DNA from: Myxacorys almedinensis A
GTDB lineage: Bacteria > Cyanobacteriota > Cyanobacteriia > Leptolyngbyales > Leptolyngbyaceae
Reading direction: 5' to 3'
DNA: 64,000 nt
Assembly (NCBI RefSeq): GCF_010091945.1
Contig: NZ_WVIE01000016.1
Coordinates: 1 to 64,000, forward strand
Positions 1-64,000 of this stretch are shown one piece after another (the stretch's first letter is position 1; the number at the start of each line of letters is the position of its first letter). The notes under the pieces are model-generated. The model saw only the letters and a list, made by a program, of their open reading frames with translations. It made no database searches and was not told where the DNA came from. The position numbers and the translations under genes are program-made.

Positions 1-541
1 GAAGCTTGGCGGGTTCCTGCACAGATACGGCTAGCTTCTGCCTCAGTTCGGCGCGAAACGCTTGGCGGTGCTGCGGGTTTTGTTTATCCTCCAGACTATA
101 CTTTGCCCAGAGGTAGACGTACTTTTTTTGTTTGAGAATCCTCCGCACTTGCATTCCACTCAAAGCAATTCCGGTGTTCTCTGCCAGATACACTGCGAGT
201 CGCTCTGCCGTCCATCTGCCCAACTCATAGCCCAACTCACTCGGTGATTGTTCCACCACTCGCATCAATTGCTCAATGTAGGCTGGAGTCGCTTTGCGAT
301 AGTTGCCCTCAGACCGGCCATCTCGAAGGCTCTCCAAGTCATCTGGGTTGCCTTCTACGCACCAGTGCGCCACACTGCGGTAGGAGCAGTTTAGAAAAGC
401 GCTGATCTCCTCATACGTTTTGCCATCGTTTCTCAGCAACAAGATCAACGCTCGCTGTCGGGTATGCCGATCTTCGCTCTCTCGAACTGCTTTTTGCAGG
501 TTCGCTTGCTGCATCTGACTCAAATAGTTTCGCACTGGCAT
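1..541 (-). CDS. IS630-family transposase, N-terminal part, runs off left edge
   Basis: Read on the minus strand, an open frame starts at ATG 541-539 and stays open for 180 codons to the window edge. The product begins MPVRNYLSQMQQANLQKAVR and contains a helix-turn-helix of the IS630/Tc1-mariner kind (TYEEISAFLNCSYRSVAHW), then a second winged-helix-like part (LGYELGRWTAERLAVYLAEN and MQVRRILKQKKYVYLW). The DDE catalytic part would lie left of base 1 and cannot be checked. The gene faces away from the FAAL-PKS gene that ends at 591, with only about 50 bp between, which is where the end of the element should be. IS630 elements insert at TA. Family call from motifs only. Confidence 0.8.
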   Translation of the reverse strand, partial: MPVRNYLSQMQQANLQKAVRESEDRHTRQRALILLLRNDGKTYEEISAFLNCSYRSVAHWCVEGNPDDLESLRDGRSEGNYRKATPAYIEQLMRVVEQSPSELGYELGRWTAERLAVYLAENTGIALSGMQVRRILKQKKYVYLWAKYSLEDKQNPQHRQAFRAELRQKLAVSVQEPAKL

Positions 542-597
542 AAAGTACTGACCAAGACGGCAGCTTTATTTTATGCAATTTAGCTGTTGTTTAGCTT
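1..597 (-). mobile_element. Partial IS630-family insertion sequence
   Basis: The transposase frame (1-541) and about 55 bp of upstream sequence form the visible end of an insertion element whose other end lies outside the window. A TA dinucleotide at 597-598 sits exactly where the neighbouring PKS frame stops resembling its family, and IS630 elements duplicate a TA on insertion. The terminal inverted repeat cannot be proven without the other end, so the boundary near 597 is an inference. Confidence 0.6.
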
Positions 598-3500
598 ACC
601 TGTAGCGGACGTTCCAGCCCCGCTAAATTGTTCTGCTCCTCCGCCTTCTTACTCACCGTGACTTCAACGGATGCTTCCTCCAACACCACATGAGCATTCG
701 TGCCACCAAATCCAAAGGAACTTACACCCGCAAACCGATTGCCAGATTCAACATTCCATGACTGTAGTGATGTTGGAATTGAAAAGGGAGTGCTTTGTAG
801 AGCAATCAGCGGATTGATCTGGTGCAAATGTAGTTGTGGCAGAATTTGGCGATGCTGTAACGCCAATACAGTTTTGATCAATCCTGCAATTCCAGCCGCC
901 GCTTCTAAATGACCAATATTGGCTTTGACAGACCCGATCGCACATCCCTGATTAGCAGAACGAGCTTGCAGCAAAACGGCTTTCAAAGACTCAACCTCAA
1001 TCGGATCTCCTAGAGACGTTCCCGTGCCGTGCGCTTCAACATAGCTAATCTGAGCGGGTTCGACTCCAGCCCGCACCAACGCCTGACGAATCACCGATTG
1101 TTGAGCGAGTCCATTCGGAGCAGTTAGCCCATTGCTGCGACCGTCCTCATTCACGGCTGAGCCTCGTAGAATCGCCAGCACGCGATCGCCCTCTCGCCTC
1201 GCTTCAGTCAATCGCTTCAGAACGACGACTCCACAGCCCGCGCTGCGGACATACCCATTTGCGGCAGCATCAAACGGCTTACACCGACCATCTGGAGCCA
1301 TCATGTTTGCTTTCGACAAGGCGATCGTCAACTGAGGATTGAGGATTAAATTCACACCACCTACGATCGCTACATCACAGTCTTGGCTGTGTAAGCTTTG
1401 GCTAGCTAAGTGAACGGCAACCAATGATGCAGAACATGCCGTATCTACCGCTAAACTCGGTCCGCGCAAATCCAGGAGGTAAGACAAACGGTTGGCTGCC
1501 ATACTGTGAGCATTACCTGTTCCGGCATAAGCATCGATCGCATCAGGACAACTGAACTGCTGTTGCGAATAATCACTGGAGGCAATACCGACAAATACTC
1601 CGGTTTGGCTTCCGGCTAACTGCTCAGGAGCATAGCCCGCATCTTCCAGTGCTTCCCAAGCCACCTCCATCAGTAGCCGATGTTGGGGGTCGATGCGAGC
1701 CGCTTCTCGTGGCGAAATTCCAAAAAAGTGAGGATCGAATTGATCGACATGATGCAAAAATCCTCCCCAGCGAGTGTTCATCTTGCCAACCGCATCAGAG
1801 TTTGGATCGTAGAAGTCGCCAGCATTCCATCGGGTTGACGGCACTTCTGCGATCGCATCAATGCCATTTTGGAGTAATTGCCAGAACTCGTCTAGATTAC
1901 TTGCACCCGGAAATCGGCAACTCATGCCAACAATGGCGATCGCGTCAGTTGCAGAGTGCGGCATTGCCGAGGATTGCTGAACGGTTCTAGCATCTACCCG
2001 TTCACCCGACAAGTAATCAGATAAGGCGGCGATCGAGGGGTAGTCATACGCCAGTGTGGGAGCGAGGCGGCAACCCAGCCAATCTTCCAATTCAGCGATT
2101 AAACCAACGGCTTCTCTCGATGCCAAACCATAATAAGCAAACGGCTGATCAACTTCGATTTCGCTAGGTTCAAGCTGTAGCGTTTGTGCCAGTCGAGCCA
2201 CTAGCCAATGTTGAATCGTTGCAACAGGTTGAGCGGGCTGAGGCGACGTGAGTGATCGCGGTACAGCCGTTAACGGTTGAGTGAAGGAATTAACGGTTTT
2301 GTTGCCAGGATTGAGTGTCCATTGGTGTACCGGATGGAGGCTGCCCGCCAGAAATTCCTTGCGGCAGGCATGGCGCTGGATTTTGCCGCTCGATGTTTTA
2401 GGAATGCTGCCCGTCTTGAGCAACAGCACAACCTCGACCGTCAAATCATGCTGTTCTGCTACCGCCTGACGAATGGTCGAAATCACAGCATCAAGATCTG
2501 CGTTCCGCAAATAGCTGCGCTCTAATTCATGCGCGATCGCCAGCCGCTCTTCCCCCGCCATTTCAACAGAAAACGCTGCTCCTGCACCCGGACGTAGGGC
2601 TGGATGGCTCGTTTCAACGGTTTGCTCAAGGTCTTGAGGATAGTAGTTGACTCCTCCAATGACGATCAAATCTTTCAGTCGTCCGGTGACAAACAACTGA
2701 CCTTCTCTCAAAAATCCCAAGTCTCCTGTTCGTAGAAATGGACCTTCCCCGGTGTCCTCTAAATAAGCCTGGAAGGTGCGATCGGTCTCCTCAGCACGTT
2801 GCCAATAGCCTTGAGCAATGCTAGGGCTAGCAACCCAAATTTCTCCCACTTGATCGGGCACACATCGGGTTCGCGTGTCGGGATGAACAATCGCGATCGT
2901 AGTGTCTAAAACAGCGCGACCAGAACTGACTAGCGTTCTGGCAGTGCGATCGCTGGTGGAAACTTCTCTAATGTAGTTTTGAGCGATCGACTCCGCTTCA
3001 ACGGTGCAAGTCGTGGGTGCGTCTTGCAGTCCCTTTCCTGAAACCATCAGCGTGGCTTCAGCCAGTCCATAGCAGGGATAGAGAAATTTTGCTTGAAAAC
3101 TAGAGGATTTGAAGGTTTCAGCAAACTGTTGCAGGGTTTCTGAACGAATCGGTTCAGCCCCATTGTAGGCAGTCCACCAACTGCTCAGATCCAGGGTTTT
3201 TCGTTGTTCGGGCGTAACCTTGCGGCTGCACAAATCGTAGGCAAAATTGGGACCGCCGCTATGGGTTGCTCGATAGCGAGAGATCGCTTCTAGCCATCGG
3301 ATGGGTCGTTGCAGAAACGAGACAGGAGGCATTAAATATCCTGGAAACCCGCTATACATGGGCTGGAGGATGCCATCAATCAATCCCATATCGTGAAAGC
3401 TCGGTAGCCAGGTAACCGATACACTGCTGGAACTCAAACCAAACGCTCGCTGAATGCAGGCAGAGTTGTGCAGCAAATTGCCGTGGCTAACCATCACCCC

Positions 3501-4067
3501 CTTGGGCGTTGCAGTAGAGCCAGAGGTGTATTGAAGAAACGCTAGCGTATTGCGGCTGATCGGGGTTGGCTGCCAGTCTTCGGCGTGTTGATCAGAAATT
3601 GTGTCGGTTGCCAGCCAGCGTAGGGCTGCTAGTTCTGGAGCATCACTAAACCAGTGATCTACCCCCGATCGAATGCTTGATGTAGTCAGCGCAATTGTTG
3701 CCTGGGAGTCAGCAAGGATTGCCTGGAGCCGATTTAGGTGTTGATTGCGGCGGGGTGGATAGGCTGGAACGGCAATCACATTGGCAAAGAGACATGCAAC
3801 AAATGCAGCAATAAAGTCCAACCCCGGTGGATACAGCAATAATGCTCGGCTACCCGATGAATTGAGCGACTGCAATTGAGCCGCGATCGCTCGCACTCGC
3901 CGATCAAAGTCCTGATACGTGATGCGAATTTCTTCAGTTTCTCCATCCACCAGAAATCCATAGGCAATCTGATGAGGTTGATGGATGGCTCGCGATCGCA
4001 CGATATCAACGAACGAAGCTTCCAGCAGGTTAGGTGAAGAATTGAGAAAAGCAGACATGGAATGCAC
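591..4067 (-). CDS. Fatty acyl-AMP ligase / acyl carrier / ketosynthase, truncated type I PKS
   Basis: Protein of 1158 residues. Residues about 1-600 are a fatty acyl-AMP ligase (FAAL): AMP-binding motif YTSGSTATPKGVMVSH near residue 180, YGLAEATLMVSG, TGDLGFLREGQLFVTGR, and a terminal lysine region SIPKTSSGKIQRHACR. A carrier domain follows near 660-740 with phosphopantetheine serine in YGLASREAVGL. A complete ketosynthase then runs from about 760 with DTACSASLVA (active Cys), EAHGTGTSLGDP and KANIGHLEAAAG (active His residues). The protein ends at ERPLQVS, exactly where related PKSs continue into a linker and acyltransferase, and the IS630 end lies there. Such proteins activate a free fatty acid and start a lipid-tailed polyketide/peptide. 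It is divergent from siderophore receptor genes, so a lipopeptide siderophore is the likely product; that is inference. Confidence 0.88.
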   Translation of the reverse strand: MHSMSAFLNSSPNLLEASFVDIVRSRAIHQPHQIAYGFLVDGETEEIRITYQDFDRRVRAIAAQLQSLNSSGSRALLLYPPGLDFIAAFVACLFANVIAVPAYPPRRNQHLNRLQAILADSQATIALTTSSIRSGVDHWFSDAPELAALRWLATDTISDQHAEDWQPTPISRNTLAFLQYTSGSTATPKGVMVSHGNLLHNSACIQRAFGLSSSSVSVTWLPSFHDMGLIDGILQPMYSGFPGYLMPPVSFLQRPIRWLEAISRYRATHSGGPNFAYDLCSRKVTPEQRKTLDLSSWWTAYNGAEPIRSETLQQFAETFKSSSFQAKFLYPCYGLAEATLMVSGKGLQDAPTTCTVEAESIAQNYIREVSTSDRTARTLVSSGRAVLDTTIAIVHPDTRTRCVPDQVGEIWVASPSIAQGYWQRAEETDRTFQAYLEDTGEGPFLRTGDLGFLREGQLFVTGRLKDLIVIGGVNYYPQDLEQTVETSHPALRPGAGAAFSVEMAGEERLAIAHELERSYLRNADLDAVISTIRQAVAEQHDLTVEVVLLLKTGSIPKTSSGKIQRHACRKEFLAGSLHPVHQWTLNPGNKTVNSFTQPLTAVPRSLTSPQPAQPVATIQHWLVARLAQTLQLEPSEIEVDQPFAYYGLASREAVGLIAELEDWLGCRLAPTLAYDYPSIAALSDYLSGERVDARTVQQSSAMPHSATDAIAIVGMSCRFPGASNLDEFWQLLQNGIDAIAEVPSTRWNAGDFYDPNSDAVGKMNTRWGGFLHHVDQFDPHFFGISPREAARIDPQHRLLMEVAWEALEDAGYAPEQLAGSQTGVFVGIASSDYSQQQFSCPDAIDAYAGTGNAHSMAANRLSYLLDLRGPSLAVDTACSASLVAVHLASQSLHSQDCDVAIVGGVNLILNPQLTIALSKANMMAPDGRCKPFDAAANGYVRSAGCGVVVLKRLTEARREGDRVLAILRGSAVNEDGRSNGLTAPNGLAQQSVIRQALVRAGVEPAQISYVEAHGTGTSLGDPIEVESLKAVLLQARSANQGCAIGSVKANIGHLEAAAGIAGLIKTVLALQHRQILPQLHLHQINPLIALQSTPFSIPTSLQSWNVESGNRFAGVSSFGFGGTNAHVVLEEASVEVTVSKKAEEQNNLAGLERPLQVS

Positions 4068-4253
4068 CCTTGTTTGGTTTCTAGCCCACCGGAAGCGACT
4101 CGATACTCTAAAGAACGTTGTTGTAGTGAGCAGCGCATAGCCAAAGCATCGATCGATGCTGCAACTGCTCCACTAGTTTCCGTCGCTGTAAATCTACCCT
4201 TGCCTAATTACTTTGCACTTATTGGAATCATAGAAGTTAGCTCCATCGCTTTC

Positions 4254-4268
4254 TGAGAATTATTCCTA
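4254..4268. promoter_or_regulatory. Weak candidate Fur box
   Basis: TGAGAATTATTCCTA matches 10 of 14 specified positions of the 7-1-7 Fur inverted repeat TGATAAT-N-ATTATCA. It sits between two genes of a presumed siderophore system where Fur control is expected. The match is weak and the site is unproven. Confidence 0.3.
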
Positions 4269-4599
4269 ATAGTCATGGGTAAGATTAATATAGAACGCTA
4301 GATATTGACAAGCTATATTAAAAATCTTTCTCAAATAAAACTTGCTTCCCGCGATCATCCCTAAACCCAGCAAGAGGTCTTAGGCGTAACCGTGTTGTAC
4401 GCTTTGAAGTTGAACATTGATGGCTTCGCGATCGCAATCAGCCTCACTGAGCCAGATCTTTGTCATGATTCCGACCTGAGTCTAGGAAGAGCCGCTAGAG
4501 TTCAAAACATTGATGCTCTTCAACAGAATGATAAACAAGTCTAATAAGCCTATCTTCTTAATTTTCTGATTGCCAAGAAGCCAATCAGTGTATTCTGTT

Positions 4600-4613
4600 T
4601 TAGTTAATACTAA
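4600..4613. promoter_or_regulatory. Short palindrome upstream of TonB receptor
   Basis: TTAGT-TAAT-ACTAA is a perfect 5-4-5 inverted repeat ending 19 bp before the receptor start codon at 4633. Its place suits an operator or a 5' leader hairpin. No family of regulator is suggested by the sequence. Confidence 0.25.
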
Positions 4614-4632
4614 CGATTTTTAATAAACGGTC

Positions 4633-7284
4633 ATGCAGATGACCTGGATTATTTCATTGGGAATGGAGGAACCTGAATTGAAGCTACGAACATTACTTTT
4701 TGGAGTGTGGCTCACAAGCTCAACGGTTTTGCTAATGACTCAGGCAGTTTTAGCGGAAATAGAGCAGCGAGACAAATCAGTAATTTCAGAAGTTCCCCGA
4801 ATTGGTGAGCTAAAGCAGCCTTCGACTAGTGCTGCAAGTTTGTTGGCTCAAGACCCTAGTAGAATTGGCGTGGCGCAAGTGACCAGAGTACGGATTAACC
4901 CAACGCCAACTGGGATCGAGGTAGTTTTAGAAACCGCAGAGGGTGCAGCCCTGCAAGCCACGACACGAGTTGAGGGCAACACCGCGATCGCTGACATTCC
5001 CAATGCTGTATTAGCTCTGCCAGAAGGCAAGGAGTTTCGTGCAGAAAACCCTGGCGACAGCATCACAGCGGTTACAGTCACCCAGTTGAATGCAAATCGA
5101 GTGCAGGTGAGTGTCACGGGATCTGCCGCGATCGCACAAGTGCAATCTAGACCCAGTGGATTAGTGCTGGGGATCACACCAGCGACTGAAGCGCCCGTTT
5201 CTGGAGCAGAAGCACCCGAAGAAGAACTAGCAGAAGAACCCGAAGAAGAAGAAGTTGTCGTCACAGCAACGCGCACAGAAGAAACAGTAGAGAACGTGCC
5301 GCGCAGTGTGACGGTGATTACTCGCCAACAAATTGAGGAACAACGGGCACTCAATAACAACCTGGGAGACATTCTTGGCAAACTCGTCCCCGGTTTTGGT
5401 CCTCCAACGTTGACGACTCGAAATCGCGGTCAGAATCTGCGGGGGCGTCCACCTGCTGTGTTGATCGATGGAGTGCCCCAGACCACCAACAACCGATTTT
5501 TTACAGAACTCCGTACCATTGATCCCTCTGCGGTTGAACGGGTTGAAGTGATTCGTGGACCCAGTGCCATTTTCGGGGCAGATGCAACTGGGGGAATCAT
5601 CAATATCATCACGGGCAGACCCACCAAGGACTTTACATCGCGGGTGAGCTTAGGAACCAATGCTGCACTGGGCAAACTGCAAGGCGATAGTTTTGGCTTT
5701 CTGGGTCAATACGGCATTTCAGGAACACAAGGCATTTTTGATTATCGGTTTGATCTGTCGTTGTCCTCTTCAGGAAGCTTCTTTGATGCGGAGGGCGATC
5801 GCATCCCATTTGAAGATATCGACGATACAGAATCGATCAATGCGTTGGCAAAAATCGGCGTTAATATTGATGAGCAGCAGCGGTTGCAGGTGAGCGTCAA
5901 TCACTTCCGCGATCGTCGAGACAGTGACTGCATTACCGATCCGATTGTGTTAGCCCTTCCGGGCAGACAAAAAGCCCGTGTCTTATGCGTTGGGGGACGG
6001 GAACTTGATAACGACCCAACCCGACGCAATACAGTTGCGAGCCTAAACTACAGCCATAAGAATATCTTTGGCAGTCAGCTTGACACTCAGTTGTACTATC
6101 GCAACATCTTCTTTAGTAACGACCTTGCTGACCTGCGACCGCTGCGTCAACTCGTGTTCCAAAACCGACTGGAAGCCGAAAACTGGGGAGGTAGGCTGCA
6201 AGTTCGCACGCCTTTATCGCAGTCAGCCAACGTCCTTTGGGGGGTTGATTACAACAAAGAAGAGAATGGTGTTCCTCTGGATGTGATTGATCTGCTGACC
6301 TACAATGCCACGGGACGACGGGTTGCCCGTGTGATTGGGACACGCGACAACATTCCCCCTTACAGTATTGATAACTTAGGGGTATTTGCTCAATTGCAGT
6401 GGGAGGTCAGTCCGCAGTGGGCGCTGAGCGGGGGAGCGCGTTACAACCGGATCGGATTTGATGTTGAGGACTACACTACTGTATTTACTGACCGACAAAT
6501 TCAAGGCGGGTCGAACAATTTTGACGATGTAGTGTTTAATGCGGGCGTGGTGTATCAACCAACCGACACCATCAGTCTGTTTGCCAACTTTGCTCAAGGG
6601 TTCTCGCTGCCAGATTTTGGACGAGTGCTGAATGAGCCGCGATTTGTCAGCGTCAACAACAGCTTTCAGGAGACGGAAGCGCAGAAAGTTGATAGTTTTG
6701 AAGTGGGAGTTCGGGGCAATTGGAATTCGCTACAAGCGACGCTCTCTGGGTTCTACAGCCGCTCCAAGTTAGGCAGTGCGCTGGTAGTAGGGCCCAATGG
6801 GATTACGCAGCAAGTTCGTGCCCCACAGCGCAACTATGGAGTTGAAGCGACACTCGATTGGCAAGCCAGCCGTGCCTGGAGACTGGGAGGAACAATTACC
6901 TGGAACGAGGGAGAAAATAGTCTCAATGATAATGACAATTACCTGGCACTCAGTAGTATTGAAGTTCAGCCGCTAAAGCTCTCTGCTTACATCGAGAACG
7001 AAACCCTACCCGGTTGGCGAAATCGCCTCCAACTACTGCATGTGGGGAACCGCGATCGCGCCTTTAATGATGGCGTAGATCGATTTAGAATTAGTGGCTT
7101 CACTACCTTAGATCTGATCAGCAGTGTTCGGCTTGGGCAGGGAACATTGTCCTTGGGCGTTCAGAACTTGTTGAACGAGCAATATTTCCCAATCACCTCG
7201 CAGGAGCGCACTGGATTTTTTGAAACTCAGAATTTTGCGGCTCCCGGCAGAACGATTAGCCTGCTTTACACGATTGAATTTTGA
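4633..7284 (+). CDS. TonB-dependent siderophore receptor with N-terminal AMIN domain
   Basis: Outer-membrane receptor of 883 residues that would import ferric siderophore using TonB energy. After a signal peptide (hydrophobic stretch ending TQAVLA) comes an AMIN domain (about residues 78-180), a low-complexity acidic linker (EEELAEEPEEEEV), a TonB-box-like VVVTATRTEE, a plug domain (VPRSVTVITRQQIEEQ to GADATGGIINIITGRP) and a 22-strand-type barrel ending in a C-terminal phenylalanine (LLYTIEF). AMIN-plug-barrel order is typical of cyanobacterial siderophore receptors. The start is uncertain: ATG at 4633 or 4663; neither has a clear ribosome site. It is followed after 22 bp by a siderophore-binding lipoprotein gene. 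Confidence 0.93.
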   Translation: MQMTWIISLGMEEPELKLRTLLFGVWLTSSTVLLMTQAVLAEIEQRDKSVISEVPRIGELKQPSTSAASLLAQDPSRIGVAQVTRVRINPTPTGIEVVLETAEGAALQATTRVEGNTAIADIPNAVLALPEGKEFRAENPGDSITAVTVTQLNANRVQVSVTGSAAIAQVQSRPSGLVLGITPATEAPVSGAEAPEEELAEEPEEEEVVVTATRTEETVENVPRSVTVITRQQIEEQRALNNNLGDILGKLVPGFGPPTLTTRNRGQNLRGRPPAVLIDGVPQTTNNRFFTELRTIDPSAVERVEVIRGPSAIFGADATGGIINIITGRPTKDFTSRVSLGTNAALGKLQGDSFGFLGQYGISGTQGIFDYRFDLSLSSSGSFFDAEGDRIPFEDIDDTESINALAKIGVNIDEQQRLQVSVNHFRDRRDSDCITDPIVLALPGRQKARVLCVGGRELDNDPTRRNTVASLNYSHKNIFGSQLDTQLYYRNIFFSNDLADLRPLRQLVFQNRLEAENWGGRLQVRTPLSQSANVLWGVDYNKEENGVPLDVIDLLTYNATGRRVARVIGTRDNIPPYSIDNLGVFAQLQWEVSPQWALSGGARYNRIGFDVEDYTTVFTDRQIQGGSNNFDDVVFNAGVVYQPTDTISLFANFAQGFSLPDFGRVLNEPRFVSVNNSFQETEAQKVDSFEVGVRGNWNSLQATLSGFYSRSKLGSALVVGPNGITQQVRAPQRNYGVEATLDWQASRAWRLGGTITWNEGENSLNDNDNYLALSSIEVQPLKLSAYIENETLPGWRNRLQLLHVGNRDRAFNDGVDRFRISGFTTLDLISSVRLGQGTLSLGVQNLLNEQYFPITSQERTGFFETQNFAAPGRTISLLYTIEF

Positions 7285-7306
7285 CCCCTTCTGACCCTTG
7301 AGGATC

Positions 7307-8362
7307 ATGAATCTAACTGCTCTGTGGAGTGTCTTAAACCGCTCATGGCATTTACTAATATCCCACCGCGATCGCTGGCAAAAATCGCTGAGGAAACGAT
7401 CGCGTTCACTCCAGTTCTTCGCGCTCATCGGGTTAACCGTTTTGGTGGTTTCATCCTGTAATCAAGCTCCTCAAACCGGAGCCGTTGACCGCACTGCTCC
7501 ATCGTCTCAATCAACTACTGCTGAACGGGTTGTGAAACATGCGCTTGGCGAAACCAAAGTTCCTGCCAACCCCCAACGAGTGGTGGTTTTGGATAATGCC
7601 GTTCTCGACACCGCGATCACGCTAGGGGTGAAACCCGTCGGTGCTGCCCTCTATCCAGGAACAACGTCCTATCTGGGCGACAAGACGCAAGGCATTGAGA
7701 CGGTTGGCAGTTCTCCCGCTCCACCCAATCTGGAAAAAATCGTATCGTTAAAGCCTGATCTGATTCTTGGCATCGCCATTGTTCACAAGCAACTTTACGA
7801 CCAACTTTCGCAAATTGCGCCAACAGTTCTAGCCGAGGATAGCGGTCGAGAAGGCAACTGGAAACAGCACATGACGCTATATGCGGAGGCGCTGGGCAAA
7901 ACGGAGGTTGCTAAGAACCTGCTCAATGATTACAACCAGCAAGTCAATCAACTCAAGCAGCGGTTAGGAGAGCAACTCACGAAAACCAGTGTATCGCTCG
8001 TTGCTGGATTCCAAGACCGACTTGGGTTCTACACGACAGGCAGTTTTCCAGGTTCGATCTTGCAAGATGTTGGGTTGCCTCGCCCCCCTGCTCAAGAAAA
8101 AGCAGATATCTTTGCTAGCCAGGTGTCGCGTGAAGATTTCAAGAGCATTAATGGCGATGTAATTTTCTTGATTCGGAATGCGATCGATCCGAACAACACG
8201 ATCGTCGATCAGTTCAAACAAGATCCCCTGTTCTCGCAGTTAGACGCAGTGAAACAAAATCGTGTGTATGTAGTCGATGGCAAAGTGTGGACTGTGGGTC
8301 GCAGTATCCTCGCCGCCAATCGTGTTTTAGATGATTTGTCTAACTATCTGGTCAAGCAATGA
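7307..8362 (+). CDS. Iron-siderophore ABC transporter substrate-binding lipoprotein (FecB/FhuD type)
   Basis: Periplasmic binding protein, about 351 residues. The frame also has an upstream TTG, but ATG 7307 is preceded by GAGG at a good distance and is chosen. The N-terminus is basic, then hydrophobic, with lipobox VVSSC, so the mature protein should be lipid-anchored. The fold signature follows: ANPQRVVVLDNAVLDTAITLGVKPVGAA, the segment VSLKPDLILGI, and the closing QNRVYVVDGKVW. It lies 22 bp after the TonB receptor and 3 bp before the MFS gene, so co-transcription is likely. It would receive ferric siderophore from the receptor. A matching intact permease/ATPase is not in the window; only a decayed FecCD permease lies nearby. 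Confidence 0.92.
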   Translation: MNLTALWSVLNRSWHLLISHRDRWQKSLRKRSRSLQFFALIGLTVLVVSSCNQAPQTGAVDRTAPSSQSTTAERVVKHALGETKVPANPQRVVVLDNAVLDTAITLGVKPVGAALYPGTTSYLGDKTQGIETVGSSPAPPNLEKIVSLKPDLILGIAIVHKQLYDQLSQIAPTVLAEDSGREGNWKQHMTLYAEALGKTEVAKNLLNDYNQQVNQLKQRLGEQLTKTSVSLVAGFQDRLGFYTTGSFPGSILQDVGLPRPPAQEKADIFASQVSREDFKSINGDVIFLIRNAIDPNNTIVDQFKQDPLFSQLDAVKQNRVYVVDGKVWTVGRSILAANRVLDDLSNYLVKQ

Positions 8363-8365
8363 CCC

Positions 8366-9706
8366 ATGCCCCCAGACACTCAGCCCACTAGCTTACGCAC
8401 CTTCTTGATCATCTGGAGCGGTCAAATGGCATCGATCCTTGGCTCTGAGATGACCAACTTCGCGATCACCATTTGGGCGTGGGAGCAAACGGGTCAAGCA
8501 ACTCCGTTATCGCTGCTCTTCTTCTTCACGTACACTCCCCGGATCATTGCAGCATCTTTTGCCGGATTAATTGTCGATCGTGGCAACCGCAAGCAGCTAA
8601 TGATCGCAGGAGATACGGTCGCTGGACTTTCTACGATCGCGATTCTGCTGTTGTTTTTGAGCAATCATCTCCAAATCTGGCATCTCTACGTGACAACGGC
8701 GATGAATGGCTTGTTTGGGTATCTCCAAAATCTGGCGTACTCCGCCTCAATGACGATGATTGTTCCCAAACAGCATTACACCCGTGCGACTGCCATGAGT
8801 TCCTACGTTACCTACTCTGGCTCCTATATTATTGCACCTGCTTTAGCAGGAGTGTTGTACTATACGATCGGTTTAACAGGTGTTTTGGCGATCGACTTAA
8901 TGACATTTGTGATGGCTATCAGCACCATCTTGTGCGTATCGATTCCGCAACCCACTCGAAAATCTACTAGCATCGCCCATCAAACTCTCTGGCAACAATT
9001 CACGTTTGGCTTTCGCTATTTACTCAAGCGTCCCAGTCTATTGGCAATTTTGATCTTTTGGCTGAGTTTTAACTTAGTCGATACTGTGAGTTTAGCCCTC
9101 GGTCCAGCCATGATTCTGGCTCGGAGTAGCAATGATGCCACTGTATTAGCCACTGTTCGATCGGCGATCGGAGTTGGAGGAATTGTGGGTGCGATCGCAC
9201 TAAGTGTTTGGGGTGGTTCTCAGCGTCGCATTCATGGCTTATTGCTGGGTACCGCACTCACCAGCCTGAGTAAGATGATTATTGGCTTGGGTCGTGTACC
9301 TCTAAGTTGGATGATTGCCGGATTTGGAGCCGGGGTCTTTGCTCCTGCGATTGATAGCTCCAATCAAGCCATCTGGCTATCCAAAGTAGAACCAGATGTG
9401 CAGGGTCGCGTGTTTGCCTCTCGCTACTTGATTGCACAGATCACATCCCCACTCGGATTAGCGATCGCAGGACCGTTAGCCGATTATGTGTTTGAACCTG
9501 CTATGAGTTCAAATGGTCGTTTGTCGAGCATTTTTGGTGGTGTCTTTGGCATCGGCGCAGGGGCTGGAATGGCTTTACAGTACACAATTTTTTGTTTCTG
9601 CGGTGCCTTGATTGGGTTAGGTGGATATGCCTTTCCGAGCCTGCGGGATGTAGAAACGATCGTGCCAGACCATGACGCAGAGCAGGGACAAGGAGGTAGG
9701 GTGTAG
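8366..9706 (+). CDS. MFS transporter, probable siderophore exporter
   Basis: Integral membrane protein of 446 residues with about 12 hydrophobic segments. The first loop carries the MFS signature in the form GLIVDRGNRKQLMIAGD between helices 2 and 3, as in the EntS/enterobactin-exporter-like branch. The gene starts 3 bp after the siderophore-binding protein gene. Such MFS proteins in siderophore loci usually export the newly made siderophore, but export versus uptake cannot be decided from sequence. The ATG at 8366 overlaps no other element and the next gene follows after 44 bp. Confidence 0.85.
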   Translation: MPPDTQPTSLRTFLIIWSGQMASILGSEMTNFAITIWAWEQTGQATPLSLLFFFTYTPRIIAASFAGLIVDRGNRKQLMIAGDTVAGLSTIAILLLFLSNHLQIWHLYVTTAMNGLFGYLQNLAYSASMTMIVPKQHYTRATAMSSYVTYSGSYIIAPALAGVLYYTIGLTGVLAIDLMTFVMAISTILCVSIPQPTRKSTSIAHQTLWQQFTFGFRYLLKRPSLLAILIFWLSFNLVDTVSLALGPAMILARSSNDATVLATVRSAIGVGGIVGAIALSVWGGSQRRIHGLLLGTALTSLSKMIIGLGRVPLSWMIAGFGAGVFAPAIDSSNQAIWLSKVEPDVQGRVFASRYLIAQITSPLGLAIAGPLADYVFEPAMSSNGRLSSIFGGVFGIGAGAGMALQYTIFCFCGALIGLGGYAFPSLRDVETIVPDHDAEQGQGGRV

Positions 9707-9750
9707 GAGGTTCCCTTGTTCATTCCAACTTAAAACGCATAGCTCCTGTC

Positions 9751-10755
9751 ATGATGCCAATTGATAATTCACCCTCCTCTTGCCAGTTCTGCTCTGTGAT
9801 TTCTAAAACCAGCGGCGAAGATCCGATCGGCTCAGTCGAACCGAGTGACTACTGGCTGGTGATGGAAATGCCGCTTCCGTGGGTGCCTCAGCGTTGGTTA
9901 GAGAATCCAACGTTGCAGCCAATTCTGATGCAAATTCGGAGTATGAGAATTGAGCATGAAATCAAGTTAAGAGTCATGGCGATCGCGCCCGATCATCAGT
10001 ACTCTCAACCCGGATTGACCCGTGTGCTGTTTTACCGCCGTCCTGCACGGTTGTTTGCTCAGTTTGAGAAACAGGAATTTCTGATTCCCGATGCAGAAGT
10101 GGGTCACTTCACCACGACGCTCCTGAAGCATTTGCTTGATCAGCAATCTTATGACCTTTCACAGTTCGATCGCTATCAGCAAGACACAAGCCACATCCAT
10201 GAGTTGATGATCTGCACCCACGGCAATGTGGATGTTGCGTGTGCCCGGTTTGGCTATCCCATTTATCAAACGTTACGCCAAGACTATGCTGCTGTGTCCA
10301 ATGGGCAGTTGCGCGTATGGCGAGTCAGCCATTTTGGTGGACATCAATTTGCCCCAACCTTGGTAGATTTACCAGAAGGACGCTACTGGGGACATTTAGA
10401 ACCGGAGATGTTAGATCTGTTGGTTCATCGGAACGGCTCTGTTGCTGGATTGCGTCCCTTCTATCGCGGCTGGGCAGGACTCGGCAAGTTTGAGCAAATC
10501 GCTGAGCGAGAAATTTGGATGCAAGAAGGCTGGGATTGGCTTACTTATGAAAAATCGGGGTGCGTTCTAGCGATCGATGAAAGCAATGAATTGTGGGCTG
10601 ACGTGCAGATTGATTTTGTGAGGCGCAATCTCCCCTGTGCCTACAAAGCTAGAGTCGAGGTCAATGGTTTTGTGATGACTGCTCATGATTCTGGTAAAAC
10701 TCCATCCTTCCAAGAAGTCAAGCAATATCACGTTACCCACCTCGTGCGAGTTTAA
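9751..10755 (+). CDS. Sucrase/ferredoxin-like family protein
   Basis: Protein of 334 residues of the thioredoxin-fold 'sucraseferredoxin-like' family. Visible marks are an N-terminal SSCQFCS cysteine pair, the central CTHGNVDVACARFGYPIY, and RVSHFGGHQFAPTLVDLP followed by a GRYWGHL segment. In related proteins these cysteines and histidines bind a [2Fe-2S] cluster. The family is found often in cyanobacterial siderophore loci; a role in reducing or handling ferric siderophore is plausible but is inference. A second ATG lies one codon after the first (9751/9754). It is the last gene of the run that starts with the TonB receptor. Confidence 0.82.
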   Translation: MMPIDNSPSSCQFCSVISKTSGEDPIGSVEPSDYWLVMEMPLPWVPQRWLENPTLQPILMQIRSMRIEHEIKLRVMAIAPDHQYSQPGLTRVLFYRRPARLFAQFEKQEFLIPDAEVGHFTTTLLKHLLDQQSYDLSQFDRYQQDTSHIHELMICTHGNVDVACARFGYPIYQTLRQDYAAVSNGQLRVWRVSHFGGHQFAPTLVDLPEGRYWGHLEPEMLDLLVHRNGSVAGLRPFYRGWAGLGKFEQIAEREIWMQEGWDWLTYEKSGCVLAIDESNELWADVQIDFVRRNLPCAYKARVEVNGFVMTAHDSGKTPSFQEVKQYHVTHLVRV

Positions 10756-10797
10756 GGAACTCCTCTCTTTTTCCTGCCTCTCCCACTCACAGGCACA

Positions 10798-11425
10798 TCA
10801 TCCATTGCGATTTCGATAGAGCAGATACAGAAAGCAGGGAGCACCGACAACTGCGGTAATCACTCCACAAGGTAACTCAGTTGGAGCAAACAATACACGA
10901 CCCAGCAAATCTGCCATCGTTACAATTAGGCTACCGATGAGAGCCGCTGTTGGAAACAGTCCTTCGTGGGTGGTGGGTCCTACCAGTTGACGAGCAAGAT
11001 GGGGAGCCATGAGTCCAACAAAGCTGATCGTGCCTGCAACCGCCACACTCGCTCCGGTTAGCGCAACACTAATCAACAGCCCCGCTGTCACTCCACTCGA
11101 CTGCCTAACCCGTATACAATATCGCTCCCTAGATTGAGCAGATTTAATTCACGAGAAAGCAGCCAAGCAAACGGTAGAACAACAAGTAACCAAGGAAGTA
11201 ATGCCCCAACGTGTTCCCAGCGACAGCCGTAGACGCTACCTGCTAACCAAATTAAAGCTTGGCTGACATTGAGAATATTACCAAAAGTAATCATCAGTGT
11301 GGTCAGTGCAGACGCGATCGCGCTAATAGCAACCCCGACTAAAATTAGCCGAGTTGGACTACTGCCCTGATCCCACGCCAGCAAATACACAAGCAACGCC
11401 GCAGCTAACGCTCCAACAAACGCTC
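10798..11425 (-). pseudogene. FecCD-type iron-siderophore permease, frameshifted and 5'-truncated
   Basis: Two minus-strand frames together encode the C-terminal half of a FecCD/BtuC permease. The upstream piece reads GALAAALLVYLLAWDQGSS through [19 protein letters not shown] and stops; the downstream piece continues [19 protein letters not shown] and [21 protein letters not shown] to the normal C-terminus. Joining them needs one extra base near 11092-11096 (TG instead of TGG restores EW-TAGLL), so a 1-nt deletion is likely. The N-terminal half is missing and the coding sequence runs directly into an AraC-type gene near 11425. It must be non-functional. Confidence 0.85.
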
Positions 11426-12004
11426 CAGATACATTTGCTTGATCACACCCTGATAAGGACAATCTAGCATTTGCTGTAAAGCAAGACGCATGGCAGGTGT
11501 AATTGTGCGGACTGGCGAAAACGGGAGCGCTTCATCTCGTGCTAGCATCCGCTGTACCTCAGACGGCAAAACATCTAATTGATCACCGATAAATGCCTGC
11601 AACTGTTCTGGTTGCAAATGAATATCAACTTCTATAGTCGTTGCGTAAGCTAGCCCTTCAAAATGACCACCCGGCGAAACTAGACCCGCGAGGAAATGCT
11701 GACCTTGACTGATCTGCACTCCATTCGGGCATCGAAACCCTGATGAGAGGTTAAACATCCATTCTAGATAGCCAGTTTCTCCGGGCGGGATGCAATTGAC
11801 AACCAAATCATCCTTGAGTTAATAGTGATGAAAAGTCAAATCAATTCCATTGCGGAGTTCAATGTCCCGCTTATAGCCTTTGCCTAACAGCAACGGACAT
11901 TCAGCAATGCGATCGCTTGCATCCTGTGGATCAGCTTGATGTGCCTGTTGACGACTAACCTGCCAAAGGTCATCACAAACTATGTCAGACAGTACACTCG
12001 CCAT
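11423..12004 (-). pseudogene. AraC-family regulator, internal stop and C-terminal loss
   Basis: From ATG 12004 the minus strand encodes an AraC/PchR-like N-terminal domain (MASVLSDIVCDD..., GKGYKRDIELRNGIDL, FHHY), then an in-frame TAA at 11821-11819, after which the same frame continues as LKDDLVVNCIPPGETGYLEWMF and ITPAMRLALQQMLDCPYQGVIKQMYLE. A CAA-to-TAA change explains the stop. After MYLE the homology ends and FecCD sequence starts in another frame, so the two DNA-binding helix-turn-helix motifs are gone. PchR-like regulators of this type activate siderophore uptake genes in cyanobacteria; this one is dead. Confidence 0.82.
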
Positions 12005-12047
12005 GTTGTAAGTTTTGCTGGAAATATCATTAAGGTACAATAGCTCA

Positions 12048-12086
12048 ACTCAACCACTATGCACTGAAAGTGCATAGTGGTTGAGT
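12048..12086. repeat. Perfect 18-bp inverted repeat with 3-nt loop
   Basis: ACTCAACCACTATGCACT at 12048-12065 is exactly complementary to 12069-12086, with loop GAA. It lies 44 bp upstream of the AraC pseudogene start, between that gene and the divergent broken binding-protein gene. There is no T-run on either side, so it is not a classical terminator. It could be an operator, an IS200/IS605-type end, or a repeat family of this genome. Confidence 0.9.
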
Positions 12087-12182
12087 ATCCTGGCGATTTT
12101 AGGTATGGGAAAGTCCAAAGAGACGTTATGAATGCTACCCTGAATGACCTAGAAAACCACCTTGTCAACACTTTATGAAGCG

Positions 12183-12489
12183 ATGAAAAAACAGCGATAT
12201 CGGCTAGCGTTTTTATTCGTGGCTTTTTCTTTGTTAATCCTTTTTCTTTGTTAATCATTGCAGCTTGCTCTCAAGCTACTATCTCGAAACCTCATCCCTC
12301 CCTGAAGTCTTTTGAATGTCAAGTCATTCAGCATAGCTCTGGTAAAACCTGTGTCCCACTCAATCCCCAGCGAATTGTTGCCTTGTCACCTGAAACTTCG
12401 CTCGATCCTCTGATAGCACTCGGTATCAAACCGATTGGTTTTGCATCTTACAACAACAAAGGGCAAGAAGTTCACTATGGGGTATCTTT
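12183..12489 (+). pseudogene. Siderophore-binding lipoprotein (FhuD-like), N-terminal remnant
   Basis: ATG 12183 starts a signal peptide (MKKQRYRLAFLFVAFSLLI) that is thrown out of frame by a 17-bp tandem duplication. Past the duplication, another frame reads IIAACSQATISKPHP (lipobox AAC) and CQVIQHSSGKTCVPLNPQR, IVALSPETSLDPLIALGIKP, IGFASYNNKGQEVHYGVSF, which is the start of a ferric-siderophore binding protein. Homology then ends near 12487 and DUF1636 coding sequence follows. About two thirds of the gene is missing. Confidence 0.8.
12223..12256 (+). repeat. 17-bp tandem duplication inside signal-peptide coding sequence
   Basis: CTTTTTCTTTGTTAATC occurs at 12223-12239 and again at 12240-12256. 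Removing one copy restores a continuous frame MKKQRYRLAFLFVAFSLLI-IAACS. It is therefore the frameshifting lesion of the binding-protein pseudogene. Confidence 0.92.
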
Positions 12490-12861
12490 TTCTGTCAATC
12501 TTGCTGTTTCTCTGAAGATCATCCTGAAGGTCAACCTGCTGATGGCGCAGCTTTATTAGAGCAAGCCAAATCGAAGCAGACTCTTCGATCGATATTCGAG
12601 TCCAGCCTGTGGGGTGCTTGTGGGATGGCGGTTGCTTTGCAGTTGCGCGAATGCGCTAAACGCGCCTGCGTCATTGCCTTCACTGCTCCCAACAAATCCA
12701 CTTATCTTTTCAGTACGATTCCAACTGAATGCGCCTCAGACTTGATTGAATTTGCTGAGAAATACATTCAAAGCAAAACAGGGAATATTTCGCATCAACA
12801 GTTTCCTGAAGGGCTGAAAGAGGTTGCGATTACCCTTCGGGAACTGCGAAGCAACCGCTAA
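12490..12861 (+). pseudogene. DUF1636 metal-binding-like protein, broken
   Basis: The plus strand encodes DUF1636 features spread over two frames: CQSCCFSEDHPEGQPADGAA near the start, then DIRVQPVGCLW in a shifted frame near 12594-12626, then back to the first frame AKRACVIAFTAPNKSTYLF and LIEFAEKYIQSKTGNI to the stop at 12859-12861. The disturbance fits a small insertion or scrambling of about 28 bp near 12622-12652. DUF1636 proteins carry conserved cysteines and often sit beside siderophore genes in cyanobacteria; their function is not established. The remaining 78-residue frame (ATG 12625) is unlikely to be functional. Confidence 0.7.
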
Positions 12862-12889
12862 AATCCCCTACATGAAGTAGAGGCATCGT

Positions 12890-13156
12890 TCAGGAGATCT
12901 GCTGCTGACGGTGCTGAATCGCCTGAAGAGGGAGTCCAGTAGTGCGGCTGATCAAATCGATCGTCATTCCTTCGCGCAAAAGATTCAGCGCAATTTCTTG
13001 CCGTTCTGCTTCCCGCCCTCGTTCGAGTCCCTGTTCGACACCTTCTCGTAGAATCGCTTGGTAAGTGACAGACTCCTGCATCACGTCTCTCCTGATAATT
13101 TGTGCAATCACTGCTGTCTCAAATTTTAGCCCAGCGAGGATGTAAGTCGCTGCCAT
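12890..13156 (-). pseudogene. C-terminal fragment of Rpn-family nuclease/transposase-like protein
   Basis: An 88-residue frame, MAATYILAGLKFETAVIAQI then RRDVMQESVTYQAILREGVE and an amphipathic tail, matches the C-terminal part of the Rpn/PD-(D/E)XK 'recombination-promoting nuclease' family common in cyanobacteria. The full proteins are about 250-300 residues; the nuclease domain is absent and the 70 bp upstream do not encode it. It ends 43 bp before the clpC 3' end (13199). Probably a remnant, possibly still translated. Confidence 0.65.
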
Positions 13157-13198
13157 TGCCTCTATTGAGCAATGTCTATCGCAGCATTGATCTAACGC

Positions 13199-15649
<2,451 letters not shown>

Positions 15650-16227
15650 CGGGACGTTCTCCACTAGCTATGTCTGCTGGGCAAATGCCAGACCAGACGA
15701 AATCTGTTACGGTGGGTCTCACTCGTAAATTTTGTTGTAGTTATGTATCTACTTTAGAGACGGATCAGAGGAGCAACTAGGGAGGAAAACCGCCTGAGGA
15801 AGGGGGAAAACCGCAATAGAGCACAAGGCAAATCAACGCAAAGAGAACATTGTGTAATAGAAATTACATGGAAACCAAATCGAAACTAGATTACGTAATA
15901 GAGACAAGAACTAATGTAAAAATGACTGCTCAGTATTATTTAACCATCTTTTAGAATGCAAGCTAGAGCATGGTTTTAAGATCATAGTTTCAAGATCATG
16001 GATCTAGAACCACAGTTTCAAAATTGTGCTTTCAGTGTCGTTTTAAACGCATACATTTGATGTCGTAGGTTCGGAATTATTAAATTAGTTTGTCACTTTC
16101 TTAAGAAAAACAAGAGCAAGTTATATACTGCGAATGCTAATAGAATCTGTTCATATTCTGAATAGCAGATTGATCAGATCAGTTACAGTTGAGCAAATTT
16201 TTAACTATAGTTTTGGGAGACCTTAGT
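15650..16227. other. Intergenic region between clpC and GlsB-like gene
   Basis: About 580 bp without a supported gene. The stretch 15970-16050 is mildly repetitive (related AAGATCAT and TTTCAA words occur several times). The AT-rich part upstream of 16228 probably holds the promoter of the GlsB-like gene, and the region next to 15650 that of clpC; no precise signals could be assigned. Confidence 0.5.
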
Positions 16228-16491
16228 ATGAACATTATTGCGTGGGCAATTTTAGGAATCGTAGCAGGCGCGATCGCAAAGCTTCTCTATCCGGGGCAGC
16301 AAGGTGGCGGCATTCTTAGCACTATGATTCTCGGCATCGTTGGCGCATTTTTGGGAGGAAGCATCGTCACGCTGCTCACGACAGGAACGATCGCGCTCAA
16401 CTCTCTACCCGGCATTCCTGGCGTAATTGTTGCCATCTTGGGTGCGATGCTAGCAATTTTCCTGTGGGGCTTGGTGACGCACTCTGCCTAA
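16228..16491 (+). CDS. GlsB/YeaQ/YmgE family small membrane protein
   Basis: Small protein of 87 residues with three hydrophobic segments: IIAWAILGIVAGAIAKLLYP, STMILGIVGAFLGGSIVTLL and VIVAILGAMLAIFLWGLV. The GIVAGAIAKLLYPGQQ-GG motif is the hallmark of the YeaQ/GlsB ('transglycosylase-associated') family, which is stress-linked in many bacteria but of unknown activity. ATG 16228 is chosen because GGGAGA stands 7 bp upstream; an in-frame earlier start at 16189 has no such site. A terminator-like hairpin follows at 16697. Confidence 0.88.
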   Translation: MNIIAWAILGIVAGAIAKLLYPGQQGGGILSTMILGIVGAFLGGSIVTLLTTGTIALNSLPGIPGVIVAILGAMLAIFLWGLVTHSA

Positions 16492-16696
16492 CGGAAGCCC
16501 ACTCCCCGCCGCTAGGAAAATTCTTGCCAACGGCAACCTGCGGCAGTGCGTTTTTGCAAAGGTATCTAGAGCAATGTAAAAGTTCCGTAAAATCCCTGAC
16601 TCAACTTATAAAGTTTCTAAGTTAGATTGCGGCTAGTCTCCTCAGGGATGCTGAGGACGACTCCGCTTTCGGGGGTGATCACCAGGGTTCATTAAG

Positions 16697-16756
16697 AAGT
16701 AGAGATGCGATCGCAAGAGGCTGACATCGATCAGCAGATTGGCGTCTCTACTTTTT
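16697..16756 (+). terminator. Probable terminator downstream of GlsB-like gene
   Basis: AAGTAGAGATGC (16697-16708) pairs with GCGTCTCTACTT (16742-16753) with one G-T pair, followed by TTT; an inner GCTGA/TCAGC hairpin lies in the loop. It stands between convergent genes. A second hairpin (CCTCAG-GGATG-CTGAGG, 16640-16656) lies upstream. No gene is seen in 16492-16696. Confidence 0.55.
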
Positions 16757-16769
16757 ACCGCCAGTCTTT

Positions 16770-17612
16770 CTAAAAATGAAAGGGTACGATCGCCATTGGC
16801 ACAACCGCCATCAGCAACCACAGCCAGGGCATGAAAGACGATTCAGGGCTAGATTCTGACTCATCTAACAACGCTTCGATCCGCTCGGTTAGGCGGTTTT
16901 TGACAACCGCACTGCTAAACGCCGCGCACAAATCATCTGGCTCGATCTGAGAAGCGCTCACAACCGACAGCAGCGCCTCCGCCAACAGCAAAGGGTCAAC
17001 CCGTTGAGCCGCCCACCGATCGGCACGCAGTTCTCGCAATATCAGTAATTCTTGCCACAGGGCTTCGGTCTGGGGTAGCCAAGCCGTTAACCGGCGCAAC
17101 CAGCCCAACCAAAAAAACCAGAAGGTATCTCGGTAGTGGGCATGGGCTTCTTCGTGCATCAACACCACGTCTAGATGACGGGGATCGAGCGTTTCTAGTA
17201 ATCCCTGGCTAATGACTAGCTCAGGCTGCCAGAATCCGATTTGGGCAACAAACGGCGTGGGTTGAGCTAGCAGCCGAGCCGACACCCCTTGCACGTCGTG
17301 CTGAGGCATATCCCGAACGCGGCGTAGCGATCGCAGGGCATCCTGTCCTCCGTTCACCGCTAGCCCAAGCCCCACTGCTAAAAAGCCAACGGCGATCGCA
17401 TAACTCCCCCAGCCTTCCCACCAGCGCACCATCTGCCCTTTGGGGCCCATGCAGAGAATCGCGATCGCGCTCATCATCACCAGCAGCGGCGAAAACAGAA
17501 AGACGCCTAACGTCCAATTCCACCGCCGCGTCCACTGCTCAGACGACGCCTTCCAGGTAAACCGCACCGCGATCGCAGTGCTGAGCGCGAGCATTAACAA
17601 CACTAAATGCAT
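16770..17612 (-). CDS. petP: BlaR1/M56-type membrane metalloprotease, PetP-like
   Basis: Membrane protein of 280 residues. Hydrophobic segments at the N-terminus (LVLLMLALSTAIAV), near 35-55 and 70-90, and at the C-terminus; between them a cytoplasmic zinc-protease domain with HEEAHAHYRD (HExxH) and ELRADRWAAQ supplying the third ligand. It lacks the penicillin-sensing domain of BlaR1. Its start codon overlaps the stop of the BlaI-type gene by one base (TAATG), so they form an operon, and petJ lies divergently next door. In Synechocystis the homologous PetR/PetP pair controls the cytochrome c6/plastocyanin switch, with PetP degrading PetR when copper is present; orthology here rests on family plus position. 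Confidence 0.82.
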   Translation of the reverse strand: MHLVLLMLALSTAIAVRFTWKASSEQWTRRWNWTLGVFLFSPLLVMMSAIAILCMGPKGQMVRWWEGWGSYAIAVGFLAVGLGLAVNGGQDALRSLRRVRDMPQHDVQGVSARLLAQPTPFVAQIGFWQPELVISQGLLETLDPRHLDVVLMHEEAHAHYRDTFWFFWLGWLRRLTAWLPQTEALWQELLILRELRADRWAAQRVDPLLLAEALLSVVSASQIEPDDLCAAFSSAVVKNRLTERIEALLDESESSPESSFMPWLWLLMAVVPMAIVPFHF

Positions 17613-18031
17613 TACTTTTCCTCCCTAGCTTGGCGAACTGCCTTCAGACGTTGTGCGATCGCGTCAAGCTGTTCGACGCTGGCTTGATCCAAACTGTCGG
17701 CAAATGCTGCCACCACATCGGCATTGCCCACCGCAAGAAACTGATTAAGCTGCTCGTAGGCTTGCAAAGCTCTCGCTTGTGCCTGGGAAATCCGAGGTCG
17801 CCAGGTAAACGAGCGATTTTGCTTATCGCACAGCAGCCATCCTTTGGTAGTTAAGCGATTGAGCACCGTGGTCACCGAGGTGTATGCCAATTCCCGATCT
17901 GGGTCAGCCAAGATTCGATCGTGGACATCTTTCACCGTGACGGTTTCGAGTTCCCAAACGATCGCAAGAATTTCAGCTTCGAGGGGACCAACCGAGAGGT
18001 GTTTTGGGCGATGGTCGGGAAGAGGAGCCAT
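17612..18031 (-). CDS. petR: BlaI/MecI/CopY-type transcriptional regulator, PetR-like
   Basis: Protein of 139 residues from ATG 18031 (MAPLPDHRPKHLSVGPLEAE); a TTG start at 18058 would add nine residues. A winged helix (EAEILAIVWELETVTVKDVH, TSVTTVLNRLTTKGWLLCDK) is followed by the C-terminal dimerisation helices of the BlaI family. It is transcribed together with the protease gene (one-base overlap) and divergently from petJ with 283 bp between. In Synechocystis, PetR represses petE and activates petJ under copper limitation and is removed by PetP. The same role is inferred here. Confidence 0.85.
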   Translation of the reverse strand: MAPLPDHRPKHLSVGPLEAEILAIVWELETVTVKDVHDRILADPDRELAYTSVTTVLNRLTTKGWLLCDKQNRSFTWRPRISQAQARALQAYEQLNQFLAVGNADVVAAFADSLDQASVEQLDAIAQRLKAVRQAREEK

Positions 18032-18314
18032 GACTTCGTTAAAACCGGCTAAGAACAATCTGCTTTCTAGCGTAGTGGAAAGTGAGCGGTTTTATCCGAG
18101 AGACCTCACGCTTTAATGGCAGATTGGGGTTCAACCCCTGTGAATCTGTCGTGAGTCTGTTGAGAGTCTGTTTTATCCAATCCTTGAGGTGCTGCTACCA
18201 AGACATCAATGCCTTAGCCCGGTCAAGCTTGGCTGAGTTTTACAACGTGTCTTTTGACGAACAAAATCTCTTGACGACAGCATAGGAGAGTAAGTCGATC
18301 CTAACCTTTGAGAC
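18032..18314. promoter_or_regulatory. Divergent petR-petJ control region
   Basis: This 283-bp region must hold promoters of both the petRP operon and petJ. Visible elements are a spaced GTGAG/CTCAC inverted pair near 18085-18110, a CAAGCTTG palindrome near 18225, and a direct repeat TTTGACGA / CTTGACGA near 18255-18278. Which of these, if any, binds PetR cannot be told from sequence alone. Confidence 0.45.
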
Positions 18315-18665
18315 ATGAAAAGATTTCGCCCGATGAGAACACTCGTAACGACAGCCATTCTATTGATCACTTTTATCAGCCTGTTTACCGCCCGACCAGC
18401 CTTAGCTGCCGATAGCGCAGTGGGTGCCAAGATTTTTTCGGCAAACTGTGCCGCTTGTCACATGAAGGGCGGCAACGCTGTAAACCCTGCAAAAACGCTT
18501 AAAAAAGAAGCACTAGCTCAGTATAGTAAAGACACCCTAGACGCGATCGTTGCTCAAGTCACCAACGGCAAAGCGGCAATGCCAGCCTTCAAAAGTAAGC
18601 TCAACGCTGATCAAATCGAGTCGGTAGCAATGTATGTGTTAGAAAAAGCTGAGCAAGGCTGGTAG
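18315..18665 (+). CDS. petJ: Cytochrome c6 precursor
   Basis: Precursor of 116 residues. Signal peptide [20 protein letters not shown]... with cleavage after ARPALA, placing the mature 86-residue protein in the thylakoid lumen. The haem site is CAACH and the axial methionine lies in [10 protein letters not shown]; the C-terminus VLEKAEQGW is typical. It carries electrons from cytochrome b6f to photosystem I, replacing plastocyanin when copper is scarce. The divergent PetR/PetP-like genes beside it fit this copper control. No plastocyanin gene (petE) is in the window. Confidence 0.96.
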
Positions 18666-18706
18666 TTCTCATAACCGTCGGGAGTGTTTGCAGCAGGATG
18701 TTTAAC

Positions 18707-19213
18707 ATGAATCATAACAACCCTAAGGGTGCGTTGCCGTTGAGGTTCAGCGCAGCGCTGATCACCGTTCTCAGCGCTTTAGTTGCTGGGCAGGGTAGCA
18801 CCAGTGAAATGCCCGCTCTAGAACACTCCCATTCAACCCAACCGACTGCCGCCCATGTCCACAGCAAGCTAGAGATTCCAGCAGGAATACTTGTCCCCGC
18901 TGTCGATTTAGACATTGCTCCTGATCCGATGGGCGGCTGGAATGTGCAGGTCAAGGTTAAGAATTTTGAGTTTGCGCCAGAGCGGGTCAATCAGACTAGC
19001 GCCGTCAATGAGGGTCATGCTCATTTATATGTCAACGGCAAGAAAGTAACGCGACTGTATGGATCTTGGCACTACTTAGACAAGTTGCCTACTGGGCCGC
19101 ACAGTGTCACCGTTACCCTCAACACCAACCGCCACGAAGATCTCTTTTACAAGGGCAAGCGCATCGAAGCAACGAAACGATTTATTGTTTTTCCGGCGGG
19201 GGCGGGGCATTAG
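18707..19213 (+). CDS. Conserved secreted His-rich protein of unknown function
   Basis: About 168 residues from ATG 18707 (MNHNNPKGALPLRFSAALIT); ATG 18698 is the alternative. An N-terminal hydrophobic stretch suggests export. Histidines cluster after it (ALEHSHSTQPTAAHVHSK). The main body looks like a beta-sandwich: DIAPDPMGGWNVQVKVKNFE, NEGHAHLYVNGKKVTRLYGS, WHYLDKLPTGPHSVTVTLNT. I do not recognise a defined activity. The gene follows petJ by about 40 bp in the same direction, and the His pattern would suit metal binding, so a link to copper handling is possible but is inference. Confidence 0.75.
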   Translation: MNHNNPKGALPLRFSAALITVLSALVAGQGSTSEMPALEHSHSTQPTAAHVHSKLEIPAGILVPAVDLDIAPDPMGGWNVQVKVKNFEFAPERVNQTSAVNEGHAHLYVNGKKVTRLYGSWHYLDKLPTGPHSVTVTLNTNRHEDLFYKGKRIEATKRFIVFPAGAGH

Positions 19214-19265
19214 CGAATTGGGTGTCATGTAATAAGATCCGTTAAAGGTGAGTATCGGACGACAG

Positions 19266-20345
19266 ATGACACACAACGATCGGTTGACAGATGTTTTCAA
19301 GTGGGTGCAGCAGCGCCCTTGGCTGTTATTACCCGTTTTGGGCTTGATTCCGCTTACGGGTGCCTATGTCCATCATCGTTACCCAGAAGCGGTTTCTCTG
19401 CCTGCGGCTACTCCTGCCTTGTCACCGTCTGTGGCAAAACTTACCACTCCGTCTCCGCTAGCGCTGCCGTCGATGCCCCAAGCCTCTGCATCTCCTCAGG
19501 CATTAAAGCAGGCAACACCAACGCCCACCCCGGTTGATCCGTCTAAATACACCAAAGAGCAAGCGGAGATCAACGCTCGATCAAAGGCGACTTTTGCTGC
19601 ATCGTCTGGAACGGTCGATAGTTTGATTCAGATGCATGTTGCGATCGCGATGGGGGTTTCGTCTGCTGCGATCGCAAGTTCTAACGGCGCAATCATCACC
19701 GATGGTCAGGGCAAAACCCTTCAGCAACTCTCTAGCCGCACTCCTTACTCGATCCAAGCCAACGGTGACACCTTAACGGTGGCAACAGCGCAACTGCCGA
19801 GCATGGTTGTGGTCGAGCCTACCTCAGGCAGCATCCTGTATTTGGGCAACAAACCCTATCGAGGTCGGTTTGTGCTGGCAGCCCAGGGTAGCCGAATTTG
19901 GGTGGTCAATTATGTTGATTTACGCCGCTATTTGCATAGTGTGGTCGCCAGCGAAGTGTCTCCCAGTTGGAATGCTCAGGCGCTCAAGGCTCAGGCGGTA
20001 GCCGCGCGATCGTATGCCTTGACCTATTACTTCAAACCGGTCAATAGCCTCTATCACATGGGTTCAGATGAATATTACCAAGTGTATAGTGGTACAGAGC
20101 GAGAAGACGATCGCACCAGCCGAGCCGTAGACGAAACGGCGGGAGAATTTGTCAGCTATGAGGGCGGCATTGTTGAGTCTCTCTATGCGGCTTCTGACAG
20201 CATTGTGATTGAGGCATTCAAAGGAAAAGGCATGAGTCAGCTAGGGGCGCTAAATTTGGCAGAGCAGGGATACGACTATCTGCAAATTTTGGCGAACTAT
20301 TACCCAAAAACAGGAGTTGCCAAAATCGAGCGTGATCACGATTGA
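19266..20345 (+). CDS. SpoIID/LytB-domain protein
   Basis: About 359 residues from ATG 19266; GTG 19248 is a possible earlier start. A membrane anchor (WLLLPVLGLIPLTGAYV) is followed by a Pro/Ser/Thr-rich linker and then a SpoIID/LytB domain: YVDLRRYLHSVVASEVSPSW, NAQALKAQAVAARSYALTYY, and near the end KGKGMSQLGALNLAEQGYDY. Members of this family act on, or stimulate amidases that act on, the cell-wall glycan in the periplasm. The DRTSRAVDETAGEFVSYEGG stretch is usual for cyanobacterial members. No operon partner is evident. Confidence 0.88.
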   Translation: MTHNDRLTDVFKWVQQRPWLLLPVLGLIPLTGAYVHHRYPEAVSLPAATPALSPSVAKLTTPSPLALPSMPQASASPQALKQATPTPTPVDPSKYTKEQAEINARSKATFAASSGTVDSLIQMHVAIAMGVSSAAIASSNGAIITDGQGKTLQQLSSRTPYSIQANGDTLTVATAQLPSMVVVEPTSGSILYLGNKPYRGRFVLAAQGSRIWVVNYVDLRRYLHSVVASEVSPSWNAQALKAQAVAARSYALTYYFKPVNSLYHMGSDEYYQVYSGTEREDDRTSRAVDETAGEFVSYEGGIVESLYAASDSIVIEAFKGKGMSQLGALNLAEQGYDYLQILANYYPKTGVAKIERDHD

Positions 20346-20346
20346 T

Positions 20347-20376
20347 ATTTGTTCTATAAACATTTGTTCTATAAAC
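20347..20376 (+). repeat. 15-bp tandem repeat just after the SpoIID gene
   Basis: ATTTGTTCTATAAAC occurs at 20347-20361 and immediately again at 20362-20376, starting 2 bp after the stop codon. The 200 bp up to the next gene contain nothing else that I can name. Confidence 0.85.
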
Positions 20377-20573
20377 AGAAGACAGTTGACACTTCCCACC
20401 GCAGGGCGGATGGAGTATTTCGTGAAGTGGATAAAGTTGGTCAGCCATGTTGTTATACCAACGATCGCCTCATCAAGAGACAGATCAATCAGCGCGCGAG
20501 AATTCTACCTTAAGGAACTCATCAGGTCTAAAGCGATTTTCTAGCCTTAGGTTGTACTGGTTAGAGAAGCGTT

Positions 20574-21152
20574 ATGACAATTGCTACAGAATCAAACGTG
20601 TCAAAAAAATTTCACGGCTCGTTTTGGACAGGTCTTCTTTTAATTGGGTTTGGTGTATTGGGAATTGCCCTGCCCACTGCTTTTTCAATCGTGGTTGAAA
20701 CCTGGATTGCTTTGATTTTGGCATCTACGGGCGCAACGAAAATCTTTTATGCCTTTCAAACCCGTGAAGAGGGCTTTGCTTGGAAACTGCTGATTGGAGC
20801 GCTCTACGTAGTGACAGGCGCATTGCTATTTTTCCAGCCCTTAACGGGGGTTCTAACCCTGACGCTATTACTTGGTAGCTTTTTTCTCACTGAAGGCTTC
20901 TTCAATATTATTTTGGCATTTCGCCTGAGGTCTCAGCCCAACTGGACTTGGGTTCTCGTTGATGGCATTTTAACGCTGCTGCTTGGGGCATTGGTCTGGC
21001 TTCAGTTTCCGTCTAATGCGCCTTGGCTGCTTGGAACATTAGTCGGTGTCAGCATTTTGTTTTCTGGCATCTCGCGATCGCTTGTTGCAATGAAGCCACC
21101 AACAGATACTACGGCGTCAAATCAACCTGATCAGGCAGCTTCAGCTTCATAG
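20574..21152 (+). CDS. HdeD family membrane protein (DUF308)
   Basis: Protein of 192 residues with six hydrophobic helices arranged as three repeats of the DUF308/HdeD pair (GLLLIGFGVLGIALPTAFSI, LIGALYVVTGALLFFQPLTG, LVDGILTLLLGALVWLQFPS). HdeD is linked to acid resistance in Escherichia coli; the biochemical activity is unknown. The C-terminal tail is polar (PPTDTTASNQPDQAASAS) and the stop codon at 21150-21152 lies inside a 32-bp tandem repeat. A hairpin that may terminate transcription follows at 21249. Confidence 0.88.
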   Translation: MTIATESNVSKKFHGSFWTGLLLIGFGVLGIALPTAFSIVVETWIALILASTGATKIFYAFQTREEGFAWKLLIGALYVVTGALLFFQPLTGVLTLTLLLGSFFLTEGFFNIILAFRLRSQPNWTWVLVDGILTLLLGALVWLQFPSNAPWLLGTLVGVSILFSGISRSLVAMKPPTDTTASNQPDQAASAS

Positions 21153-21210
21153 CGGAGGTGAGGCGCGATCGTTCTCTTTCATAGCGGAGGTGAGGCGCGA
21201 TCGTTCTCTT
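21147..21210 (+). repeat. 32-bp tandem duplication over the HdeD-like stop codon
   Basis: The unit at 21147-21178 is repeated exactly at 21179-21210. Each copy contains GCGGAGGTGAGGCGCGATCG. The first copy includes the gene's TAG stop. A third partial match (GAGGCGCGATCG) appears near 21281. The region 21150-21320 is also rich in HIP1-like GCGATCG words. Confidence 0.93.
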
Positions 21211-21248
21211 CCATTCAGCACGATTAGCGCAGAGTGCAACTTCAAAGG

Positions 21249-21277
21249 AACCGCGATCGCACTATGATCGCGGTTTT
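21249..21277 (+). terminator. Probable terminator after HdeD-like gene
   Basis: AACCGCGATC (21249-21258) and GATCGCGGTT (21266-21275) form a perfect 10-bp stem with a 7-nt loop, and the stem runs into TTTT on the plus strand. HIP1 octamer pairs can give such stems by chance, so the function is uncertain. Confidence 0.45.
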
Positions 21278-21439
21278 GGATGAGGCGCGATCGCACGTTA
21301 GTTTGGGATGGGTCAAGTACGATCGCACCCGCAATAAGCCAAACTTTTGTTGGTTCGCTTTGATTTGCTCTGCCCTGGCATTCAGTCGGGGTAGCTTTTA
21401 AAAATCGTGAAACACTGTCTTACATTAACTTGCCTTACA

Positions 21440-22351
21440 TTAACTTATTGATGCTATCTTGCCCTTCAATAACGGAAATCCTGCTGCTTCACGCTGTTTC
21501 AAATAAAGTTGTGCAACTTGTCTTGCTAAGTTACGAACTCGACCAATGTAACGGGCACGTTCTGTTACCGAAATAACGCCTCGTGCATCTAATAAATTAA
21601 ACGTGTGAGAGCATTTCAAGACGTGATCGTAAGCAGGTAAAACCAACTCTTTTTGCATCAGTTGTTGGGCTTCTTGTTCATACAATTTGAACAATGTAAA
21701 CAACAATTCTGGATTCGAGGCTTCAAAATTATAGGTAGAACTTTCAATTTCACCTTGAAGAAATACATCTCCGTAGGTCAATTCATCATTCCATTGAATA
21801 TCAAAAATAGAATTCACGCCTTGAAGGTACATAGTTAGGCGTTCTAACCCATACGTGATTTCAATTGAAACCGGACGACAATCTAACCCGCCACATTGCT
21901 GAAAGTAAGTAAATTGGGTGACTTCCATGCCATCGAGCCACACTTCCCAACCCACACCCCACGCGCCAACTGCCGCATCTTCCCAGTTATCTTCGACAAA
22001 CCGAATATCATGATCTTCTGGGCGAATTCCTAAGGTTTTCAACGACTCTAAATAGATGTCTTGAATATTGTCAGGCGAAGGCTTGATCAGCACTTGATAC
22101 TGATAGTAATGTTGCACTCGATTCGGGTTTTCGCCATAGCGTCCATCTCCGGGGCGGCGGCAGGGTTCGACATAGGCAACAGACCACGGCTCAGGGCCAA
22201 TGGCTCTTAAAAACGTGTGCGGACTCTTGGTTCCTGCGCCTTTTTCCGTGTCATAGGGTTGAAGAATAAGACAGCCACAATTGGCTCCGCCAAGCTCTGA
22301 AGGATTGCTCCAAAATTGATTTAATGTAGAAATAACCGACTGAAAATTCAT
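21440..22351 (-). CDS. glyQ: Glycyl-tRNA synthetase alpha subunit
   Basis: Protein of 303 residues matching the catalytic alpha chain of the bacterial alpha2-beta2 glycyl-tRNA synthetase. Typical stretches are [60 protein letters not shown] and [12 protein letters not shown]. It charges tRNA-Gly with glycine together with the beta subunit (GlyS), which is not in this window; cyanobacteria often keep glyQ and glyS apart. The gene contains few HIP1 octamers compared with its neighbours. Confidence 0.97.
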
Positions 22352-22408
22352 ACTAAATTTTGGTGAAGAATTGAAAGTGACATTTTACTAGAGCCAAGAA
22401 TAGTATTT

Positions 22409-22984
22409 CTATCCTCCTGCGTTTAACACTTGCTCTGCGGTTAAATGTAGGTCTTTAAATGTGGCAGAGACGATACGATCGCTGCCTCGAAATTGCGTCA
22501 CCTGATACTCATCACTGCCCAGTTCGCAGACCGATATTATCTCGATTTCAGGATCAACAATCCAATACTCAAGAACTGCGATCGCGCCATACTGCGATCG
22601 CTTGGCTATTATATAGTCACGATCGCGCTGCAATTCACCCGGACTCACCACTTCAACCACCAGCAGGGGAGGAGCCATCGAAAGCCGAACCATGTTGCGG
22701 CGCTGCAATTGTGAGACATGCTCTTCTCGAAGAATGGTCAGACCAGGGTATCGATTGCGGGGTTCGCCTCGAACTTCAAGTTCTAACCCATGCGGTCTAA
22801 CCCTAAGGTGTCCGACGATTGCTGCAAACTGTAGTAGCAGAAAGACAGCAATTTCTGTATTTTGTCCTGACTCTGGGGGCACTTCGATCAATTCGCCGTT
22901 AAACAGTTCATACAATGCCTCGGTGCCATCGTCGTAAGTCAGATATTCATCAAAGCTTAGAAATCGCTGTTTGGCTTGAGTCAT
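22409..22984 (-). CDS. Uma2-family (DUF820) putative endonuclease
   Basis: About 191 residues from ATG 22984 (MTQAKQRFLSFDEYLTYDDG); a start at 22996 is possible. It has the PD-(D/E)XK-like Uma2 fold marks: ELFNGELIEVPPESGQN, RYPGLTILREEH, PLLVVEVVSPGE and EYWIVDPE. Uma2 proteins are very numerous in cyanobacteria and their role is unclear. Two positions usually acidic in the family (RxPDL and PDLVVEV) read G and L here, so catalytic activity may be impaired. It lies downstream of nothing co-directional except glyQ, 57 bp further on. Confidence 0.82.
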   Translation of the reverse strand: MTQAKQRFLSFDEYLTYDDGTEALYELFNGELIEVPPESGQNTEIAVFLLLQFAAIVGHLRVRPHGLELEVRGEPRNRYPGLTILREEHVSQLQRRNMVRLSMAPPLLVVEVVSPGELQRDRDYIIAKRSQYGAIAVLEYWIVDPEIEIISVCELGSDEYQVTQFRGSDRIVSATFKDLHLTAEQVLNAGG

Positions 22985-23070
22985 AGCAGCTTGCAAGGGA
23001 TAGCAGGGTTGCTCCGAGCCGGGACTATCTTCGATACAATGAAGTGTCCTAGCACAATTGAGACTTTTAC

Positions 23071-23850
23071 ATGCTACCGCGAGAAGACCTGCTGAAAGGT
23101 GTAGAAAACCGAGAAACTGTGGCGCGCGTGATCGACCAAGCAGAACAGGCGATTAAAACGTGGGAGGTTGTTCAGAGCGATTTTCTCACCCCTCCTGAAT
23201 TTGCAGAGGTAAAGCAAGCCTTTGGGCGATTGACGGATGTGCAGTTAGTGCCGTGGGGTGGCTATCCACAAGCAGAACGAAACCGACTTGCGATCGCCCG
23301 CTCTGATCTGCCCCTCGACACCGCCCAAGTAGAGCTTGCCGCCCTCGAACTTGCCGGAAATTTCCTGTTTGATCCTGCCTCTCATCGAGACTTTTTGGGC
23401 GCACTTTTGGGCACCGGGTTAGTGCGTGAAAAAGTTGGAGACGTGATTGTGTTAGGAGAGCGAGGCGCACAGGTGATCGTGGTTCCAGAGCTAGTCGAGT
23501 TTTTAGAAACCAGCTTGCAGCAGGTGCGATCGGTTCCGATCAAGACGCGCCAGATTGAGTTGAGCGAACTCAAAATTCGGGAGCCGAAGAAGAAAGAATT
23601 AATGACTGTGGAAGCGTCGATGAGACTTGATGCGATCGCGTCAGCAGGTTTTGGGATGTCTCGCAGCAAAATGGTAGACATCATTAACAGTGGAGATGTG
23701 CGCGTTAACTGGAAGGATATTTCATCGTCTAGCCACACGGTTAAAGCAGGTGATCTGATCGCCATTCGTGGCAAGGGTCGCGTTGAGGTGGGAGAGGTAA
23801 TGGTGACAAAGAAAGATCGCTACCGAGTCCAACTTACCCGATTCGTATAG
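23071..23850 (+). CDS. Photosystem II S4 domain protein (YlmH-like)
   Basis: Protein of 259 residues. The N-terminal two thirds resemble YlmH (VQLVPWGGYPQAERNRLAIA; DFLGALLGTGLVREKVGDVI), and an S4 RNA-binding domain occupies the C-terminal part (MRLDAIASAGFGMSRSKMVD, GDVRVNWKDISSSSHTVKAG, DLIAIRGKGRVEVG). Cyanobacteria and plants conserve it as the 'photosystem II S4 domain protein'; the exact role is not settled, RNA binding is expected. The gene stands alone between the Uma2 gene (divergent) and a MITE-like repeat. Confidence 0.9.
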   Translation: MLPREDLLKGVENRETVARVIDQAEQAIKTWEVVQSDFLTPPEFAEVKQAFGRLTDVQLVPWGGYPQAERNRLAIARSDLPLDTAQVELAALELAGNFLFDPASHRDFLGALLGTGLVREKVGDVIVLGERGAQVIVVPELVEFLETSLQQVRSVPIKTRQIELSELKIREPKKKELMTVEASMRLDAIASAGFGMSRSKMVDIINSGDVRVNWKDISSSSHTVKAGDLIAIRGKGRVEVGEVMVTKKDRYRVQLTRFV

Positions 23851-23920
23851 AGCCAGACGGTTGATCAGGTTTAAGGATGGTTGAGGAGGGGGTAACGCTC
23901 TGGCGCAGCACCGCTGTTTA

Positions 23921-24071
23921 ATACCAAATTAATCTGTAAATTCTACAGACGGGCGACCTTCCCCAATCCCTCCTTAGCCAGGAGGGGAGCCGGAAAGTCT
24001 CTCCTGACCCAGGGGGGATGCTGTAGGCAGGGGGGTCGAGAATCTGTCGCAGTGAAAAATCAATTGGGTAT
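23921..24071 (-). mobile_element. MITE-like repeat, copy 1
   Basis: About 151 bp bounded by inverted ends ATACCAAATTAAT and ATCAATTGGGTAT. Its reverse complement matches the element at 34873-35033 through almost its full length, including TTTCACTGCGACAGAT, CTCGACCCCCCTGCCTAC and GACTTTCCGGCTCC. No coding frame of note. Terminal inverted repeats, short size and two copies point to a non-autonomous transposable element or dispersed repeat. It lies between the S4 gene and the PmbA/TldE gene. Confidence 0.85.
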
Positions 24072-24140
24072 AACAGCAAGAATGAAGGGTCATCTAATAT
24101 CAATTATCAATTAGATAACCCTTCATTGGTGTAGACGACC

Positions 24141-25448
24141 TTAGCTTCGCCCTGTCACCGATAGCCCCTCTACCACCACCGAAGGCGTATGACAAGAGCC
24201 GTTCCAGTCGGCATCTCCACCCATTTCGACTAAGCTTTTGAGGGCGGTATACACACTCCCCGAAATCATGGTGTCTTTGACTCTACCGACAATCTGCCCC
24301 TTTTGAACACGGTAGCCCAAGTCTACGTTGATGGAAAACTCACCCGAAATGCCAGCCCCGCCTCCTAACATTTGATCGAGAACGAGTCCGTCGTCTAACG
24401 TTGCAATTAGCTGGTCGAGCGATTTTGAGCCAGGTTGAATCAGAACGTTAAACAAGCCAGGGGTGGGATAGCTGCCTAGCCCCGACCGAAACCCATTGCC
24501 CGTTGTGCCGCTTCCCAACGCTCTCCCCACCGTGCGATCGGTATAAAACAACTGCAAGATGCCGTTTTGAATAAACGTAATCGGTCGCGTGGGGGTGCCC
24601 TCATCATCAAACGGGCAGCTAAACGGGCCGACTGTCGGCTGTTGAGAAATGGTAATTGCTTCGGAGGTGACGACCTGCCCTAAGCGATCGCTCCACGGAG
24701 ACGCCCCTTCGATCACCTGCTTGCCGTTGAGCGCCGATTGCACCGTGCCCCACAGCATATCGGCGGCTTTAGAGGTAAACAAAATGGGCACTCGCCCCGT
24801 TGGGGTAGAGGTGTTTTCTTTTGCCCACTCCAAGCGTTGAAGCACCTGCTGCGCGATCGCATCTGGATCTAGGCAACCGCGCTCGATTTGTCCATCGCCA
24901 ACGTTGAGAAAGTCATCGCCGCGCACCCATTCCACTTCGAGATAGCCGCTCAATGTGGTGTCGGTGTAGCCGCAATCTAAGCCTTTTGAGGTGATCAGGC
25001 GCGTCGATTCAGCTTCGCATTCCCACCCGCCCCCGCAGAGCACATCCGGGAAGCGATCGCGCACCCGTTCGATCGCGTGTTTCCCCCATTCCACCAAGGT
25101 TTCTACCGCAACCGATGCGCCGACGTCTGGGTAAATCTGTTTCGAGGCACTAGAGAGTTCAATCTCTTCAGCTTCGTTGAGATCACTAATTGCGATCGTT
25201 CGATCGACTAACGCTTGTGGCTCAACATCCCCATAGGCTACCGCCAAGCCAGGACGCCCTGCTTTCCACAACCGCAGCGCTGTTCCTTCTGCCTGAGCGC
25301 TTTCGAGTTGCTTGAGCCGATTGGCTTCAAAATACACGGGGCGAGAGAGCGATCGCGACTGAAACACCTCTGCGGCTTCAGCGCCCGATCGCGCGGCTAA
25401 TTCTAATAATTGTTCTGATCGAGTTTGTTGAGAATCGCTGAACGTCAT
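24141..25448 (-). CDS. TldD/PmbA family protein (TldE/PmbA-like)
   Basis: Protein of 435 residues with the PmbA/TldE pattern: AARSGAEAAEVFQSRSLSRP, FEANRLKQLESAQAEG, TSTPTGRVPILFTSKAADML and the C-terminal GISGEFSINVDLGYRVQKGQ. TldE pairs with TldD in a metalloprotease complex; in TldD-TldE the zinc site is on TldD, and indeed no HExxxH motif is seen here. It should therefore be the non-metal partner; tldD is not in this window. It runs in the same direction as the Tab2 and S1-domain genes upstream. Confidence 0.88.
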   Translation of the reverse strand: MTFSDSQQTRSEQLLELAARSGAEAAEVFQSRSLSRPVYFEANRLKQLESAQAEGTALRLWKAGRPGLAVAYGDVEPQALVDRTIAISDLNEAEEIELSSASKQIYPDVGASVAVETLVEWGKHAIERVRDRFPDVLCGGGWECEAESTRLITSKGLDCGYTDTTLSGYLEVEWVRGDDFLNVGDGQIERGCLDPDAIAQQVLQRLEWAKENTSTPTGRVPILFTSKAADMLWGTVQSALNGKQVIEGASPWSDRLGQVVTSEAITISQQPTVGPFSCPFDDEGTPTRPITFIQNGILQLFYTDRTVGRALGSGTTGNGFRSGLGSYPTPGLFNVLIQPGSKSLDQLIATLDDGLVLDQMLGGGAGISGEFSINVDLGYRVQKGQIVGRVKDTMISGSVYTALKSLVEMGGDADWNGSCHTPSVVVEGLSVTGRS

Positions 25449-25554
25449 AACCTAAAATGCCTCAGAGCAGCCGCCGTGATGATACTGAGGACTTGCGCCC
25501 CATCCCATCAAACCACGATTCGTTTACCCTATTTCAAAGGATTTCCAACCAGTG

Positions 25555-26430
25555 CTAGATTTTGGCGGAGGATGCCAAGGTGCTATCTTTCAGCAGCCAA
25601 AATCCTGCAAAGGCTTCTACTTCAGCACTCGTCTGAATTGCCAGAAAATGAACCCCGTCTGCTTGCTGTTTGGCACGTTCAAACTGTTCTGCCTCTGGTT
25701 TTGCTGTTTTATCCAAACTCGTCAGCAACCAGCGATCGCTGATGCCGGTTTCGAGGAGCAGTTGATTGGGCAAGGCAGCATCAAACTTTACGGCAGCTAG
25801 TTCTAAGCCAGACATCCAAGCTGCCATTGCGATCGCGCGCGAAGAGTAGATGATCAGCCCTGACACGGGGGTTTCTGCCTCTACCTTGGCAAGCACAAGC
25901 GGAAAAGCTTCCCCAAACTCGATCGACCAGTCGTTCATGTCCTGCAATGCACTGGCAGGCAGGGTCGCAAACATCCATTTTTGACCGACTAACGCATCGG
26001 GCAACGGTTGGGGAGGGGTGACGGGAAACGTGACGGAGGGGTTGGCAGCCGGTTGATAGCCTGGATGCTTTGGGTAAATACTCAGCATTCGATCGTCGAG
26101 CCATTGGCTGAGGGCATAGGTGCGACGGCTAAGGTTGGCTGGCAGATCCAATCCTTTGCAGGCAGTGGTGATCATGTTGTTCATGGCTTGCCGAAAGAAT
26201 CGAATCTTGTCGGGCGGGCTGGGCGCGCGAGACATGGCGTCTGCGATCGCGCCTGCCAACCAAACGGAGTTGACCTGAGAACTTGAACAATATTCGGAAA
26301 ATCGAAACAGCGTTTCGGGCTGACTATCGATCGTGGTCGGACTTTCGCAAATCAGCACTTCCCACACTTTTTTCTGTTGCTCGTCCAAGATGGGGCGAGA
26401 ATAGTAGTCGAGTTCCCAAATGGTGGTCAT
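25555..26430 (-). CDS. Tab2/Atab2 family RNA-binding protein (DUF1092)
   Basis: About 291 residues from ATG 26430 (MTTIWELDYYSRPILDEQQK); the longer frame to 26496 begins with a low-complexity proline stretch and is rejected. WELDYYSRP near the start, the central LDDRMLSIYPKHPGY and the end GFWLLKDS are the marks of this family, found only in oxygenic phototrophs. Plant/algal members bind A/U-rich RNA and are needed for translation of photosystem I mRNAs (psaB). It lies 110 bp downstream of an S1-domain gene in the same direction, a fitting partner for translation. Confidence 0.92.
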   Translation of the reverse strand: MTTIWELDYYSRPILDEQQKKVWEVLICESPTTIDSQPETLFRFSEYCSSSQVNSVWLAGAIADAMSRAPSPPDKIRFFRQAMNNMITTACKGLDLPANLSRRTYALSQWLDDRMLSIYPKHPGYQPAANPSVTFPVTPPQPLPDALVGQKWMFATLPASALQDMNDWSIEFGEAFPLVLAKVEAETPVSGLIIYSSRAIAMAAWMSGLELAAVKFDAALPNQLLLETGISDRWLLTSLDKTAKPEAEQFERAKQQADGVHFLAIQTSAEVEAFAGFWLLKDSTLASSAKI

Positions 26431-26540
26431 AGGTGGTGAATAAGGTGGGCAGGGGTGAGAGGGAGGGGGGTGAGAAAGTATGGAGAAGTTACTCATCTCC
26501 CCATCTCCCCATCATTTCAACGTTGACAGACAACCAACTC

Positions 26541-27443
26541 TTAACTCCCCAGCAAATTTTTCCTGGCGCGATCGTGCCGAGATTCCGCTTCATCCATCAC
26601 CGTTGCCAAACTCTCAAGCACCTCACCCGGATAGTTTTCTAGCACTTTTGTTGAAAGCGAAATTCGACCTCTGCCTTCTTCCAAATCAACGATCATGGCT
26701 TTGATGGGCTGACCCACTTCGAGCAGCGTCGGCAGCGAGGCGATAAACTTTTGACTGATCTGATTGATGTGCAGCAACCCGGTGGTGCCATCAAACTCAA
26801 CAAATGCACCAAACGGCTTGAGGCTGGTCACTTTACCTTCGATCAGTTGTCCGGCTTCTAGCTGGCTAAAGTTTTGGGCGCGAGCCGCGAGCCGGTTCGA
26901 CAACACAATTTTGTTGCGATCGCGATCCAAATCTAGAAACGTGGCGGTTAGGGTTTGTCCTTTGAGCGCTTCTAAATTCTCTCGCTCGACGAGGTGCGAT
27001 CGTGGAATAAACCCCCGCAGCCCCAACACGTCGATCGTCACACCGCCTTTGTTCATGCCCGTTACTCGCACCTGCAAGCTTTGGCTGCTATCTTGCATCT
27101 CCGCCAAGCGCTCCCAAATTTTGCGATATTCAAGCTGGCGCAGCGAAATGGTCACCTGCCCGTCTTCGTTTTGGTCGCGAATAATCAGAAACTCTCGCTC
27201 TTCTTGCAAGGGCAAAATCGCCGAAACATCATTGACTTGACTCACACTCGCCTCTTCTACAGGCAAGAACGCTGGAGACTTTCCCCCAATATCCACCAAC
27301 GCACCACCGCTTTCGTAGCTGTACGCTTTGCCTGTGACAACCTGACCCTTTTGAAACTGATAGTCATGTTGCTCAAGCGCTTTCGCGAAATCTTCCATCG
27401 AAAAGGCAGCATCGGGGGACTTAGATTGCATTGATTTTTCCAT
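26541..27443 (-). CDS. S1-domain RNA-binding protein, ribosomal protein S1 paralogue
   Basis: Protein of 300 residues with three S1 repeats: about 30-100 (QVVTGKAYSYESGGALVDIG), about 115-190 (LQVRVTGMNKGGVTIDVLGL, RGFIPRSHL) and about 200-265 (GQLIEGKVTSLKPFGAFVEF, GLLHINQIS). The third is the most canonical. The short three-domain form is typical of cyanobacterial Rps1, and cells usually have two copies; this one resembles the Rps1b type (start SMEDFAKALEQHDYQFQKGQ). It binds mRNA at translation initiation. ATG 27443 is used; ATG 27431 is equally possible. Confidence 0.9.
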   Translation of the reverse strand: MEKSMQSKSPDAAFSMEDFAKALEQHDYQFQKGQVVTGKAYSYESGGALVDIGGKSPAFLPVEEASVSQVNDVSAILPLQEEREFLIIRDQNEDGQVTISLRQLEYRKIWERLAEMQDSSQSLQVRVTGMNKGGVTIDVLGLRGFIPRSHLVERENLEALKGQTLTATFLDLDRDRNKIVLSNRLAARAQNFSQLEAGQLIEGKVTSLKPFGAFVEFDGTTGLLHINQISQKFIASLPTLLEVGQPIKAMIVDLEEGRGRISLSTKVLENYPGEVLESLATVMDEAESRHDRARKNLLGS

Positions 27444-27681
27444 GAGAACGAACCATTGAGATGCTTTAACTGAGATGCTTTAGAAGCGATTTGTCAACCT
27501 CTAGTTTAGTATGCGCTCAGAACTTGGGCGCGAAGAATTGACAACTGGAAGAATTGACAAGTGTTAACCGATGGCAACATTGCAACCTTCAATTTGCGTC
27601 CTGAATCTTTCTGTAGAACGATGTGGTGCGATCGTACCGTCAGAGACGATACACAAAGAGCTAGTGTATGTACCCTTTGCT

Positions 27682-28572
27682 ATGAACTTCAAAACCGGAA
27701 TTCGCCTGCTGAAAGACACAGTTCAAGAATGGAATGAAGATAATGTTCCGATGTTAGCGGCGGCACTAGCCTATTACACCGTCTTTTCGTTAGCTCCTCT
27801 ATTGATCATTGCCATTGCGATCGCGGGTGCTTTTTTAGGCGAAGAAGCGGCGCGGGGAGAAGTCTTCGCTCAGCTTCAAGGTATTCTCGGACGACCCGCC
27901 GCCGAAGCGGTTTCAGCCTTGATTGAGAGTGCCAACAGACCCAACTCAGGCGGCACGATCGCCACAATTGTTAGCATTGGGGTGTTGCTATTTGGTGCAT
28001 CCGGCGTGTTTGGACAACTCCAAATGGCACTCAACATCATCTGGGAAGTAAAGCCCAAGCCCGGACGGGCAGTGAAAAGTTTTATCCAATCCCGCTTCTT
28101 GTCGTTTGCGATGGTGTTAGTAATCGGGTTTCTGTTGCTCGTCTCGTTAGTCCTTTCAGCAGTGCTAACCCTCATCAGCAGCTACTTTGGCAATTTTATT
28201 CCTGACTTTATTGCAATTGGTAGACTGCTTAATTTCGCTCTTTCCTTTGCCGTAATTACTTTCCTATTTGCAGCAATCTACAAGTTTCTTCCCGATGCTA
28301 AAATTCCCTGGAGTAACCTTTGGGTTGGGGCTGGAGTCACGGCGATCTTGTTCAATATTGGTCGGTTTTTGATTGGGCTTTATCTGGGAAGCAGCAGTGT
28401 TGGTTCGACCTATGGCGCAGCCGGATCGCTAGTTGTCATTCTGATTTGGGTGTTTTACTCAGCCCAGATTCTCCTATTTGGGGCAGAATTCACCCAGGTC
28501 TACTCCAAATATCGGGGCAAGCCTATTCGTCCCTCCAAACACGCCATTCCAACTTCGCCCCCAGATGCTTGA
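27682..28572 (+). CDS. YihY/virulence factor BrkB family membrane protein
   Basis: About 296 residues from ATG 27682 (MNFKTGIRLLKDTVQEWNED); the longer frame from 27571 lacks family similarity at its start. It has six hydrophobic helices and the BrkB/YihY marks ALAYYTVFSLAPLLIIAIAI, GVFGQLQMALNIIW, and the C-terminal GAAGSLVVILIWVFYSAQIL. Once labelled RNase BN by mistake; the function in bacteria remains unsettled, probably transport. It converges with mnmA. Confidence 0.9.
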   Translation: MNFKTGIRLLKDTVQEWNEDNVPMLAAALAYYTVFSLAPLLIIAIAIAGAFLGEEAARGEVFAQLQGILGRPAAEAVSALIESANRPNSGGTIATIVSIGVLLFGASGVFGQLQMALNIIWEVKPKPGRAVKSFIQSRFLSFAMVLVIGFLLLVSLVLSAVLTLISSYFGNFIPDFIAIGRLLNFALSFAVITFLFAAIYKFLPDAKIPWSNLWVGAGVTAILFNIGRFLIGLYLGSSSVGSTYGAAGSLVVILIWVFYSAQILLFGAEFTQVYSKYRGKPIRPSKHAIPTSPPDA

Positions 28573-28613
28573 TCGGTTTGCCCTGATCCCCGCATAGCAG
28601 ATCAGCCCAATCT

Positions 28614-28635
28614 TTAGGTATTTCAAGATACCTAA
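28614..28635. terminator. Stem-loop between convergent genes
   Basis: TTAGGTAT (28614-28621) and ATACCTAA (28628-28635) form a perfect 8-bp stem with a 6-nt loop, between the 3' ends of the BrkB gene and mnmA. There is no T-run, so termination is only a guess. Confidence 0.35.
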
Positions 28636-28733
28636 CAACTCTGATCCCCTCCTTTACAGGAGCGATCGCGCATCCCTGCTGAGCTTTTCACCCGTCGGAT
28701 TTTCCGATCTCGCATCGCAAGCAGCCGGTCAAT

Positions 28734-29798
28734 TTATCCCTCGTTTGGCTGCCGCTCAATCACGCCTCCACCGAGCAACACCTCCCCGTCATACCAAACT
28801 GCCGCTTGCCCAGGCGTAATGCTAAACTGCGGCTCATCAAACACAACCCGCACGCGATCGCTATCTAGTGGAATCACCATTGCCGCCGTCGGAGCCGATC
28901 GGTAGCGAATCTGCACATCGGCTTTGATGGGTGCAGTCGGAGGCGCGATCGACACCCAATTGACGCGCTGAACGCTGCATTCGGGGCTAAACGCTGCATC
29001 CCGCTCCCCAACAATGACTCGATTCTGCATCGCATCTAAACCAATGACGTAAAGCGGCTGGCTATGAGCAATGCCAAGCCCTTTGCGCTGCCCAATAGTG
29101 TAATGATGCACTCCTTCATGCTGACCGAGCACCGTTCCCGCCCGATCGACGATTTCACCCCTCTGCGGCGTGATGTATTGATCGAGAAATGCCCGCATCG
29201 AGCCATTCGCTTCGACCAAACACAAGTCTTGGCTTTCCGGCTTTTCAGCCGTGTGTAACCCAAACTCTTCCGCGATTTGCCGTGTTTCGCTTTTGCGAGT
29301 CTCGCCCAAGGGAAACATGACATGAGCTAGCACTTCTTGGCTCAGATCGTACAGAAAATAGGTTTGGTCTTTCGATCGATCGATCGCTCTGATCAACTGG
29401 TAGTGTTGTGTTGCGTCATCAAATCGAATCCGGGCATAGTGACCGGTTGCGATCGTATCAATCCCCAACTGCTCACGGGCATACTTCAGCATGGGGCTAA
29501 ACTTGACCGCCTTGTTGCACTGCGAACACGGTAACGGCGTAATGCCATCGCTATAGCCCGAAACCAAGTAATCCACAATATTTTCTTGAAACACATCGCG
29601 AGTATCGACAATGTGATGGGGAATGCCCAATTCTTCGCACAGTTGGGCAGCGTCTACCATCCCTTCTGAGCAGCACTGACCCTTCCCTTTCATCAGCCAA
29701 AGGGTCATCCCTTCGACCTGGTAGCCTTGGTCGTGCAGGGTAGCAGCAGCAACAGAACTATCGACTCCGCCAGAGAGTCCAACCACGACTTTGTTCAT
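28734..29798 (-). CDS. mnmA: tRNA-specific 2-thiouridylase MnmA
   Basis: Protein of 354 residues from ATG 29798 ([20 protein letters not shown]); the frame extends upstream to 29960 but without family similarity. The PP-loop SGGVDSS binds ATP, the catalytic cysteines lie in PLPCSQCNK and [10 protein letters not shown], and [16 protein letters not shown] belongs to the tRNA-binding centre. The enzyme thiolates U34 in the anticodons of tRNA-Lys, Glu and Gln in the cytoplasm. Single gene, convergent with the BrkB gene. Confidence 0.97.
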
Positions 29799-30046
29799 GG
29801 ACACGATTGAAAACAGAAAATATAGCTCTAGGCTAACACTCTTGGTCAAGGGATGAAGCACCAACCTAAGGCGGCTTCCCAGGGTTTCCAATTCAGTTCG
29901 ATTAGCCAGATAGGGCAGCCCAGCAGTGGGTCGCGAAGTGAAACCAAGGCACTGAATCAAAGTTGATGAATTAAGGACGAATGTCCGTGTTACACTGACC
30001 GCTAAATTTTCATCGCGATCGTTGTTTATTGAATCGGGGCAAAAAC

Positions 30047-30787
30047 ATGGGGTGTGGGAGACAGGTTTTAGGAACAGTTGGTGGAAGTGGGCGCTTGGCG
30101 ATGATTGCGGTTGCAGGGGTTGTTTACACGGGTTTAGCCATGGGGTTAGCCACAGTTGATATCGCTACACAGCGCCCTGCCGCCGCTCAGCAAACCCTGC
30201 CACCCCCCCCCTCACTTCCGCCGCTAGAACCGTCTGATGGTTTTTCGACGCCCCCTCAGAACACCTTCCCTGTCCCCGGAGAGCGGATTTACACCCCACC
30301 CACGGGAGGATTTGTGCAGCCCATCGCAGGACAATATCGGGTTTATGTTGCTAGCGACAGCCCTTACCTGCTAGAGCAAATTAGAACCATTGAACCGGGG
30401 GCATTTCTGCAAACGATCGGGGGACGGCGGGTGATTCAAACAGGGACGTTTAACAGTGAGGCGAATGCCCGTCAGCAGGTTGCTTCTCTGGCATCTCGTG
30501 GGGTCAGGGCAGAGATTACCACCCTTTCTGGAGGGCAGATTCCACCAGAGGGGGGGCAAAGTCCGAGTGGGTATTATGCGATCGTACCGGGATCAGAGCG
30601 CGAGTTGCCTCTGCTGCGCGATCGCGCGATTCAGCTAGGCGTGGCTCAAGATGCCATCCGATTGCGCGATCGCCCGATTGGGTTTCACATGGCGGTCGGT
30701 CCTTATGCGACTCGCCGCGATGCCGAGATTGTGCAGCAGTTTTTGCGCGATCGCCAGTTTGACGCGCGGGTTTTCTACGATCGCTAG
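30047..30787 (+). CDS. SPOR-like domain secreted protein
   Basis: About 246 residues from ATG 30047 (a TTG at 30029 is in frame). A hydrophobic signal/anchor ([20 protein letters not shown]) is followed by a proline-rich linker ([15 protein letters not shown]) and two repeats related to the SPOR fold: [20 protein letters not shown] with [20 protein letters not shown], and [20 protein letters not shown] with [24 protein letters not shown] domains bind denuded peptidoglycan glycan strands, so a cell-wall or division role is likely. It converges with the following membrane-protein gene. Confidence 0.82.
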
Positions 30788-30797
30788 GTTAGGACAA

Positions 30798-31253
30798 TCA
30801 GTACAGCAAATGGGCAGCGATCCAGCCTAGCCCCAGTCCTGCCCACGCAGTTGCCACCAAGATAAAAACCGCTTGAAATTTGCCAAACTCTGCGGTCTGA
30901 AGGTCGAGCCGTGCCAAAGACTCTGCCGAGAAAATCATGAAAAAGGGCAAAAATATCTTGAACCAGTTCAACAAAATCGAGGCAAAGGCAGCCACGCCAA
31001 TTAGAAATGTGAAGGCAACCGTATCGGATGTGAACCAACGGGCAAGTAGTCGCTGTAGCCCTTGAATCGGACTCATCATCAAAACTGCGAGCACAAGACC
31101 CCATGCGATCGCCAGTCCGAAGGAAACGAAAGGATGCGCCATGGTCAGCAAAAATTTGCCGAAAATCGCATAAGATACGAGCAGCAGCAGCAGGGATATC
31201 CAAGGACATCTTCTACAGATTGAGATCATGGGGTAGAGGCGATGAATGGTCAC
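30798..31253 (-). CDS. Conserved cyanobacterial membrane protein of unknown function
   Basis: Protein of 151 residues (start 31253, or ATG 31229 eight codons later). Four hydrophobic segments: WISLLLLLVSYAIFGKFLLT, VSFGLAIAWGLVLAVLMMSP, AFASILLNWFKIFLPFFMIF and QAVFILVATAWAGLGLGWIA. The arrangement resembles a small conserved protein seen across cyanobacteria. I cannot assign a function. Its 3' end lies 10 bp from the 3' end of the SPOR gene on the other strand. Confidence 0.7.
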   Translation of the reverse strand: MTIHRLYPMISICRRCPWISLLLLLVSYAIFGKFLLTMAHPFVSFGLAIAWGLVLAVLMMSPIQGLQRLLARWFTSDTVAFTFLIGVAAFASILLNWFKIFLPFFMIFSAESLARLDLQTAEFGKFQAVFILVATAWAGLGLGWIAAHLLY

Positions 31254-31430
31254 TTTATGCGGCTTTGGGCGAGGAGCGCGATCGCTATCACGATCGATGG
31301 TGTGATCACAGCAATTAAGGCATGAGTAGACGTTGGTGCAATCTGGAAAGACGGGGCAAGATATTTAATAGCGATCGAAAGTGCCAACGATGGTAGAAAC
31401 ACTTTGAGAATAAAAACAAATGTGTCCATT

Positions 31431-31746
31431 CTAAATTTTACTGATCACCTTGAACTTAGACATATGGCTTAAATCAACCCGGATGCGCCCTCTCTCCCCA
31501 GGTAGAACGGTTGGGACTGAGGGCATCCAGGCGTAGGCATGACCGAAAGTATATAATTTGCATTCCTTGATAAGCGTTAAAGTATCCCCCAAAATCATGC
31601 GCCGTAGGGTAATGATATCGTGTTAATATTGTCACCCATCTGTAAATGATCTGACCATTACGAACGCTCAGATCTGCTTCACCCTCAGCCGTTTGAAAAC
31701 CTAGATTGGGCATGTCTGTCAGAGCTAAGGCGGCTTGCGCTTTCAA
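31431..31746 (-). pseudogene. Possible decayed gene in two frames
   Basis: One minus-strand frame reads KAQAALALTDMPNLGFQTAE, GEADLSVRNGQIIYRWVTIL and another, overlapping and continuing it, MILGDTLTLIKECKLYTFGH, AYAWMPSVPTVLPGERGRIR, VDLSHMSKFKVISKI to a TAG at 31433-31431. Upstream of the first, a TAA interrupts an otherwise protein-like RLDRVENE-KAQAALAL. Both pieces look like real protein, which suggests a gene broken by a frameshift and a stop. I do not recognise the family. The second piece alone could be a 55-residue ORF (31431-31598). Confidence 0.35.
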
Positions 31747-31777
31747 TTATTCATTCTCTACTCGATCTAAACGACTA

Positions 31778-31798
31778 CCGTACCCTTACGGGTTTTTT
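31778..31798 (+). terminator. Terminator-like hairpin with T-run
   Basis: CCGTA-CCCT-TACGG (31778-31791) followed by GTTTTTT. A short, weak stem. No plus-strand gene upstream is known, so its role is unclear. Confidence 0.4.
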
Positions 31799-31960
31799 AG
31801 CTTATCCAAACACACCTTATGCAAAAGTTGTGGCGATCCCGTGAAAACACAGATGAGGTTTTTGCCTTTCTCTGCGACCATATATCTATAAGTCATTTCA
31901 TTTAGAGAGTATCAACTTTCACAGCTACCAGCCCAGTGGTGTCGCGCTACTGGGTTTTTT
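31799..31960 (+). ncRNA. Candidate small RNA ending in a strong terminator
   Basis: About 160 non-coding bases lie between two terminator-like hairpins, with the second (31932-31960) having a good stem and six T residues. No protein frame ends there, so an independent short transcript would explain it. No RNA family is recognised and no promoter is clear. Low confidence. Confidence 0.25.
31932..31960 (+). terminator. Strong intrinsic terminator
   Basis: CCCAGTGG (31932-31939) pairs with CTACTGGG (31947-31954) with one G-T pair and a 7-nt loop, directly followed by TTTTTT. This is a textbook rho-independent terminator on the plus strand, yet no gene precedes it on that strand for over 1 kb. 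Confidence 0.75.
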
Positions 31961-32490
31961 ACTGTCTTTTTTGGCGTTAGGGGACAAGAATTCTAGCTCT
32001 CTTCTTCCCAAGGAGAAGAGTTTGGGAGAAGGGCAAATCGTACTTGCATTCAGCACTGCCTCTTTTTTCACTGCCTTTGAGGAGATGTGTTGCCAGGAAA
32101 GGAGAGATTTGCAGCCCAACCTGTTCGCCTTAAATGCTAGATTTTTCCATCGCTGACCCGTCGATTAGCACCTCGCAAACCAAGTATTGAAACCCTACGA
32201 TCGCTTTCGCCTTGGTGAGTAAGAAAGCTTGCTACGAGGGAATAAAAACCGAAGGACGAGGAGGGCACACAGAATGATCATACCGACCATCAGCAAGTCA
32301 AAAATCATAAAATAATATCGCAGGGTAGCACAGCCATAGTTGACGGGATGTTTGCCCGGTTGACCCAGGCGCGATCGCTAAACCGAATTCATCCATTCCA
32401 CTGGCATCAGTTCTAGGCTACAGACAGCGTTTGACATCTGCATGACTCTGCTATCGCGGCGAATTGACAGGCAAACAAGGGTATCAAGGC

Positions 32491-33618
32491 TTATCGCTTT
32501 GCGATCGCCGCAATAAATGAAGATTGAGGCGCGATGGGTAGAGAAAATTGGAAGGTGCTGCCTTTGCCAAGTTCGCTCTCGGCTTGGATCACACCGTTTT
32601 GCAGTTCGACCAATCGCTGAGAGATCGCCAACCCGATGCCCGTTCCGCCAGAATGACGATCGCGGGATCGATCCGATCGCCAAAACCGCTCAAACACATG
32701 GGGTAGTTCTTCGGGCGCGATCCCTTGCCCTGTATCTTCTACGGCGACCCAAAGTTGAGTGGTTGTGCTCCATGCCCTCAGAGTGACGCGACCTTGAAGA
32801 GTATAGCGGAGCGCATTCCCAATTAGATTTACCAAAACCTGCTCAACTCGCTCCGGGTCGGCAAGCACAAGCGGCAGATTTTGAGGACAGTCCAACGTTA
32901 GACTGGGGTTGTCATCTAATAATTGATCTGAGAATTTTTGCACCAGTGAACTGAGTAGCGGGTAAAGATTAAAAGATTGCAAATTAATCGGCAAATAGCC
33001 CGCTTCTGCTTTAGACAATTCTTGCAAATCATTCACGAGATTGCGGAGCCTGGTTGTTTCTTTGGCAAGACGTTGATAGATATCTACCGAAGGGTCGATC
33101 GTTCCGTCTCCCAATCCCTCTAAATAGCCTTCTAGCACCGTTAACGGCGTTCGCAATTCGTGGGTTAAATCACCGACTAGCTCTCGCCGCCGTTGCTCCA
33201 CCCCTTCCAAATCTTTTGCCATCCGGTTGAAACTTTGAGCTAAGCGGTTAAGTTCAGGAATTTCGTTTGTCGGCACTCGTTCTTCTAGATGCCCCGCAGA
33301 AAACCGACGAGTCACCCGTTCCATCTGAATTAGGGGCTGCATAATCCGTTTCGACACCCAATAGCTCAGCGCGATCGCGGTAGTCCCTCCCACAATCACC
33401 GACCAAAACGCCCCCCGGCTCCAAGCAGAATCAAACCCTTCTACCAGTTGCCGCTTGACGTAAACCAAGTTAAACCCATAGCCCTGAAGCTTTTCGAGAT
33501 GCACAAGAAATAGCTGAGGGGAATAGATCTTGCCGATTGCTAAGAGCGTGCTAATGCCCACAATCATGACGATCATGTGGGACAAAAAAAGCCGAGTACT
33601 GAGATTGAGCTTATTCAT
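32491..33618 (-). CDS. Sensor histidine kinase
   Basis: Membrane-bound kinase of 375 residues. Two transmembrane helices (LFLSHMIVMIVGISTLLAIG; AFWSVIVGGTTAIALSYWVS) flank a short extracytoplasmic part of about 50 residues, then a HAMP domain, a HisKA dimerisation domain with phospho-acceptor His in GDLTHELRTPL, and a HATPase domain (NLIGNALRYT; DTGQGIAPEELPHVFERFWR; GGTGIGLAI). The response regulator gene lies 5 bp upstream in the same direction, so the two form an operon and a cognate pair. The signal sensed is unknown. Confidence 0.94.
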   Translation of the reverse strand: MNKLNLSTRLFLSHMIVMIVGISTLLAIGKIYSPQLFLVHLEKLQGYGFNLVYVKRQLVEGFDSAWSRGAFWSVIVGGTTAIALSYWVSKRIMQPLIQMERVTRRFSAGHLEERVPTNEIPELNRLAQSFNRMAKDLEGVEQRRRELVGDLTHELRTPLTVLEGYLEGLGDGTIDPSVDIYQRLAKETTRLRNLVNDLQELSKAEAGYLPINLQSFNLYPLLSSLVQKFSDQLLDDNPSLTLDCPQNLPLVLADPERVEQVLVNLIGNALRYTLQGRVTLRAWSTTTQLWVAVEDTGQGIAPEELPHVFERFWRSDRSRDRHSGGTGIGLAISQRLVELQNGVIQAESELGKGSTFQFSLPIAPQSSFIAAIAKR

Positions 33619-33623
33619 GAACC

Positions 33624-34352
33624 TTACGCGGCGGCGTCTTCAAATTTATAACCGACGCCGATCACCGTTTTTACAAAGGTTGGGTTGGCTGGATCAGGTT
33701 CGATTTTTTTGCGTAAACGAGCAATGTGGGTGTCAACCACGCGTTCATCCCCAAAAAAGTTGCTGCCCCACAGTTTATCGATCAGTTGAGTCCGGTTCCA
33801 GACGCGACCAGGGTAGCTCATAAATGTTGAGAGCAGATCAAATTCTAGCGTCGTCAGGTCAAGGGGTTCAAGACAATCTGCATCGCCCTGCGCCGGTTTT
33901 TTTAGAGTCGCCCGCAACGCTGAACGCTGATCTAAATCCACCACAAAGTTTTGAGTTCGATAGACTTGGCTTTGCCCGCCTTGTCGCAGGGTGCGTCTGA
34001 GCAGCGCTCGAACTCTGGCAACCAACTCTTTAGGGCTAAACGGTTTCACCATATAGTCATCGGCTCCTGTCGAAAGCCCAATGATGCGATCGAGTTCTTC
34101 CCCTTTTGCCGTTAGCATTAAAATATACGGATCTTTTAGCCCTGGTTTTTGGCGAATCCTCGCGCAAACTTCTAAGCCATCGAGTCCGGGAATCATCAGA
34201 TCTAGAATAATCAAGTCAGGCTTTTGCTCTTGAAACACTTGCAGTGCCGTCAATCCATCCCGGCAGGTGCGGCAGGAGAATCCTTCTTTTTCTAGATAAA
34301 GCTGAATCAGTTGAGCGATTTCCGCTTCATCTTCAACAATCAGAATTTCCAT
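33624..34352 (-). CDS. OmpR/PhoB-family response regulator
   Basis: Protein of 242 residues from ATG 34352 (MEILIVEDEAEIAQLIQLYL); a GTG at 34376 would add eight residues. Receiver domain with acidic DE at 8-9, phospho-acceptor Asp51 (LIILDLMIPGLDG) and Lys in MVKPFSPKELVARV; then a winged-helix DNA-binding domain (LTTLEFDLLSTFMSYPGRVW; VVDTHIARLRKKIEPDPANP; VIGVGYKFE). It pairs with the histidine kinase that starts 5 bp downstream. Its N-terminus differs from RpaB and RpaA, so it is not one of the essential photosynthesis regulators. Confidence 0.94.
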   Translation of the reverse strand: MEILIVEDEAEIAQLIQLYLEKEGFSCRTCRDGLTALQVFQEQKPDLIILDLMIPGLDGLEVCARIRQKPGLKDPYILMLTAKGEELDRIIGLSTGADDYMVKPFSPKELVARVRALLRRTLRQGGQSQVYRTQNFVVDLDQRSALRATLKKPAQGDADCLEPLDLTTLEFDLLSTFMSYPGRVWNRTQLIDKLWGSNFFGDERVVDTHIARLRKKIEPDPANPTFVKTVIGVGYKFEDAAA

Positions 34353-34571
34353 AGGAGTAGCGCCGAAACATTTCACTTTTTAGAGTTTAACAACTCCCAC
34401 AATATGAGAAACTGTGAAGTGGGAAGGGTATGAGGGCAAAGACTTTTACTTCACCAGAGTAGAGTTTTATTGAGTTTTGTAAACTTCCTTAAAATTTGGG
34501 CAAATCCACCGATAGAATAGCGCTTAGCGCAGCATTAGTTTATAGCTCGATCGGGCTAGTTGGGAGGAGAA

Positions 34572-34691
34572 ATGGAGTTTCTAAGTAACATTAACTTTGA
34601 AGCGATCGCACAGTTGACCTTGGTAGGAATGATTATGCTGGCAGGTCCGGTCGTGATCTTTTTGTTGGCATTTCGCAACGGTGACCTCTAA
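34572..34691 (+). CDS. psb30: Photosystem II protein Psb30 (Ycf12)
   Basis: A 39-residue frame beginning [20 protein letters not shown] and ending [11 protein letters not shown], the conserved Psb30/Ycf12 C-terminus. One transmembrane helix. It is a peripheral low-mass subunit of photosystem II near cytochrome b559. GGAGG at 34563-34568 gives a strong ribosome site before ATG 34572. It stands alone, 220 bp from the divergent response regulator gene, and is followed by a terminator at 34819. Confidence 0.95.
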
Positions 34692-34818
34692 GAGCGAGGC
34701 GCTTCAAGGCGTTAGTCGCTTTTAGAATTTGCAACGTTGCTTAACAACGTTCAGTCAGACATGCAGTTCCTTGCGAACTCAAAAGTTTTACAGGTTTAAG
34801 AGAGAGTAGCTCTAGAGT

Positions 34819-34845
34819 CCGGTCAGTAATGACTGGGCTTTTTTA
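34819..34845 (+). terminator. Intrinsic terminator after psb30
   Basis: CCGGTCA (34819-34825) pairs with TGACTGG (34830-34836, one G-T pair) around loop GTAA, followed by GCTTTTTTATT. It lies 128 bp after the psb30 stop with no gene between. Confidence 0.75.
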
Positions 34846-34872
34846 TTGGTCTCTGTTGCTGATGAATAGGTT

Positions 34873-35033
34873 ATACCAAATTGATGTTTCACTGCGACAG
34901 ATCCTCGACCCCCCTGCCTACGGTATCTCCTCTGGGTCAGGAGGGACTTTCCGGCTCCTCTCCTGACTCAGGAGGGGTTGGGGGAGGTCGCAGGTCTGTA
35001 GCATTTACAGATTAATTTGGTATTATTTAGCAT
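34873..35033 (+). mobile_element. MITE-like repeat, copy 2
   Basis: About 161 bp with ends ATACCAAATTGAT and ATTAATTTGGTAT, inverted relative to the copy at 23921-24071 and clearly homologous along its length. Differences are scattered substitutions and small indels. Internal CTCCTGACTCAGGAGGG-type words can fold. No coding frame. It sits between psb30 and exbD. From 35034 to 35233 I see only a short tandem GGTTATGGAGT repeat and a CAGGT/ACCTG hairpin. Confidence 0.85.
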
Positions 35034-35233
35034 CAATCACCCATGGGATGTCAGTTACAAACTGTCAGCCCTTGAGATTGCGGCTAGAGCGAGAATTATG
35101 AGGCAATAAGTTTAATGAATGCAACGCCAGGCAGGTAAAGACCTGTCAAACTCAAAAGTAGCTCTAGTAACTCCAATGGTTATGGAGTGGTTATGGAGTC
35201 GCTGAAGCTAAAGCTGAAAAAGAGATAACAGAG

Positions 35234-35635
35234 TTATTTTTTTCTCGTTGCGATCGCGAGTTTCACCCCATCGACTTTTCTAATCTCATCCATCACTGCA
35301 ATCACCTGCCCGTGATCTACCTTTTCATCGGCATTAATCACAACAACAGCTTGTTGGTTAGCAGTCACCAGCGTTTTCACTCCCGTTTCCAATTGTGCTA
35401 ACGCAATCGGTACTTTATTTAACGCAACCTCACCATCCGGCTTAACTGTCACCGCAATCCTAGTCTGCTGCTGAGATTTTGCAGTGGCAGCTTGCGGCAA
35501 ATTAACGGGCAATCCTTCTGATCGGGTGAGAAACAACGTAGACACAATAAAAAAGGTCAAAATTGAAAAAACAACATCAATCATCGGAACGAGATTGAGA
35601 TCGAGAGGAGAATCCTGTTCTTGAGGAGCACGCAT
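35234..35635 (-). CDS. exbD: Biopolymer transport protein ExbD
   Basis: Protein of 133 residues from ATG 35635 (MRAPQEQDSPLDLNLVPMID); the frame extends to 35689 without family likeness. One N-terminal transmembrane helix (VVFSILTFFIVSTLFLT) preceded by DLNLVPMIDVVF, which holds the conserved proton-path aspartate, then a periplasmic domain (VVVINADEKVDHGQVIAVMD, GVKLAIATRKK). With ExbB it forms the proton-driven motor for TonB. It follows exbB by 76 bp in the same direction. Confidence 0.93.
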   Translation of the reverse strand: MRAPQEQDSPLDLNLVPMIDVVFSILTFFIVSTLFLTRSEGLPVNLPQAATAKSQQQTRIAVTVKPDGEVALNKVPIALAQLETGVKTLVTANQQAVVVINADEKVDHGQVIAVMDEIRKVDGVKLAIATRKK

Positions 35636-35711
35636 AGGATTAGAGAAAATTTTAAAAGGTCGCGGGTGAGAGCAAAGGTTGACATTCAAACGTGAAATTC
35701 AAACGTTGAAA

Positions 35712-36422
35712 CTAGTAACCCGACGGTTCGCCTTTGGCGGCTAATTGATGAATAGCGATCGAGAGTTGATCAATCACAGAAGATGGCTGAGGGTTGCGAT
35801 CGTAATATTTTCGGTACGCCAGTTCAAGCTGCCCACCATATTCTTGAATCAATGCCATCTGACGCTGATAAATATTTCTGAAAATGCTAGCAAACAGTAG
35901 ACACAACGCCGCCACAATTAGCCCCGCCGCCGTCGTAATCAATGCCTCACTGATCCCGGCTGAAACGCCTGCGGTTCTCGTTCCGCCAATATCACCAATA
36001 TTGAGCGACCCAAACGCGGTAATCAGTCCTGTAATTGTCCCAATCAGCCCCAGCAAAGGTGATAGTCCCACAAATATCTCCAGCACGCCGCCAAACCGCT
36101 TCATAGTCGGAATTTCGGCCTGCAATTCGCTTTCCATCGCTAGCCGAAACTCTTCAGGGGAGGGATGATCCAGCGTCAGTGCCGCCGAAAAAATGCGAGA
36201 GATCGGTAGGTCAATATTTCGCTTGATCTTCTCCTCAACAAGTTCGGGCTGTTGGCGATATAGCTCGACCAGTTCCTTAGCAAACCGAGGCTGACGCTGA
36301 GAAACCGTCATCCAAAACCGAATGCGCTCGGCAATCAGGGCAGTTGCCACAACCAGAAAACAAAAAAGAATAATGACAATAATTAGCCCACTTACCGGCA
36401 TTCTTGACAGTGCTTCAAGCAT
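35712..36422 (-). CDS. exbB: MotA/TolQ/ExbB proton channel protein
   Basis: Protein of 236 residues with three transmembrane helices: LIIVIILFCFLVVATALIAE, the pair GVLEIFVGLSPLLGLIGTIT and GISEALITTAAGLIVAALCL. The LGLIGTITGLITAF and SEALITTAAGL motifs are those of ExbB/TolQ. It forms the pentameric proton channel of the TonB motor in the inner membrane. Divergent from a TonB-like gene with 378 bp between, and upstream of exbD, so the three genes form one functional unit. Confidence 0.93.
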   Translation of the reverse strand: MLEALSRMPVSGLIIVIILFCFLVVATALIAERIRFWMTVSQRQPRFAKELVELYRQQPELVEEKIKRNIDLPISRIFSAALTLDHPSPEEFRLAMESELQAEIPTMKRFGGVLEIFVGLSPLLGLIGTITGLITAFGSLNIGDIGGTRTAGVSAGISEALITTAAGLIVAALCLLFASIFRNIYQRQMALIQEYGGQLELAYRKYYDRNPQPSSVIDQLSIAIHQLAAKGEPSGY

Positions 36423-36800
36423 GAACCTGCTCCAACGGCGATCGCAACATTATTTTTCCACCTACGAGAACCAGCGAAGATCTCAGAAAACAACGCTTAT
36501 GAGAAAACTTCGATAAAACCCGCATTCTAGTGAGCGTAAAGCTAGTGATAATAACTGTCAAGTATTTCTACAAAACTCTCTCAGATTTTAGAACCTAATC
36601 GCACAAAGCTCGTTTGTCTAAAATTGCTTATCCAAAATCCTTGTTTGAAATTCTAAAATTACGAGGCTGAGACCCTAAAATTGTAAATTTAAAGTTAGTA
36701 AGTGCGTAGAAACTGATACCGATTCTCTCTTGACAGGGACAACGCGCTGAACTAGCCTGATAAGGAGAAAATCGCAAATGCAACTTGGTATCAATAGCCC
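36423..36800. other. Divergent exbB-tonB control region
   Basis: AT-rich intergenic region of 378 bp that must contain promoters for both transcripts. A good candidate Fur box lies at 36546-36560. AAGGAGAAAA at 36763-36772 lies 28 bp before the TonB start, rather far for a ribosome site. Confidence 0.6.
36546..36560. promoter_or_regulatory. Candidate Fur box
   Basis: TGATAATAACTGTCA matches 12 of 14 specified bases of the 7-1-7 Fur consensus TGATAAT-N-ATTATCA, with the left half perfect. It lies between exbB and tonB, 124 bp from the exbB start, where iron-dependent repression by Fur would be expected. Not verified. Confidence 0.5.
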
Positions 36801-38369
36801 ATGAGTCTCTCCACTATCGCTACTGAGCAACGGGAGAAAGAATCTGCCCTGCAAAAAAAATTCTTGGCGCTAGGGTTCCCAAGCGCGATCGCGCTGAATC
36901 TGTTATTGCTTGCTCTATTTGCCTTTGTGTGGCGTCTGCCGCCAGCAATAGCTGACCAAGAAGACGAAATTGAGATCATTGCTGAAGAGCAGATTCCTGA
37001 GGATCTGCCAGAAGATGCACCCATAGGAAGTGATGCTGGCGGGAGTGGTGGAGGAAATGAGCAGTTTGCGCTGTTCAATCCCAGCCCTGCGGATGCTCCT
37101 TCCGAGGTTGCCATAGCACCTGAAGTAACATTACCTGATCCTGTTGCTCCCCTAGAGCCGGTTCCTGAAGAAGAACCTGAGGTGGTAGAAGATTTAGTAG
37201 AGCCAATCCCAACGCCGACGCCAACTCCGACGCCAACTCCGACCCCAACCCCAACCCCTTCTGTAAGCCCCTCACCTAGCGCTTCAGTCTCTCCAAGCCC
37301 CACAGCAGCCAGCCCATCTCCAAGCCCATCTCCAACGATCGCGGCAAGTCCCAGTCCTGCTAATTCCGCCGAGACACTCCCCCAAACCAGTCCAAATAGC
37401 AATCAAGCGAGCAACTCAACGATCGCACCTCAAGCGGGGACTAGCATAGGTAGTGGAAACGGAATAGGAAATGGGATTGGCAGTGGCAGAGGAGATGGAA
37501 TTGGTAACCAAGGTCGTGGTAACGGAGTTGGTAGCGGAAATGGCGCAGGAACGGGAAGTGGAACAGGAAATGGGCAGCAAGGGAAGCCACCTGAGCAGCC
37601 CAAGGCGCAACCTTCTCCTGTTGCCGTGCGGCAAGCCCCACCAAGAGAACCGGGTGACTCTTCGCAACGCAACAGAAGACCCAAATGCAAAAACAACTGT
37701 AGCCTAGATGAGTATTTAGGAGCAGAAGGATCAGCACGGTTTGATTTTGATGTTGACAAAGACGGCAAGCCGACGAACATTCGATTGAGAAACTCTAGCG
37801 GAAATGCAGAGGTTGATCGTAAAGCTCAAGCTGCGATCGAGCGGCGGCGGTACGAATCTTCAGAGAGCGGCTACACAGGGCAGCGCATTCGAGTTACCTC
37901 AGAGCTTGAAGACTCAGAGTTTCAGCGCCAAAATGCTGAGCGTCGTCAGGCTGAAGACGCGCAACGAGCCGAGCGGGAGGCACAACGAGCAGAACGGGAT
38001 CGGTTAGAGCAAGAGCGGATTCAGCGAGAGGCGCAAGAAAGCCGTCCCCCTGCGGCGGCATCTGAGCCGATCCCCGACACTCCACCCGTTTCACCAGAGC
38101 CTGTAGTACCCCCGGTAGAAGCAACTCCGGTAGAGCCACCGCCCGAACCTGTGGAGCCACCGCCCGAACCTGTAGAACCACCGCCCGTGGAGCTACCCCC
38201 CGAACCTGTGGAGGCACCACCGCCTGAACCTGTAGAACCACCGCCCGTGGAGCTACCCCCCGAACCTGTAGAGCCACCGCCTGTGGAGGAGGCACCGCCC
38301 CCAGAGCCTATAGAACCGCCTCCAGCACCCGTAGAGCCACCGCCAGAAGCACCGCCAGAAGGTGAATAG
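36801..38369 (+). CDS. tonB: TonB-like energy transducer with internal TonB domain and long C-terminal extension
   Basis: Protein of 522 residues. N-terminal cytoplasmic stretch and one transmembrane helix (about 25-48), an acidic segment, a Pro-Thr repeat (about 138-155), a Ser-Pro region, a Gly-Asn-Gly repeat (about 214-258), then a TonB C-terminal-type domain (about 300-370: ARFDFDVDKDGKPTNIRLRN, AEVDRKAQAAIERRRYESS). Unusually, this is not the end: a charged helix (RRQAEDAQRAEREAQRAERD) and about 110 residues of EPPPEPVE/PPVELPPEP repeats follow. TonB links the ExbBD motor to outer-membrane receptors. It is divergent from exbB. The DNA repeats at 37200-37260 and 38120-38340 are prone to length change. 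Confidence 0.85.
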   Translation: MSLSTIATEQREKESALQKKFLALGFPSAIALNLLLLALFAFVWRLPPAIADQEDEIEIIAEEQIPEDLPEDAPIGSDAGGSGGGNEQFALFNPSPADAPSEVAIAPEVTLPDPVAPLEPVPEEEPEVVEDLVEPIPTPTPTPTPTPTPTPTPSVSPSPSASVSPSPTAASPSPSPSPTIAASPSPANSAETLPQTSPNSNQASNSTIAPQAGTSIGSGNGIGNGIGSGRGDGIGNQGRGNGVGSGNGAGTGSGTGNGQQGKPPEQPKAQPSPVAVRQAPPREPGDSSQRNRRPKCKNNCSLDEYLGAEGSARFDFDVDKDGKPTNIRLRNSSGNAEVDRKAQAAIERRRYESSESGYTGQRIRVTSELEDSEFQRQNAERRQAEDAQRAEREAQRAERDRLEQERIQREAQESRPPAAASEPIPDTPPVSPEPVVPPVEATPVEPPPEPVEPPPEPVEPPPVELPPEPVEAPPPEPVEPPPVELPPEPVEPPPVEEAPPPEPIEPPPAPVEPPPEAPPEGE

Positions 38370-38589
38370 AGCAAAAATGCTGCTTCGGCATTCATGTTTG
38401 CTTGCAAGCTAAGTCTATTTGTCGAGGTCTATTTGTCGAGCGAATTTCGATGGTTGAAATAGCTCTCTAAGCTGGTGAACATTCTCTTCTAGCCATAACT
38501 CAGCTAGTGGTCTAAGCCTGCGATCGCATGGGTTGCAGGCTTGGTTCTTTGTCACTCACGGTATGGCGCTCACCGTTGTGGTTGACTGT

Positions 38590-40047
38590 TTATCTAACAT
38601 TCAGGGCTTTCGTGAGGTGGCTCATGCCAATTTTTGTCGCCCCTTCCCTTGCTGCAAAAAACGCGGCGGATCGAGCGATCGCACCAATCTCTCCCCCCGT
38701 CAGCACAAATTTTTCAGCCAACCACTGCCAATCTATATCCTCCGCCAATGGCGCGGGAGGCGCAAACGCTTGTTTCCACAGCAATAGCCGCGCCGCCGGA
38801 TTGGGATGGGAAAACGTTAGAACGACGTGAAGGTGCGATCGCACCTCCGCCCGCATCGCTGGCAGCGATCGCACACTCAAAAACGTCAGGCTTCGCTGCG
38901 ATCGCCGTGTCCGAAAAAACTGTGCTATCTCAACTGGCACTACACAAGCCGATCGCCCGATCCACTGTTCGGCAGAACAAATCAGCAATACCGTCGGTGC
39001 GTCAATTGTCAGTGCTTCTAACGCTAAGATCTGCTCTGATGGAGTCAGCAACGCCACATCCACATCGCTAAACGGTAGATCTAACCGATGGGCAATGGTT
39101 CGGACTGCCGTTGTCTTGCCTGTTCCTGCTGCTCCCACTAGCAGCGCCACTGCTCCAGGCAACTCTCCCCTCTGCCGAAAGCCCCAGGCGTCATCCACCT
39201 GCACCCCAAACGCAATGCGATCGCTCAACTGCCAAAGGGACTCCTTTAACCGGTCTGGCAACACCAACGGCACAACGTGCTCTACCTCCGTTGAGCGATA
39301 AAACCTCGCTGATCCCCGCTCCAATTTGTGGGATTCTGCCTGCGTTGTTAAGGGCTGATCCCACTGTGGCACCTCAGACAACAAATAATCTACCCATCGA
39401 TCTGCTACCTTAAACGTCCGACTCAGCAACGGCATTGATGGATCGCCATCAAGCTCCACTAGCCGATGATCAATTAATGCTCCTGATGGGCTGAAGTGCG
39501 GTTCCTGCGGAGATGCGCGAAACGCCATACGCGCGTCTCTCCACTCGCTGTCGTTGCGGCAAAACAACCGCAGTGCTAAATCTACCGAGGGTAGCTCCTG
39601 TCCCTCCTTCCCGGTCTGCAAATAGCCGTACAGTTGCCCATAACGACGATGCACTTCGGGCGCGAGACCGAGCAACAAAACATTTTTCTCGAAGAGGGAG
39701 AGGTTGAAGCGATCGCACACAATCGGCAACGCTAACCCAACTCCCTGCTCTCGGCTCGCCCGAATTCGCGCTGCCATCTGCTGCTGATAATTGCCCAGAT
39801 GCCCGTCTGCCGATGCCTTCCTGCGCTCTGGAGGGGAGTCGTAAGACGCATTTCCCTCCAAACTCACCATACCTTTCCACCAATGGCTCGTGGCCCGGTC
39901 AGCTTTGGTCTGTGCTACCCGCTCAACGTCCTTTAAATCCTTGCGCTGCCGAGCCACCGTGAGCAACAGCAGTCGCTCTAACCAGTTGAGTTCAACTTTT
40001 AGATAAGTCCAATTCTCTAAAAACGGCTCGATTCGCTCAGCAGGCAT
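38590..40047 (-). CDS. AAA+ ATPase with degenerate Walker B
   Basis: Protein of 485 residues. The N-terminal half is helical (LNWLERLLLLTVARQRKDL; FNLSLFEKNVLLLGLAPEVH) and resembles the N-terminal part of AAA+ proteins found with contractile-injection or phage-tail-like systems; the C-terminal half is an AAA+ module with Walker A GAAGTGKTTAVR. The Walker B place reads APTVLLICSAEQW, without the usual DE. A sensor region (LTFLSVRSLPAMRAEVRSHL) and C-terminal helical lid (LTGGEIGAIARSAAFFAARE) follow. No tail, sheath or spike genes lie near. Function unknown; ATP hydrolysis may be weak. Confidence 0.72.
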   Translation of the reverse strand: MPAERIEPFLENWTYLKVELNWLERLLLLTVARQRKDLKDVERVAQTKADRATSHWWKGMVSLEGNASYDSPPERRKASADGHLGNYQQQMAARIRASREQGVGLALPIVCDRFNLSLFEKNVLLLGLAPEVHRRYGQLYGYLQTGKEGQELPSVDLALRLFCRNDSEWRDARMAFRASPQEPHFSPSGALIDHRLVELDGDPSMPLLSRTFKVADRWVDYLLSEVPQWDQPLTTQAESHKLERGSARFYRSTEVEHVVPLVLPDRLKESLWQLSDRIAFGVQVDDAWGFRQRGELPGAVALLVGAAGTGKTTAVRTIAHRLDLPFSDVDVALLTPSEQILALEALTIDAPTVLLICSAEQWIGRSACVVPVEIAQFFRTRRSQRSLTFLSVRSLPAMRAEVRSHLHVVLTFSHPNPAARLLLWKQAFAPPAPLAEDIDWQWLAEKFVLTGGEIGAIARSAAFFAAREGATKIGMSHLTKALNVR

Positions 40048-40082
40048 GCATCACTCAGACAAAAAGGTGAGTGTATCGTACT

Positions 40083-40496
40083 CTACTTCGTCTGCCTCAG
40101 CACTTCGATCGGCAATCCATCTGCATCGGCAACAAAGGCGACCTCATAGACGCGATCGCCGATCATCTGCTGCTCTGGTTCCAACAAAACTTTCAGCGTC
40201 TGAGCTTGCGCCGCTAACTTGTGTCTCAAATGCTCTAACCAACCGCCTAAATCATCCGTTTGTTCCGTCAAGTCAAACGACGAATGATAATACCCCACAT
40301 AATGCTCGTCCCCAAACGCATCCGGTGCAGGCTGTGGCTCCGGGATCTGAATCAATTCAATCCGTCCGCCCAATCCTTCCATCCAGCAGGCGAGGGTATA
40401 CCCCGTCGTAAACCGTTCACAAACCGAGAACCCTAGCTGCTCGTAGAATGCGATCGCTCGAAAGATATCCGCCGAACGGATCGAAACGTGATGCAT
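40083..40496 (-). CDS. VOC family protein (glyoxalase-like)
   Basis: Protein of 137 residues from ATG 40496 (MHHVSIRSADIFRAIAFYEQ). It has two beta-alpha-beta-beta-beta units of the vicinal-oxygen-chelate fold: HVSIRSADIFRAIAFYEQLG with GGRIELIQIPEP, and YEVAFVADADGLPIEVLRQT. Metal ligands His3, Glu in IELI and Glu in IEVL are in place, so a metal-dependent lyase or dioxygenase-like reaction is possible, but the substrate is not evident. It lies 35 bp upstream of the AAA+ gene on the same strand. Confidence 0.85.
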   Translation of the reverse strand: MHHVSIRSADIFRAIAFYEQLGFSVCERFTTGYTLACWMEGLGGRIELIQIPEPQPAPDAFGDEHYVGYYHSSFDLTEQTDDLGGWLEHLRHKLAAQAQTLKVLLEPEQQMIGDRVYEVAFVADADGLPIEVLRQTK

Positions 40497-40644
40497 ATTT
40501 AGAAACAAAAGGGGAATTTAGCTATCTTCCCATCCTAGTCAGTTCAGCCAGTTTCCTGCGCCCAGATGCCAAAATCCAAATTTTCTGTCCTCTTGTCTAA
40601 ATCTTTACATAGCTTTACTCTTTAGGGGTCACTCAAGCAACCGA

Positions 40645-41154
40645 TTACTCAAACAACCGAAAATACGGATACCTAACAGGCGCGCCCGGCTCCTTCTCAA
40701 GATCAAAATTGATCACATCCCAACATGGCTCCTCTTTGGGATCAGGACTAAATTCCACCGGTAGCCCATACAGTCTCGGCTTTGGCGAATCGCTCTGTCC
40801 CCGCCAAGGCGTACTGCGCTCTAGATAGGTGCTAATCAACTCTTTATAGCGCTGAGCAATCACCACCCGCGTTGCCCGGTAACCTTGTGTATAGAGCCGA
40901 TCCAACGCTTCATGAATCTCAAAGCGAATGCCATCAGGATGGGTGTGTTGCCGATACCATTCGTCGTTCCAGAGCCGCCAATGCCGCCCCGATTGGAGAT
41001 GAACAAGCTCCGCCGAATCAGGGCTTGCCTCAAACGCGCCATGACGAGGACACAAGTAGGTATCCGTCAACGTGAGCGCCGGAATTGTCTGGCGACAGTG
41101 AGGACACTGGATTTCGGGTCCGAAAATAGGATATTGGAAGCTGGAATTGATCAT
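40645..41154 (-). CDS. TIGR02652 family cyanobacterial protein
   Basis: Protein of 169 residues from ATG 41154 (MINSSFQYPIFGPEIQCPHC). It has a zinc-ribbon-like start (CPHCRQTIPALTLTDTYLCP), a central GRHWRLWNDEWYRQHTHPDG, RVVIAQRYKELISTYLERS and the end WDVINFDLEKEPGAP. This pattern is that of a conserved cyanobacterial family without known function. The frame stays open upstream to 41904 but that part lies antisense to the carbonic-anhydrase-like gene and is not coding. Confidence 0.83.
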   Translation of the reverse strand: MINSSFQYPIFGPEIQCPHCRQTIPALTLTDTYLCPRHGAFEASPDSAELVHLQSGRHWRLWNDEWYRQHTHPDGIRFEIHEALDRLYTQGYRATRVVIAQRYKELISTYLERSTPWRGQSDSPKPRLYGLPVEFSPDPKEEPCWDVINFDLEKEPGAPVRYPYFRLFE

Positions 41155-41289
41155 GAAACGCGATCGCTCAAAAGTTTGCTCAAACGGTGATCTGTGCGCC
41201 GACAATCGTGAAATCATTATAACTGGCGATGTTTTCCCCCTTCCTAGAATCATCCTCAACCCCAGTGGATCATTTTGACACCATTTTCG

Positions 41290-41820
41290 ATGCCAAACTC
41301 CCCCTTCTGGACTCAACCCGACCTCTCTCAAGCCGCTTTTGTTGCCCCCAATGCAACGGTGATCGGCTGGGTTGAGATTGCCGCCGGGGTTAGCATTTGG
41401 TATGGCGCAGTTGTTCGAGGCGACGTCGAACGCATTCGGCTCGGAGCAAGCACCAATATTCAAGACGGGGCAATTTTGCATGGAGACCCAGGCAACCCCA
41501 CGGTACTTGAAGACTTTGTGACCGTTGGGCATCGTGCCGTTATTCACAGTGCCCAAGTCGAACGGGGTTGTCTCATCGGCATTGGTGCGATCGTACTTGA
41601 TGGCGTCCGGGTTGGGGCGGGCAGCATCGTCGGCGCAGGCTCGGTTGTCACAAAAGATGTACCGCCGCGATCGCTGGTTGTCGGAGTTCCTGCCAAACCT
41701 CTCCGCCCCCTTTCCGATTCTGAAGTCGCCCATCTGATCGACCATGCTCAGCGCTACGAAAAGCTGGCTCTCGTCCACGCTGGTAAAGGCACAGATCCCG
41801 GTTTTTGTGTACAAATGTAA
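41290..41820 (+). CDS. Gamma-carbonic anhydrase-like hexapeptide protein
   Basis: Protein of 176 residues from ATG 41290 (MPNSPFWTQPDLSQAAFVAP); a TTG at 41275 is in frame. Left-handed beta-helix built of hexapeptide repeats (ATVIGWVEIAAGVSIWYGAV, VRGDVERIRLGASTNIQDGA, ILHGD). Zinc ligands typical of the family are seen as His in ILHGD, and GHRAVIHS. The family includes gamma-class carbonic anhydrases and ferripyochelin-binding-like proteins. It is not CcmM, which is much longer. Followed 88 bp later by psbY. Confidence 0.88.
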   Translation: MPNSPFWTQPDLSQAAFVAPNATVIGWVEIAAGVSIWYGAVVRGDVERIRLGASTNIQDGAILHGDPGNPTVLEDFVTVGHRAVIHSAQVERGCLIGIGAIVLDGVRVGAGSIVGAGSVVTKDVPPRSLVVGVPAKPLRPLSDSEVAHLIDHAQRYEKLALVHAGKGTDPGFCVQM

Positions 41821-41908
41821 ATAACCTGAGAAGACTACTTTGAAAACGCCACCAAATGCGCTAAAACTTAAAGAATAATGAACACCCTTAAGAGGAGAAA
41901 GCACTAGT

Positions 41909-42031
41909 ATGGATTGGCGCGTATTGGTGGTTTTGTTGCCCGTCTTGTTAGCTGGAGGCTGGGCAGTTTCTAAAATTGGCGCAGCAGCACTTGTTCAAAT
42001 CAAAGGCTTTCTTGCTAGAAGACAAGCTTAA
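41909..42031 (+). CDS. psbY: Photosystem II protein PsbY
   Basis: A 40-residue frame, [20 protein letters not shown] then [20 protein letters not shown], clearly PsbY, with MDWR at the start, the single membrane helix and GWAV-IGAAAL-QI. It is a low-mass photosystem II subunit next to cytochrome b559. AGAGGAG at 41891-41897 serves as ribosome site. A strong terminator follows at 42071. Confidence 0.95.
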
Positions 42032-42070
42032 TTATCAAGATTCAATTCCAAAGATTCAATCATGGTTAAG

Positions 42071-42105
42071 ACCGATCGTTCTGAACTCAGAAGGGTCGGT
42101 TTTGT
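42071..42105 (+). terminator. Intrinsic terminator after psbY
   Basis: ACCGATCGTTCT (42071-42082) pairs with AGAAGGGTCGGT (42089-42100) with one mismatch and one G-T pair, around loop GAACTC, followed by TTT-G-T. It stands 40 bp after the psbY stop. Confidence 0.75.
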
Positions 42106-42243
42106 CTGTTCTGCACTGCTTTGCGGCTATGCCTCTACATCACCCTTCAACCCTCGATCCCCAACTTGACCCGATCGAAATTTCTAGCCTCCTCAAGCAA
42201 CGATCCGCCAGCTTTGCCCCCTACCAAACGGAACAACGTTTGG

Positions 42244-42831
42244 CTAGCGGAATCTAAAAAAGGCGTCTAGTCCACTACTGTAAATGTTGAAGCGCCCAAA
42301 GCCTAGAAACTGACCGTGAGGCTTTTCTCCCGGTGGAAAGGCGGTTACCCCAAACAAATACACCCCAGCATAGTCTGGATTTGCCCGAGGAGACAGCGCG
42401 ATCGTTACCGTTTTCCCAGGCTCCACAGGTGGGTTAAACGTCACCGTCACTGCCCTTGTTTTTGGGTCGCTGCTCACACCACCCAGGGGCAACGTTGCTC
42501 CCAGCCGCCCCCGTGATCCTTCAAATGCCTCGGTTTCTCTTAAGGAAAATCTGACCGTATCTGTATTTTCATCCTGAGCGATCGTCACTTTCTGCAACGG
42601 TTCTCCCGCATTTTCAGGAATTGTCACCGTGAAGTAATACGTTACAACCCACGCCCGAGCAGAGTTTTGCGTGGTTGAGGCTCCCTCTAGGCGAGGCGGC
42701 GATATAAAGAAAACAGTTCCATCTGATAGCTGGACGGCTTGAGCAGAGCTAGAAATGCTGCTGAGTGCCGCCAAGAGGGCGGTTCCGATTGAAATACCTA
42801 AGAGCAAGACACCTAATTTTTGTCTATTCAT
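42244..42831 (-). CDS. DUF2808 secreted protein
   Basis: Protein of 195 residues. Signal peptide (GVLLLGISIGTALLAALSSI, cleavage likely after SSAQA), then the DUF2808 body: LSDGTVFFISPPRLEGASTT, ARAWVVTYYFTVTIPENAGE, PLQKVTIAQDE and PGKTVTIALSPRANPDYAGV YLFGVTAFPPG. The family is widespread in cyanobacteria, secreted or periplasmic, with unknown function. The next gene upstream is 600 bp away. Confidence 0.88.
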   Translation of the reverse strand: MNRQKLGVLLLGISIGTALLAALSSISSSAQAVQLSDGTVFFISPPRLEGASTTQNSARAWVVTYYFTVTIPENAGEPLQKVTIAQDENTDTVRFSLRETEAFEGSRGRLGATLPLGGVSSDPKTRAVTVTFNPPVEPGKTVTIALSPRANPDYAGVYLFGVTAFPPGEKPHGQFLGFGRFNIYSSGLDAFFRFR

Positions 42832-43429
42832 GGCACGTTTTACTGCTTCTAATATTAGTAATTTGAGTACAAATACTCACTATTTTTAGGGTGAAACCGT
42901 TGCTGTAATCTGCTTTTCATTCAATTAGATTTCTGTCTTTTAAGCAATCGTTAACTTCTATTAAATTCGCTCTTGCTCTGTTACGACTCAACCTCAAGAC
43001 AGGGCAACGATGCTAATTTAGTAGACAAGACGCAGAGAGATATTTCTCCTCAATCTCTACTTTAGCTTTTGGGTCTGTGTCCCCCCACCCAAAGCCACTG
43101 CAACCTCAGATCGCATCCACCTGTCACTGTTGTGGCACTGTGTAAATCTAATGCGTAAATCTAAGTTGTACTACTGCGAAGAAAAGGAGGAAAGTGAATG
43201 ATTCTCACATTTTCTTTCGATCGCAGGTTGCAGCAAATGTAAACCTCTACTGAATCAATTTTAGTTTGCTGTTGATTAATGAAATGGGTCTAGTTTTCTT
43301 CTTGAAGCTAGACCCATTTGCTTTAGAAAAGTAGAAGCAATTTTGATAAGTTTCTTGTGCATTCCCAGCCAAGCAAAAATGATTTTGTTAAGCTCAAATT
43401 AGAACATTAATCAAATATAGGTTTACCCA
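42832..43429. other. Long intergenic region with two strong hairpins
   Basis: About 600 bp without a supported gene. A hairpin at about 43069-43099 (GCTTTTGGGT with ACCCAAAGC around a C-rich loop CTGTGTCCCCCC) and a perfect 12-bp stem at 43282-43319 (listed separately) suggest a structured transcript. No RNA family was recognised. Confidence 0.5.
43282..43319. repeat. Perfect 12-bp inverted repeat
   Basis: AAATGGGTCTAG (43282-43293) is exactly complementary to CTAGACCCATTT (43308-43319); inside the loop CTTC-TT-GAAG can pair too. No T-run follows directly. It lies 111 bp upstream of the DUF4149-like gene. Confidence 0.85.
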
Positions 43430-43927
43430 ATGGCTGCGGTTTCCCACGTTGCTTCAAAACCCGTCATCTGGCATAAGGTTCTTATCTTTACCTTGGGCTT
43501 TTGGATCAGTAGTAGTTTGTTTCTAGACATGGTAATCATGCCTAGTCTATATCAAGCTGGAATGCTTACTCAACCTGACTTTGCAACGGCTGGCTATAGC
43601 CTTTTTGGAGCTTTCAATCGTCTCGAATTACTGTGTGCGGCTCTCGTCCTCACGAGCGTTTTTACGCAATATCATTTAGGGCACATTCGGAAGCCAAGCC
43701 ATGTCATGTTTTCGCTATTGTTGCTGATCGCAAGTTTTACTTGCACCTATTTTCTCACTCCCCACATGAGCGCTTTAGGATTGCAACTCAATCTGTTTGA
43801 GCCAGCGGCAATTCCGGCAGGGATGAATCAGCTTCATCTGAGCTATTGGCTGATTGAGGTGTTTAAGCTGAGCGCAGGAGGAATGCTGTTGCTTTGGAAT
43901 GTTGAGCAGCTTTCTAAGACTGCTTAG
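43430..43927 (+). CDS. DUF4149-like four-helix membrane protein
   Basis: Protein of 165 residues with four hydrophobic helices (VLIFTLGFWISSSLFLDMVI, GAFNRLELLCAALVLTSVF, VMFSLLLLIASFTCTYFLTP, and a C-terminal one LSAGGMLLLW). The motif LGFWISSSLFLDMVIMPSLY and FGAFNRLE resemble the DUF4149/TMEM205-like family seen in cyanobacteria. Function unknown. ATG 43430 has no obvious ribosome site. Confidence 0.7.
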   Translation: MAAVSHVASKPVIWHKVLIFTLGFWISSSLFLDMVIMPSLYQAGMLTQPDFATAGYSLFGAFNRLELLCAALVLTSVFTQYHLGHIRKPSHVMFSLLLLIASFTCTYFLTPHMSALGLQLNLFEPAAIPAGMNQLHLSYWLIEVFKLSAGGMLLLWNVEQLSKTA

Positions 43928-44121
43928 TTGCTTAATTTATTTAGATGCGGTGAACTCTAATTGCCTCCAGTCATGCTGGGGGCTTTATTTTGTCAATTTG
44001 TTTTGTCAATATTTTTGCGCCAATCACACTCTCTGTTCTTGAACAGCAAATCATGTCTTTGACGCCATTTGACGACCTGTTTGAGTATCTGCCAGAACTT
44101 TCCAAAACCTTTGAGCCAGCG

Positions 44122-44421
44122 CTACAGACATTCTCGTTCGTCTGGGGTAGACGAAAACCAGAGTAGTCGGATTGCCATCCCCGCAAATCCTGCGGCAGCG
44201 ACAATTTTTGTCCAGCGTGTTGGCAAAAGCTGGGCTGTTCCTTCTCCGACTAAAACCCCGATCGCACTTGCCAAGATCAGAGCGGCGATCGTACCTAAGA
44301 AGATCGCCTTGGGGGAGTTTTTAACGTTGCTGCTCAGCGCGATCGCAGCAAGCTGGCTTTTGTCTCCTAATTCGGCTAAGAACACTGTTACAAAACTAAT
44401 TCCGAGTAGCTGCCAATCCAT
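44122..44421 (-). CDS. TMEM165/GDT1 (UPF0016) half-protein, second of a pair
   Basis: Protein of 99 residues with three hydrophobic helices and the family signature FLAELGDKSQLAAIAL in the first. One such half carries one E-x-G-D-(K/R)-(S/T) motif; single-chain members carry two. The partner half is encoded immediately upstream (stop at 44425, start here at 44421). UPF0016 proteins transport Mn2+, Ca2+ or H+; in Synechocystis both a fused (Mnx) and a two-gene heteromeric form (Hmx1/Hmx2) export manganese. The same role is inferred here. Confidence 0.85.
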   Translation of the reverse strand: MDWQLLGISFVTVFLAELGDKSQLAAIALSSNVKNSPKAIFLGTIAALILASAIGVLVGEGTAQLLPTRWTKIVAAAGFAGMAIRLLWFSSTPDERECL

Positions 44422-44424
44422 CGC

Positions 44425-44811
44425 CTACATCCTCACAATATCTAGTACTAGCAGCATCGAGATCACGAGCAGCAAACAGCCTGTTGCTTTCTCAAGGGTT
44501 CTGGGAGAGAGATTTTGACAGAGCCAGCGACCGATGATCACCCCAATCAAGCTTGTTGAAACTAGGGCAGACGCTGCCCCCGCAAACACGATCCATGGTG
44601 CGTGAGATTGGGCGCTCATGAGCAGGGTTGCGACCTGAGTTTTATCCCCCAACTCTGCTAAAAAGATCGTCACAAATGTTGAGCCAAACGCGCTGAGAAA
44701 GTGACCTTTGGCAGACAGAGTAGAAACGTTTAGAGGCTGTTCGCTCACAATTAGCAGCGAAGGCTCATGGGTTTCTAAACTGTTAGGGGAGGGGAGGGGA
44801 GTCATCGTCAT
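44425..44811 (-). CDS. TMEM165/GDT1 (UPF0016) half-protein, first of a pair
   Basis: Protein of 128 residues. A polar N-terminal stretch of about 30 residues precedes three helices; the first carries FLAELGDKTQVATLLM, the metal-binding motif of UPF0016. The stop codon is 3 bp before the start of the second half-gene, so the two are co-transcribed and should form a heteromer that makes one transporter with two EGD motifs. Probably a manganese or calcium exporter in a cytoplasmic or thylakoid membrane. ATG 44805 is an alternative start. Confidence 0.85.
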   Translation of the reverse strand: MTMTPLPSPNSLETHEPSLLIVSEQPLNVSTLSAKGHFLSAFGSTFVTIFLAELGDKTQVATLLMSAQSHAPWIVFAGAASALVSTSLIGVIIGRWLCQNLSPRTLEKATGCLLLVISMLLVLDIVRM

Positions 44812-44875
44812 GACGGAAATTAGATTTCATTTTCTTTTCATTATCTAGCAGTTTACCTGCATTGCCGAGATTTTG

Positions 44876-45229
44876 CTACCCCATTCCTACTTCTCGATCG
44901 AATCTTAAGAGTTCTAGGCTGCGATCGCCGTACACTCCTTCGATTTGCTCATGGCAACAAGCGATCGCAAACTCATCTAATTCCTCTGGCTCAATGCCGT
45001 ACAGTCTCTCAAACGTCTCTGGGGTGACTCGGCAAAAGCGCGGACGCTCTTCATAAATGCGACATTCGCGGTTGAACGAATCGTAATTGACGCACCAGCC
45101 ATCGTGACCCACCATGCTGAGGTAGAGCGCGAGTTCATCCGGAGTGAGATAGTCTTCAAGATCAGGGCGATCGCTCGGATCGAGATTGCAACACGCCCCG
45201 CACTGCTTCATACAATGCCAAGTTGCCAT
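44876..45229 (-). CDS. YkgJ family cysteine-cluster protein
   Basis: Protein of 117 residues with the YkgJ pattern: CMKQCGACCNLDPSDRPDLE at the start, GWCVNYDSFNRECRIYEERP, RFCRVTP in the middle, and ACCHEQIEGVYGD near the end. The eight or so cysteines are expected to hold zinc or an iron-sulphur cluster. The function is unknown. It is divergent from the initiator tRNA gene with 88 bp between. Confidence 0.88.
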   Translation of the reverse strand: MATWHCMKQCGACCNLDPSDRPDLEDYLTPDELALYLSMVGHDGWCVNYDSFNRECRIYEERPRFCRVTPETFERLYGIEPEELDEFAIACCHEQIEGVYGDRSLELLRFDREVGMG

Positions 45230-45276
45230 AGCTCTGAGATAAAAAGCCCTTCCATCTTCACCTTCTGACCAAAAGA

Positions 45277-45305
45277 TTGCAACTTATGGATTTTTGCGTT
45301 ATCTT
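45277..45305 (+). promoter_or_regulatory. Sigma-70-type promoter of tRNA-fMet
   Basis: TTGCAA (45277-45282) and TATCTT (45300-45305) are separated by 17 bp; the tRNA starts 12 bp after the -10 box. Spacing and place fit a housekeeping promoter. Confidence 0.55.
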
Positions 45306-45316
45306 AGATAAGGCGA

Positions 45317-45393
<77 letters not shown>

Positions 45394-45407
45394 TATAAAC
45401 GATGTAG

Positions 45408-45438
45408 AAGACCCTAGTTCTAGCAACCGGGGTCTTTT
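45408..45438 (+). terminator. Intrinsic terminator of tRNA-fMet
   Basis: AAGACCC (45408-45414) pairs with GGGTCTT (45430-45436) and is followed by further T residues. It lies 15 bp after the tRNA and shows that the open frame crossing it from 45380 is not coding there. Confidence 0.75.
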
Positions 45439-45517
45439 GCATTTGGGCAAGTTGCCTGCACGAATCGCGAGACTTTGCTTTATCCTGGGAGTCAGTAGTC
45501 AGCGAAGTGTGTTGCAA

Positions 45518-47140
45518 ATGGCTGTTCAGTGGCGTCGTCCGCTTATTTACAGTGGTATGGGGTTGACCCTGCTTGCGCTAGGGTTTGATGGATTGAACCA
45601 AACCTTGGGAGACTGGCTGCCTGCGATCGTCATTGGCAGTGGGATCGCCTGGGCAGTGTTGAAGTTCCAACCCCTCGAACCGATGTCACCGAAAGCGGCT
45701 CCTCTCAGCTTGACGACGGTGAAAGCGGCGCTGACCGACACAGAGGGCGCGATCGATCAACTGGCGTTTGAGGTCAAGGATCTGAGCCACGACGGTAGCG
45801 CCCAGCAGTTGTCAAACTTGCGATCGCAGGTTAACCACGCCACAAAAGAGCTTCAGCGCGATGAACTTCGCCTCGTTGTCATGGGTGGCAAATCGGTTGG
45901 TAAAACCACGCTAGCTCAGTGGCTGAGTGGCAGTTGGGAATCACCAGTCTCGCAGAAATTGGTGATCAACGACACACCCGAATTATTTGCAGCAACAGAA
46001 GACGGAATGATTGCCGAGCGGGATGCCTGGCAGTTGGCGCGGTCGTCTGATCTGGTGCTGTTTGTGACCAATGGCGATTTGACGGCGACAGAACTGCACG
46101 CGATCGAGCGCATCACAACGGCTCAAAAGCGATTAATTCTGTTGTTAAATAAACGCGATCAGTATCGTCCTGAAGAGCAGCAGATCGTTCTGACTCAACT
46201 ACGGCAACGAGTCCAGGGAATGCTGCCGCCGCGCGATGTGATTGCGATCGCAACCAACCCGAAGGAGGTCAGAGTTCGTCAGGTGCTTGCTGATGGCATG
46301 ACCCAAGAATGGCTAGAAAAACCGAATCCGCAGATGTTGCCCCTCGTTGAACGGCTCAATCAGATCTTGATGCAAGAAGGACAGCAGTTGATTTTGTCGA
46401 GTTCGCTCAGCAATTTAAAGGAAGTCAAATTTGAAGCAAATTGTGCATTGAATCGAGTGCGCCGCGATCGCGCCATGCCGATGGTGGATCAGGCACAGTG
46501 GATTGTGGCAGGAACGGCGTTTGCCAATCCGTTCCCAGCGTTAGATTTGTTGGCAACGGCAGCGATTAACGCTCAGATGGTGATGGATCTAAGCAAACTG
46601 TATCAGCGTCAGTTCTCCCTGGAACACGCGAAAACCATTGCCACGACGATCGCGAGTTTGATGCTGAAGTTGGGTCTTGTGGAAATCTCGACGCAAGCGA
46701 TCGCAAGTATTCTCAAAACCAATGCCGTAACCTTTGTTGCGGGGGGCGTCATTCAAGGGATTAGTGGCGCTTATTTAACTCGATTGGCGGGTTTGACATT
46801 GATCGAATATTTTGAAGGGGAAGCGTCTAGCGACATTAAGCGAGCCAAGCTTCAGCGCATCTTGCAGACCATTTTTGAGCAAAATCGGCGATTGCCGTTC
46901 ATGCAACTGTTTGTGAAGCAAGCGTTGGATAAGCTCAGACCAGGGTCGTTACCGTCTCAAACGCTCACGATCGCCCCTCCCGATGGGTTGCCTGCACCGA
47001 CAGAAGCCCTGCTTCACCTAGAAGCGACCTTAGAAAGTGGTCAGCCCCTAATGATTCCCGAAAAAATTTTGGAAGACCAACTCCTGGAAGAGAGCGTCCT
47101 AGAGCAGCGCTCGATCGCGAATCAAGAAGCAATGCTGTAG
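45518..47140 (+). CDS. GTP-binding protein with DUF697-like membrane domain
   Basis: About 540 residues from ATG 45518 (MAVQWRRPLIYSGMGLTLLA). Two N-terminal hydrophobic segments, then a TrmE-Era-EngA-like GTPase domain: G1 VMGGKSVGKTTLAQWL, a G3-like VINDTPELFAAT, G4 NKRD and a weak G5. The C-terminal half resembles DUF697 (FANPFPALDLLATAAINAQM, VVMDLSKLYQ, AGGVIQGISGAYLTRLAG). Related proteins are membrane-associated and of unknown role. The frame continues upstream to 45380 inside the tRNA gene, but a terminator lies between. Confidence 0.85.
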   Translation: MAVQWRRPLIYSGMGLTLLALGFDGLNQTLGDWLPAIVIGSGIAWAVLKFQPLEPMSPKAAPLSLTTVKAALTDTEGAIDQLAFEVKDLSHDGSAQQLSNLRSQVNHATKELQRDELRLVVMGGKSVGKTTLAQWLSGSWESPVSQKLVINDTPELFAATEDGMIAERDAWQLARSSDLVLFVTNGDLTATELHAIERITTAQKRLILLLNKRDQYRPEEQQIVLTQLRQRVQGMLPPRDVIAIATNPKEVRVRQVLADGMTQEWLEKPNPQMLPLVERLNQILMQEGQQLILSSSLSNLKEVKFEANCALNRVRRDRAMPMVDQAQWIVAGTAFANPFPALDLLATAAINAQMVMDLSKLYQRQFSLEHAKTIATTIASLMLKLGLVEISTQAIASILKTNAVTFVAGGVIQGISGAYLTRLAGLTLIEYFEGEASSDIKRAKLQRILQTIFEQNRRLPFMQLFVKQALDKLRPGSLPSQTLTIAPPDGLPAPTEALLHLEATLESGQPLMIPEKILEDQLLEESVLEQRSIANQEAML

Positions 47141-47315
47141 AAGTCTGAGGAACAGGGTAGCGGTGTTATAAAAACTATAGTTATCGAATTCTTAACTACT
47201 GTAAAGAAGCTACACAATCTGTAAACTTGCTGGATGAGTTGCTTTAATCTTAGCGATCATAAAAGATGAAATCGCCCGTTCATCTATTCATTTCAAGCTT
47301 TCTACGAGAGAAAAT

Positions 47316-47528
47316 ATGATGCACGTTTCTCCTCAAATGGTTTACGACAATCTCGATAGCCTAGAGCAAGTCGATGTCGTCCGCAGTGCGTTTTATCGAG
47401 AACTCGCTCAAGCGGTGTTAGCCGATTCAAAGGTGAGCTTGCCTTGGCGCGAAGCGATCGCGGATCGGCTCAACCAGGCAAATCATCGTTTAGCCCTGCG
47501 AACGGTTAGCGGTAATGATAGTTACTGA
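47316..47528 (+). CDS. Small conserved protein of unknown function
   Basis: A 70-residue protein (MMHVSPQMVYDNLDSLEQVD ... RLALRTVSGNDSY), mostly alpha-helical, no membrane segment, no cysteine. ATG 47316 follows GAGAG at 47305-47309. Codon use and the HIP1 word at 47455 fit the surroundings, so it is likely real. I do not recognise the family. Confidence 0.55.
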   Translation: MMHVSPQMVYDNLDSLEQVDVVRSAFYRELAQAVLADSKVSLPWREAIADRLNQANHRLALRTVSGNDSY

Positions 47529-48041
47529 AAACCTCCGGACAATAATTTATAACGGTATCTGTAGCAGTTAAGTAGTGTTGCATTAAAAATTTTGTCAACG
47601 CGATTTGATTGTAAAACGAAATGCTTTTATCAAACTTTGTTAAGAGCATTTTTTCTGTCTCTGCTAATAGTTCTTGCATTGCCATCTTTAATGCCAGTGC
47701 CAGTTTGGGTAAGCGTCAAGAGTTGCTTTCACTCTAATCTTTTGGTTGCAGAAGCGGGAGTGTTGAACTCCTATCCTCAGTAGAGCTAGAGCGTGAAACT
47801 TAGGACGTAAAGCTTAGAGCGTAAAACTCTGATGTTGTGGTAATTTCATTGCTTACCTCTTAGAGAGCGACCACCCTTGATGCCCCTGAGATATGACAAT
47901 TTCCTTAAGACTTCAGGTTTAAGAGGCGTTCTTATTAGAAAATGGCTTGACTAGCCGGAACGACTCGCATCCTACCCTCTAGACGACTTCTCCTCTGCAC
48001 CGCTTACCACGTTTAGACCACCTTTTTGCCAGCAACACATA
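47529..48041. other. Intergenic region upstream of gltB
   Basis: About 510 bp. A weak 63-codon frame at 47592-47783 (TTG start, one hydrophobic segment) is not supported. A threefold 14-bp repeat lies at 47787-47828. A GTA-N8-TAC site as used by NtcA was looked for near gltB and not found. Confidence 0.5.
47787..47828 (+). repeat. Three imperfect 14-bp tandem repeats upstream of gltB
   Basis: TAGAGCGTGAAACT, TAGGACGTAAAGCT and TAGAGCGTAAAACT follow one another at 47787-47800, 47801-47814 and 47815-47828, about 215 bp before the gltB start. Possibly regulatory, possibly only a slippage product. Confidence 0.85.
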
Positions 48042-51000
48042 ATGAATAGAAACGGATTACCGCCGAAACAGGGGCTATACGATCCACAGTTTGAGCATGA
48101 TGCGTGCGGTGTTGGGTTCATCGTGCACCGATCGGGGAAGAAATCTCACTCGATCGTCGAGCAAGCACTCACCATTCTCCTGAATATCGATCACCGGGGC
48201 GCGTGCGGGGCTGAGACAAATACGGGCGATGGAGCGGGCATTTTGATGCAAGTGCCCCACCGATTTTTCAAAAAAGTTTCGGCAGCAGACAATATTGCTT
48301 TGCCAGAGCCTGGGCAGTATGGCGTCGGGATGATCTATGCGTCTCCTGATCCGATCGAGCGTGCAGAAAGCCGACGGGTGTTTGAAGCGATCGCAGCAGA
48401 AGAGGGTCAGCAGGTTTTGGGCTGGCGGGATGTGCCAACCGATCACTCGATGCTGGGAAACACGGCAAAGTCGAGTGAGCCATTTATGGAGCAGGTGTTT
48501 ATTGGGCGCTCGCCGGATCTCGCCGACGATTTGGCGTTTGAGCGCAAACTGTATGTGATGCGGAAGCGATCGCACCGCGCGATCCGAGAGCCGCAGCTTG
48601 ATCCCTACTGGTATTTGTCGAGTCTGTCGTGCCGCACCATTGTTTACAAAGGCATGCTGATGCCCGTGCAGGTGGGGCAGTACTATCGTGATCTGAGCGA
48701 TCCCGACCTAGAGAGCGCCTTGGCGCTGGTGCATTCGCGCTTTAGTACCAACACGTTTCCAAGCTGGGAGCGATCGCACCCCTACCGCTACATTGCCCAC
48801 AATGGCGAAATCAATACGATGCGCGGCAACATCAACTGGATGCACGCTCGGCAGTCGCTGTTTCAATCTGATGGGTTTGGCGATGACATTGAGAAAATTC
48901 AGCCTGTGATTAACATTGATGGCAGCGACTCGACCATCTTCGACAACGCGCTAGAACTGCTGGTTTTGGCAGGGCGATCGCTGCCCCACGCCATGATGAT
49001 GATGGTGCCAGAGCCATGGACGGCGCACGAATCGATGAGCGACGAGAAAAAGGCGTTTTACGAATATCATTCTTGCCTAATGGAGCCGTGGGATGGCCCG
49101 GCCTCGATCGCGTTTACCGACGGCAGCCAGATGGGAGCCATTCTCGATCGCAATGGTCTGCGCCCGTCGCGCTACTACGTCACAAAAGACGATCTAGTAA
49201 TTATGGCATCGGAGGCAGGCGTGCTGCCCATTGAGCCAGAACGGATCGAGTCAAAGGGTCGGTTGCAGCCTGGGCGGATGTTTCTGGTGGATACGGTGCA
49301 AGGGCGGATCATTGCCGACGACGAGATTAAAGCGCAAATCGCAACAGAAAAGCCCTATCGCGAGTGGATCGACCAACACATGGTCGAACTGGCACAGTTG
49401 CAAGATGCCCCAGAGGCGCAGCCGCTTGATTTGCTCCCGGTGATTCAGCGTCAAACGGCGTTTGGATATACGTTCGAGGATTTGCGAATTTTGCTCACTC
49501 CGATGGCGCGCGATGGTGTCGAGGCAGTCGGTTCGATGGGGGCAGATACGCCGCTTGCAGTGCTCTCCGATCGTCCGAAACTGCTGTATGACTATTTTCA
49601 ACAATTGTTTGCTCAAGTCACCAATCCGCCGATTGATTCAATTCGAGAAGAGATTATCACCTCTGCCGAAACGACGATTGGGTCGGAGCGCAACTTACTC
49701 AAGCCAGAACCCGAAAGTTGCCATCTCATTGAGTTGAAGACGCCGATTCTCAGCAATGCAGAATTCGCGAAGCTTCAGTCGGTGTCGGAACGGGGGTTTA
49801 CGTCGGTCACACTGCCGATTCTGTTTGATCCTACTGAGGGAGTGACGGGGCTGGAACGCGCGATCGCAGATCTCTGCAACCAGGCAGATCAGGCGATCGC
49901 AAGCGGCACAACTATTTTGATTCTCAGCGATCGCACCTTGAGCCGCGATCGCGCACCGATTCCCGCCCTACTGGCGGTTTCGGGTCTGCATCATCACCTG
50001 ATCCGTGAAGGCACCCGAACCCGAGTTGGGCTGGTGCTCGAATCGGGTGAACCCCGCGAGGTGCATCATTTTGCGACGCTGATTGGCTATGGTTGTGGGG
50101 CAATTCATCCGTACCTGGCATTTGAAACGATCGACGACATGATTCGTCAAAAACTGCTGGTTGATGTGGAATCTAAAACAGCGTGCAAAAACTACGTTAA
50201 AGCGGTCACCAAAGGTGTCATTAAGGTAGCATCAAAGATTGGAATTTCTACACTGCAAAGTTATCGCGGCGCACAAATTTTTGAAGCCATTGGGTTAAAT
50301 CGTTCGGTGGTTGATCGATACTTTAGCCGCACTGCCTCCCGAATTGAGGGAGTTGATCTGGCGGGGATTGCCGAAGAAGTAATATTGCGGCATCGGCGCG
50401 CCTTTCCCGATCGCGACGTCAATGGTCAGACGCTGGATGTGGGCGGCGAGTATCAATGGCGCAAAGAAGGGGAAGCTCACCTCTTTAGTCCGGAAACCAT
50501 TCACACGCTGCAACAGGCGGTTCGTTCTAACAGCTACGACTTGTACAAAAAATATGCCGCCTTGGTAAACGAGCAAAACCACAAGCATTTTACGCTGCGG
50601 GGATTGCTAGAGTTCAAAGCTCGCAAATCGGTTCCGATCGAGGATGTTGAGTCGGTTGAGGCGATCATGAAACGCTTTAAAACCGGGGCGATGAGCTACG
50701 GTTCGATCTCGAAGGAAGCCCACGAAGCTTTAGCGATCGCCATGAACCGAGTCGGCGGTAAATCTAACACGGGCGAAGGCGGCGAAGATCCTGATCGCTA
50801 CACCTGGACAAACGATCGCGGCGACTCGAAAAATAGCGCCATTAAACAAGTCGCCTCCGGTCGCTTTGGCGTGACTAGCTTGTATCTGTCTCAGGCGCGA
50901 GAAATTCAGATCAAAATGGCACAAGGCGCAAAGCCTGGAGAAGGTGGACAACTTCCCGGTAAGAAGGTCTATCCGTGGATTGCCAAGGTGCGCCATTCAA

Positions 51001-52631
51001 CGCCGGGTGTCGGGCTGATTTCGCCGCCGCCCCATCACGATATCTACTCGATCGAAGACCTGGCGGAGTTGATCCACGACCTGAAAAACGCGAATCGAGA
51101 AGCGCGAATTAGCGTCAAGCTGGTGTCTGAAGTGGGGGTGGGCACGATCGCGGCTGGGGTTTCAAAAGCTCATGCCGATGTGGTGCTGGTTTCTGGGTTT
51201 GATGGCGGCACTGGCGCATCTCCGCAAACCTCGATCAAGCACGCCGGGTTGCCGTGGGAGTTAGGTCTTGCTGAAACTCATCAGACCTTGGTGCTCAACA
51301 ACTTGCGATCGCGGATCGTGGTTGAAACCGACGGGCAGATGAAAACCGCCCGTGACGTAGTGATCGCTGCCCTCCTCGGCGCAGAAGAATTTGGCTTTGC
51401 CACCGCACCGCTCGTCACCTTGGGCTGCATCATGATGCGCGTGTGTCACCTCAATACTTGTCCGGCAGGGGTGGCAACGCAAGATCCTCAACTGCGGAAA
51501 AATTTCACTGGCGACCCCGCACACACGGAAAACTTCATGAGATTTATCGCCCAAGAAGTGCGCGAACTGATGGCAACGCTTGGGTTTCGCACTTTGAATG
51601 AGATGGTTGGGCGCACAGACGTGTTGGAGGCAAAAGCCGCGATCGCCCATTGGAAAGCCAAAGGTCTTGATCTGTCAAACGTTCTCTACCAACCCACTGT
51701 CGAAGGGGAAGTGGGGCGCTACTGCCAGATCGCCCAAGATCACGGGTTAGAAAAATCCCTTGACCTAACCGTGTTGCTCGATTTGTGCAAACCTGCGATC
51801 GAGCAGGGCAACGCTGTAAAAGCCACCCTGCCGATCAGAAATGTCAATCGCGCCGTAGGCACCATTCTCGGCAACGAAATTACCAAACGCCACTGGGATG
51901 GATTGCCAGAAGACACAGTACATCTGCATTTTCAGGGGAGTGCAGGGCAAAGTTTTGGGGCATTTGTGCCGGGCGGTGTCACCCTCGAACTTGAAGGCGA
52001 TGCCAACGACTATTTCGGCAAAGGATTGAGCGGCGGCAAGATTCTGCTATATCCCCCTAAACAGTCAACGTTTGTGGCCTCAGAAAACATTATCGTTGGC
52101 AATGTGGCTCTCTATGGCGCAACGTCGGGTGAAGTGTACATTTCTGGCATGGCAGGTGAGCGATTCTGCGTTCGCAATTCTGGTGTGAATGCGGTTGTTG
52201 AAGCCGTTGGCGATCATGGGTGCGAATACATGACGGGGGGCAAAGTCGTTGTGTTGGGCGAAACGGGGCGCAACTTTGCCGCAGGCATGAGCGGCGGATG
52301 TGCCTACATTCTTGATGAAACAGGCGATTTTGCGACGCGGTGCAATCCTCAAATGGTTGGACTCGAACGCCTCGAAGATGCAGAAGATATCGCAACGCTG
52401 CACGAGATGATTCAAAATCATGCCAAGTACACGCAAAGTCAGAAGGCTAGCCATGTTCTAGCGAATTGGGAGGTGATGCTGCCAAAATTCGTCAAGGTGA
52501 TGCCCAGAGACTACAAGCGGGTGCTAGAAGCCTTGCAGACTGCCTTAGCCGATGGCTTGAGTGGGGATGAAGCGCTGAGTGCTGCCTTTGAAGCGAATGT
52601 TCGCGATGTTGCCCGCATTGGGGGCAGCTAA
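48042..52631 (+). CDS. gltB: Glutamate synthase large subunit (NAD(P)H-GOGAT type)
   Basis: Protein of 1529 residues. A propeptide of 21 residues precedes Cys22 ([18 protein letters not shown]), the glutaminase nucleophile of the class-II amidotransferase domain (to about 430). A central domain follows, then the FMN-binding synthase domain ([58 protein letters not shown]) with the 3Fe-4S cluster cysteines in [16 protein letters not shown], and the GXGXG beta-helix domain at the end. It makes two glutamates from glutamine and 2-oxoglutarate. gltD lies 234 bp downstream, so this is the pyridine-nucleotide-dependent enzyme rather than the ferredoxin form. Confidence 0.96.
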
Positions 52632-52865
52632 AAATTGGGCAGATCGGGCGTGTGTCTGGTTCCTCGTCTTCTGCTGGTCTTGATCAACCTCATTTTGTAC
52701 GTTGGAAGAATCTGAGAAAACAGCCAATTCACCTCTTGTTCTCTCTGCCGCCAAAGAGGGCTGGGGCGGTTTAGCGGGTCGGCTGCAAGATGCGATTCGC
52801 TCCTCAATCTGCTTTTATTCCTCATCTTCACCGTGACCACATCTTTCTATTTTTGACATCAAACC

Positions 52866-54350
52866 ATGGGAAAACCAACTGGCTTTATCGAATATATCCG
52901 CGAGTTGCCCTCCGAACAGCCACCTCGCGATCGCGTCCGCCATTGGGACGAATTTCATTTGCCGATGCCGGAAGAGAACCTCCGCAACCAAGGTGCACGC
53001 TGTATGGACTGCGGCACCCCGTTTTGCCACACGGGAACTGTAATTAGCGGCATGGCAAGCGGCTGCCCGATCAACAATCTTATTCCCGAATGGAATGATC
53101 TGGTCTATCGTGGACTCTGGCGCGAAGCCCTCGATCGCTTGCACAAAACCAATAATTTTCCAGAATTTACGGGTCGCGTGTGTCCTGCGCCGTGCGAAGG
53201 GTCGTGTGTGCTGGGCATCAACAATCCGCCCGTCACGATCAAAAATATTGAACATGCGATCGTGGATAAAGGCTGGGAGGAAGGCTGGATCGTAGCTGAA
53301 CCGCCGACCCAGCGCACCGGGAAAAAAGTAGCTGTGATTGGGTCTGGGCCGGCAGGGTTGGCGGCTGCCGCTCAACTGAACAAAGCGGGGCATGGGGTCA
53401 CGGTTTACGAACGCGCTGATCGGCCAGGTGGGTTGCTGATGTACGGCATTCCCAACATGAAGCTCGATAAGGAAGACGCTGTTCTGCGCCGCATCAACCT
53501 CCTGAAAGCCGAAGGCATCACATTTGTTTGCAACACCGAAGTTGGCAAAGATTTACCTGCCGAGAACCTGCTGAGCGATTTCGATTCTGTCGTGCTGGCG
53601 ATCGGCGCAACCAAACCCCGCGATCTGCCGATCGAAGGGCGACATTTAACGGGAATTCATTTCGCCATGGATTTTCTGACCGCTAACACCCAAGCTGTGT
53701 TGAACAAAAGCACAAACGAGAATTTTATCTCTGCTGAGGGTAAAGATGTCGTGATCATTGGCGGCGGTGATACAGGAACTGACTGCGTGGGCACATCAAT
53801 GCGTCATGGCTGCCAGAGCTTGGTTCAACTCGAAATTTTGCCGAAGCCGCCGTCCGAGCGATCGCTAGACAACCCCTGGCCCGAATGGCCCAAAGTCTAC
53901 CGCATGGACTATGGGCAAGAAGAAGCCGCCGCCACCTTTGGCGATGACCCACGCGGCTACCTCACCACAGCAACAAAGTTTGAAGGGGATGAACATGGGC
54001 AGGTGAAAGCCGTTCACACCGTGCAAGTGAAGTGGGGCAAAAACGACAAAGGGCAATTTATTCCACAACAAATTCCGGGAACAGAACAAGTATTGCCCGC
54101 CCAACTGGTGTTGCTGGCGATGGGATTTTTAGGCCCAGAGCAACCGTTGGCAGACGCGTTGGGTCTCGATCGCGACCCCCGTAGCAACATCAAAGCCGAG
54201 CACGAAAACTACACGACCTGCATTCCGGGCGTGTTTGCAGCAGGAGATTGTCGGCGGGGGCAAAGCCTTGTGGTGTGGGCAATTAATGAAGGTCGCGGGG
54301 TGGCGCGAGAGTGCGATCGCTATCTCATGGGCAGCACGCATTTACCATAA
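52866..54350 (+). CDS. gltD: Glutamate synthase small subunit
   Basis: Protein of 494 residues. The N-terminal part carries the cysteines for two 4Fe-4S clusters ([48 protein letters not shown]). Two dinucleotide-binding folds follow: [20 protein letters not shown] for FAD and [20 protein letters not shown] for NAD(P)H, and the FAD-closing motif [20 protein letters not shown]. It supplies electrons to GltB. Convergent with a ferredoxin gene 32 bp downstream. Confidence 0.96.
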
Positions 54351-54355
54351 GACCG

Positions 54356-54393
54356 CTTGCCCTCTCCCCAAACCTCTCTCCCTAGAGGGCAAG
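54356..54393. terminator. Bidirectional stem-loop between gltD and ferredoxin gene
   Basis: CTTGCCCTCT (54356-54365) pairs perfectly with AGAGGGCAAG (54384-54393). The stem overlaps the last codons of the ferredoxin gene. No clear T-run, but the place between convergent genes suits termination for both. Confidence 0.5.
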
Positions 54394-54744
54394 TTCCTCA
54401 TCATCAGACGCCAGATTACCCGCATTTTTATAGTAAAGCGACGATTGATACAGCACCTGCTCTTGATGGGTCAGCAGCGTGCAATCAGAACGCGGATAGG
54501 CAACGCAGGTCACAACGTAGCCCGCTTCTAGCTCCTGAGGACGTAAAAATGACTGCTCAGACTGATCAACTTCTCCCTCAACCAGCTTTGCAGCACACAC
54601 CGAACAGGCTCCCTGCTGGCATCCCGACGGCAACCGAATCCCGATCGCATCTGCCATATCGAGAATGTATTCATCATCGGGGACGGCAATTGTCTGATCC
54701 AACCCTAAGTCAGGATTAATAAATCGAACTTGATAAACTGCCAT
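54382..54744 (-). CDS. [2Fe-2S] ferredoxin with C-terminal extension
   Basis: Protein of 120 residues with a plant-type ferredoxin core: [12 protein letters not shown] supplies C-x4-C-x2-C and CVAYPRSDC the fourth ligand. A tail of about 25 residues ([20 protein letters not shown]) extends beyond the usual end, and the start of the core ([20 protein letters not shown]) differs from PetF. It is therefore an accessory ferredoxin, perhaps of the FdC type, with a different redox partner. Its place beside gltBD may mean a link to nitrogen assimilation, but the two are on opposite strands. Confidence 0.88.
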
Positions 54745-55053
54745 AGTTCTACAGCCATTGTTCTACAACGCCTTGATTCCTTACTTTTAAGATTACCGAA
54801 GGTTTGCAAGTTCTTTGAAACTGCGCCTTACACAGAGCACTCTGCTTTTGAATCTAAAGCAAACTTGTAGCGAGTTTACTTTAGCATGTGATAGAACTAA
54901 AGCAGATGAGCTACATCCTTCTAAAGATCACTTCAACGTAACTGAACTTTAAAGATTAAAAACTCTATTTAATCCGAGAAAATTATTAGACCCTAACATC
55001 ATGCTTGATGGATTGCTCATTGATATTAACCCTATGAAAATTGCCGTTATCTA
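54745..55053. other. Divergent region between ferredoxin and Fur-family genes
   Basis: About 310 bp, AT-rich near 54950-55050. It should contain promoters of both divergent genes. I looked for a PerR box (TTATAAT-N-ATTATAA) and found no convincing match. Confidence 0.45.
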
Positions 55054-55491
55054 ATGAATACTCAGACCCAAGACCTTAAGCCCATTCGTTCCCTCGAAGA
55101 TGCCCTAGAACGCTGTCAAAACTTGGGAATGCGCCTGAGCCGCCAACGAAAGTTTATCCTTGAATTGCTGTGGCAAGATCAAGAGCATCTTTCGGCACGA
55201 GAGATTTATGATCGCTTAAATCGGCAAGGCAAGGATATTGGTCACACGTCGGTTTATCAAAACCTAGAAGCGCTGTCTGAGCAGGGAATCATTGAATGTA
55301 TTGAGCGATCCGATGGGCGGCTATACGGCAACGTCAGCGATGCCCATAGCCACGTCAACTGCCTTGACACGCAGCAAATTCTTGACATCCACATTGAGCT
55401 ACCCGAAGAATTGATCCGCCACGTTGAAGCGCAGACTGGCGTGCGAATTACGGAATATCACATTGATTTCTTCGGCTATCGCAATGCCTAG
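55054..55491 (+). CDS. furC: Fur-family peroxide regulator, FurC/PerR type
   Basis: Protein of 145 residues: winged helix (MRLSRQRKFILELLWQDQEH, LSAREIYDRLNRQGKDIGHT, SVYQNLEALSEQGIIECIER), then the dimerisation domain with DGRLYGNVSDAHSHVNC and RITEYHIDFFGYRNA. The sequence closely follows cyanobacterial FurC/PerR (Anabaena FurC begins with the same KPIRSLEDALERCQ motif). It lacks the paired CxxC zinc motifs of Fur. Such proteins sense peroxide through metal-catalysed histidine oxidation and repress antioxidant genes. Confidence 0.9.
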   Translation: MNTQTQDLKPIRSLEDALERCQNLGMRLSRQRKFILELLWQDQEHLSAREIYDRLNRQGKDIGHTSVYQNLEALSEQGIIECIERSDGRLYGNVSDAHSHVNCLDTQQILDIHIELPEELIRHVEAQTGVRITEYHIDFFGYRNA

Positions 55492-55967
55492 AGCAGGTCG
55501 CTTTTGGTCAATCGCGCCTCACAAGTGACCAACGTTGTAGATTCGCCATTGGGTAAAACACCTAAATTTCTAAATGGCTAAATAATAAACCCTGCGTTTT
55601 TTGAAGTCTAAAGAAAGGACAGTTTGCCGGTGCAATTTGGACGATCGTGCTTTTCTGATAACGGTTAGTCTGAAAATGACTTTTTTAGCGATCGCTGCCC
55701 CAGTTTCAAGAATTCATGGTTCAATAGCGTCAAGCCCCCAGTACCTTGATAGGTTAGACGTTTACTCACTTGCTTGTCTCAATCCTTGATCTAGGCTCGT
55801 CCCCCGTCAGATTTCCCGGAATTTCGTGTTCTAACTGAGGATAATGAGGAATCGGCAAGCCAAGGTCGAGCTTGCCATCAGCGATCAAGACACCTGCAAC
55901 GTCGCTGACCGTTAACCGTATTTTTTATCTGTGTGGTAGTCCCGCCTCGTAATGTTCGCAGTGATTC
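55492..55967. other. Intergenic region with a possible gene remnant
   Basis: About 475 bp. Apart from the minus-strand fragment at 55766-55924, nothing clear is seen. HIP1-type words are few. Confidence 0.5.
55766..55924 (-). pseudogene. Possible gene remnant without start codon
   Basis: A minus-strand frame open from 55924 to a TGA at 55768-55766 reads KIRLTVSDVAGVLIADGKLD then LGLPIPHYPQLEHEIPGNLT and GDEPRSRIETSK. The composition is protein-like, but there is no ATG and a TAA stands just upstream. I do not recognise it. It may be the end of a former gene. Confidence 0.3.
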
Positions 55968-58040
55968 ATGGCTAGAAAAATCACCCCCCGTCCTTGGCTT
56001 CCCTTCCAGAAGCCAACGTCTGACGTAGAAAATCATCCTGATCAACCTTCTGCTGACGTAGAAAATCATCCTGATCGACCTTCTGCACTTAGTTCAGTGA
56101 TTAGCGATGATCCAGACGTGCCCCCCCCTGGGAAGCCTACCAAAAGCCCTGCGGCGGTGATGGCTCAGGCAGCCTCTATTCGCTCGCGGAAGATGGTGAA
56201 GCAGCTTCGTCCATGGGCGGCGCAGTGGAAGTGGCAACTGATTTGTTTAGCTATCTTGAGCGCGATCGGCGGAACGGGGATCGGGGCATTTATCTGGCTG
56301 TCAAAAGCGCCTCCTGCCGTAGACTGTAAGAAAATCTCTGCGTGGTCTGTTGATTCGGAGCGGCTGTTTTGCGCCCAAGAGGCGGCGGCAACGGGCAAAC
56401 CTGAAGAATTGTTAAATGCGATCGCACTCGCCAAAAACTGGACTCCAGACGATCCGCTCTATGGGCAGGCGCAACTTTTGCTGCAAGATTGGTCAAACGC
56501 CTTGCTGATCGTGGCGCGCGATCGCGTCTTTCAACGAGATATCAAGGGTGGTGTAGCTCTGGCACGCCAAATTCCAGCGACTAGCCCCATCTACAAAGAG
56601 GCTCAAGCCGCGATCGTGCGATGGCAAGAAGAATTTAATAAAGGACAGGTTCTATTTACTAAAATTCAAACAGAGCTTAAGAAACAAAGTTGGGATAAAG
56701 CCTCGCAAAATCTTGCCGAACTGAGCCTGAACACCGATCCTAGCTGGCAAGATCGCATTCCTGAAATTCGCCAGCAAATTAACACAGAAAAGCTCGCCGC
56801 GAAATTATTTCAAGATGCTCAGACCTTTGCTAAAGCGAACCCGCCGGGGCAGTTGGGACGCGCGATCGCCATCGCTGATCCCATCGATCGCAAAACCTAT
56901 GTTTGGACACTGAAAGCCCAAGCAGAAGTCACAAAATGGCGAAACACGATTTTCTCTCTGGCACTCGCCGAGCTAGACAAACCCAACATTGCCGGTGCAA
57001 GTGCGCTGGTTAATTCGATTCCGAAGAGCGTCCAGTTGACCTCTGCAAACGTAGATTTTGTGCGGCTGGTGCGAGGAACCGAAGCCGACACCAGCAAAGA
57101 TTTCTCTGCCCCATCGCTGGAAAAAGCGGCACCCTTGTTGCTAGCCGTGCAACTGGTTCGACAAATTGATAGCAAAAGTCCATTCTACAGCCGTGCTAAA
57201 ACCTTGCTGCCTCGCCTAGAAACCAAACTTCAAGATGTCGTAGCTCTAACGTGGTCGGGGGCGTTGGCAAATATGCAGCAAGTCCCCACGCTGAAAATGG
57301 CTGTTAATCAGGCGAAGCTGATTAAACCTGAGCGCCCTAGTCGGCTGTATGCCCAAACGTTGCTGGCTCAGTGGCAAAAAGAATTGCAGTGGATGGAAGA
57401 CCGCCCCGTGTTGAAGCAAGCGCGGCAGGTGGCAACATCGGGCAAGATAGAGCCGCTACGAGCCGCGATCGCCCTAGCTGGGGTGATCCAGCCGAAGCGC
57501 GCCTTGCGCCAAGAAGCGCAGACCGATATTGCAGACTGGACGGCTCAGATTCAGGTCATTGAAGATACGCCAATTATTAATGAGGCTACTGCGATCGCAC
57601 GCTCCGGCAGGTTAGGGCAAGCGATCGATACGGCGGCAAAGATTCGCCCCGGTCGGGCCTTGTATGGCGAGGCTCAAACCCTGATTTCAGGCTGGGTCTA
57701 CGAGATTCGCCTCACAGAAGACCGCTCTACGATCGCTCAAGCCAATCGGTTGGCAAGCATCGGATCGCTGACTCGGGCGATCGATCTCGCTTCGACCATT
57801 TATGCAGGCAGACCCCTCTATGGCGAGGCGCGAAGTTTGATCTCACAGTGGGCAGTCGAACGAGCAGAAATTTGGCGGCAGCGTGAGCAGTATGTGCCCC
57901 CAAATAATTCCTCGCCTGATTCCTACGAGTCATCCGAAGAGTCAGAAGACGACTCAAGAGAAAATTCTGATGATGACTCTGCTGAGCGCTCTCCTGAGCC
58001 TACCCCGTCTTCTCCTGACGATGCGCCTCCTCCCCCTTAA
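55968..58040 (+). CDS. Repeat-rich membrane-anchored protein of unknown function
   Basis: Protein of 690 residues. The N-terminus holds two 11-residue repeats (DVENHPDQPSA / DVENHPDRPSA, coded by a 33-bp tandem repeat at 56022-56087), then one transmembrane helix (about 90-110: LICLAILSAIGGTGIGAFIW). The rest is periplasmic or cytoplasmic and consists of helical repeats of about 40 residues with the pattern A-AxxxGxxxxAIxLAxxIxxGRxLYxEAQxLIxxW, clearest at 515-640. The tail is acidic and Ser/Pro-rich. This family is common in cyanobacteria, sometimes called a 'chromosome segregation ATPase' without basis; no ATP-binding motif is present. Confidence 0.8.
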   Translation: MARKITPRPWLPFQKPTSDVENHPDQPSADVENHPDRPSALSSVISDDPDVPPPGKPTKSPAAVMAQAASIRSRKMVKQLRPWAAQWKWQLICLAILSAIGGTGIGAFIWLSKAPPAVDCKKISAWSVDSERLFCAQEAAATGKPEELLNAIALAKNWTPDDPLYGQAQLLLQDWSNALLIVARDRVFQRDIKGGVALARQIPATSPIYKEAQAAIVRWQEEFNKGQVLFTKIQTELKKQSWDKASQNLAELSLNTDPSWQDRIPEIRQQINTEKLAAKLFQDAQTFAKANPPGQLGRAIAIADPIDRKTYVWTLKAQAEVTKWRNTIFSLALAELDKPNIAGASALVNSIPKSVQLTSANVDFVRLVRGTEADTSKDFSAPSLEKAAPLLLAVQLVRQIDSKSPFYSRAKTLLPRLETKLQDVVALTWSGALANMQQVPTLKMAVNQAKLIKPERPSRLYAQTLLAQWQKELQWMEDRPVLKQARQVATSGKIEPLRAAIALAGVIQPKRALRQEAQTDIADWTAQIQVIEDTPIINEATAIARSGRLGQAIDTAAKIRPGRALYGEAQTLISGWVYEIRLTEDRSTIAQANRLASIGSLTRAIDLASTIYAGRPLYGEARSLISQWAVERAEIWRQREQYVPPNNSSPDSYESSEESEDDSRENSDDDSAERSPEPTPSSPDDAPPPP

Positions 58041-58301
58041 AATCGTTCGCTGATTGGGTAGGGTTCAGACGGATGAAGCGGGCAATGCCAAAACGTTGGC
58101 TTTCATAAGCGGCTTACCCGTTGCATCGGCGATTTGTTGGCAAGGCGTAAGTCGTCTGTGAGAGAAATTTGGGAAAACGCAAGGCGGCTTTTTAATGTGC
58201 TCTTTTTCATTTGATCGTAGAGATGTGTATACATCGTAGCCCCTCGTTAAACAGGAGAATGAGAAGATTATGATTGGCTTATCATCTCTTGCGATTTCTC
58301 T

Positions 58302-60047
58302 ATGACTACTGCGCCTGCGACAATTCGAGTCATGGTTGTTGATCCCGATCCGGTGTTTCGGGCTGGGTTGGTCAATGGCTTAAGCCGATTGGCAGATTTG
58401 CAGATTGTGGTAGAGGCGGCAAGTCCGGCGATCGCATGGCGGACACTGACCGATGTAACCGAACTTGGCAGAGGCAGCCGCACCCCGATTGACCTGATCA
58501 TCATTGGCTTGGGGTTAGAAGTGTGCCAGTTGCTAAAGACCCAATATCCGCACTTGCCGGTTCTCCTGATTGAGCGGCTCTCTGACGCAGAGTTGCTCAA
58601 GGCGTTTCAGTTGGGAATCGAAGGCTACTGCCCCAAAGGCAGCGCGATCGCCCGGTTTGAGTTTGCCATTCGGGAAGTGGCGGCAGGTCAGCGCTGTTGG
58701 CAGCCAGAAACGCTGGAGCAGTTGTCGCGGGTGGCGTCGCAATCGGCTCAGCCAGGACTGTTTGCGATGATCCGGCAGCATTGGCGATCATCAAGTCTAA
58801 AACAGATTGATGCCGCCATTCAAGACATTAATGCTCAACTGCAATATCCTCGGCGATCGGCGTTAGATCAGGTCTTTCTGGCAGGACGCCGCCGCGAATT
58901 GAAAGCCGCTCGCTGGGTTGCAGAGCGCTTATTTGCCACGCCTCAAATGCCAGCACCCGAATTGCCGCAGCCGATGGAGCAATTGCCAGCATCAACGGCG
59001 ATGAGTAGGGCGCGCCGCCCCTCAGACCGAGCCATAGCTAATCCTTTACGGGATATTGAACCTGTTGAAACGATCGAAACGGCTTCTATCTCCGCGGTTA
59101 GCACGCCGCCTGACTCTAACGGAATTGTGTTTGATCAAATCGCTGCCAAACTGCAATCAAACTTAGAAAACCTCACCGATCTTCCGCTAGAAATCGACAT
59201 TTTAAAGCAGGAAAAAAAGCGCGAATTATTCTTTGTTATCTTGCGACAATTAGAAGCCGTGCTCGATGAATTGCGCTTTTCTCAAGTGCAACTTAACCAA
59301 CTCGGTGAGAAAAAATCTGCAATATTACAAGATGTGTGGCAAGCAGTAGTGATGAATTTTTTTGGGCGTTACTACACGCTAAATCTAAAAAATCGAGATA
59401 TTGAAGTTGTTCCTGCCATTCTTCAAGATGCAGAAACGATCAGAACTGAGCTTTTAGATCCGATTCCACTGGTCACTGATGTTCTTAGCCATCTGCTGTT
59501 TCAAACGCCCTTGACCATTGAGCAAACCGCCTATCAACCTAACACCCCTGAAGCCACCAATCGAACCATTGATCTTCTAGAAAATCTCATTATTCAAATT
59601 GCAAATGCAGTCATTCAGCCCCTACTCAATCGATTTTCTAACCTAGAAACCATCAAACGAGGCTTCTACGATCGGCGTTTGCTGTCAACTCGCGAGATTG
59701 AGCGATTTCGCAATGACTTATCCTGGAGATATCGTGTTGAAAAATATGTTGCCGAACCGAAAGCAATCTTTGAAAGCCGGTATCGGCTATGGGTGCTTTC
59801 TAGCTATGGAATTGAGCGTCTTGCTATTTATTCTCCCCGCAATGAGGAATTAGAAACGTTGTCTGGCGTGCAACTTGCCATGACGCTGGCATTGGAAACA
59901 CGAGATGCGATCGCACCCCGGCTGAGAGCCGCGATCGCGTTTCTAGGGAGTGGCATTGTTTACGTCTTGACCGAGGTGATCGGTCGTGGAATTGGCTTAA
60001 TTGGGCGAGGAATTCTCAAAGGAATTGGGAAATCAGTCCGTGGATAA
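58302..60047 (+). CDS. DUF3685 (Ycf55-like) protein with pseudo-receiver domain
   Basis: Protein of 581 residues. Residues about 8-130 look like a response-regulator receiver (IRVMVVDPDPVFRAGLVNGL; ADLLKAFQLGIEGYCPKGS-like end), but the phospho-acceptor position reads IDLIIIGLGLEV with Gly instead of Asp. A variable linker follows, then a DUF3685 domain from about 290 to the end (LPLEIDILKQEKKRELFFVI, WQAVVMNFFGRYYTLNLKNR, LSSYGIERLAIYSPRNEELE). Red-algal plastids keep the related ycf55. Function unknown; no DNA-binding domain is seen. Confidence 0.85.
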   Translation: MTTAPATIRVMVVDPDPVFRAGLVNGLSRLADLQIVVEAASPAIAWRTLTDVTELGRGSRTPIDLIIIGLGLEVCQLLKTQYPHLPVLLIERLSDAELLKAFQLGIEGYCPKGSAIARFEFAIREVAAGQRCWQPETLEQLSRVASQSAQPGLFAMIRQHWRSSSLKQIDAAIQDINAQLQYPRRSALDQVFLAGRRRELKAARWVAERLFATPQMPAPELPQPMEQLPASTAMSRARRPSDRAIANPLRDIEPVETIETASISAVSTPPDSNGIVFDQIAAKLQSNLENLTDLPLEIDILKQEKKRELFFVILRQLEAVLDELRFSQVQLNQLGEKKSAILQDVWQAVVMNFFGRYYTLNLKNRDIEVVPAILQDAETIRTELLDPIPLVTDVLSHLLFQTPLTIEQTAYQPNTPEATNRTIDLLENLIIQIANAVIQPLLNRFSNLETIKRGFYDRRLLSTREIERFRNDLSWRYRVEKYVAEPKAIFESRYRLWVLSSYGIERLAIYSPRNEELETLSGVQLAMTLALETRDAIAPRLRAAIAFLGSGIVYVLTEVIGRGIGLIGRGILKGIGKSVRG

Positions 60048-60313
60048 GACCCAAACAGCAAGGTTAGAGTTCTAACTGATCAAGAAACCGTCATAATAGA
60101 GCTACTCGAAATGGAAATCGGAAAAGGTCTCTTGGCTCGCCATGCAACTGATGCTAAATTGACTCAAATTGCTGACTTTCTTGTCTTCAATTTATAAATT
60201 AAGTCTGCATTTTCAACTAAAGAGATTAAACTAAGTCTGCAACTTCTGTTTCTATCTGAAGTATTGCCTGAGCAACCCATTACTTTAAAGCTGGTTCATG
60301 TAGGAGCCTCGAC

Positions 60314-61129
60314 ATGCTGGAACTGTTTGGTGCATTCATATTAATTGTGGTTGGCTATTTGCTGGGTGCGGTCAAAATCATTCAGCAGGGAGACACCGCG
60401 ATCGTAGAGCGACTCGGAAAGGCACAGCGAGTGCTGCAACCCGGACCAAATCTGATCATTCCATTCTTCGACACGGTTTTGGTCGAAACAATGCGAGAGC
60501 AGCTTCTAGACATTGAGCCGCAGAATGCCATTACTACAGATAGTGTGCCGATCTCAGTCGATACGGTTGTGTTTTGGCAAATTCGTGATATTGAAAAGGC
60601 ATATTACGAGGTCGAAGATCTAGAAGAATCGCTCAAGCAGTTGGTATTTACAAGTCTTCGCAACGAAATTGGTCAATTGACTCTAGAACAGGTGGTTTCG
60701 CAGCGAAATGACATCAATCAAACCCTCTTGTCTCAACTCGATCAGGCAACACAAAATTGGGGTGTAAAGGTGATTCGGGTAGAGGTGCAAGATATTATTT
60801 TGTCTGACACGATTCGAGAGTCGTTAGAAAAACAGCGGGCAGCGGTCAGCGAAAAGCAGGCAACGTTGGCGAGGACATCCGCCACGGTGCAATCGATCGA
60901 GCAGCTTGCAAGAGCATTGCAGGGGCAGACCAATTCTGAGGAAGTGTTGCGTTATCTCATTGCTAGAGACTATGTGAACGCTAATTTAGAGCTTGGCAAG
61001 AGCGATAACTCCAAAATTTTGTTTATGAATCCGGGGGCGCTCAACGAAGCCATTACAGATTTATTACAGCAACAGCAACATGGAGATAACATATCGCCGA
61101 ATGGTTCTGGAGATACAAATATTAATTAA
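60314..61129 (+). CDS. SPFH/Band 7 (stomatin-like) protein
   Basis: Protein of 271 residues: one N-terminal membrane helix (LELFGAFILIVVGYLLGAVK), then the Band 7 domain (IIQQGDTAIVERLGKAQRVL, QPGPNLIIPFFDTVLVETMR, EQLLDIEPQNAITTDSVPIS, VDTVVFWQIRD) and a coiled-coil (EKQRAAVSEKQATLART). It resembles QmcA/stomatin-type proteins that form ring oligomers at membranes and often protect or guide proteases. The region 60048-60313 upstream holds only a short direct repeat (AAGTCTGCA at two places). Confidence 0.9.
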   Translation: MLELFGAFILIVVGYLLGAVKIIQQGDTAIVERLGKAQRVLQPGPNLIIPFFDTVLVETMREQLLDIEPQNAITTDSVPISVDTVVFWQIRDIEKAYYEVEDLEESLKQLVFTSLRNEIGQLTLEQVVSQRNDINQTLLSQLDQATQNWGVKVIRVEVQDIILSDTIRESLEKQRAAVSEKQATLARTSATVQSIEQLARALQGQTNSEEVLRYLIARDYVNANLELGKSDNSKILFMNPGALNEAITDLLQQQQHGDNISPNGSGDTNIN

Positions 61130-61241
61130 ATAAATCGATTATTTTAAGCTTATAGAAATAGGTCGAGGCATAGCTTTAAAACGTGCTAGATATCACATCT
61201 AGAGTGCCTTCGGAGGTATGTTGGCGCGAATGGCTACCCCC

Positions 61242-62120
61242 TCAAGATCGCCAAATGGCATCTGCTACGCGACACACATCGCGCATTTGTGCCACATCAT
61301 GCACGCGAACGATATCTGCCCCGTTTGCGATCGCGCTGACACAGGCTGCTGCCGTTCCCCAAACTCGCTGTTTTGGATCAGGCTGATTTAGAACGTGACC
61401 AATAAAACTTTTTCGCGAGACTCCGACTAAGATAGGGCAATTCAAGCGCTGAAATTGATCTAGGCATCGCAGAATTTGGAGACTTTGATCATAGGTTTTG
61501 GCAAAGCCGATGCCCGGATCAATCACAATCTGCTTGCGATCGATTCCCGCTGCGATCGCCGCCCGAATCTGTTGATCTAAAAACTGAAGAATTTCTGCGA
61601 TTAAGTCTTGATATTGTGTTAGCGTTTGCATTGTCTTGGGTGTTCCACGCCTGTGCATTAAAACGATGGGAACATTTAACACTGCTGTTGTGTGTAGCAT
61701 TTGCGGATCAAACACCCCGCCAGAAATATCGTTAATGATATCGGCTCCGGCTGCGATCGCGGCGTGGGCAACCTGCGATCGCGTCGTATCAATTGAAATC
61801 GGAGTTTGGGCAAAAAACTGATCCCGGCGCAGCACCTCAATAACCGGAATCACACGCTGGAGTTCTGCTTCAAGCGTTACTTCGTCTGCCTGAGGTCGGG
61901 TCGATTGTCCACCAATATCCAGGATATCTGCACCTTCACTCACCATCTGATGAGCCTGCCTCAGCGCGGCTTCCACTGTGGTAAATTGTCCACCATCGCT
62001 GAAACTGTCCGGCGTCACATTGAGAACGCCCATAAGATAGGTTTGCTGCCCCCACAAGAAGGTGCGCTGAGCGCCATCACGGGGAGTAGAGCCGCGTAAC
62101 GACCCAGAAGATGTTGACAT
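61242..62120 (-). CDS. folP: Dihydropteroate synthase
   Basis: Protein of 292 residues. TIM barrel with the two DHPS signatures GVLNVTPDSFSDGG and ADILDIGGQSTRP, then SIDTTRSQVA, INDISGG, HRRGTPKTMQ, DPGIGFAKT and the C-terminal RVHDVAQMRD. It joins p-aminobenzoate to dihydropterin pyrophosphate in folate synthesis. The first 20 residues (SSGSLRGSTPRDGAQ) are poorly conserved, so the true start could be later. Single gene, convergent with the SPFH gene. Confidence 0.96.
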   Translation of the reverse strand: MSTSSGSLRGSTPRDGAQRTFLWGQQTYLMGVLNVTPDSFSDGGQFTTVEAALRQAHQMVSEGADILDIGGQSTRPQADEVTLEAELQRVIPVIEVLRRDQFFAQTPISIDTTRSQVAHAAIAAGADIINDISGGVFDPQMLHTTAVLNVPIVLMHRRGTPKTMQTLTQYQDLIAEILQFLDQQIRAAIAAGIDRKQIVIDPGIGFAKTYDQSLQILRCLDQFQRLNCPILVGVSRKSFIGHVLNQPDPKQRVWGTAAACVSAIANGADIVRVHDVAQMRDVCRVADAIWRS

Positions 62121-62277
62121 ATGCGCCTCCTAATATTGTGATTTGTCAGCCGTCACAGGTCACTTGCTGAGAGCAATCTCTCACGGGATAGAGCCAGAAC
62201 TACCACATAGGAAGGACGTTGGATACTAGCAAACACGAAACACTAGAAAGCAAATAAACGGTTTGGGAGTAAACGCC

Positions 62278-62553
62278 ATGCTAACTTTGTTTGCCGCTAC
62301 ATTTCCAGAAGCTCCATCTAGTGCGCTATTTAACTGGCAGGGAACCCCTCTAATTATCGGTTCATGTTTGCTTGTATTGTTTATCGCTAGCCGTACAATT
62401 AAATATCCTCAGGTTGGTGCCAGAATGCCACTGCCGTTTTCCAAATCTTTATTCAACAACATTAGTGTTGCTGGATTTTTAGCATCCATGAGTTTCGGTC
62501 ATGTGATCGGTTTTCTGTTGACGCTAGCGATCGCGAATACAGGTCTGAAGTAA
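62278..62553 (+). CDS. psaK: Photosystem I reaction centre subunit PsaK
   Basis: Protein of 91 residues from ATG 62278 (MLTLFAATFPEAPSSALFNW); TTG 62263 is in frame but GGGAG at 62265-62269 is a good ribosome site for the ATG. Two membrane helices (LIIGSCLLVLFIASRTIKY and FLASMSFGHVIGFLLTLAIA) with the PsaK marks NNISVAGFLASMSFGHVIG. It binds chlorophyll at the edge of photosystem I. A stem-loop follows at 62574. Confidence 0.95.
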   Translation: MLTLFAATFPEAPSSALFNWQGTPLIIGSCLLVLFIASRTIKYPQVGARMPLPFSKSLFNNISVAGFLASMSFGHVIGFLLTLAIANTGLK

Positions 62554-62573
62554 TTCTTATACACTAAGCTAGG

Positions 62574-62599
62574 GCAGGGATATCCTCTAGTATCCCTGC
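62574..62599 (+). terminator. Stem-loop after psaK
   Basis: GCAGGGATA (62574-62582) and TATCCCTGC (62591-62599) form a perfect 9-bp stem with an 8-nt loop, 21 bp after the psaK stop. No T-run follows, so it may act as an mRNA 3' end stabiliser rather than a classical terminator. Confidence 0.5.
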
Positions 62600-62688
62600 T
62601 GTGGAGCAATCCTGAACAAACAAAGCAAAAAAAAGAACGGATAAATCAATGGCTTGACAGCTTGTAGCGCATCGTGAAAACACGTTTC

Positions 62689-64000
62689 TTACAGCGGTCG
62701 ATAAACTCGGTAATTAATATTTGGAAAAATATTGTCGATCGTTTCGACCTTTTCTAGCCAACCCGAATCGACTTTGCCAATATTGAGATCTTCGTAGAGT
62801 TTATTGAAGCGCTGGAGATGCGATCGCGTTCTTCTCACCGCATACGGAACCATCGTCCCCGTCCGCATAATAAATGCCCAGTCCGACGATTGCGCCAACA
62901 GCACCTCTCTCGCGGCTTGGTTCAAGGCTCGCCATTCCAACTCATCCGCTGGTTCGCGTTTGCCTAGCTCGATCATCCGCTCTGCGGCTTTGTGCAAGTG
63001 TGGATAAATCCAAGCGTTCGTATCATTGAGCCAGTATTCATGAAAGCCCTTATAGCCCCAGCTTGACTGGGAGGGGCGGCAAACTTGCTGAGTCGGCTCT
63101 GCCTTCAAGTAATCTGCCAGGTGGGTCATCGCAAACGTGTCTTGATCAAACCAAGACTTGCGGAACAAATAGTCGATAAACCATGGACCCTCATACCACC
63201 AGTGACCAAAAAGCTCTGCGTCATAAGGCGAAACCACGAGGGGTGGACGATGCATCATGCCGTAGAGGTTCTCAATTTGCCGCTCTCGGTTATACATAAA
63301 GTTTGCGGCATTCTCGGCAGCCTTTTCCTTCGCCCAGTATGGATCGTAGAGTTGCTTGTCTGACAGACCCAGCCCTTTTCCAGTGATCCGATGATATTTG
63401 ATGCCCACATTCTTACGCTGACCGTTGGGCATAATGTAAGGCTTAATGTATTCGTACTCGGCATCCCAGCCCAGATCGCGGTAAAACTCCCGATACTCTA
63501 CCGAGCCAGGATACCCCACTTCCGATGACCAAACCTGCTGCGACGATTCATGATCTCGCCCAAAGGCGGCAACCCCCGACTCGGTGAAAATCGGCGCATA
63601 GCTGCCAAAGCGAGGACGAGGACGGGCGTAGAGAATGCCGTGCCCATCGGTCAGAAAATAGCGCAACCCAGCGTCAGCAACCATGCGTTCTACCCCTTCG
63701 TAGTAAGCGCATTCTGGTAGCCAGATTCCTTTGGGTGGGCGTCCAAAGGTCTCTTCGTAGTGCTCGCACGCCACCTGAAGCTGTGCCCAGACGGCTTGCG
63801 GATACATCTTCATCAGTGGCAAATATCCATGCGTCGCGCCACAGGTAATAATCTCAAGATTGCCGCTATCCAGGAACTGCTTGAAGGCTTTGATCAAGTT
63901 GCGATCGTACTTCTCCCAGGTCTGTCGCACCCCGTTAAACTCTTTAGCATAGTGTTCTGCCAAATACTTCATGTGCCCGTTGTGGGCGTGGCGCTCGACT
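62689..64000 (-). CDS. Glycoside hydrolase family 57 1,4-alpha-glucan branching enzyme, 5' end off right edge
   Basis: A frame of 437 codons open to the window edge (first visible residues VERHAHNGHMKYLAEHYAKE). It matches the second half of GH57 branching enzymes (DUF1957): ITCGATHGYLPLM, the nucleophile Glu in GIWLPECAYYEG, the acid/base Asp in VVSPYDAELFGHWWYEGPWF, and the C-terminal helical domain ending VYRPL. The N-terminal barrel part (about 90 residues) lies beyond base 64000. The enzyme introduces alpha-1,6 branches in glycogen. Confidence 0.93.
   Translation of the reverse strand, partial: VERHAHNGHMKYLAEHYAKEFNGVRQTWEKYDRNLIKAFKQFLDSGNLEIITCGATHGYLPLMKMYPQAVWAQLQVACEHYEETFGRPPKGIWLPECAYYEGVERMVADAGLRYFLTDGHGILYARPRPRFGSYAPIFTESGVAAFGRDHESSQQVWSSEVGYPGSVEYREFYRDLGWDAEYEYIKPYIMPNGQRKNVGIKYHRITGKGLGLSDKQLYDPYWAKEKAAENAANFMYNRERQIENLYGMMHRPPLVVSPYDAELFGHWWYEGPWFIDYLFRKSWFDQDTFAMTHLADYLKAEPTQQVCRPSQSSWGYKGFHEYWLNDTNAWIYPHLHKAAERMIELGKREPADELEWRALNQAAREVLLAQSSDWAFIMRTGTMVPYAVRRTRSHLQRFNKLYEDLNIGKVDSGWLEKVETIDNIFPNINYRVYRPL

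Follow-up and report, generated by a model that had tools for sequence, protein, structure and literature searches.

The window, i.e. the whole stretch of 64,000 nucleotides from Myxacorys almedinensis A that was analysed here, begins inside an IS630 element that directly adjoins a FAAL-ACP-KS gene of the type I polyketide synthase (PKS) kind. The question is whether this gene is the remnant of a longer synthase or a new starter module without an acyltransferase (AT), and where the rest of the synthase is to be found if the former applies. The features at the left end of the window are as follows.

2-541, minus strand: IS630 transposase, N-terminal 180 aa, interrupted at window base 1, where the contig ends (ORF; NF033545, 3.8e-31)
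574-596, no strand: IS630 terminal inverted repeat (25 bp with the TA; TAAGCTAAACAACAGCTAAATTGCA vs TAAGCTGCTCAACATCTAGATTGCA at the end of contig C8, 20/25 identical)
597-598, no strand: TA target dinucleotide, second and third base of the final PKS codon (GTA, Val; sequence and reading frame)
591-4067, minus strand: truncated FAAL-ACP-KS, 5' part of a type I PKS gene, 1158 aa (ORF, domain profiles, homologue comparison)

The FAAL-ACP-KS gene and its homologues

The domains called in the frame at 591-4067 are a FAAL (residues 29-422 and a C-terminal part), an ACP (621-686) and a KS (708-1081), and the 3.5 kb of the frame contain neither a stop nor a frameshift. The serine of the ACP is preserved, and so are the KS motifs DTACSAS (875), HGTGT (1013) and NIGHLE (1050), which bears out an earlier note on this DNA that had described the KS as complete with its catalytic residues. 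FAAL, ACP and catalytically equipped KS are thus present in one chain, as is typical of the FAAL-ACP-KS-AT type I modular PKSs; the KS-AT linker and the AT that belong after the KS are not. The KAsynt_C_assoc linker profile is matched only at positions 2-60 of 111, no AT stands behind this point, and the protein ends about 24 residues past the KS core, within the KS-AT linker. In other words, the gene is a remnant of a FAAL-ACP-KS-AT type PKS and no working member of that group.

The end of the gene reads ...ERP-L-Q-GTA(V)-AGC(S)-TAA, and the TA of the valine codon is the TA at window 597-598. Since everything past this dinucleotide belongs to the IS, the valine is the last residue of the PKS, and the serine and the stop codon come from the element. 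The earlier note had placed the protein end, ERPLQVS, exactly at the start of the IS630 element with its TA, and both the coordinates and the frame were right.

The region after the KS was compared in all those FAAL-ACP-KS loci that had been fetched. They amount to 27 distinct homologous loci, 26 of which could be judged, the remaining one (L039) running off its contig. The AT begins 41-84 residues past the KS core in 26/26 judgeable homologues, including L049, which has a frame break behind the KS and the AT 56 codons on. The stops directly after the KS in L049 and L113 were considered as natural ends and rejected, as the AT lies 51-56 codons further in both; they look like frame breaks. No natural end at the position of the window copy was seen among the 26 judgeable homologues, and this outcome of a check proposed in the earlier note favours truncation. 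Because all 26 run on into an AT directly after the KS, the window copy is truncated, i.e. the supposition that an originally longer type I PKS is cut short at the IS630 element has been upheld. The Leptolyngbyaceae CRU_2_3 MAG (L052, best segment 66%) was examined for a closer homologue without interruption, but its contig stops within the KS, and no sequence was assignable as the continuation.

The IS630 element and the missing part of the synthase

The element carries a transposase with a DDE domain, the N half matching NF033545 as listed above and the C half, on contig C8, matching PF13358 (4.3e-26), and it has terminal inverted repeats. Against residues 1-180 of IS630 transposases from cyanobacteria, the window half shows 57-59% identity. 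The terminal AGCT...AGCT repeat beside a TA is common to full-length relatives in Gloeothece and Nostoc, and the match of the C7 and C8 end repeats has a binomial P of about 1e-8 at p=0.25; the IS end in the window is therefore real. IS630/Tc1 elements prefer TA targets (ISY100 of Synechocystis; PMC2170065, PMC6400869). Here a TA is found at both borders of the element, as a putative target duplication; the sequences on its two sides do not add up to a single gene. AGCT-type terminal repeats with a TA at both ends are shared with the relatives in Gloeothece PCC 7822 and on Nostoc C057 plasmids and with ISY100 (PMC2170065), and the transposase halves are 54-61% identical to those of the Gloeothece and Nostoc plasmid elements. 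Unlike in these relatives, the transposase has an internal TGA, which stands in frame in the C half right after the Glu of LIELV, and about 48 bp of its middle are unassembled. Judged by its sequence, the transposase is probably inactive. A search for relatives of the IS in viral contigs found none.

The assembly consists of 85 contigs with 4.96 Mb and is rated 100% complete. Window base 1 is also the first base of contig C7, so it is the assembly that cuts the IS. In a DDE_3 search, the right end of contig C8 was found to carry the C half of this transposase type. Alignment to full-length relatives places the end of the window half at residue 180 and the start of the C8 half at residue 198, so that, split codons counted, about 48 bp are missing between them. 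The N half occurs once in the genome, the only other match being one 36% partial, and the C8 half is likewise found a single time if a 26-base match on C4 is disregarded; both sit at contig ends. The simplest inference, which is drawn from the contig ends and not from reads, is one IS630 element with a small assembly gap, and this would make C8 and C7 neighbours. With further unassembled IS copies in the strain, the halves might come from two different elements. A synteny test of the join, using relatives of the ABC exporter beside the C8 IS end, found only distant copies (57-61%). We note that the IS630 halves suggest how two contigs of a draft genome connect.

The DDE_3 end at the start of contig C84 (C84:1-228) was also tried as the other IS half and rejected, as it shows 36-45% identity over a short stretch and has no AGCT-TA end. 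This contig (C84:1-228 = L121:1-228) begins inside the transposase of another IS630 subgroup, which suggests that the assembly is interrupted by IS630 elements at more than one point.

Beyond the IS half on C8 there is an ABC exporter gene, whose stop lies 58 bases from the IS and which closes an intact metallophore locus; no PKS is found there. The joined flanks of the IS read ERPLQVSPSVIVRQNNPKIKGIVI-stop, not a KS-AT linker. The 4.96-Mb assembly contains neither an orphan linker nor an orphan AT or DH. When the region behind the KS of the C8 synthase served as query, the only matches were assigned regions on C8 and C23 and a free-standing AT on C66; this AT, together with the two on C8 and the single one on C23, makes up the full set of ATs in the genome. 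The C66 AT, a 308-aa frame that is FabD by its size, is the only free-standing AT found; C7 has none. Since no unassigned linker, AT or DH exists in the assembly, the rest of the window PKS is either lost or lies in unassembled sequence. The earlier note had proposed to look to the left of base 1 for the other IS end with a PKS linker and AT continuing in frame behind it; that end turned out to lie on C8 with an ABC exporter beyond it, so a gene that was merely split is not supported. Its alternative, i.e. that the rest of the pathway was rebuilt as separate genes, is not supported either, the only free-standing AT being the one on C66.

We consider it probable that the window gene is the FAAL-ACP-KS 5' remnant left after an IS630 insertion and a deletion or rearrangement that removed the distal part, in a locus that is decaying. 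The type I PKS would originally have begun the chain of a probable metallophore. At the TA within the KS-AT linker the gene meets the IS630 element, from which its stop codon comes, and in the assembly the distal part from the AT on is missing, with the matching IS630 half located at the C8 end beside the ABC exporter. A single IS would then join C8 and C7, with the unassembled gap inside it, and either a deletion next to the IS or recombination between two copies of IS630 may have taken out the rest of this second PKS. The protein, having no AT or downstream carrier in cis, would be unable to elongate a chain, which is why the locus is taken to be decaying. As the AT and half of the KS-AT linker are missing, what is left of the protein most likely serves no function. 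The open 3.5-kb frame speaks against this reading in so far as it implies either a recent truncation or continuing selection.

A complete PKS could instead have been merely interrupted by the IS, with its second part just beyond the element in sequence absent from the draft. The position of the window at a contig end inside an IS, and the frequency with which drafts break in such elements, agree with this, but the matching IS half at the C8 end is followed by an ABC exporter, and several kb of unique sequence would have to be missing from an assembly that is rated complete and yet has no orphan linker, AT or DH. We regard such a split as unlikely. It is quite unlikely, too, that the IS met a PKS which had been cut short before, or which came to its end soon after the linker, and replaced only the last codons. 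The flank-joined frame does close 18 codons after ERPLQV; however, the short extension is unlike a linker, an open frame of 18 codons is common by chance, and no homologue ends naturally there.

The window locus and the intact locus on contig C8

The genes that follow the truncated synthase in the window are listed below.

4633-7284, plus strand: AMIN-domain TonB-dependent receptor (PF00593, PF07715, PF11741; 46% to the C8 receptor)
7298-8362, plus strand: FecB-type periplasmic metallophore-binding protein (PF01497; 53% to the C8 copy)
8366-9706, plus strand: MFS transporter (PF07690; 61% to the C8 copy)
9751-10755, plus strand: sucrase/ferredoxin-like protein, Suc_Fer (PF06999; 47% to the C8 copy)
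10803-11383, minus strand: FecC/FecD permease remnants with broken frames (ORFs and C8 comparison)
11429-11701, minus strand: AraC-type regulator fragment (residues 124-216 of the C8 AraC-type protein, 30%)
12317-12439, plus strand: fragment of a second FecB-type gene (residues 29-68 of C8 FecB, 49%)

A TonB receptor, a periplasmic binding protein and a transporter thus stand beside the synthase, as in metallophore loci, and the order TonB-FecB-MFS-Suc_Fer at 4633-10755 is the same as on C8 (46-61% identity). The fragments of FecC/FecD, AraC and FecB at 10803-12439 show the decay of the locus.

The C8 locus encodes three synthases: FAAL-ACP-KS-AT-DH (1707 aa), luciferase-like monooxygenase/DH/MT/KR/ACP (1552 aa) and a long KS-AT-NRPS gene whose domains were read by eye. 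Behind them come TonB, FecB, MFS, Suc_Fer, FecC, FecD and other transport genes, whose names rest on inspection by eye and on sequence matches. In G033, which is a genome from the same family, the locus recurs at 82-98% identity. The first synthase (92% identical copy in G033) has the same FAAL-ACP-KS order as the window copy at 56-57% identity and likewise adjoins divergently oriented TonB-FecB-MFS-Suc_Fer genes. The difference lies after the KS: KAsynt_C_assoc is matched at 3-107 in the C8 paralogue, which runs on into AT and DH and is followed by the two further PKS/NRPS genes, whereas the window copy stops.

In the FAAL tree, which is poorly resolved, C8 pairs with G033 (100/100) and has no sister relation to the window FAAL; the latter takes a position without resolution, its nearest row being a Leptolyngbyaceae MAG (64%). 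A recent tandem duplication of the C8 PKS is not favoured, given the 57% identity and the lack of a sister relation in this poorly resolved tree. By sequence comparison, the window locus looks like a second, separately derived metallophore locus and not a recent copy, and we would class it as an ordinary case, in which a second metallophore locus is degenerating and survives as a remnant. Cyanobacterial lipopeptides and micacocidin provide known cases of a FAAL fused to a PKS (PMC11837247). The micacocidin-type enzyme, compared here through this review and general knowledge, shares the FAAL-PKS fusion and an apparent metallophore context; the window copy differs from it in being truncated and having no AT.

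It is very improbable that the shortened protein is still in use, loading an acyl starter that its KS condenses with a carrier served by an AT of the C8 synthases. The intact reading frame, KS motifs and ACP serine, together with the intact metallophore-type synthase in the same genome, would suit such a role, but the KS-AT linker is halved, the neighbouring genes are fragmentary and the C8 pathway has its own FAAL-ACP-KS-AT. Hardly any probability is therefore left for an AT-less starter module that was kept to feed the C8 metallophore synthase and would diversify its acyl chain.

The remnant reading cautions against taking the window gene for a new AT-less starter module. It provides a clear example of a secondary-metabolite locus that is being lost while the genome keeps a related intact one, and the order of loss would run from the IS630 insertion through the disappearance of the distal synthase to the decay of the transport genes. 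The case is one of well defined but ordinary genome decay, and no open question of the field hinges on this gene.

Some features of the C8 locus are described here in their own right. The second synthase (L122:6690-11348, minus strand) starts with its luciferase-like (LLM) monooxygenase domain, to which DH, MT, KR and ACP are joined. In the third synthase (L122:1-6693 = C8:72000-78692, minus strand), the gene of which is 93% identical in G033, the AT has GYGVGE for GHSxG and lacks about 100 residues, i.e. it is probably inactive. The end of C8 (L142:10886-19403) carries an AraC-type regulator, a second AMIN-TonB receptor, an AmpG-like MFS and two ABC exporters, a gene set that we take to be similar to the transport genes in yersiniabactin-type loci. 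The last ABC gene has a further copy, at 61% identity, on C36:905-2662.
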